A DNA stretch of 23,353 nucleotides from a virus: the IMG/VR virus record IMGVR_UViG_3300050015_000176, positions 1-23,353 of that record. The stretch is one strand, 5' to 3'. Shown here one piece after another: positions 1 through 23,353 of the stretch (the first letter of the stretch is position 1; every line of letters starts with the position of its first letter). Below the pieces are notes generated by a model. That model searched no databases, was not told the DNA's origin, and worked only from the letters and a program-made list of their open reading frames with translations. The translations under genes and the position numbers were made by a program.

Positions 1-39
1 CGTCTTTTCCTCCTTGCTTTTACGCCGCCGCTCCGCCAT
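1..39 (-). CDS. Start of an unidentified gene running off the left edge
   Basis: A minus-strand ATG at 39 opens a frame of 13 codons to the window edge, reading MAERRRKSKEEKT. It lies 9 bases downstream of the methyltransferase stop, consistent with continuation of the leftward operon. A purine-rich AGGGAG abuts the ATG more closely than is usual for a ribosome binding site, so the start is uncertain. The fragment is very basic and too short to assign a function. Confidence 0.4.
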   Translation of the reverse strand, partial: MAERRRKSKEEKT

Positions 40-48
40 CTCCCTGAG

Positions 49-1212
49 TCACCAAAGCCATTCCCCGATCCGTTTCTCGGCCATCGCGACGTACTCAGGA
101 TTCAGCTCCGATCCGATGTAATGCCGTTGCAGTTTCTTCGCCACCATCGCCGTTGTTCCAGCTCCCATAAACGGGTCATAGACTATGGCTGGGACAGGTT
201 CTTTTGCGCAGGCGCAGGAGGGACGCCATCCGAGAGTTTTGATCTCGCAAGGGATGTCTCTTCTGTTCTCGCCGAAGAAGCCATGCCTGCCAACCGGGCC
301 CGCCGTGACGACTTTCCGGGTAGGAGTTTCTTGCTTCTCTGTCTCCCGGGCCCACGGCTTGCCACACTCCGAGCAGACGCCTCGTTCTGAAGTTCCGGCC
401 AGGATCATCGGCTCGATTAAGTCGGGCGGGAAGGTTGCGAAGTGTGCGCCCGAATAAGGCTTCGTGGAGACAGTCCAGACGGAGCGACGGTTGCGAAAGT
501 TCTGCCCTGGATTATTACAGGCTGCTCCTCCATCATCACGGCCGGGAATATTTCCGTGAATGCGAGGGGTATGTGACGATCTCTGTAGTTGATATGTTTT
601 ACCTGTGTCAAATTTGCTGCCGTTGTAGCCCCCAACAGCTTTTTCTTTTATTGCCTCTGCGTCAAAATAATAATTCGCGCTCTTCGTCAGCAGAAAAATA
701 TACTCATGCGACTTCGTGCAGCGGTCCGTCACGCTCTCTGGCATCGGGTTGGGCTTGGCCCATATAATGTCCTGACGCAAATACCAGCCGTCAGCTTGGA
801 GCGCGAATGCCACCCGCCAGGGGACGCCGATCAAGTCTTTGGGTTTTAGGCCTTCCGGTTGCGCTGGTCGCAGCATGTCGTTTTGGATGTCCCGTCCTTT
901 GTTTTGACTTGCGCCGGATCTCCAGGTGGCTCGGTTGCCGCTCATATAGCTGTCGCCGAGGTTAAGCCAGAGCGTTCCCTCCGGCTTCAGCACCCGCCGC
1001 ACCTCCCGGAAAACTTGCACCATCTTCGCGACGTACTCCCCAGGAGCTTTTTCAAGTCCCAACTGGCCCTCAACGCCATAATTGCGAAGCCCCCAGTAAA
1101 GGGGCGAAGTTACGACGCAATCCACGCTATTATCGGGCATCCGCACCATCATAGAGAGGCAGTCCTCGCAATAGATTTTGTTGAGCTCAAAAATCTCCTT
1201 ATTATCTCCCAT
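49..1212 (-). CDS. Site-specific DNA methyltransferase (beta class, N4-cytosine or N6-adenine)
   Basis: A 387-residue enzyme that would transfer a methyl group from S-adenosylmethionine to an exocyclic amino group in DNA. Catalytic motif IV (TSPLYWGLRNYG, residues 35-46) comes first and the SAM-binding motif I (DPFMGAGTTA, about residues 345-355) lies near the C terminus, which is the beta-class order. Motif IV is normally SPPY or DPPY; here Leu replaces the second Pro. A cysteine cluster (CSEC about residue 280, CAC about 335) before motif I resembles the zinc-binding insert of related phage enzymes. The ATG follows a strong AGGAGGGGG and overlaps the end of the small membrane protein gene. 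No restriction endonuclease is visible, so it is probably an orphan protecting phage DNA. The target base cannot be decided from sequence alone. Confidence 0.9.
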   Translation of the reverse strand: MGDNKEIFELNKIYCEDCLSMMVRMPDNSVDCVVTSPLYWGLRNYGVEGQLGLEKAPGEYVAKMVQVFREVRRVLKPEGTLWLNLGDSYMSGNRATWRSGASQNKGRDIQNDMLRPAQPEGLKPKDLIGVPWRVAFALQADGWYLRQDIIWAKPNPMPESVTDRCTKSHEYIFLLTKSANYYFDAEAIKEKAVGGYNGSKFDTGKTYQLQRSSHTPRIHGNIPGRDDGGAACNNPGQNFRNRRSVWTVSTKPYSGAHFATFPPDLIEPMILAGTSERGVCSECGKPWARETEKQETPTRKVVTAGPVGRHGFFGENRRDIPCEIKTLGWRPSCACAKEPVPAIVYDPFMGAGTTAMVAKKLQRHYIGSELNPEYVAMAEKRIGEWLW

Positions 1213-1414
1213 AACCCCCTCCTAAGAAAATATTGATTGTCTCATACATCAGCCAGAAGGCCAGCCCCCACCCAACGAGGCTCAAAAAGCCATTCCAAAG
1301 AATCTGCCACCGCGGCACCTGGTCGGCCTTGGCCTTATAGCGCTTCTCCCGGATTGGCCGGGGCGAGGTGGCACGGCGCCAGTTCGCCTTGTCTGCGCGG
1401 TTGTCGGGGTTCAT
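1202..1414 (-). CDS. Small single-span membrane protein, paralogue of the one at 10004-10189
   Basis: A 70-residue protein with a charged N-terminal half and one hydrophobic segment (about residues 41-66, including WGLAFWLM). Its ATG overlaps the TGA of the HD protein gene as ATGA, and GGAGG precedes it. The central and C-terminal part matches the 61-residue protein at 10004-10189: both read REK, then ILWN, then WGLAFWLM at equivalent spacing. The two genes share an identical 20-base stretch (1251-1270 and 10020-10039), so they are probably duplicates. Function is unknown; single-span early phage proteins sometimes affect the host membrane or superinfection, but nothing here shows that. Confidence 0.75.
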   Translation of the reverse strand: MNPDNRADKANWRRATSPRPIREKRYKAKADQVPRWQILWNGFLSLVGWGLAFWLMYETINIFLGGGYGR

Positions 1415-2025
1415 GGGGTCGCCTCCGGATTAAGAGATTCCAGTACGACCGCTTCTAAATCCGCCGCCTGGGCCAGCCGGACCAACGGGAACATGTCAGC
1501 CGCCTTCGATGCGGCCAGAGCACCGGCGTAATCTTTTGCCGAGGTATCCCATCCGCCCATGTGCCACCGGATAGCGGACTCCTCTTCGCGGCTTAAAAAC
1601 TGACCGATTCCATGCCGGTAGAGAATTATCAGCGATTTCTCGCCATGTCCCAAAGGGTCGTCGTCTTTCACAACCCACTCTTCGACCACCTGCCAGGAGC
1701 CGTTTATTTTTTTATTCCGGGGCTCCTTTTTGTAAGTATTGATTTTGCAAAGGTCGTGCAGGAGTCCGACCAGAATCGCAGACCGCTCCGAGACAATATT
1801 TGAGAAAACATCTTGCTTTGCCAGTAGGCGCTCATAAGTCAAGATCGAGTGGCGGAGCAGGCCGCCCTCACAACACCCGTGATATTTAGTGGATGCCGGG
1901 GCCTTAAAGAAGTCGGTTTCCTTTTCCAGTCTCTCCAAGAAAAAATCGGTGGGATTTACTTCAAAATCAAAAGTTTGGCATACCGATTTAATCAGTGAAC
2001 AAAATCTTTCTTTGTCGTTATTCAT
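1411..2025 (-). CDS. HD-domain metal-dependent phosphohydrolase
   Basis: A 204-residue protein of the HD superfamily, whose members hydrolyse phosphomonoesters, phosphodiesters or nucleotides using a metal centre of His and Asp residues. Visible ligands are H59 (GLLRHS), the H90-D91 pair (GLLHDLCKI), H127 (GHGEKS) and H155 (IRWHMGGW). I start at the ATG at 2025 rather than at the longer frame to 2088, because it forms an ATGA overlap with the upstream stop and has AGAGG seven bases before it. Its neighbours are nuclease and replication genes, so a role in nucleotide or DNA metabolism is possible. The substrate cannot be inferred. Confidence 0.85.
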   Translation of the reverse strand: MNNDKERFCSLIKSVCQTFDFEVNPTDFFLERLEKETDFFKAPASTKYHGCCEGGLLRHSILTYERLLAKQDVFSNIVSERSAILVGLLHDLCKINTYKKEPRNKKINGSWQVVEEWVVKDDDPLGHGEKSLIILYRHGIGQFLSREEESAIRWHMGGWDTSAKDYAGALAASKAADMFPLVRLAQAADLEAVVLESLNPEATP

Positions 2026-2399
2026 TTTTTGTGCCTCTCTTTCTTCTTCCCGGAGGCAGTGGCGGAGGGAATCTGCCGCTCCTCGCACACGCCTTGAATC
2101 TGGTGGACAATGCCGCCGTAAATGTGTGCTGCATCTGTGCCTAAATGACGGCGGACTTCCTCGAAGTATACTTGGCCGATTTCAAGGACGTCCAGAATTT
2201 CTTCGAGGTATTTTTTGAGGCGGACATAACGCATTCCGCCGCCCTCAAATCGCTTGGGAGCAAGATCCCACACGCCGGAAAAGATAGTCGGAGGAACCTG
2301 CGTTATTTCTTTTGTGAGCCCGTGTTTGTGCGAATGCGCTTCTTCGAAAGTGGCCGCCCAACCACACTTTGTTCCAGGGTCAATGGCGAGTGTATTCAC
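2022..2399 (-). CDS. RuvC-like Holliday junction nuclease, C terminus shortened
   Basis: A 125-residue protein with a RuvC/RNase H-like start: LAIDPGTKCGWA carries the first catalytic Asp, YFEEV the second acidic motif, and IYGGIVHQIQGVC the following helix. Such enzymes cut branched DNA in recombination or before packaging. The start is GTG at 2399, which has AAGGAGAG before it and overlaps the preceding TGA as GTGA; the longer frame to 2477 has no such support. Oddly, the reading frame stops soon after the helix with a lysine-rich tail. The C-terminal motif that normally supplies the last catalytic acids (a D-x-A-D-A type sequence) is not seen here or in the other two frames immediately downstream. 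It may be inactive or use another acid. Confidence 0.75.
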   Translation of the reverse strand: MNTLAIDPGTKCGWAATFEEAHSHKHGLTKEITQVPPTIFSGVWDLAPKRFEGGGMRYVRLKKYLEEILDVLEIGQVYFEEVRRHLGTDAAHIYGGIVHQIQGVCEERQIPSATASGKKKERHKK

Positions 2400-2671
2400 G
2401 GCTTCTCTCCTTTCGTTGGGATACAGGGACCTGAGCGACCAGAGGGGGCGTGAATCACCTCTGGCGTTGGTTTCCAATAATCGGCTCTTTTCTGAAGAGC
2501 ATTTTTTTCAGCCGTCAGGTTATCCCTCTCCTTGCGGCAGGCGTCCAGGGCGTCGCAGAGGGTATAGATGTCTTGCCCCCCTGAAGGGAAAAAGCTTCTT
2601 GCTTTTACCCCGAAAATTTTAACTATTTTCTGATATTTCTGGCGATAATAATCAGTGTCAATTTCGTCCAT
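2396..2671 (-). CDS. Small coiled-coil protein of unknown function
   Basis: A 91-residue protein starting at ATG 2671 behind GAGAGGGGAGAG. The longer frame to 2851 overlaps the SSB gene heavily and has no ribosome binding site, so I reject it. Residues about 38-66 (DALDACRKERDNLTAEKNAL) look like a short coiled coil; the tail is rich in Pro, Gly and Ser. Its TGA overlaps the GTG start of the RuvC-like gene, suggesting coupled translation. I do not recognise a family. Confidence 0.7.
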   Translation of the reverse strand: MDEIDTDYYRQKYQKIVKIFGVKARSFFPSGGQDIYTLCDALDACRKERDNLTAEKNALQKRADYWKPTPEVIHAPSGRSGPCIPTKGEKP

Positions 2672-2697
2672 CAGTCTCTCCCCTCTCTTTCGTGCAC

Positions 2698-3096
2698 TTA
2701 AAACGGCAATTCTTCGGCGTTGTCCTGCATCTGTTCCTGCTCTAACTCCGAGGATTGGCGCGGTGTTTGTTCCTCTTCGCGCTTGTCCAGTATTTGCATA
2801 ACTCCTGCTTGTACAACATTCTTGCTGTGCTTTACGCCATCCTTCTCCCACTTCTGCACTTCAAGTCTGCCTTCAATCAGGGCCATGCGGCCCTTGTGCA
2901 GGTAATTAGCGCATACCTCCGCCAACTTACTCCACGTTTGAATATTGAAGAAGTCGGCTTCCCTCTCTTTTCCTTCTCGCTTGGGCCTATCCACGGCCAG
3001 GGAAAAAGTTGTTATCTGTGTGCCTGTCGGGGTGAACTTCGTTTCTGGATCGTGAGTGAGTCTCCCCACCAGAATTATCTTGTTGTAGCTTGCCAT
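2698..3096 (-). CDS. ssb: Single-stranded DNA-binding protein (SSB)
   Basis: A 132-residue OB-fold protein that coats single-stranded DNA in replication and recombination. The start MASYNKIILVGRLTHDPE, the middle FFNIQTWSKLAEVCANYLHKG and LIEGRLEVQKW are classic SSB landmarks. The C-terminal region is Gln/Glu-rich and ends EELPF, equivalent to the acidic tip by which SSBs recruit partner proteins. Three in-frame Mets exist; GAGGAGG lies 8 bases before the ATG at 3096 but only 2 before that at 3102, so I choose 3096. It lies in the leftward replication block between the helicase and the nuclease genes. Confidence 0.95.
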   Translation of the reverse strand: MASYNKIILVGRLTHDPETKFTPTGTQITTFSLAVDRPKREGKEREADFFNIQTWSKLAEVCANYLHKGRMALIEGRLEVQKWEKDGVKHSKNVVQAGVMQILDKREEEQTPRQSSELEQEQMQDNAEELPF

Positions 3097-3244
3097 GTCC
3101 ATTCCTCCTCTATTTCTCCCTATTAAATTTAGCACTCCAACGCCCCTAATGCCTTTGACCCCCTTCCTCGAAGTTTTTGCCCCCGCCGTTCAAGCCTGCG
3201 GTCATTCTCGACAGACCCGAATGGCCCTCTTTTGTCCTTCTCCT

Positions 3245-3619
3245 TTAGAAATACTCTTCTTGCAAACTTAGTTGCTCTCTTTTCGCCTCCGGCGTTGGTA
3301 AATTTTCAAACACCTCGTCGTCTTCAATCGGCACAAACTTTCCCTCCCAGGACTTTACTACGCGCCCATCCGAATAGCACGTCACCATTCCCGGCCACTT
3401 CTCCAAGCAAATCCTTGCGATCTCGACATCTCTCTCTTTGTGTTCCTTCTCGTACTGGAGGAACAGCCACAGTTTGCCTATGGAGTAGGCTATGTGAGGG
3501 GCCAAGTCGTCCCATACTTCACCTACGTCCTCCCGGCTGAAGTTGCGAAGGTGCTTCAGGATCGGTTTCGCCTTCTCGTCGGCTTTGGAAATTACTCTTT
3601 CCAGCTTACTCGTTCGCAT
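3245..3619 (-). CDS. Unknown protein between the helicase and SSB genes
   Basis: A 124-residue, highly charged protein that begins MRTSKLERVISKADEKAKP and contains a Trp-rich central stretch (about residues 35-80). The ATG lies just beyond the helicase stop (TAA at 3622-3624) with only a weak GAGG about 11-12 bases upstream, so it may be translated by coupling. I do not recognise the family; its position between DnaB-type helicase and SSB genes suggests a replication accessory role. The 148 bases between this gene and the SSB start contain only a weak 19-codon frame and no clear signal. Confidence 0.65.
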   Translation of the reverse strand: MRTSKLERVISKADEKAKPILKHLRNFSREDVGEVWDDLAPHIAYSIGKLWLFLQYEKEHKERDVEIARICLEKWPGMVTCYSDGRVVKSWEGKFVPIEDDEVFENLPTPEAKREQLSLQEEYF

Positions 3620-3621
3620 TT

Positions 3622-4824
3622 TTATTTTGCCTCGGTAATTTTTAAGGAGTTGAAGTCTATCGTCGTTTCAATACGACCACATGGGCCGTGACGATTTTTT
3701 GCGAGTAGGAGACTCAAGGAGCCTTCTACTTTTTCATCGCGCTGTAGAAATATTACGGCGTCAGGATCTTGTTCCAGGGCCCCGCTATCGCGTAGCGACC
3801 ATAGACCCAGCTTGTTTTCCCGTGCCCCGCTCCTATTAAGCTGAGACAGTGCCAGAACTGCTACGTCTTGACTCTGCGCAATCTCTTGGAGGGTGGCGGA
3901 GATTGCAGCCAGTGCCTCGTTCCGGGAAGCGTTCTTGTTGACCGTAGGAATTATTTGTTGGACATAATCTATAATTAAAAGATCCATTCCGTGGCACATT
4001 TTCTCCCGCCGGGCCAGCATTGCTATTGCTTCCGCCGTCCGCCGTCCTCCGCAGAAGAGACGTATAGGTAGGGCCTCAACTGCATTGGACACAGTATTTA
4101 AGGCTTCCCCAAACAAGTGCCTGGAGTTCTGCCCGTAGTGAATTGACAGTAGTCTTTCAAATAAACGTTGGCGGTTCATCTCAAAAGACACGAGAACCAC
4201 TTTTTTCCGGGCCCGCGCCGCCGTATATGCCAGGTTTAGCCCTAACGTGGACTTCCCCGCGCTGGTGTAGCCGCCACCTATGTAGTAATTCCCCAAAGAC
4301 AGCCCACCATACAGCAGTGTATCGAGACCGGGAATCCCGGTGCTTATATTCCTCCTGGGCTTCGCACGTTCTTCCGTGTAGGCTATCCGGGCCGCAGTCA
4401 AAGATCCGTCCTCTTCTTTCTGTCCTGTGCATACTTTCTGGGAGTCCGCCAGAAAACTGGCCGCCAGTTCAGAAATGTCCTTCTGTGGATCGTCAGCCTG
4501 TGCGATATAGCTTTGGCAAAGTTTTTTGATTCCGTCGCGCTGATTGCCTTCCACCAGGCGGCGAATGAGAGTCGAGAGTATTTCGGGCCTGGCATGATTC
4601 GCCCAGAGCGCAGTGAACTCGTCCACGTCGGGCCTATTGGGGAGATCAAGAAGGCACACTTGCCCGGCGGTAGTGTAGAATTTTAGCGCGTCGGCATAAA
4701 CTCCGCCATAGAATTGCAAGTCGGCAGGGCCGATCTCTCCTACCACTGCCGGGATTCTATTATTGGCTTCCAGGATCGAAGCGACAAATTGGCCCTCTAT
4801 TTGCTTGCGATCTAAGCTGTTCAT
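3622..4824 (-). CDS. dnaB: Replicative DNA helicase, DnaB family
   Basis: A 400-residue protein with the DnaB two-domain layout: an N-terminal helical domain (about 1-110), a linker, and a RecA-like motor domain (about 155-400). The Walker A motif is GGYTSAGKST (184-193, Lys191), the catalytic Glu is in SFEM (Glu215), Walker B is LLIIDY (282-287), and the motif ALSQLNR (325-331) with RDSGALEQDPD (345-355) completes the family signature. It would unwind phage DNA as a ring hexamer. The ATG at 4824 has GGGG about 10 bases upstream. A loader and an initiator lie immediately upstream, so the three probably form the phage primosome. It is slightly shorter than the usual 440-470 residues. Confidence 0.95.
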   Translation of the reverse strand: MNSLDRKQIEGQFVASILEANNRIPAVVGEIGPADLQFYGGVYADALKFYTTAGQVCLLDLPNRPDVDEFTALWANHARPEILSTLIRRLVEGNQRDGIKKLCQSYIAQADDPQKDISELAASFLADSQKVCTGQKEEDGSLTAARIAYTEERAKPRRNISTGIPGLDTLLYGGLSLGNYYIGGGYTSAGKSTLGLNLAYTAARARKKVVLVSFEMNRQRLFERLLSIHYGQNSRHLFGEALNTVSNAVEALPIRLFCGGRRTAEAIAMLARREKMCHGMDLLIIDYVQQIIPTVNKNASRNEALAAISATLQEIAQSQDVAVLALSQLNRSGARENKLGLWSLRDSGALEQDPDAVIFLQRDEKVEGSLSLLLAKNRHGPCGRIETTIDFNSLKITEAK

Positions 4825-4847
4825 AGTTAAAATGCACCCCTTTTTTT

Positions 4848-5102
4848 TTACTGCTGTTGTCTGTCTATAACTTCCTGCGTCGGGCCTGCATAAACGAACC
4901 GAGTAGGCATATACTCCTTCAGTTCGGCAATGGTAGGGAAGTATTTAGAACTCTGAATTGCCTGAGAGACAGCCTTCTCGAAGTCCTCTATTTTCGCGTC
5001 AGAAAGGAACTCAAAGTACAAGTTGCTTCTCTCCTCCGAAATTGGCTTGTCCAGCGCCAAAGACAGTTTCGCCATTTGCTTGTTGAATTCTGTTTTCTTC
5101 AT
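4848..5102 (-). CDS. Putative helicase loader (G39P-like)
   Basis: An 84-residue protein whose pattern (short helices, then FEKAVSQAIQSSKYFPTIAELKEYM at about residues 41-65) matches small phage helicase loaders such as SPP1 G39P, where a conserved K-x-PPTIA(D/E) segment occurs at the same place. Such proteins bind and deliver the DnaB-type helicase to the initiator-bound origin. It lies exactly between the initiator and helicase genes, supporting the role. The ATG at 5102 follows GAGAGGAAAGAAG. Its first 30 codons overlap the end of the initiator gene in another frame (5011-5102). The assignment rests on pattern and context, not on a search. Confidence 0.6.
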   Translation of the reverse strand: MKKTEFNKQMAKLSLALDKPISEERSNLYFEFLSDAKIEDFEKAVSQAIQSSKYFPTIAELKEYMPTRFVYAGPTQEVIDRQQQ

Positions 5103-5985
5103 CTGCTTCTTTCCTCTCGTCTTCTGCTATTCTTCTTTGCCACTCTGCCGCAAGATCCTGCCTGCCTTTCCCGCTACCACTTTTCATTTCAAGCTGATCA
5201 AACTGCTTCCGCAGTTTAGCGGGGCTTAAAATATTCGTCTTCCAGAAGTCATCTCTCCGGCACCAATCAATGACGTGTTTAATTCTATCGTCCGTCCTGC
5301 CGTCAATGCGAATTAGCTTGTCCATATCTGCCGCCCACTCTTGCATATTGGGTTGCTTAAAGTCTGGCTTGTCTTCTCTTAATTTCCCAAGGAAATAATT
5401 AGCGAGGGCGTATGCCTCAGAGTCCTCAGCGATTTTCTTCTTTTCTATTTTCTTCTTTTCTTTTTCCAAGGGAATGTTATTCGGGGTGTCTGCGTCGGAA
5501 GTCGGAGACTTGCGACAAAGAGAATTACTATTCTCTATACCCAACCCATCCCAACCCAACCCAACCCAACCCACAAGTGAAGCTTCATGGAAGTCTTTAT
5601 GATCTTTCATGGAAGCTTCATGGAAGTCTCCATGAATTTCTTGTAGATCGGCTTCAGTAAAGGAAGGAAGTTTTGACGGTTTTGGGTATTGAGGCTTCTG
5701 ATATGTCTTCCACTTTGGAATTTGCAAATATTCTTCTCCCTTAACGGTATATAGTTGGATTATTCCTTTTCCATGAAGCTTCATGGAATCTTCATGGATG
5801 TCAAATGGAAGGATAGAGTCGTAAGGGAAAACTGTTGCTTTAAGAAAGAGAGGGGATGCTTTCATTCGTCCTTCGTCATCAGCATTACTGAACATGCCGA
5901 TAAATAATAAACGCTGGCGCAAGGTTAGTGAGCCAAAGTCCTCTGATGTCCATATGCCCGGATGGATGAATCTTTGCCTTGCCAT
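5011..5985 (-). CDS. Replication initiator / replisome organiser (DnaD-like)
   Basis: A 324-residue protein. The N-terminal part (about 1-110) has the pattern of phage replisome organisers: RQRFIHPGIWTSEDF, then LRQRLLFIGMFSNADDEGR, a winged-helix-like domain. A variable, repeat-rich middle (about 110-185) includes DFHEAS twice at an 11-residue period and a Lys/Glu stretch. The C-terminal part (about 190-280) has the DnaD-like signature IDWCRRDDFWKTNILSPAKLRKQF. It would bind the origin and recruit loader and helicase. The ATG at 5985 has AGGAGG at ideal spacing. Iteron-like repeats inside its own coding sequence suggest the origin lies within the gene, as in lambda O. The last 30 codons overlap the loader gene. 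Confidence 0.8.
   Translation of the reverse strand: MARQRFIHPGIWTSEDFGSLTLRQRLLFIGMFSNADDEGRMKASPLFLKATVFPYDSILPFDIHEDSMKLHGKGIIQLYTVKGEEYLQIPKWKTYQKPQYPKPSKLPSFTEADLQEIHGDFHEASMKDHKDFHEASLVGWVGLGWDGLGIENSNSLCRKSPTSDADTPNNIPLEKEKKKIEKKKIAEDSEAYALANYFLGKLREDKPDFKQPNMQEWAADMDKLIRIDGRTDDRIKHVIDWCRRDDFWKTNILSPAKLRKQFDQLEMKSGSGKGRQDLAAEWQRRIAEDERKEADEENRIQQANGETVFGAGQANFGGEKQLVL
5540..5574. repeat. Short tandem repeat of CCAAC inside the initiator gene
   Basis: Six copies of the pentamer CCAAC, one with a T replacing an A, run from about 5540 to 5574. On the coding strand they are GTTGG repeats and encode a Gly/Trp/Val/Leu-rich stretch (VGWVGLGWDGLG). They sit next to the iteron-like repeats, in the variable middle of the protein, so they may be part of the origin. 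Confidence 0.8.
5584..5798. repeat. Iteron-like repeats, candidate replication origin
   Basis: The octamer TTCATGGA occurs directly at 5584, 5606, 5617, 5780 and 5791, and inverted (TCCATGAA) at 5629 and 5770. Spacings within clusters are multiples of 11 bases (22, 11; 11), about one helical turn. Two 18-base units (5579-5596 and 5612-5629, offset 33) are identical, and 5771-5786 is a perfect 16-bp palindrome containing AAGCTT. Clustered, helically phased repeats inside an initiator gene are the usual form of a phage origin; origin activity itself is inferred. Confidence 0.65.
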
Positions 5986-6107
5986 TACAAACTCCTCCTG
6001 TTGCGCCTAAAAAAAGAAATGTCGCCCGGAGAGGGTGACGAGGCAAAACGAAGGTCTTGCGGCCTCTCCGAGCGAACTTTGAGTGTAAAACAAAAACCCT
6101 CGTCCAT
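5985..6107 (-). CDS. Possible 40-codon leader ORF before the initiator gene
   Basis: ATG at 6107 opens a 40-codon frame (MDEGFCFTLKVRSERPQDLR at its start) whose TAA overlaps the initiator ATG as TAATG. GAGG lies about 10 bases before the start. It occupies almost the whole leader between the promoter at 6131-6158 and the initiator. The leader can also form an 8-bp stem (6027-6034 with 6063-6070). The peptide resembles nothing I know, so it may be a regulatory leader or simply untranslated RNA. Confidence 0.35.
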   Translation of the reverse strand: MDEGFCFTLKVRSERPQDLRFASSPSPGDISFFRRNRRSL

Positions 6108-6130
6108 TTTCTTAATACCTCGTCGCCTGT

Positions 6131-6158
6131 ATTATACCATACCCCTAGAGGAAGTCAA
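6131..6158 (-). promoter_or_regulatory. Sigma-70-type promoter for the replication genes
   Basis: On the minus strand TTGACT (-35, 6158-6153) is followed after 16 bases by TATAAT (-10, 6136-6131), with an extended TGG just before the -10. Transcription would begin near 6124 and run leftward into the initiator and the rest of the replication block. Confidence 0.75.
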
Positions 6159-6164
6159 TACTCC

Positions 6165-6278
6165 TTATATCACCATTCTGTTTTGGCAGGGCAACATCTC
6201 GCCTTCCAGCAGAATTTTATTTTCTGTCGGCTCCCCTTGTCTGCCCCAATCTCCAATATTACCGTTGAATTTTTTCAT
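6165..6278 (-). CDS. 37-residue small protein, unknown
   Basis: ATG at 6278 preceded by GCGAGGG opens a frame of 37 codons ending at TAA 6165-6167. The product begins MKKFNGNIGDWGRQGEPTEN and continues with an acidic stretch and CQNRMVI. It sits between the annealing protein gene and the promoter at 6131-6158, whose -35 box starts 7 bases past its stop. The ribosome binding site and tight packing argue that it is real, but no function can be given. Confidence 0.5.
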   Translation of the reverse strand: MKKFNGNIGDWGRQGEPTENKILLEGEMLPCQNRMVI

Positions 6279-6301
6279 GTTATTACCCTCGCTTTCTTAA
6301 T

Positions 6302-7357
6302 TTAGAAACCAAGTCTCGCTTCGTCGAACACGCTCGGCTTCTTCTTTTCCTTGGCCAAGGCGAGTAGAGCGCCTTTCAACGCATAGAGATCTCCTTCATT
6401 CCACTGCTCCAACCCTTCGATGGAGGCAGTAGCAGAAATAATTTTTTGTGCCTCTGCCAGGACATTGGCTTCAGACAGCCCTGATTTCTCGACCAAGGCA
6501 TAGACGCCCTGTAAGGCCGCTGCTATAGCCTCTTTGGTTGAAGGAGTCTCCATTAGGCCGGGAGGGGCTTGAGTTGCATTCAGGTTATTCGCTGTCTCCT
6601 TCTCGAACTCATCCTCAGCCTTCGCCGTCTCCGAAGTGGAGTTAATTTGAATTTCTCGTTTCAGCGCCCAGAGGATCATCGTCTTCATGTGTTCTTCTGA
6701 CAGCCCAGAGAGAGTCAAGTCTGTCGCTCCCTGGGACGCCGCCAGTTCTGCCGCTTTCGCCCGGCCCTCCTCCGGGGGAATGTTTGCCCGGCGAGTAATT
6801 GAAGTCAATTCTGCCAAGGATTTTTTCCATTCTACAGAATGCCAACTCCTCGCCTTTTGTTTCAGTGCATCACGCAGATTGGTTGCAGTTTTCTGTGTTG
6901 GAGTAGGAGAGTCGGGAGGTTGATCTGCGTATCTTCCGTCCTCAAAATTTCCTAAGTAAATTTCCGCTCCGACACCAAGCATTTTCATTGCCGCGCCAAG
7001 CGCGTCTGTCGTGGCCATCTTGTAGGCTTCGTCGTTGCAATGCAGCCCTGAGCTTTCTTTTTCGATCAGGAAGGATCCGCCATTGCCGGGGATCGCCTCA
7101 GACCATTCGTCACCTATTTTAACGAACACTTTTACATTGACGAATGCAAAGACGTTGCCAGCGTCTCCCTGTTCCGTCCATTGCCGATCCACGATAAACT
7201 TCCAGCCGACACCGCAGAGGCCGAATTGCTCTGTCATCATTCTGTAGCGCCACTGAGGGTTTATATCGGTCTTTCCTACTAACCTTCCACCTCGTATGGT
7301 CTTTAATACCTCTTTCGGGGGGCGGGAACAATTATCCCATACTTCAGTGTTGTTCAT
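6302..7357 (-). CDS. Rad52/Sak-like single-strand annealing protein
   Basis: A 351-residue protein. The N-terminal 145 residues match the Rad52-type annealing fold: PPKEVLKTIRGGRLVGKTDI, then WRYRMMTEQFGLCGVGWKF, a beta-rich segment, and AYKMATTDALGAAMKMLGVG near residue 125. Such proteins anneal complementary single strands produced by an exonuclease. The C-terminal half is Ala/Glu-rich and helical and probably mediates oligomer or SSB contacts. It lies downstream of the YqaJ exonuclease and an SbcC-like ATPase, the standard context for a phage recombinase. The ATG follows GGAGGAGG at 4 bases, and the upstream stop ends just two bases before it. Confidence 0.75.
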   Translation of the reverse strand: MNNTEVWDNCSRPPKEVLKTIRGGRLVGKTDINPQWRYRMMTEQFGLCGVGWKFIVDRQWTEQGDAGNVFAFVNVKVFVKIGDEWSEAIPGNGGSFLIEKESSGLHCNDEAYKMATTDALGAAMKMLGVGAEIYLGNFEDGRYADQPPDSPTPTQKTATNLRDALKQKARSWHSVEWKKSLAELTSITRRANIPPEEGRAKAAELAASQGATDLTLSGLSEEHMKTMILWALKREIQINSTSETAKAEDEFEKETANNLNATQAPPGLMETPSTKEAIAAALQGVYALVEKSGLSEANVLAEAQKIISATASIEGLEQWNEGDLYALKGALLALAKEKKKPSVFDEARLGF

Positions 7358-7358
7358 G

Positions 7359-8855
7359 TTACTCCTCCTCCTGCTTCGTCGCCATGACGGTTACGCCTGA
7401 TTGTCCGGCGATTCCGTCGGCAATTTTCACTGCTGTCACAACAAAGCGGTAGTTGCTTTCCAAGGCCGCTTTAATAAAGATGTGCTGGTTTTTGTCGTCA
7501 AGTCTTTGGAATTCGTCCACTAGGATTATTCCTAACGGGCCGCTCGTTGCCTCTGCGATCTGAATAGCTGCAAGAATTTGTTCGCCCTGGCTGAGGTTTT
7601 GAAGAGGTTGAGGTTCGCCGTGCAGATTCGGGAGGGTAATGTTCCCGTTAGAGTCCACGTCCATACCCTTAATAGGCTTCTCGGCGTCTTTGAAGAGTTG
7701 GTGAGGTAGTGCGCGGAAGAAAGATACCTTCTCGTCGGCCTGCCTTGCGAGTTCTTCCACGAGGGCCTGCTTCGTCCGGGCCTGTTGGGCCTGATCGGCC
7801 AAGGTGACGAAGCCCTTCATCCGCTCTGCCTCCGCCGCGTCGGCTTTCATCTGCGTCGTGTCAATGGTGGGTTGCTTGTCGAGGTAGTCCTTCGCCTTTT
7901 CGACTTTTCCACCGACAGCCGCGATCCGGTCCTCCGTCCGGGAGTCCACTACGGCCGCCTCGGTCGCAATGTTCGCTTCAATGGCCTTTTGTTCGTCCTG
8001 AAGTTTCAGGATCTGCGCCATGAGTTTTTCGATTTTCGCCTCAATGTCCGCGGCCTGGATCTTGGAAACAGAAGCGTCTTCGGCTTTTTCTTTGTCCGCC
8101 TGCTGATGCAGGAGGGCCACCTCCGCATCCTGCCCGGCGATCACAGCCCCGGCCCGTTCCCTGTTGGCGTTCACTTGTTCCGCCATATGCAATTCCTCGT
8201 ATAAGTCCCGAAGCTGAAGGTTTCTCCAAGCCTCGGGTTCGTAGTTGTCGGGCAGTTGCGCCGTCAATGCTTCGCTCTGGTCGTTCAGCGCCTTAATGTC
8301 CGCGTTGGCCTGGTGCCTGCGGTTGTAGTAGAGTTCGGTCAGCGCCCGGCATACCTGAAGCGGGTTCTGTTTCAAGTTCACGGCGGGAAACTCTCCTCCG
8401 CACCATTCCTTGATCTTCTCCGCGGAGAGTTCAATTTTTATAAGCGACAGCAGGATCTCGATCTGTTCCTTGCTGTCGGCCTCCATAAAGTCAACCGGGT
8501 TCAGCGCGAAGGAATACTTCCCGATTCCGACAAGCTCCTTTAGAAGAGTCTCTGGCCCGCGCTGAATGTCCCCCTCGATCTTCAGTTTCGTGGTGTCCTT
8601 CCCGGTGCGCTTGAAGGTTTTGTCAGCGATGACTGACTTCCCGTCAACCGTCATTTCCGCATGGATCGAAGCCGTGTCGGCCCCGGTGCGGATGAAGTTG
8701 ACCCGCCGTTCTCCATTCGTGATGAGTTTTTCAAGAGCCTCAAGGAAGGAAGTCTTGCCTGTTCCATTCCCTCCCACGAGTATATTGATCTTGTCCAGGT
8801 CCAGTTCCCGGAGTTCGATCCCCAGGACGTTGCGAATTTCCACCCGGTTTAGCAT
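7359..8855 (-). CDS. SMC/SbcC/RecF-like coiled-coil ATPase
   Basis: A 498-residue ATPase with a split ABC-type head. Walker A is GGNGTGKTS (28-36) near the N terminus. A long coiled-coil region (about 180-395) is rich in Ala, Glu, Lys and Gln. The C-terminal lobe carries the signature NLSQGEQ (420-426) and Walker B IILVDE (443-448). These features place it with RecF/Rad50-like proteins that couple ATP use to DNA end handling. It is much shorter than SbcC, so the coiled coil is small. The gene lies between the YqaJ nuclease and the annealing protein, suggesting a three-part recombination machine. The ATG has AAGGAGG at good spacing. Confidence 0.88.
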   Translation of the reverse strand: MLNRVEIRNVLGIELRELDLDKINILVGGNGTGKTSFLEALEKLITNGERRVNFIRTGADTASIHAEMTVDGKSVIADKTFKRTGKDTTKLKIEGDIQRGPETLLKELVGIGKYSFALNPVDFMEADSKEQIEILLSLIKIELSAEKIKEWCGGEFPAVNLKQNPLQVCRALTELYYNRRHQANADIKALNDQSEALTAQLPDNYEPEAWRNLQLRDLYEELHMAEQVNANRERAGAVIAGQDAEVALLHQQADKEKAEDASVSKIQAADIEAKIEKLMAQILKLQDEQKAIEANIATEAAVVDSRTEDRIAAVGGKVEKAKDYLDKQPTIDTTQMKADAAEAERMKGFVTLADQAQQARTKQALVEELARQADEKVSFFRALPHQLFKDAEKPIKGMDVDSNGNITLPNLHGEPQPLQNLSQGEQILAAIQIAEATSGPLGIILVDEFQRLDDKNQHIFIKAALESNYRFVVTAVKIADGIAGQSGVTVMATKQEEE

Positions 8856-8867
8856 GTTTGTTCCTCC

Positions 8868-9887
8868 TTACTTGTTTTCCGCCACTCGGAAGACCCGAAT
8901 GGCAATTTCCTTCTGAAATTCCTTAACAATTTCTGGCCTCTCCTTTTTAAGTCTGTCGGCGTCCAGGCGTTTTTGTATCTGGGCCTTCCAGGAGATCCGC
9001 TCTGTGCCGACGAAGGCGGCCTCTGCGTCGCCCATAAGGGCTTTGAGTTTGTTGCATGCGGATTCTTTTTCCGTCTCCTGTGCCTTCTCTTCCTCTCTAG
9101 CCACTAGGAACGCCTTCAGGAGTTCGGCGGCCTCGTCGGGCAGGGTAATTACCTCAGCCCGGACTTTGGATGCAGGATAAAGACTATCTAGGGCGGCCCG
9201 ATCCATTGCGCCGACCGCCGGTGGGACTCTGGCCATGATGTGATCCTGCCAAAAGTTCTCTTCCAGCTCGATCAGCCGGGTACAAACTTCCTCGTCGTAG
9301 TCCACCCGGAAGACTTTGAATTCCCGTCCGCCGATAAGCAAAGGAACGAGGAACACGCGAAGGCCGGTTACTGCCATGTAGTGATACACCTGTGTGAGGT
9401 AATAGTCGGGCACTCCATTATCCCACTGCCCTGCCGAACGCTCGCCGCAAGTCTTCGCCTCGATTCCGGCCTCCGGAAAGCCGTCGCCGGAGCAAAGGAT
9501 CCCGTCCAGCGTCGCCAGCATGATCGGGTGATCGTTGGACTGGTAGATACTGGTGCCCGGCACGATCCTGGTGCCCGGCGACAGGCCGTCAGTGTTGACT
9601 CCAAACTCTGCCAGCTTCGACAAGTTCCGCTGAAGCCGCGCCAGGACAACGGGTTCCAGATCTCGCCCGGCCTCCATCGCCTCGTTGTCAGGATGTTCAA
9701 CGCCCTGGCCGGTTTTGTCCAAGTACACCTCCAGCGGCGAACGCCACGGGTTCAGCTCGGCAATTGCCGCAACGTCAGAGCCTCCGATGCCTTTACATCG
9801 CATAGAGAGCCACTTCTCTCTGTCGCTGGTGTCGCCGATAATTTCACAGTGATCAAGTATGTTCACGTTTTGGATTTCGATCTTCAT
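8868..9887 (-). CDS. YqaJ-family viral recombinase exonuclease
   Basis: A 339-residue nuclease of the lambda-exonuclease/YqaJ family, which degrades one strand of double-stranded DNA ends to make substrate for the annealing protein. Landmarks: KGIGGSDVAAIAELNPW (32-48), MEAGRDLEPVV (71-81), the catalytic LDG (Asp128) and EAK (Glu143, Lys145), and YYLTQVYHYMAVTG (162-175). The C-terminal 100 residues are charged and helical. The start at 9887 has GAGGTG and overlaps the stop of an 18-codon ORF as ATGA, so translation is probably coupled. The annealing protein and ATPase genes follow directly. Confidence 0.93.
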   Translation of the reverse strand: MKIEIQNVNILDHCEIIGDTSDREKWLSMRCKGIGGSDVAAIAELNPWRSPLEVYLDKTGQGVEHPDNEAMEAGRDLEPVVLARLQRNLSKLAEFGVNTDGLSPGTRIVPGTSIYQSNDHPIMLATLDGILCSGDGFPEAGIEAKTCGERSAGQWDNGVPDYYLTQVYHYMAVTGLRVFLVPLLIGGREFKVFRVDYDEEVCTRLIELEENFWQDHIMARVPPAVGAMDRAALDSLYPASKVRAEVITLPDEAAELLKAFLVAREEEKAQETEKESACNKLKALMGDAEAAFVGTERISWKAQIQKRLDADRLKKERPEIVKEFQKEIAIRVFRVAENK

Positions 9888-9940
9888 TTTCGCACCTCAT
9901 TGACTTTCTTTTTTGGAGGAGTATAATAGCAGTGGATCAT
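9884..9940 (-). CDS. 18-codon micro-ORF translationally coupled to the exonuclease
   Basis: ATG at 9940 with the near-perfect site AAAGGAGGAG opens an 18-codon frame, MIHCYYTPPKKKVNEVRK, whose TGA overlaps the exonuclease ATG (ATGA). The ribosome site here is stronger than that of the exonuclease itself, so ribosomes probably enter here and reinitiate. It is a leader peptide candidate rather than a protein with its own job. Confidence 0.5.
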   Translation of the reverse strand: MIHCYYTPPKKKVNEVRK

Positions 9941-9955
9941 GTGCTCCTCCTTTGT

Positions 9956-9973
9956 GGCCCCTTCCAAGGGGCC
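9956..9973. terminator. GC-rich hairpin between the exonuclease and membrane protein genes
   Basis: GGCCCCTTCCAAGGGGCC is a perfect 18-bp palindrome that folds as a 7-bp stem with a 4-base loop. The plus strand continues with a pyrimidine tract (TTCTCTTT), whereas the minus (sense) transcript has no U run. It may stop antisense transcription or act as a processing or attenuation hairpin. Confidence 0.45.
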
Positions 9974-10003
9974 TTCTCTTTACCTGCCCCAAAGAAAAAT
10001 ATC

Positions 10004-10189
10004 TCACATTCTGCACATAAGCCAGAAGGCCAGCCCCCAAGCGGCTACGACTATTACTTCATTCCAAAGAATTACCAGCCGTGATTCCTGGGCTTCTTTG
10101 GTTTCGTAGTGCTTCTCCCGAATACAGTGTCTAGGTGCGTAGGGCGTCGTCACCTGTGCCCACTGGATCCTGTTCGTTCGATTCTCCAT
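10004..10189 (-). CDS. Small single-span membrane protein, paralogue of 1202-1414
   Basis: A 61-residue protein: a charged N-terminal half, then a hydrophobic segment (about 39-60) containing WGLAFWLM. It shares REK, ILWN and WGLAFWLM at the same spacing with the 70-residue protein at 1202-1414, and an exact 20-base DNA match (10020-10039). AAAGGA precedes the ATG at 10189, and the gene follows the XRE regulator with one base between the stop and this ATG. Function is unknown. Confidence 0.75.
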   Translation of the reverse strand: MENRTNRIQWAQVTTPYAPRHCIREKHYETKEAQESRLVILWNEVIVVAAWGLAFWLMCRM

Positions 10190-10190
10190 T

Positions 10191-10397
10191 TCAACTTTCC
10201 TTTCTTTTCATTCTTTCTAGGCCGATATTCACTACTGTCGTTGTTGCCCGGTGGCAGTTCGGGACTTTCTCCCCGGCCTTTTCCAGCCGCATGAGTAGAA
10301 ATATGGAGATACCTAGAATGTCGGACATCTCCTCCAACGTCTTTCCCGTCCGCATTCGCACTGCTCGAAGTTCGTTCCCGGTAGGCATTTTTTTCAT
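10191..10397 (-). CDS. Small XRE/Cro-like helix-turn-helix regulator
   Basis: A 68-residue protein with a Cro/C1-type helix-turn-helix: NELRAVRMRTGKTLEEMSDI, then LGISIFLLMRLEKAGEKVP (about residues 8-46). The fold would bind a palindromic operator as a dimer. The ATG at 10397 has GGAGGTG at seven bases. Directly upstream is a near-consensus promoter overlapped by a 15-bp inverted repeat, so the protein plausibly represses its own transcription. It is short for a C1 repressor and closer in size to Cro. Confidence 0.8.
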   Translation of the reverse strand: MKKMPTGNELRAVRMRTGKTLEEMSDILGISIFLLMRLEKAGEKVPNCHRATTTVVNIGLERMKRKES

Positions 10398-10417
10398 TAT
10401 TGTTCACCTCCGGAAAC

Positions 10418-10447
10418 ATTATAACATAGCATGACAATAAATGTCAA
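10418..10447 (-). promoter_or_regulatory. Promoter of the XRE gene with embedded operator
   Basis: Minus strand: perfect TTGACA (10447-10442), 18-base spacer, perfect TATAAT (10423-10418). The inverted repeat TGACAATAAATGTCA (10432-10446, 5-bp arms) overlaps the -35 box and spacer, the usual position for a repressor site. Transcription would start near 10411 and pass through the XRE gene, the small membrane protein and the recombination genes. Confidence 0.8.
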
Positions 10448-10470
10448 TACATTCGGGAGAAATTTCAAAG

Positions 10471-10629
10471 TTATTTCGCCCTCCAGTTTGCCAGCCGAAG
10501 TTCGATTCCTTCCCTGATCAGTTCAGTCACACAGCTTTTTCCTTGCGCCGACGCTCGCTTTAATGCGTTTAAATGCTTCTTCGTTAGCCATAGTTGGAAC
10601 CTTTTTGCGTAGTATTTAGGCATTGCCAT
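10471..10629 (-). CDS. 52-residue ribbon-helix-helix DNA-binding protein
   Basis: ATG at 10629 (second Met at 10623) opens 52 codons ending at TAA 10471-10473. The sequence KRFQLWLTKKHLNALKRASA, then a short turn and VTELIREGIELRLANW, fits the ribbon-helix-helix pattern: a short beta strand (RFQLWL) followed by two helices. AGGAG lies 10 bases upstream, and the start overlaps the end of the LPD29 gene by 14 bases. Its stop lies about 25 bases upstream of the XRE promoter. Likely a small regulator; its target is unknown. Confidence 0.65.
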   Translation of the reverse strand: MAMPKYYAKRFQLWLTKKHLNALKRASAQGKSCVTELIREGIELRLANWRAK

Positions 10630-11482
10630 AGTTACTTATCTCCTTTCCTGCGATCTCTGCCGAAGTCTGTCGCGCTGCCCGATAGATCGTTTGTGACTGA
10701 TCTTGAGTTAGTCCCAGGATCTCCCCATAGGATCCGATGTTTTCCTCCTCCAGCTCGAAGCCCATTTCAGACGCAACCCTTTTTACCAGATCCCAGCTTG
10801 TATACCGGGATCTGGTAACATACTTTGCTCCGCCGAACACTTCCGTCCAGGCTGCACCGGAATAAGAATAAAGGTCGTCACAAGGATTGAAACTCCCCTC
10901 CTGATATTTTCCAATTTTTTTTGAAACCTGCTCCTCCGTGGGGCCATCTGTCCAGGAAACCCGGATTGCATTCCCTCCCGAAAAGCTCTCTGATTTTACT
11001 GAAAACTTCACGCCAGGGAAAGAAAGGGCTAATTCTTTTTTGATGTTCCCGGCCCCGACAGTACGTCCCTTGTAGCTCCCTGCCGGGAGAACCTCAAGGA
11101 AAGGAAACCGGGAAGGAAGAGAGGTAATTTCGGCGGCTTTCTCCTCCGCCATGCGGGCTTTTCCCTCCACCTCTGACTTTTGATGGGCTCCCGCCGCCGC
11201 CACCGTCGCTGCGATCTCCTCCGGTGTCGCGATCTCCCCTGGATAGATCCCCCAACCCAACCCACGGAGGATGCACTCCGGCAGGTGTCTGGTTATATGG
11301 GTATTGAAGGCTATGTCATATTCAGCCTCGCCTCCCATGGAACACACTCCCCCGGCTAGGTGCCGGACAGATCCGGGATTCTCTCGCCCGTGTACCGCGA
11401 TCACAATCCCGAAGTCGCGCCAGGAAACCCGCTGTCCGATGATGATCTCGCCTTGATATTGATCTCCTCTGATTCGTTCCAT
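10616..11482 (-). CDS. LPD29-domain protein of unknown function
   Basis: A 288-residue protein. The central part (about 145-230), KKELALSFPGVKFSVKSESF through IRVSWTDGPTEEQV and FNPCDDLYSY, matches the LPD29 domain (large polyvalent protein associated domain 29), found in phage and plasmid proteins. The N-terminal 80 residues begin MERIRGDQYQGEIIIGQRVSW and are beta-rich; about 86-120 is Ala/Glu-rich and helical. I choose ATG 11482 because AAAGGAGGAG precedes it; the 41-residue extension to 11605 lacks one and overlaps the clamp gene. Such domains may act in conflict with the host, but the activity is not known. Confidence 0.75.
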   Translation of the reverse strand: MERIRGDQYQGEIIIGQRVSWRDFGIVIAVHGRENPGSVRHLAGGVCSMGGEAEYDIAFNTHITRHLPECILRGLGWGIYPGEIATPEEIAATVAAAGAHQKSEVEGKARMAEEKAAEITSLPSRFPFLEVLPAGSYKGRTVGAGNIKKELALSFPGVKFSVKSESFSGGNAIRVSWTDGPTEEQVSKKIGKYQEGSFNPCDDLYSYSGAAWTEVFGGAKYVTRSRYTSWDLVKRVASEMGFELEEENIGSYGEILGLTQDQSQTIYRAARQTSAEIAGKEISNYGNA

Positions 11483-11495
11483 TTTTGCTCCTCCT

Positions 11496-12263
11496 TTATT
11501 TTCTTTCAGCAGCGACGGGCATAATAAGCTGAAGAAGATCCCCTTCTTCCGGGTTTTCTCCAATAATCTCCCCGAAGTTTGGGAAACACGTGCTGGGCCC
11601 CGCATCCATAAAAGAATACTCCGCGCCGGAAGCGCAGAAGAAGGTTATATAATTCCCATCTCCGGTGACAGAGAATCCAGTTATAGGATCCTTAACCTTA
11701 ACCAACTTTTGCGCGAAGATGCCTGAGATACGAAAAGAAACTTCTGGAGTCAAAGTATCCTCCCGCGTCAGAACAGATAGCCGCCTCCCGTCTGTTGCCG
11801 AAAGAGTCAGCACGTGATTAACGATTCTGAATTGAATCTTCCGAAGTGCCGGTGAATTCTCATTCTTTTCTTTGAAATAGGACACAATCCGAGAGAAGGC
11901 AGAAAGAAGATCCTTTGTGGACAGGATCTCTGTCCCCTTGGAAGGGAAAAACGGGAAGTCTAAGGGATCGAACGACTCCAGCCGAAGTCGGGAATCCGCC
12001 AGGCAGGCAAAAACGTCGTCGCTTCCCTCCTCCCGCTCGAAATAAACCTCGCCCTTTGACGTGCCCAGGAACGCGATCAACGGCTTCGGTAAGACCACGA
12101 AAGGGAAAGGAACAGGACAGGGGATAACTGCATACTCTTTAAGGTTCATCGTTGTTCTGGCCGTCTCCCCGTCGAAATAGACTGCCGAAAGGATCGGTAG
12201 GGGAGAAACCTCGATAAACCTTCCCGCCTGCTGTAATACCTTCTTTAGTTCTGGTGCTTGCAT
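11496..12263 (-). CDS. DnaN-like sliding clamp lacking the third domain
   Basis: A 255-residue protein resembling the DNA polymerase III beta clamp, which encircles DNA and holds polymerase. Clamp landmarks are PLPILSAVYFDG (21-32), DPLDFPFFPS (99-108, compare the family's 'FP-LP'), SATDGRRLSVL (155-165, compare ATDGHRLA) and CFPNFGEIIG (226-235, compare the FPDYRRVLP linker after domain 2). In E. coli DnaN that linker leads to domain 3; here the protein ends within 20 residues. It would therefore be a two-domain clamp of PCNA-like size. ATG 12263 has AAAGGAAG; the 46-residue extension to 12401 has no support. A regulator of the host clamp is an alternative role. Confidence 0.7.
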   Translation of the reverse strand: MQAPELKKVLQQAGRFIEVSPLPILSAVYFDGETARTTMNLKEYAVIPCPVPFPFVVLPKPLIAFLGTSKGEVYFEREEGSDDVFACLADSRLRLESFDPLDFPFFPSKGTEILSTKDLLSAFSRIVSYFKEKNENSPALRKIQFRIVNHVLTLSATDGRRLSVLTREDTLTPEVSFRISGIFAQKLVKVKDPITGFSVTGDGNYITFFCASGAEYSFMDAGPSTCFPNFGEIIGENPEEGDLLQLIMPVAAERK

Positions 12264-12282
12264 GTTCACACTTCCTTTATTT

Positions 12283-12309
12283 GCGCCCCTTCGGGCGCTT
12301 TTAGTTTTT
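12283..12309 (+). terminator. Hairpin with plus-strand T tract, upstream of the clamp gene
   Basis: GCGCCC-CTTC-GGGCGC (12283-12298) is a perfect 6-bp stem, followed on the plus strand by TTTTAGTTTTT. In that direction it looks like an intrinsic terminator. On the minus strand it forms a leader hairpin shortly before the clamp ribosome binding site and has no U run. Confidence 0.5.
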
Positions 12310-12384
12310 GTGCCCGTTCCCTGCCGGGAGAAATGGGGGAAACCCGCCCTTTTTCTTTGTGCCGACGTTGGTTTCTCGCGTGTG

Positions 12385-12465
12385 TTACATATCGTATACA
12401 TGTAGGGCGATAGCCACAGCTAGCAGGATGCCGACTGTCCACCAGGTAAACGGCGTCATAAACAT
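12385..12465 (-). CDS. 26-residue single-span membrane peptide
   Basis: ATG at 12465 follows AAAAGGAGGTGTAAC, one of the best ribosome sites in the window. The 26 codons (starting MFMTPFTWWTVGILLAVAIA) are almost wholly hydrophobic and would span the membrane once, ending HVYDM. The strong site and clear hydrophobic design make this likely to be a real micro-protein. Function unknown; it is the third small membrane protein in the leftward arm. Confidence 0.6.
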   Translation of the reverse strand: MFMTPFTWWTVGILLAVAIALHVYDM

Positions 12466-12516
12466 GTTACACCTCCTTTTTGCATCGGTTAAAGTGTTCA
12501 ACCCGGTGTTTTCGAG

Positions 12517-12644
12517 CTTCGGTCGAAGCCGAAGTTCAATGTTTATGCCGACTTCCGCGCGGGGTTTTTTCTGCTAAATTTTTGGCGGTTAATTAAGATC
12601 CTTCCTCTTATATATAGGGCCTCACGAGGGGCCTTGCGGCCCCT
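12517..12644. other. Gene-poor stretch with two hairpins
   Basis: Between the 26-residue gene and about 12.65 kb no convincing start was found. Two inverted repeats are present: CTTCGG/CCGAAG (12517-12534, 6-base loop) and AGGGGCC-TTGC-GGCCCCT (12627-12644, 7-bp stem, 4-base loop) followed on the plus strand by TTT. On the minus strand neither has a U run. They may be leader or processing hairpins in the leftward transcript. Confidence 0.45.
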
Positions 12645-12657
12645 TTCGGCCTTGCTT

Positions 12658-12819
12658 CTAATCTCTCGTTCCAGCCGCAGAGAAAATAATCCAGGCGGCT
12701 CGCCGATTGGCCCAGAGCCATTCCACGGGAGGGTTCGCCTCGAAGGCGATCACCTCCCCCTTCGGGCGCTTGCCCCGCTGCCCCGGGCGATGGCAACACG
12801 GGGGAATGTCTCCGACACA
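12658..12819 (-). other. Coding-looking frame without a recognisable start
   Basis: One minus-strand frame reads CVGDIPPCCHRPGQRG, then KRPKGEVIAFEANPPVEWLW and ANRRAAWIIFSAAGTRD before a TAG. Amino-acid make-up and GC-rich third positions look like a real protein, but the frame has no ATG and no well-placed GTG or TTG. An ATG at 12820 belongs to a neighbouring frame with poor, low-complexity product. A small zinc-binding protein with an ATT start, a decayed gene or a sequence error are all possible. Confidence 0.3.
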
Positions 12820-12905
12820 TTCTTCCCGTTCAGGATTTCTAGCCCTCTTTTCCCTTCCTCCCCTTTCTTCTGCGGGGCCAGCCGAAGCCAGCCCCGCCCC
12901 GCGTG

Positions 12906-13349
12906 CTACAGTTTTGCGTTCTCCAGGATCTCCGAGGCCTTCTCGGCCTCGCCCTTCCGGGCCTCTAGCCAAGCCGAGATCTCGTCCAGGAGACCGCCCG
13001 CGATGTCGGCGGAGAATTGCAGGACACCTGCCCGTGTTGCCTTCGGAATCGTGATTCGGTCATTGTGGGTTCCGGTGCCATCTACCCAGTTCCCCGAAGT
13101 GATCCAGTCGAAGCCGCCTTGGACGAGATACCGATTCCCGAAAATGACTTCGACGGAATATCCGCGAGGGAGAGTCGCGCTTCTCTCTTCAGACACGTCT
13201 AGCCCCTGCACCGCCACCGTCGGGACTATTTCCTCAATCAATGACGCCACCTCCCGCGCCGCCTCAAAGAGTTTCTCCGTGGCTCGGCTGTTCTCACTTC
13301 CTGCCCGCTCCAGTCGCTTCAGGCTGTTGATGATGCTGTTATTTTTCAT
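12906..13349 (-). CDS. Unknown early protein, 147 residues
   Basis: A 147-residue protein with helical, charged ends (N-terminal about 1-42, C-terminal about 115-147) and a beta-rich centre (TLPRGYSVEVIFGNRYLVQG near residues 59-78). Its ATG at 13349 overlaps the upstream stop as ATGA, and AAAGGGG lies before it. I do not recognise a family. It belongs to the first leftward operon, with two other proteins that look like early phage products. Confidence 0.65.
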   Translation of the reverse strand: MKNNSIINSLKRLERAGSENSRATEKLFEAAREVASLIEEIVPTVAVQGLDVSEERSATLPRGYSVEVIFGNRYLVQGGFDWITSGNWVDGTGTHNDRITIPKATRAGVLQFSADIAGGLLDEISAWLEARKGEAEKASEILENAKL

Positions 13350-13912
13350 GATAGTTCCCCTTTCTGCGCTTTAAGGCCGCCACCTCTACGGGGATTCCGG
13401 CCAGGCGTTTCGCCTGCCTTGCCGCTCGGCGCGTCTGGCAAAGAAATATGCAAAAGTTGCCAGGCCCCCACGGCCCGGCGGACTGCCTCGGCGAGGCTGA
13501 TTCGCAGCTTGTGCGCCCGCTCCCGGAGGGCATCATCCATGCTGGCCGGGAGGCTAATGATTATGCGGCGTTCGGTGACGGATTCCGGGTCGGGGAGGAG
13601 CTGGTCTCCTTTCTCTCCGGAAAACTCATCCGGCATGGCCTCCACCGCGATTAAGCCATCTTTCTGATCCACGGCTTGGAGTCCGCTTCCACAGGTGCAA
13701 TCCGACATCCCGCAGAAGGCGCGGTTTGCCTTGTTGTAGTCCCGCTCGGAGAGCCAGGTCAGCGTCACCCGAAGACCGCTCTGGGATTCGTAGCTCTCGA
13801 TATGGTCGTAGGGCACCGAAATTTCCGCATTATGGAAACCCCCTGAAAAAGTGACCTTTTCTTTCCCTTCCGGGAAAATTTCCACCATTGTTCCTTCCTG
13901 TGTTCTTTGCAT
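13346..13912 (-). CDS. Two-part protein with C-terminal ribbon-helix-helix segment
   Basis: A 188-residue protein. The N-terminal part (about 1-100) is beta-rich and contains a Cys cluster FCGMSDCTCGSG (about 66-77). The C-terminal part has TERRIIISLPASMDDALRER, then HKLRISLAEAVRRAVGAW (about 113-152): a beta strand and two helices as in ribbon-helix-helix DNA-binding proteins. The tail is basic. Two starts are possible: ATG 13912 with AAGGAGG only 4-5 bases upstream, or Met9 (13888) with AGGAAGG at normal spacing. Possible transcription factor; target unknown. Confidence 0.65.
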   Translation of the reverse strand: MQRTQEGTMVEIFPEGKEKVTFSGGFHNAEISVPYDHIESYESQSGLRVTLTWLSERDYNKANRAFCGMSDCTCGSGLQAVDQKDGLIAVEAMPDEFSGEKGDQLLPDPESVTERRIIISLPASMDDALRERAHKLRISLAEAVRRAVGAWQLLHISLPDAPSGKAGETPGRNPRRGGGLKAQKGELS

Positions 13913-13946
13913 GATTCCTCCTTCTGCGCTTACGCCCCGCCGGGCT

Positions 13947-14393
13947 TTATACTTTCGCGGCGACCGCTACCAGCCGCCGGAAACTCTCCTCGCGCTGCTC
14001 GATCCAGGCATGGGCGCTCTTTTCGCTCATGATTAGGTCGCAGGCCGCTCTGACTTTTTCCTCTTTGCCCTGGAGCTCCGAAGTCCACTCCCGCCCTTGG
14101 GCGATATGGGCGCGCTTACCGCACTCCATCTTGCTCAAGAGTTCGGCCTGTTCTTCCGCCCTCTTCGCCTGGATCTGAGCGGCCCAGGCGATTTGCTTTT
14201 CGGATCCGGTGAGCCCGGCATCCGCCCCGGCCTTCGCGGCCTCCTGGCGCTCCTTATCCTTCTTTGCCTGCCAGCAATCTGGACAAAGGGTGGTTGCCAG
14301 CCACTCAAGTTTATTCTCCCGCTCTTTGCCGGGGCCGTAGAGTTGCACCTCTCCGCTATGTCCGCAATCGTAATCCACTCCGTATTTCGCCAT
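13947..14393 (-). CDS. Zinc-ribbon early phage protein (GSEKQIAWA family)
   Basis: A 148-residue protein, first gene of the leftward arm. The start MAKYGVDYDCGHSGEVQLYG and CPDCW supply C10, H12, C37 and C40 as likely zinc ligands. A helical linker with LTGSEKQIAWAAQIQAKR (about 61-78) follows; this combination is familiar from uncharacterised proteins in many Bacillota phages. The rest is charged and helical. The ATG has AGAGG close upstream and a TATAAT box (14423-14418) lies 25 bases before it. Function unknown; zinc binding is inferred from the cysteines. Confidence 0.7.
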   Translation of the reverse strand: MAKYGVDYDCGHSGEVQLYGPGKERENKLEWLATTLCPDCWQAKKDKERQEAAKAGADAGLTGSEKQIAWAAQIQAKRAEEQAELLSKMECGKRAHIAQGREWTSELQGKEEKVRAACDLIMSEKSAHAWIEQREESFRRLVAVAAKV

Positions 14394-14483
14394 TTTCCTC
14401 TCCCCCTCTCTATCTATATTATACGCTCCTGCTTCTGCTCAGTTCTCCTGAGCTTCGCGGGGACTCCGCCGCCCCATGACATC

Positions 14484-14513
14484 ATGATACCATTCCGCCT
14501 CCCAGCCTGTCAA
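14484..14513 (-). promoter_or_regulatory. Leftward early promoter
   Basis: Minus strand: TTGACA (14513-14508), 18-base spacer, TATCAT (14489-14484) with an extended TGG before it. Transcription would start near 14477 and feed the whole leftward arm. A second -10-like TATAAT at 14423-14418 has no good -35 and may be a weaker start closer to the gene. Confidence 0.6.
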
Positions 14514-14536
14514 GCCCCACGCCGCCCTATTCTTTG

Positions 14537-14555
14537 CCAGCTTCTGCCAAGCTGG
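14537..14555. other. Perfect 7-bp inverted repeat upstream of the leftward promoter
   Basis: CCAGCTT-CTGCC-AAGCTGG lies about 24 bases upstream of the -35 box of the leftward promoter. No T tract follows it on either strand, so an operator is more likely than a terminator. The rest of the gap from 14394 to 14784 holds promoters and operator-like repeats but no gene I can support. Confidence 0.45.
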
Positions 14556-14732
14556 GGGAGGGTGGGATTTCGCGCATGACGCATGGGCATAACCATACCT
14601 ACTCTCTCTCGTATATAAGGTGCTGCTATTTGTGTTACAAGACAAAGAAGGAGTGGCTATTTTTGTGAGAGCCATGTGTTACAGTTTTTAGGATATGCGA
14701 GAGTTTGCGAGGAAATAGAACATACGTTTGCA

Positions 14733-14761
14733 TTGACCATTGTGATACAATGGAGTATAAT
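14733..14761 (+). promoter_or_regulatory. Rightward promoter with operator in its spacer
   Basis: TTGACC (14733-14738), 17-base spacer, TATAAT (14756-14761). The spacer region holds CCATTGT-GAT-ACAATGG (14737-14753), perfect 7-bp arms, so a bound protein would block polymerase. The start near 14768 leaves a leader just long enough for the ribosome site of the next gene. Confidence 0.8.
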
Positions 14762-14784
14762 TTACGAACAAGGGGGCGCGAATA

Positions 14785-14973
14785 GTGGGGATGTGGGTAC
14801 TGCGGAAGGATGGTTCTTGGTCATATGGTCGGAAGTCATTGTCGTCTAAGGATTTAGGAGGGATATTGGATACGGTGTTGGCGGGGAAGAGGATAGAGAT
14901 GTTTAAGGCAGTGTATAGCATGCCTAAACACAAGGGTTGTAATACAAGACTTACAATAACGTGGAAGGAGTAG
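14785..14973 (+). CDS. Unknown 62-residue protein, first gene of a rightward operon
   Basis: A 62-residue basic protein with GTG start at 14785; AGGGGG lies about nine bases upstream, better placed than for the ATG at 14791. The sequence (WVLRKDGSWSYGRKSLSSKD near the start, TRLTITWKE at the end) gives no family. It lies immediately downstream of the operator-controlled promoter and ends just before a second small gene, so the two are probably cotranscribed. The perfect palindrome TTGTAATACAA (14937-14947) lies inside its 3' end. Confidence 0.6.
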   Translation: MGMWVLRKDGSWSYGRKSLSSKDLGGILDTVLAGKRIEMFKAVYSMPKHKGCNTRLTITWKE

Positions 14974-14975
14974 GA

Positions 14976-15170
14976 ATGGAAACTAAGTCTATGAAACTGT
15001 ATTACGTGACGTTAAAGAACTTGCGATTGATAAAGTCATGTACGGGGGAGAGCATGGCAAAGATACTTGATCGTCTAGTAGAACTGGATAAGGTGCTTCC
15101 TTTGGAGAAAGTTCTGATGGCGGATTTCAAGAAAGAAGTTCGCGCCTCCAACTTGGGTCCGCCTAAATAG
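14976..15170 (+). CDS. 64-residue possible ribbon-helix-helix regulator
   Basis: ATG 14976 follows AAGGAG by five bases and comes two bases after the previous stop; the in-frame GTG at 14961 has no such site. The product METKSMKLYYVTLKNLRLIK then SMAKILDRLVELDK could form a beta strand and two helices, the ribbon-helix-helix pattern, although the match is loose. A rho-independent terminator ends the operon at 15223-15252. An operator-controlled promoter just upstream makes an autoregulator plausible. Confidence 0.55.
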   Translation: METKSMKLYYVTLKNLRLIKSCTGESMAKILDRLVELDKVLPLEKVLMADFKKEVRASNLGPPK

Positions 15171-15222
15171 TGGGGCAAACCTCACTTATATACACCGCGC
15201 GGGATTTCGTCCCTGCGTCGCG

Positions 15223-15252
15223 GGGCCTTCGTCAAGGAGGCCCTTGTTTTTT
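15223..15252 (+). terminator. Rho-independent terminator of the two-gene rightward operon
   Basis: GGGCCT (15223-15228) pairs with AGGCCC (15238-15243), followed by TTGTTTTTT. A further GC-rich imperfect hairpin (about 15195-15222) lies just before it. The T tract also supplies the -35 region of the next promoter. Confidence 0.8.
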
Positions 15253-15272
15253 GGGTTATAGTGTGGTACAAT
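15244..15272 (+). promoter_or_regulatory. Promoter of the candidate ncRNA
   Basis: TTGTTT (15244-15249), 17-base spacer, TACAAT (15267-15272) with an extended TGG before the -10. The predicted start near 15279 coincides with the base of the first RNA hairpin. An operator-like GTGTGGTACAA (15261-15271) overlaps the -10. Confidence 0.6.
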
Positions 15273-15278
15273 TTCGTT

Positions 15279-15436
15279 AGTGTCATGTCTGCAGACATTG
15301 ATACTCGGTGGTATATCACCGGACTTGCACAGAGTCGGCCCGCAGGTCAAGCAGGATTCGTCCTGCGAGTGAGGAGCTTCGGCTTTTTGCGGAGAAGGAG
15401 TTGGTAGTAGCGTAAGCGAACCCGACTTCTTTTTCT
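15279..15436 (+). ncRNA. Candidate structured RNA of six successive hairpins
   Basis: The plus strand folds by eye into: I 15280-15304 (about 10 bp, TGCA loop, one bulge); II 15306-15321 (CGGTG/CACCG); III 15322-15348 (7 bp with one wobble, 13-base loop), abutting II; IV 15351-15366 (GCAGGA-TTCG-TCCTGC); V 15373-15386 (C-UUCG-G tetraloop then T5); VI 15397-15429 (8 bp, two wobbles) followed by CTTTTTCT. With a promoter ending 7 bases before and a terminator-like end, this is an independent transcription unit of about 158 nt, or 110 nt if V terminates. I know of no RNA family that fits. Confidence 0.5.
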
Positions 15437-15449
15437 ATTAGAAAACGGG

Positions 15450-15659
15450 ATGCGTGTTCTCTCTAGTCGAGGTATGCAATCAGCTCTCGCGCTAGGGCAA
15501 AGCCATGGTGCATTATTGAAGGCTTTTATAGACGAAAAAGCCATTCAGCCCTTTATCAATGAGGATTTAGCCATGGTAATGTCTACTCCCGTTCGCTTTA
15601 CTCGTCCGGGAAGAGCAGGACTTCTTTTCTCTCAGAGGATGGCAAACAATATTATTTGA
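15450..15659 (+). pseudogene. Remnant resembling the N-terminal region of P63C-domain proteins
   Basis: A 69-codon ORF (MRVLSSRGMQSALALGQSHG, then AFIDEKAIQPFINEDLAM and TPVRFTRPGRAG) resembles the segment before the P63C domain in phage and plasmid proteins, where RVLSQRG, LKPFI and a GGR-like turn occur in this order. In-frame codons upstream (LLENG) extend the likeness, but stops at 15405-15410 interrupt the frame. The remaining 200 or more residues of such proteins are absent. There is no good ribosome site before the ATG. I call it a decayed or truncated copy; a domesticated small protein is possible. Confidence 0.45.
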
Positions 15660-15762
15660 ATGGTGTCAAGGTAATAAAGAAATAGGCTGGCGATTTGTTT
15701 AGCTCAAGAAGAACTACGCAAACCTATTGAAAGGCTAGAAAGCCCCTCACCAACCTATAGTT

Positions 15763-15790
15763 ATTATAGATCTTTCTGCATTTTTGTCAA
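15763..15790 (-). promoter_or_regulatory. Leftward promoter antisense to the P63C remnant
   Basis: Minus strand: perfect TTGACA (15790-15785), 16-base spacer, perfect TATAAT (15768-15763). No minus-strand gene with a credible start lies within the next 400 bases, so the product may be an antisense RNA to the remnant and the structured RNA. The rest of 15660-15899 is A+T-rich and shows no gene. Confidence 0.6.
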
Positions 15791-15899
15791 CCTTCCTCCC
15801 AAAAGAATGTTCTGTTTTAAAATATTTTTAGCAGGAATTTTTATGAGATTCTGATTAGTTGCTATATTTATCTAGGACAATCCGTTTTCTTTTTGGGTA

Positions 15900-15927
15900 T
15901 TGACAACGTAAAATTTCGTGTTACAAT
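15900..15927 (+). promoter_or_regulatory. Rightward promoter for the terminase arm
   Basis: TTGACA (15900-15905), 16-base spacer, TACAAT (15922-15927). Two inverted repeats flank the start region: CGTGTTACA/TGTAATACG (15917-15939, one mismatch, overlapping the -10) and GTATT-CGT-AATAC (15945-15957). These are operator candidates of the dispersed motif. Confidence 0.75.
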
Positions 15928-15966
15928 AAATGTAATACGGACAAGTATTCGTAATACAGGAGAAGA

Positions 15967-16116
15967 ATGAATACGCCAAAACAATACCTGGAAGACTCGG
16001 CCCCGATTGTGAGGAAGGAAGATCCTCTTACTGAGTACGAGAAGGCCAGATTAGAGAGGTTGTCTTTACCTGGCTATCCTGGGCCAGATGTAAAAGTATC
16101 GGAGGAGGAAGAGTAA
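15967..16116 (+). CDS. 49-residue acidic protein, unknown
   Basis: ATG 15967 follows AGGAG by four bases. The 49-residue product (MNTPKQYLEDSAPIVRKEDP at its start, EEEE at its end) is acidic and carries LSLPGYPGPDV, loosely like the PTLPG repeats of the next protein. Its TAA overlaps the next ATG (TAATG). It is the first gene after the promoter. No family recognised. Confidence 0.6.
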   Translation: MNTPKQYLEDSAPIVRKEDPLTEYEKARLERLSLPGYPGPDVKVSEEEE

Positions 16117-16454
16117 TGAAGTATTTATGTCTTCTGGTAATTCTCTTTATTTTGATGGCGCCGTGTTTTTCCCAAGAGGTGATCTCTCCAACACTTCCTG
16201 GAACAAACATCAGGGATTTGACCAAGCCTTCAACAGTGATAGACGGGCAGGATATTTATCCTACACTTCCGGGAATGGATGTGAGGGACTATTCTAGGCC
16301 TGGCCTTAGAGTTGAAAGGGACATGATCTATCCGACACTGCCGGGGACAACTTTTCGGGACTTCTCGAAGCAGGGGTGGAAGATCGAGAACAATGATAAG
16401 CCGGTGTTTCCAGAAGTTCGAATGAGAGTCTTGCGGATACCGGAGGACAAGTAA
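16116..16454 (+). CDS. Exported protein with three PTLPG repeats
   Basis: A 112-residue protein with a clear signal peptide (MKYLCLLVILFILMAPCFSQ, cleavage probably near residue 19-20; C17 does not sit in a good lipobox). The mature part has three copies of a 16-17-residue repeat at a period of 24: ISPTLPGTNIRDLTKP (23-38), IYPTLPGMDVRDYSRPG (47-63) and IYPTLPGTTFRDFSKQG (71-87). The start overlaps the previous stop and GGAGGAGG lies upstream. Function unknown; an exported repeat protein expressed with packaging genes might act at the host envelope. Confidence 0.65.
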   Translation: MKYLCLLVILFILMAPCFSQEVISPTLPGTNIRDLTKPSTVIDGQDIYPTLPGMDVRDYSRPGLRVERDMIYPTLPGTTFRDFSKQGWKIENNDKPVFPEVRMRVLRIPEDK

Positions 16455-16682
16455 ATGCCTCGTATATTTGGAATGGAAACAATAATGCAGTTCAGGCTCT
16501 TTGAACACGAGAAGGCACTTCTATTGAGTAAGTGCAAGATACTTGGACAGTCACCGTCATTCTTTCTCAGGAATGCCCTTCGCGAGGCCATGGAGAAGCT
16601 GGATGAGGGTATACTAAAGAAGCACGTTGAAGGTATAATGCCAGCGGAATTGATGGAAGAAAGCAAGGAATCGCATGAGTAG
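16455..16682 (+). CDS. Small ribbon-helix-helix-like protein
   Basis: A 75-residue protein. MQFRLFEHEKALLLSKCKIL then SPSFFLRNALREAMEKL (about residues 11-49) has the strand-helix-helix order of CopG/MobC-type ribbon-helix-helix proteins; the C-terminal third is acidic and helical. GGAGG lies eight bases before the ATG, directly after the previous stop. Its likely role is DNA binding, possibly regulation of the rightward arm, but the assignment is by pattern only. Confidence 0.55.
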   Translation: MPRIFGMETIMQFRLFEHEKALLLSKCKILGQSPSFFLRNALREAMEKLDEGILKKHVEGIMPAELMEESKESHE

Positions 16683-16941
16683 TTTCGTTGTTCTGGGTTT
16701 TGCTATTGGACTCGTAATAGGATTGATTGTATCTGTCCCTTCTGCAATTAAGCTATTGCAGATACTTATGGTGTGGGATCATAAAGTAATTTCAAAAAGC
16801 AAGCAACCAAAAGAAGAGTACATGCCCCCCCCTAATCCAATAATGGAAGAGAATTACGAACAGATTTTAGCGCAAGACAAGGCGGAAATACTCAAGAATT
16901 TTGTGAGAAGAGGCATAGTCGAGGAAGACAATGGACGATAA
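16675..16941 (+). CDS. Small N-terminal membrane-anchored protein
   Basis: An 88-residue protein with one strong transmembrane segment (about 3-33, VVLGFAIGLVIGLIVSVPSA) and a charged cytoplasmic or external tail with PPPNP. AAGGAA lies before the ATG, which overlaps the previous gene by 8 bases; the end overlaps the next by 11. Position before the terminase genes does not identify it. A spanin- or holin-like role is possible but not shown. Confidence 0.6.
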   Translation: MSSFVVLGFAIGLVIGLIVSVPSAIKLLQILMVWDHKVISKSKQPKEEYMPPPNPIMEENYEQILAQDKAEILKNFVRRGIVEEDNGR

Positions 16942-17614
16942 GCTCGCTAATTTTTCTTCAGAAGAACTTCGCCAGCAATGCTCAGAGTTGTCTCTTATGC
17001 GTATAAGTTCGGAGGAGATCGCCAGAAGAATAAATCTTCCTCGCGCCAAAATCGCTGAGTATGTAAGCATTATTAGAAACGAAGAAGCATTCAAGAAAGA
17101 GAGAGGGCTTGACTCTAAAAACAAGGACTATATCATGCAGGAAGTTGAAAGATCAGAGCTTCGAGAGAAGTTGCTTTGGAAGACACTTCCTCCAGACATT
17201 TTAGACGAAAGCATTCAGCCTCATCCAGCAATAGCGAATACTCTATCACACATAAGGGAGGAGTCCACTTTCCGAAGGAATCTTCTCATAGAATTTGACT
17301 TATTGCAACAACAAAAGATTGGAGCAGAATTGCAATCATGGGAAACATCCTTCATGGAATTTCTAAAAATACCAAAATTAGAGGCCAATAATGCCGACAT
17401 TGAACGAGTTCTATCAGGCTCTACGGGAGAATCGTCTGAGGTATATGGAGAAGTATCTCTGGATCAACACGAAGGAACAGGGGATCATCCAGTTCCATCC
17501 GAACCCATGCCAGATATTGCTGGATGGAATAATTCAGAGACAGATCCAAGAGAAGAAGCCGATCCGCCTGATAATCCTGAAGGCCAGGAGAGTTGGGATA
17601 AGTACCTTCCTTGA
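16931..17614 (+). CDS. Probable terminase small subunit
   Basis: A 227-residue protein directly before the large terminase. The N-terminal part has a helix-turn-helix-like segment (MRISSEEIARRINLPRAKIA, about 23-42), as in small terminases that recognise the packaging site. The middle is helical and charged. The last 74 codons (17391-17614) overlap the large terminase in another frame and encode an acidic, Pro/Gly/Ser-rich tail. The overlap cannot be removed by choosing a later terminase start, since its Walker A codons lie inside it. The assignment rests on position and the HTH; no specific family was recognised. Confidence 0.6.
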   Translation: MDDKLANFSSEELRQQCSELSLMRISSEEIARRINLPRAKIAEYVSIIRNEEAFKKERGLDSKNKDYIMQEVERSELREKLLWKTLPPDILDESIQPHPAIANTLSHIREESTFRRNLLIEFDLLQQQKIGAELQSWETSFMEFLKIPKLEANNADIERVLSGSTGESSEVYGEVSLDQHEGTGDHPVPSEPMPDIAGWNNSETDPREEADPPDNPEGQESWDKYLP

Positions 17615-19916
17615 AGGCGATATTTTCCATTATACGACACTAAATCCTGGAGTTCAATCTTATATTGCAGCAGCAGACAGCGAACAGGCTAAATCTCTGT
17701 TCGATATGTCTAAATTATTCTACGAACAGCTTTCTCCAGAAGTAAAACCCATGCGCCGGTACTGTAACGAGAAGGCTCTTTTTTTTGAGAACCCGAAGGA
17801 AAAGCAAAGGGCCGAGAATCCAGGACTTAGATCTGGAATCAAAATAGGAACGGCTGGTAAAATCGAAGTCGCTAGAGGACAGCTAATCCATCGCCTACAT
17901 TGCTGTCTTCATCCTGATACGCTGATAGACGTAGAAATAAATGGAAATCGAACATATGTTCGCATAAAAGATATGTCTCCAGGGTATACTGTGTTCACGT
18001 TTGAGGGGAAGAAAGTAGAAGTAAAAGGAATCTCAAAAATAGGGATCCGAGAAATTAAAGAGAAAATGATCTGCATAAGAACCGTAACGAAAAATTTATA
18101 CGTTACATCTAACCACAAAGTATTTACTCAAAGAGGGTGGGTAGAGGCCGGGAAACTAAAATCCGGGAAAGATTATCTTGTTGGAAACATGAGAGAGTTT
18201 ATTGATTTTGACAAAATAAAGAGTGAGCCAAACGGATCAGAGGCTATTGCGATAACCATACAGAACCTACAACTCAGCGACAGAGAAGCGCGATTTACTG
18301 TTTTTAAAAAGAATAAAAAATTTATGGGGATATTATTGGATCTTCTTTCTAAGTACAATTTTGACGTTGACGAAAATTCAGATTCTACGTCCCTTATAGT
18401 TCACTCTGAAGACAGTAGCTTTATAAAGCTGCTTAAAGAATACTACAACGATTTTGCAATGCTTAAAGAGAGATCTCTCTCGTTGTCTGAGGCGGAAGAA
18501 GTTCTGTCTTATTTATGCTCTGCCGATGTTCATGAAAGAGAATCGGGAAAGATTAAGAGAATCACCAAAGAAAGATATGCCCATTTTAGGGACTTGATCA
18601 GAGAGAAGATTCCCAATAACAGGCAAAACAACAGATCAAGTCCTGGAATAAATAGTTTAGAAAGGAAATTTTGTGCCGAAAAATATTCCTTCTCACAAGT
18701 AATATCGGTGAAAGAAGAGCCATATCGGGGATTCGTGTATGATTTAATTCTCGATGACAAATCACATTGTTTCCAAACAAGTGAGGGAATAGTGCACAAC
18801 TCAGAACTCTCCGACTGGAGAGGTGGATCCCTGACGCTGGATGCAATTCTTCACTGCGTCCCAGATTTGCCAAACACGGCAGTATATTTCGAGTCAACTG
18901 CCAAAGGGATAGGGAATATGTTCCATGACGAATGGCAACGTGCAATTTTAAAGGATTCTGATTTTGTTCCTATTTTCTTCCCGTTCTTTATTGATCCAGA
19001 CAACAAGATAAAATGCGGAAAGGGCATGATCGAAGAGATAAAGGATACATTGGATGACGAAGAAAAAGAATTGATAATGAGATTTAATCTTGGGTGGGAT
19101 CAGTTGGCGTGGAGAAGGAATAATATTAAAAATAAATGCCACGGTGATATTGATATTTTCCACCAGGAGAATCCTAGCACTCACAGAGAGGCATTTGTAA
19201 CAACTACCTTCAATGTATTCAAGGCAGAAGTTATACGTTCCTGTTTTGCCGTGAAAGAACCAATATTTTACGGGCACTTGATTGAAGAAGACGGTTGTGT
19301 TACACTGAGAGAGGGAGGGCATAAAAGCCCTGTAAGAGTATGGAAATTCCCAGAGAAGGGACACACATACGTTGTCGGTGCAGATCCTACCGTTGGGATA
19401 GATCCCAAGACTGGAGATCCGGCAGCAATGCAAGTGCTGGACATAAAGACACTTGAACAAGTAGCGGAATATGAGCAAGTCGTAGATGCAGACGTATTTG
19501 AGAATGAAATGATTCGGTTAGGTTTTTTCTACAATGCTGCCTTGGTAAATTTAGAACTAAGCGGTCCAGGGTGGGGGATCATAAGATCGTTCAAGGATAG
19601 ATACCCAAATATTGTTTATTGGCCGTATTTAGACGATCCAAAAAAGAGGAACACGGGACACCTTGGATGGGAAACCACCTGCAAAACGAAGGAAGTCATG
19701 CGGAAAGAAACCATAGAACACATGCGTTCCGGGGCACTTACTTTAAGATCAAATTGGCTATTGCATGAGTGCGATACTTACTGCTATAATGAATACATGC
19801 ACCCAGAGGCAAAAGGAGACGCACACGACGATCTGGTGCTTGCCTTGGAACTGGCTGTCGTTGCTTTAAATAATGTCTCGGCGTGTGCCCCAATAGTTGA
19901 AGGGCCAATTCATTAA
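17391..19916 (+). CDS. terL: Terminase large subunit, interrupted by an intein
   Basis: An 841-residue precursor; removal of a 299-residue intein leaves 542, a normal large-terminase length. ATPase part: Walker A-like KARRVGIST (64-72) and Walker B restored by splicing as IHRLHC-SELSDW, with Glu472 the likely catalytic residue; motif III-like YFESTAKG (499-506). Nuclease part: VVGADPT (Asp665), NLELSG (Glu722) and HDDLV (Asp813, Asp814) form the RNase H-like acidic set. The enzyme cuts concatemers and pumps DNA into the prohead. ATG 17391 has GAGG six bases upstream. Without splicing the ATPase should be broken, so packaging depends on it. Confidence 0.95.
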   Translation: MPTLNEFYQALRENRLRYMEKYLWINTKEQGIIQFHPNPCQILLDGIIQRQIQEKKPIRLIILKARRVGISTFLEGDIFHYTTLNPGVQSYIAAADSEQAKSLFDMSKLFYEQLSPEVKPMRRYCNEKALFFENPKEKQRAENPGLRSGIKIGTAGKIEVARGQLIHRLHCCLHPDTLIDVEINGNRTYVRIKDMSPGYTVFTFEGKKVEVKGISKIGIREIKEKMICIRTVTKNLYVTSNHKVFTQRGWVEAGKLKSGKDYLVGNMREFIDFDKIKSEPNGSEAIAITIQNLQLSDREARFTVFKKNKKFMGILLDLLSKYNFDVDENSDSTSLIVHSEDSSFIKLLKEYYNDFAMLKERSLSLSEAEEVLSYLCSADVHERESGKIKRITKERYAHFRDLIREKIPNNRQNNRSSPGINSLERKFCAEKYSFSQVISVKEEPYRGFVYDLILDDKSHCFQTSEGIVHNSELSDWRGGSLTLDAILHCVPDLPNTAVYFESTAKGIGNMFHDEWQRAILKDSDFVPIFFPFFIDPDNKIKCGKGMIEEIKDTLDDEEKELIMRFNLGWDQLAWRRNNIKNKCHGDIDIFHQENPSTHREAFVTTTFNVFKAEVIRSCFAVKEPIFYGHLIEEDGCVTLREGGHKSPVRVWKFPEKGHTYVVGADPTVGIDPKTGDPAAMQVLDIKTLEQVAEYEQVVDADVFENEMIRLGFFYNAALVNLELSGPGWGIIRSFKDRYPNIVYWPYLDDPKKRNTGHLGWETTCKTKEVMRKETIEHMRSGALTLRSNWLLHECDTYCYNEYMHPEAKGDAHDDLVLALELAVVALNNVSACAPIVEGPIH
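17904..18800 (+). other. Intein in the Walker B motif of the large terminase
   Basis: Residues 172-470 of the precursor (299 aa). Block A is CLHPDTLID starting at Cys172; block B is VTSNHKVFT with the usual Thr and His (239, 242); block F/G is VYDLILDDKSHCF followed by GIVHN with His469-Asn470, and Ser471 is the +1 residue. The flanking C-S-E-L sequence is a standard terminase Walker B. About 190 residues between blocks B and F exceed a mini-intein. EEVLSYLCSADVHERESGKI could be a worn LAGLIDADG remnant, but no intact endonuclease motif is visible. Confidence 0.93.
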
Positions 19917-19928
19917 GGAGGCATATAA

Positions 19929-20066
19929 GTGAGCGAAAACGAAGGTTGCGAATATCCATTGAATATTCACGATGGAATCCGATGCCCGGAGTGTTCTTCT
20001 TACTTAATTCATGCGGGAGAAAATTGGGAATATCCTTCTTGCGGATGGACAAGTACGCATGATTAA
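19929..20066 (+). CDS. 45-residue small protein with partial zinc-ribbon pattern
   Basis: GTG 19929 has the ideal site AAGGAGG at seven bases. The product contains C7, CPEC (19-22) and YPSCGW near residues 35-40, like a short zinc ribbon with one Cys of the second pair missing. It directly follows the large terminase. Function unknown; metal binding is uncertain because a ligand is missing. The 111 bases after it hold no supported gene, only a 6-bp stem (20147-20161) just before the next ribosome site. Confidence 0.6.
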   Translation: MSENEGCEYPLNIHDGIRCPECSSYLIHAGENWEYPSCGWTSTHD

Positions 20067-20177
20067 AATTGGGCTTACTGGGCGTGGTCAAAAACGCACA
20101 GCAAGCACATAGATAATGGTTTTCTACCTTTGGCAGATTCGAGTGGCCTTAATTTTTAAGGAAAGGAGGTGAAAAAT

Positions 20178-20468
20178 ATGGCTGATGCAAAAATGACACC
20201 GGTGGCAAAAATCCCGACTCCGGCACAAATGGCGCTCAACCGGCTACTTAGAATTTATGCCTACAGCCTGGGCGTCGGGGCAGCAACATTCGCGGTGGGT
20301 AATCTGGGCATGATTCTAAACCTGCTAAAGGGCTTCCATGGGCTCCAGGGCTTCATGATTTCGACGGCTGCGGCGGCAATGGGAGGCCCGATAGTGGAAA
20401 GCACGCTGAAATTTTTCAGGGCAAAGTTAGCCCAGGCTCAGGCGGAGCAGGACGCGGCGACACAGTAG
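20178..20468 (+). CDS. Small membrane protein, possibly holin-like
   Basis: A 96-residue protein with start ATG 20178 eight bases after AGGAGG (an in-frame GTG at 20169 is part of that site). Residues about 25-70 are hydrophobic and Gly/Ala-rich (SLGVGAATFAVGNLGMILNL, then FMISTAAAAMGG), enough for one or two spans, and the tail is charged and Ala/Gln-rich. Size and layout are holin-compatible, but no lysin lies in the window and the position after terminase is not decisive. G+C content looks higher than in the terminase gene. Confidence 0.6.
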   Translation: MADAKMTPVAKIPTPAQMALNRLLRIYAYSLGVGAATFAVGNLGMILNLLKGFHGLQGFMISTAAAAMGGPIVESTLKFFRAKLAQAQAEQDAATQ

Positions 20469-20512
20469 CAACATTGCCACAACATTGTAGCAACATTTCG
20501 ACAACGTTGTAA
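20469..20512. repeat. Four tandem 11-bp repeats between two small genes
   Basis: CAACATTGCCA, CAACATTGTAG, CAACATTTCGA and CAACGTTGTAA lie head to tail with an exact 11-base period, starting right after the stop of the membrane protein gene. They can also be read as two 22-bp units with three differences. The last unit includes the palindrome ACAACGTTGT and is followed by a run of A. Helical phasing suggests a protein-binding array. Confidence 0.8.
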
Positions 20513-20536
20513 AAAAAGAAAAAGGACGGTGCAAAA

Positions 20537-20812
20537 ATGACTCTCAATTTTAATACCATCGGCAAGGCCTTCTCGAAACTCGGTGACTTGATGGACATGT
20601 ATCAGAAGCAGGCCCGTGCAGATGCCAACAACGACGGCGTGCTCTCGACAGAGGAGCAGATAGCCGCTTTCGTCAAGATGATTCCCGACGCGGAAGACCT
20701 GTCAGGAATCAGCGTCAAGGGAAACGTTATGCTGGATTCTCCGGAGAAGCTCATGGCCTTAGCAACGGAAGCCATAGCCCTGGCCAACAAGTACCAACTC
20801 ATCAAGGGCTGA
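20537..20812 (+). CDS. EF-hand protein
   Basis: A 91-residue protein with a canonical calcium-binding loop DANNDGVLSTEE (residues 29-40: D29, N31, D33, G34, L36, S37, E40) followed by a helix. Only one EF-hand is present. The surrounding helices are amphipathic. AGGA lies about 11 bases before the ATG. It sits between the holin-like gene and a small acidic gene and seems higher in G+C than the terminase. Single EF-hand/dockerin-like loops occur in some virion proteins; its role here is unknown. Confidence 0.75.
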   Translation: MTLNFNTIGKAFSKLGDLMDMYQKQARADANNDGVLSTEEQIAAFVKMIPDAEDLSGISVKGNVMLDSPEKLMALATEAIALANKYQLIKG

Positions 20813-20818
20813 CTGAAC

Positions 20819-20998
20819 ATGGCAGAGCCAACGAAGCCCGGAGAAGTGCCCAACAGCCACGACGGCTTAGGACGCTTGCTAGAGACACAGAAGGCGCGGG
20901 GGAAGGACGAACCCATAAAACTTCCTCTTTGCACATTTGAGACTGTCGTGAGCGGAGAACAGATTAAGAGCATGAATGATGAATACTTAGAGCAGTGA
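20819..20998 (+). CDS. 59-residue acidic protein, unknown
   Basis: ATG 20819 comes six bases after the EF-hand gene stop, with AAGGG about ten bases upstream. The product (MAEPTKPGEVPNSHDGLGRL at the start, SMNDEYLEQ at the end) is hydrophilic and has no recognisable motif. Tight spacing to both neighbours supports a real gene in the same operon. Confidence 0.55.
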   Translation: MAEPTKPGEVPNSHDGLGRLLETQKARGKDEPIKLPLCTFETVVSGEQIKSMNDEYLEQ

Positions 20999-21013
20999 AC
21001 GGAAGGAACTATT

Positions 21014-22681
21014 ATGGCCGAGATAGTTGACAAATGGGGATATATTTCGGTTGTTACTGAAGAATTAGCCGCAGTCCTCGTCTTGCAAGGGTGGAAGTAT
21101 AAGCGCAAAGGACCGGAATCAGTAAAAAATATTTGCTTCCGCCTTAATAAAAAGATCAAGGCTCCCAAAATAAAGGAGAAACAGAAAGAGCCAGAGGGAA
21201 TAACTTTCCATTCATTTGATCATATCTTGGTCATTCGTTCCATAAATGGCCTTGGGGATGTCCTAATGTTGACTCCTACATTGAGGGAGATGAAAAAAAA
21301 TTTCCCTCAATGTAGGATAACAGTAGCCACACAGCATAGATACGCCCCCATATTTGAGAACAATCCAGACGTGGAATGGATATCCTCAGATATTCCCATA
21401 GAGAAAATAGATAGCGACGGGAGATGTATTTATAACCGAGAAGTCAACTTGAATCATTATGTCGAAAACAGGGAATGTCAAGAAATCACGAATAATGGAG
21501 TATCAAAAATAAACAGGATTGATTTAACGGCGGAGGCATTTGGAATTACTCTTTCAGATCATTCATTAGTATACCAAGTTACTGAGGAAGAAAAGGAGTG
21601 GGCCCTAAAGAAGCTCAAATCCTTGAAGATAAAAAAGAATCAGAAAATTGCTGGAGTTCAAATAAAGTCCGTTTCCCCCGTAAGAACTTACTCTAAAATC
21701 AAAGAAGTGTGCCAGTTTCTCGCGGAGAAAGGAATCGCGATCCTATTATTCAACGAAGACAAGAACATAGGATGGACTGGAAAAAATATTCATAATTTCT
21801 GTGGAATTTCTTTGCGCCAAGTAGGATCATTGATAGATCAGACTCATCTTGTAATTGGGCCTGATTCTGGGCTGATCCATTTTGCCTCTGCTCTTAAAAA
21901 GCCCACAATTGGATTCTTTAATGAAGTTGATCCAGACTTGAGAATCAGATACTACAAGGACGCCTTTGCGTTCTTTCCAAGAGAATCATGCCATAAAATG
22001 CCATGTGGATTTGGATTGGGATGCAAGAAGGAGTGTTTTGATTCTATTATGCCTCAAATGGTTGTGGACAAAGCAATGGAGATGCTCATGGTAGGCAATA
22101 GAGATCAATCTCTCGTGAGCGAAGACAGACATAGAAGGCTTGAGAAAGTCGCCAGCAAAATCATTTCCTATAAGTTAAAGGGAAGCATTGCAGAGGTTGG
22201 AGTCTATAAGGGCGGAACGGCTCTAACACTTGCGAAGGTGTTTAGTAAAACAAAAAAGAAGCTATATCTTTTTGACACTTTCGAGGGCATACCTTATGCG
22301 GATTCAGAGGTAGACGTTCATAAGCAAGGAGACTATGGCGACGTTTCCTTTAAAAGCATTGAAGATATGTTTTCTGGATACAATAACGAGATCAGGAAAG
22401 GCATTTTCCCTGCTACGGCCAAAGGTCTTGAGAAAAAGAAATTCTGCTTCGTCCATATTGACACTGACGTATATCAATCAGTAAAGGACTGCATTGAGTT
22501 CTTTTATCCTCGTGTCGTGGATGGTGGATACTTGATCTTCGACGATTGGGAATGGAAGTATTGCCCAGGTGTTAAAAAAGGGGTAGAAGAATTTCTTATT
22601 GGCAAGATTGAGAAGCCAAGTTTTTTTAATATGCAGTGTGTTATTCAGAAGGGCAGAGAAGTCGCGGAGATACCGGAATGA
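21014..22681 (+). CDS. Fusion of a GT9 glycosyltransferase and a TylF-type O-methyltransferase
   Basis: A 555-residue two-enzyme protein. Residues about 70-360 resemble glycosyltransferase family 9 (heptosyltransferase type): ILVIRSINGLGDVLMLTPTL (71-90) and the nucleotide-sugar site IGPDSGLIHFASAL (281-294), followed by a Cys cluster (326, 331, 337, 341). Residues about 375-550 match the macrocin-O-methyltransferase (TylF/MycF) family: EVGVYKGGTA (394-403, SAM site), LFDTFEG (419-425), HIDTDVYQS (481-489) and FDDWEW (509-514). The N-terminal 60 residues are unrelated. It probably adds and methylates a sugar on a glycan. GGAAGGA precedes the ATG. The next gene overlaps as ATGA. Confidence 0.85.
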   Translation: MAEIVDKWGYISVVTEELAAVLVLQGWKYKRKGPESVKNICFRLNKKIKAPKIKEKQKEPEGITFHSFDHILVIRSINGLGDVLMLTPTLREMKKNFPQCRITVATQHRYAPIFENNPDVEWISSDIPIEKIDSDGRCIYNREVNLNHYVENRECQEITNNGVSKINRIDLTAEAFGITLSDHSLVYQVTEEEKEWALKKLKSLKIKKNQKIAGVQIKSVSPVRTYSKIKEVCQFLAEKGIAILLFNEDKNIGWTGKNIHNFCGISLRQVGSLIDQTHLVIGPDSGLIHFASALKKPTIGFFNEVDPDLRIRYYKDAFAFFPRESCHKMPCGFGLGCKKECFDSIMPQMVVDKAMEMLMVGNRDQSLVSEDRHRRLEKVASKIISYKLKGSIAEVGVYKGGTALTLAKVFSKTKKKLYLFDTFEGIPYADSEVDVHKQGDYGDVSFKSIEDMFSGYNNEIRKGIFPATAKGLEKKKFCFVHIDTDVYQSVKDCIEFFYPRVVDGGYLIFDDWEWKYCPGVKKGVEEFLIGKIEKPSFFNMQCVIQKGREVAEIPE

Positions 22682-23353
22682 CTACATTCCTTATCGGACA
22701 ATATGGCTCTGGAAACTTGGGAGATGAGGCAATCCTGAAAGGGATGAGGGCTATTCCTAAGTTTAAATCTGCTATTGTCATAGACGAGTACAAAAGGATT
22801 CCGATGGGAATTGAGATAAAAGATATTAGTAGGCTTGTAACCCCAAAAGATCATCTCGTTATTGGAGGGGGAGGGCTGTTCTGCGGAAGGGAAGAGCTAT
22901 TGCACTACGTTAATATGGCTAGGTTTTTCAAGAACTATTCTATTCAAGGAGTTGGAGTTGACAGGGTATTTAGCGAAGAAGATTTGTATGTTTTGGCTCT
23001 CCTGTTTCAGCAAGCAGAGAAGGTATCTGTTCGTAATTTAGAGAGCCAAGAATCACTGAAGTCTATCGGAATATCGGGAGTAGAAGTTATTCAGGACTTT
23101 TCGTCGCTTATGCCTGCATGTTCAAAAGAAAAGGCACTGGAGATCCTAAAAGAGAACAATTCCTCAGAAGGATCTATTGGCATAAACCTGCACCAACCAA
23201 TTAAAACAGATTCCCTTAAAGAAAAGTTTGTGGTGGATATTAAAAAATTTGCAAGTTTGATCGAAGACATAATAGCAAAAACCCAGAATAATGTTGTTTT
23301 TATTCCAACGAGTTACAACAAGGATGGAGTTTGGGATTTAGACATAGCCGATA
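22678..23353 (+). CDS. Polysaccharide pyruvyl transferase, cut by the window end
   Basis: At least 225 codons, open at the right edge. It begins MTTFLIGQYGSGNLGDEAIL and shows the pyruvyl transferase family landmarks GSGNLGDEAI (10-19), VIGGGGLF (61-68), the strand SIQGVGVD (88-95) and VRNLESQESLKSIGI with QDFS. Members (for example CsaB) transfer a ketal-linked pyruvate from PEP to sugars of cell-wall polymers or exopolysaccharide. The ATG overlaps the fusion gene stop (ATGA), so both act in one pathway, probably modification of a surface glycan. The C-terminal part is not in the window. Confidence 0.85.
   Translation, partial: MTTFLIGQYGSGNLGDEAILKGMRAIPKFKSAIVIDEYKRIPMGIEIKDISRLVTPKDHLVIGGGGLFCGREELLHYVNMARFFKNYSIQGVGVDRVFSEEDLYVLALLFQQAEKVSVRNLESQESLKSIGISGVEVIQDFSSLMPACSKEKALEILKENNSSEGSIGINLHQPIKTDSLKEKFVVDIKKFASLIEDIIAKTQNNVVFIPTSYNKDGVWDLDIAD

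Follow-up and report, generated by a model that had tools for sequence, protein, structure and literature searches.

Introduction

Sliding clamps, which keep DNA polymerases on DNA, are almost always rings of six domains, built from two three-domain subunits in bacteria and from three two-domain subunits in eukaryotes, archaea and phage T4. In the solved clamp structures, such as those of E. coli beta and PCNA, each interface is bridged by strand pairing, in which the last strand of one domain lies along the D strand of the domain before it. A two-domain form of the bacterial clamp has been described in E. coli, namely beta*, a shortened DnaN product that has been reported to consist of domains 2 and 3, to be made from the full dnaN gene and to trimerize.

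Reduced clamps are also common in phages. Mini-clamps of 170–258 aa, which comprise domain 2 and part of domain 3 without domain 1, are carried by Dhillonvirus and by Vibrio, Acinetobacter, Pseudomonas and Burkholderia phages (L204:2453-2965, L205:2534-3049, L206:2444-3022, L208:1962-2738 and L209:1980-2558). Several of them end in a recognizable motif (MPMRL in EP23p08, 170 aa; QPMRL in NVP1237A_49, 192 aa; MPLR in the Acinetobacter 4316 protein, 192 aa), and in USP18_56 (258 aa) the equivalent VIMPLR is internal. When compared with the Pfam model DNA_pol3_beta_2, the mini-clamps give E-values from 7e-4 to 6e-7, with one above the cut-off. They are annotated either as the beta subunit of DNA polymerase III or, via PHROG 3007, as RusA-like Holliday junction resolvases; the latter label is likely a misannotation.

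Here we describe a clamp protein, P0001, encoded in a partial viral contig of 23,353 nucleotides (IMG/VR record IMGVR_UViG_3300050015_000176; hereinafter, the window). With DnaN, including its phage versions (PHROG 947), P0001 shares homologous domains 1 and 2, the ATDGxRL and FP motifs and the C-terminal MP strand, but the body of domain 3 is missing, and the protein is 255 aa long compared with 345–421 aa in 33 viral clamps. Like PCNA and T4 gp45, which are two-domain and trimeric, P0001 has two domains per subunit and a similar length, whereas its best sequence and structure matches are to DnaN, with PCNA- and gp45-like proteins reaching only about E=1e-6. Like beta*, it is a two-domain DnaN derivative, but with domains 1 and 2 in place of domains 2 and 3. 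With the mini-clamps (PHROG 3007; Dhillonvirus EP23, Vibrio NVP, Acinetobacter 4316, Pseudomonas USP_18) it shares the motif region of domain 2 and, in most cases, the MP-type strand at the end of domain 3. However, the mini-clamps begin at domain 2 and keep some of domain 3, whereas P0001 keeps domain 1 and drops all of domain 3 except the last strand; P0001 has no match to PHROG 3007. The combination of the first two domains with the last strand of the third is a new clamp variant.

The clamp gene and its protein

The initial annotation had placed a clamp gene at 11496-12263. These coordinates stand, with the addition that the gene lies on the minus strand: the ATG is at 12263, 255 open codons follow, and the stop codon ends at 11496. 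The features of the locus are the following:

12273..12277, minus strand, ribosome-binding motif AAGGA, 9 nt before the clamp ATG (from the sequence)
11496..12263, minus strand, coding sequence of the two-domain DnaN-like clamp P0001, 255 aa (PHROG 947, E=4e-11, and our own HMM)
11937..12263, minus strand, domain 1, approximately residues 1-109 (alignments and secondary structure of the models)
11556..11936, minus strand, domain 2, approximately residues 110-236, complete, with both beta-alpha-beta-beta-beta halves (alignments and models)
11778..11798, minus strand, ATDGRRL motif, residues 156-162, equivalent to T172-L177 of the E. coli clamp and part of the client-peptide pocket (residues from PMC11139829)
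11514..11537, minus strand, last strand of domain 3, LLQLIMPV, residues 243-250 (HMM and matrix; residues 243-247 predicted as a strand in both models)
10616..11482, minus strand, LPD30 + LPD29 gene, next in the operon, with AGGAGG directly after the clamp stop

The frame is open upstream to position 12401, and a start farther upstream that would hide a longer N-terminus was considered and rejected, given that the good ribosome-binding site suits the ATG at 12263; an alternative GTG start, located two codons farther upstream, would leave a spacing of just 3 nt to this site. Relative to the usual MKFTV strand, the protein begins about 4 residues late, such that the first beta strand of domain 1 is nearly absent. 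Because the clamp stop is followed directly by AGGAGG and, after only 13 bases, by the ATG of the LPD gene, the two genes are probably co-translated. LPD30 and LPD29, which here form a stand-alone gene, are otherwise known as domains of large polyvalent proteins. In Aphanizomenon phage CL131, genes for an LPD29 protein, a MoxR ATPase, a VWA-domain-like protein and a clamp follow one another in a row, and in Geobacillus virus E3 no clamp is found near the LPD gene; a clamp–LPD link based on these two cases is too weak to use.

The assignment of P0001 to the clamps comes from profile comparisons. PHROG 947 ('DNA polymerase processivity factor') matches residues 5-208 with E=4e-11 over profile positions 11-223 of 368, a span that corresponds to domains 1 and 2. 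Our own clamp HMM, built from the 33 non-redundant viral three-domain clamps (345–421 aa), gives 37.8 bits on residues 2-175 and, farther along in the same order, also aligns residues 239-252 with model positions 352-365 of 367. With the curated clamp models, P0001 stays under the cut-off in every case, including NCBIfam dnaN (TIGR00663; E=7e-4, 18.6 bits against a cut-off of 137.65) and Pfam DNA_pol3_beta_2 (PF02767; E=0.097, 13.4 against 27 bits), and its overall identity to clamps is about 20%. P0001 is a distant relative of the clamps, and its homology to domains 1 and 2 of DnaN is real though remote; the landmarks of these two domains recognized in the initial annotation are borne out by both profiles and by the predicted fold. 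No defense-system assignment was obtained for P0001.

Genome context and host

A sibling contig (IMGVR_UViG_3300050014_000309), which is identical to the window over the 10,958 bases compared and continues beyond it, holds the only other copy of P0001. Since the two contigs may derive from one sample or from related ones, the sibling constitutes weak independent confirmation. Encoded around the clamp on the same strand are a RecE/YqaJ nuclease, an SbcC-like ATPase, a Rad52-like annealing protein, a DnaD-like initiator, DnaB helicase, SSB and a RuvC-like resolvase, whereas the terminase and, in the sibling contig, the portal and major head proteins are encoded on the opposite strand. The candidate single-strand annealing gene (6302-7357, minus strand), beside the RecE and SbcC-like genes, shows a weak match to Rad52_Rad22 (E=0.013). 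The large terminase subunit (17391-19916, plus strand) is interrupted in frame by an intein (residues 187-470; Pfam Intein_splicing, E=4e-9), and between the terminase and portal genes lies a gene in which a family 9 glycosyltransferase is fused to a TylF-like O-methyltransferase (21014-22681, plus strand).

No polymerase, primase or clamp loader was recognized in the window or in the sibling contig, both of which are partial, and the virus therefore probably uses host enzymes, although the remainder of the genome may encode a polymerase or loader. The nearest relatives of the RecE protein are found in Bacillota, which suggests that the host probably belongs to this phylum.

Only the last strand of domain 3 remains

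An HMM of the domain 3 body (the region of E. coli residues 250-352) scores 3.5 bits in P0001 as opposed to 44–127 bits in real clamps, and nothing above 5.3 bits was found with it in any frame of the window or the sibling contig. This absence from all frames excludes a frameshift or split gene as the source of the short protein; moreover, the tail is in frame, about 10 residues past domain 2, and the LPD gene follows immediately. Scored with an 8-column matrix made from the C-terminal strands of clamps, LLQLIMPV obtains 15.9 bits, which is reached by none of 20000 shuffles and by a single one of 414 non-clamp ORFs, itself the clamp remnant of Lactobacillus phage LfeInf, with the next best ORF at 4.2 bits. 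These counts rule out a chance likeness. The tail is a true last-strand motif of domain 3, as had been suspected from the similarity of LIMPVAAERK to the last strand of DnaN, and M248-P249 of P0001 align with E. coli M362-P363. In ordinary clamps this strand takes part in gripping partner proteins.

The protein had also been described as ending at the linker between domains 2 and 3. The body of domain 3 is indeed absent, but a simple stop is not what is found: about 105 residues of domain 3 are missing before the kept last strand, and this retention points to an internal deletion of about 105 residues instead of a plain stop in the linker. Taken together, the alignments and models indicate that P0001 is a true clamp derived from DnaN, which has two domains and retains the last strand of the third.

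Searches for the same architecture

Among viral contigs, searches with a single protein and with three alignment queries returned three-domain clamps or else contig-end fragments. The viral relatives obtained from P0001-led alignments are three-domain proteins of about 360–402 aa, and all relatives at approximately 20–30% identity with readable ends have three domains as well. No relative was detected by tblastn in annotated phages and plasmids, and the same architecture was not found in genome contigs with P0001 as the query. In 399 Bacillota genomes this query gave 15 matches, in open frames of 366–401 aa, and in 200 Bacillota genomes searched with a profile of domains 1 and 2 the open frames were at least 367 aa among the matches listed. 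Furthermore, no clamp genes are present near related RecE genes in 80 Bacillota loci.

Two candidate two-domain precedents were rejected. The Paracoccus phage clamps match by BLAST in domains 1 and 2 only, yet are full-length proteins, and the 251 aa protein of Pseudomonas phage Quinobequin-P09, a viral structural match, is a frame-broken copy of the three-domain clamp of phage NP1. The break in the Quinobequin-P09 gene (L211:6912-7769) is located in domain 3 and is either a sequencing error or real.

An internal deletion of about 105 residues, in an architecture without a relative in the collections searched, could be the mark of a clamp gene that suffered a recent deletion and is now decaying as a non-functional remnant, and reduced phage clamps of remnant-like appearance exist (LfeInf, 166 aa; Quinobequin_43, 251 aa, frame broken relative to NP1). 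We consider such decay improbable for P0001, which has 255 open codons behind a good ribosome-binding site, sits in a tight operon with the LPD gene, and has intact motif residues in domain 1, domain 2 and the tail. Moreover, its divergence of about 80% from known clamps implies long evolution, and its AlphaFold2 models fold with reasonable confidence.

Predicted fold and the possibility of a ring

AlphaFold2 was run with 27 clamp sequences (mean pLDDT 76, pTM 0.69) and a second time with every homolog cut before domain 3, so that the alignment could not guide the tail (mean pLDDT 75, pTM 0.66). Both models have a two-domain clamp fold, with TM-scores to E. coli DnaN of 0.69–0.73. In Foldseek searches E. 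coli DnaN was the top match of the first model (E=9e-13, TM 0.69 by query length) and again of the second; the DnaN matches have E-values of about 1e-12 to 1e-13, and those to PCNA and gp45-like entries are far weaker. The monomer prediction that the initial annotation had proposed as a check thus yields two clamp domains with the tail as a strand in 2/2 models, and neither a third domain nor a non-clamp fold emerged in the sequence and model tests. Residues 243-247 are a strand in both models, including the one made without tail homologs; the assignment was made with DSSP, which requires hydrogen bonding within the chain. Confidence in the tail is low, with pLDDT of about 66 falling to 48 in one model and 55 falling to 41 in the other.

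Given how last strands pair in known clamps, the retained strand is expected on strand 161-168 of domain 2, next to ATDGRRL, and we infer that this edge strand is its partner. If the tail caps the edge of domain 2 in this manner, domain 1 of a neighboring protomer cannot use that edge, which argues against an ordinary PCNA-like trimer.

In such a trimer, which the initial annotation had offered alongside a decoy or regulator of the host clamp, three head-to-tail copies of domains 1 and 2 would form a six-domain ring that acts as a processivity factor. The two domains per subunit suit this arrangement, for which beta* would offer a precedent, as does the retention of domain 1, in contrast to the mini-clamps. 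Moreover, the helices predicted to line the channel have a net charge of +8, compared with -14 for the rest of the protein and +5 for the same helices in E. coli, other clamps likewise being less basic than P0001; these helices argue that contact with DNA would be kept, which would support a ring. In a variant of this arrangement, the C-terminal strand would supply the nearly missing first strand of domain 1 in the next protomer. The late start of domain 1, by about 4 residues, is compatible with this, and the strand after domain 2 follows the FP motif by 15–20 residues, close to the spacing of the first domain 3 strand in E. coli (13–18), so that the spacing fits; the motif, however, does not, being that of a last strand and not of a first. 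The ring would also have to be loaded by the host clamp loader, as neither contig encodes a recognizable polymerase or loader. We regard a trimeric ring as somewhat unlikely, albeit as the most serious of the alternatives.

The client pocket and the preferred reading

The pocket that receives clamp-binding motifs in E. coli is made up of subsite I (R152, L155, T172, G174, H175, R176, L177, P242, R246, V247, V360 and M362) and subsite II (H175, N320, Y323, V344, M362, P363, M364 and R365) (PMC11139829). Seven of the 12 subsite I residues are identical in P0001 (L155, T172, G174, R176, L177, P242 and M362), two are conservatively changed (V247I and V360L), and other residues stand in place of R152, H175 and R246. 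Most of subsite II has been lost, with N320, Y323 and V344 gone and the changes M364V and R365A.

The reading that we prefer, with a probability of roughly 0.4, is that P0001 is a capped clamp mimic that forms no ring and acts on the clients of the host clamp. Under this proposal, the body of domain 3 would have been lost internally from a three-domain viral clamp, leaving the first two domains and the last strand of the third. The kept strand would fold back on the free edge of domain 2, as in a full clamp, and rebuild much of subsite I, the hydrophobic half of the pocket that receives the binding motifs of polymerases and clamp loaders. The outcome would be an open-ended, presumably monomeric mimic that closes no normal ring by itself. 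Made as an early product beside the recombination and replication genes, it could bind host proteins with clamp-binding motifs, such as the delta subunit of the loader and the polymerases, and thereby bias the replisome towards the phage.

The conservation of 7/12 subsite I residues in a protein only about 20% identical to clamps favors this reading, as does the repeated retention by phages of domain 2 and the end of domain 3 in otherwise reduced clamps; that the mini-clamps share the domain 2 motif region and, for the most part, the MP strand favors a docking-site function. In addition, a monomeric variant of the E. coli clamp has an approximately 50-fold higher affinity for the loader subunit delta than the dimer (PMC11139829). 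The homology in domains 1 and 2, the colinear C-terminal match, the score of the tail motif, the missing domain 3 body, the tail strand in both models and the lack of a recognized polymerase or loader gene likewise speak for it. Counted against the capped mimic are the loss of most of subsite II and the replacement of R152, H175 and R246, the charge of +8 on the DNA-facing helices, which is unexpected for a protein that merely titrates clients, and the low pLDDT of the tail in a protein known from two partial contigs with identical copies.

The retention of domain 1, although the pocket lies on domain 2, might alternatively reflect a dominant-negative role, in which domain 1 of P0001 would pair with domain 3 of the host DnaN and, as P0001 has no domain 3 of its own, yield an arc unable to close. 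The outer strand of domain 1, SRLRLESF, is present, in agreement with such pairing. However, most of the domain 1 residues that form the subunit interface in E. coli differ in P0001 (R96D, R103D, K74P and F106L, the last at a position that is aromatic in 33/35 other clamps), as expected if the usual partner, domain 3, no longer exists. We find this the least probable of the readings and favor the capped mimic, followed by the trimeric ring and then the decaying remnant.

Implications

It seems to us slightly better than an even bet that P0001, as a DnaN-derived clamp with domain 3 reduced to its last strand, represents either the first bacterial-type trimer of two-domain subunits or a self-capped mimic that titrates or redirects the clients of the host clamp. 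If it forms a ring, P0001 would be an intermediate between rings of two three-domain subunits and rings of three two-domain subunits, and would help to show how one becomes the other. If it is a mimic, it would be a phage tool that has the docking site of a clamp but no ring. The protein also draws attention to a broader group of phage mini-clamps in which the docking region is preserved and which are often misnamed as RusA-like resolvases.
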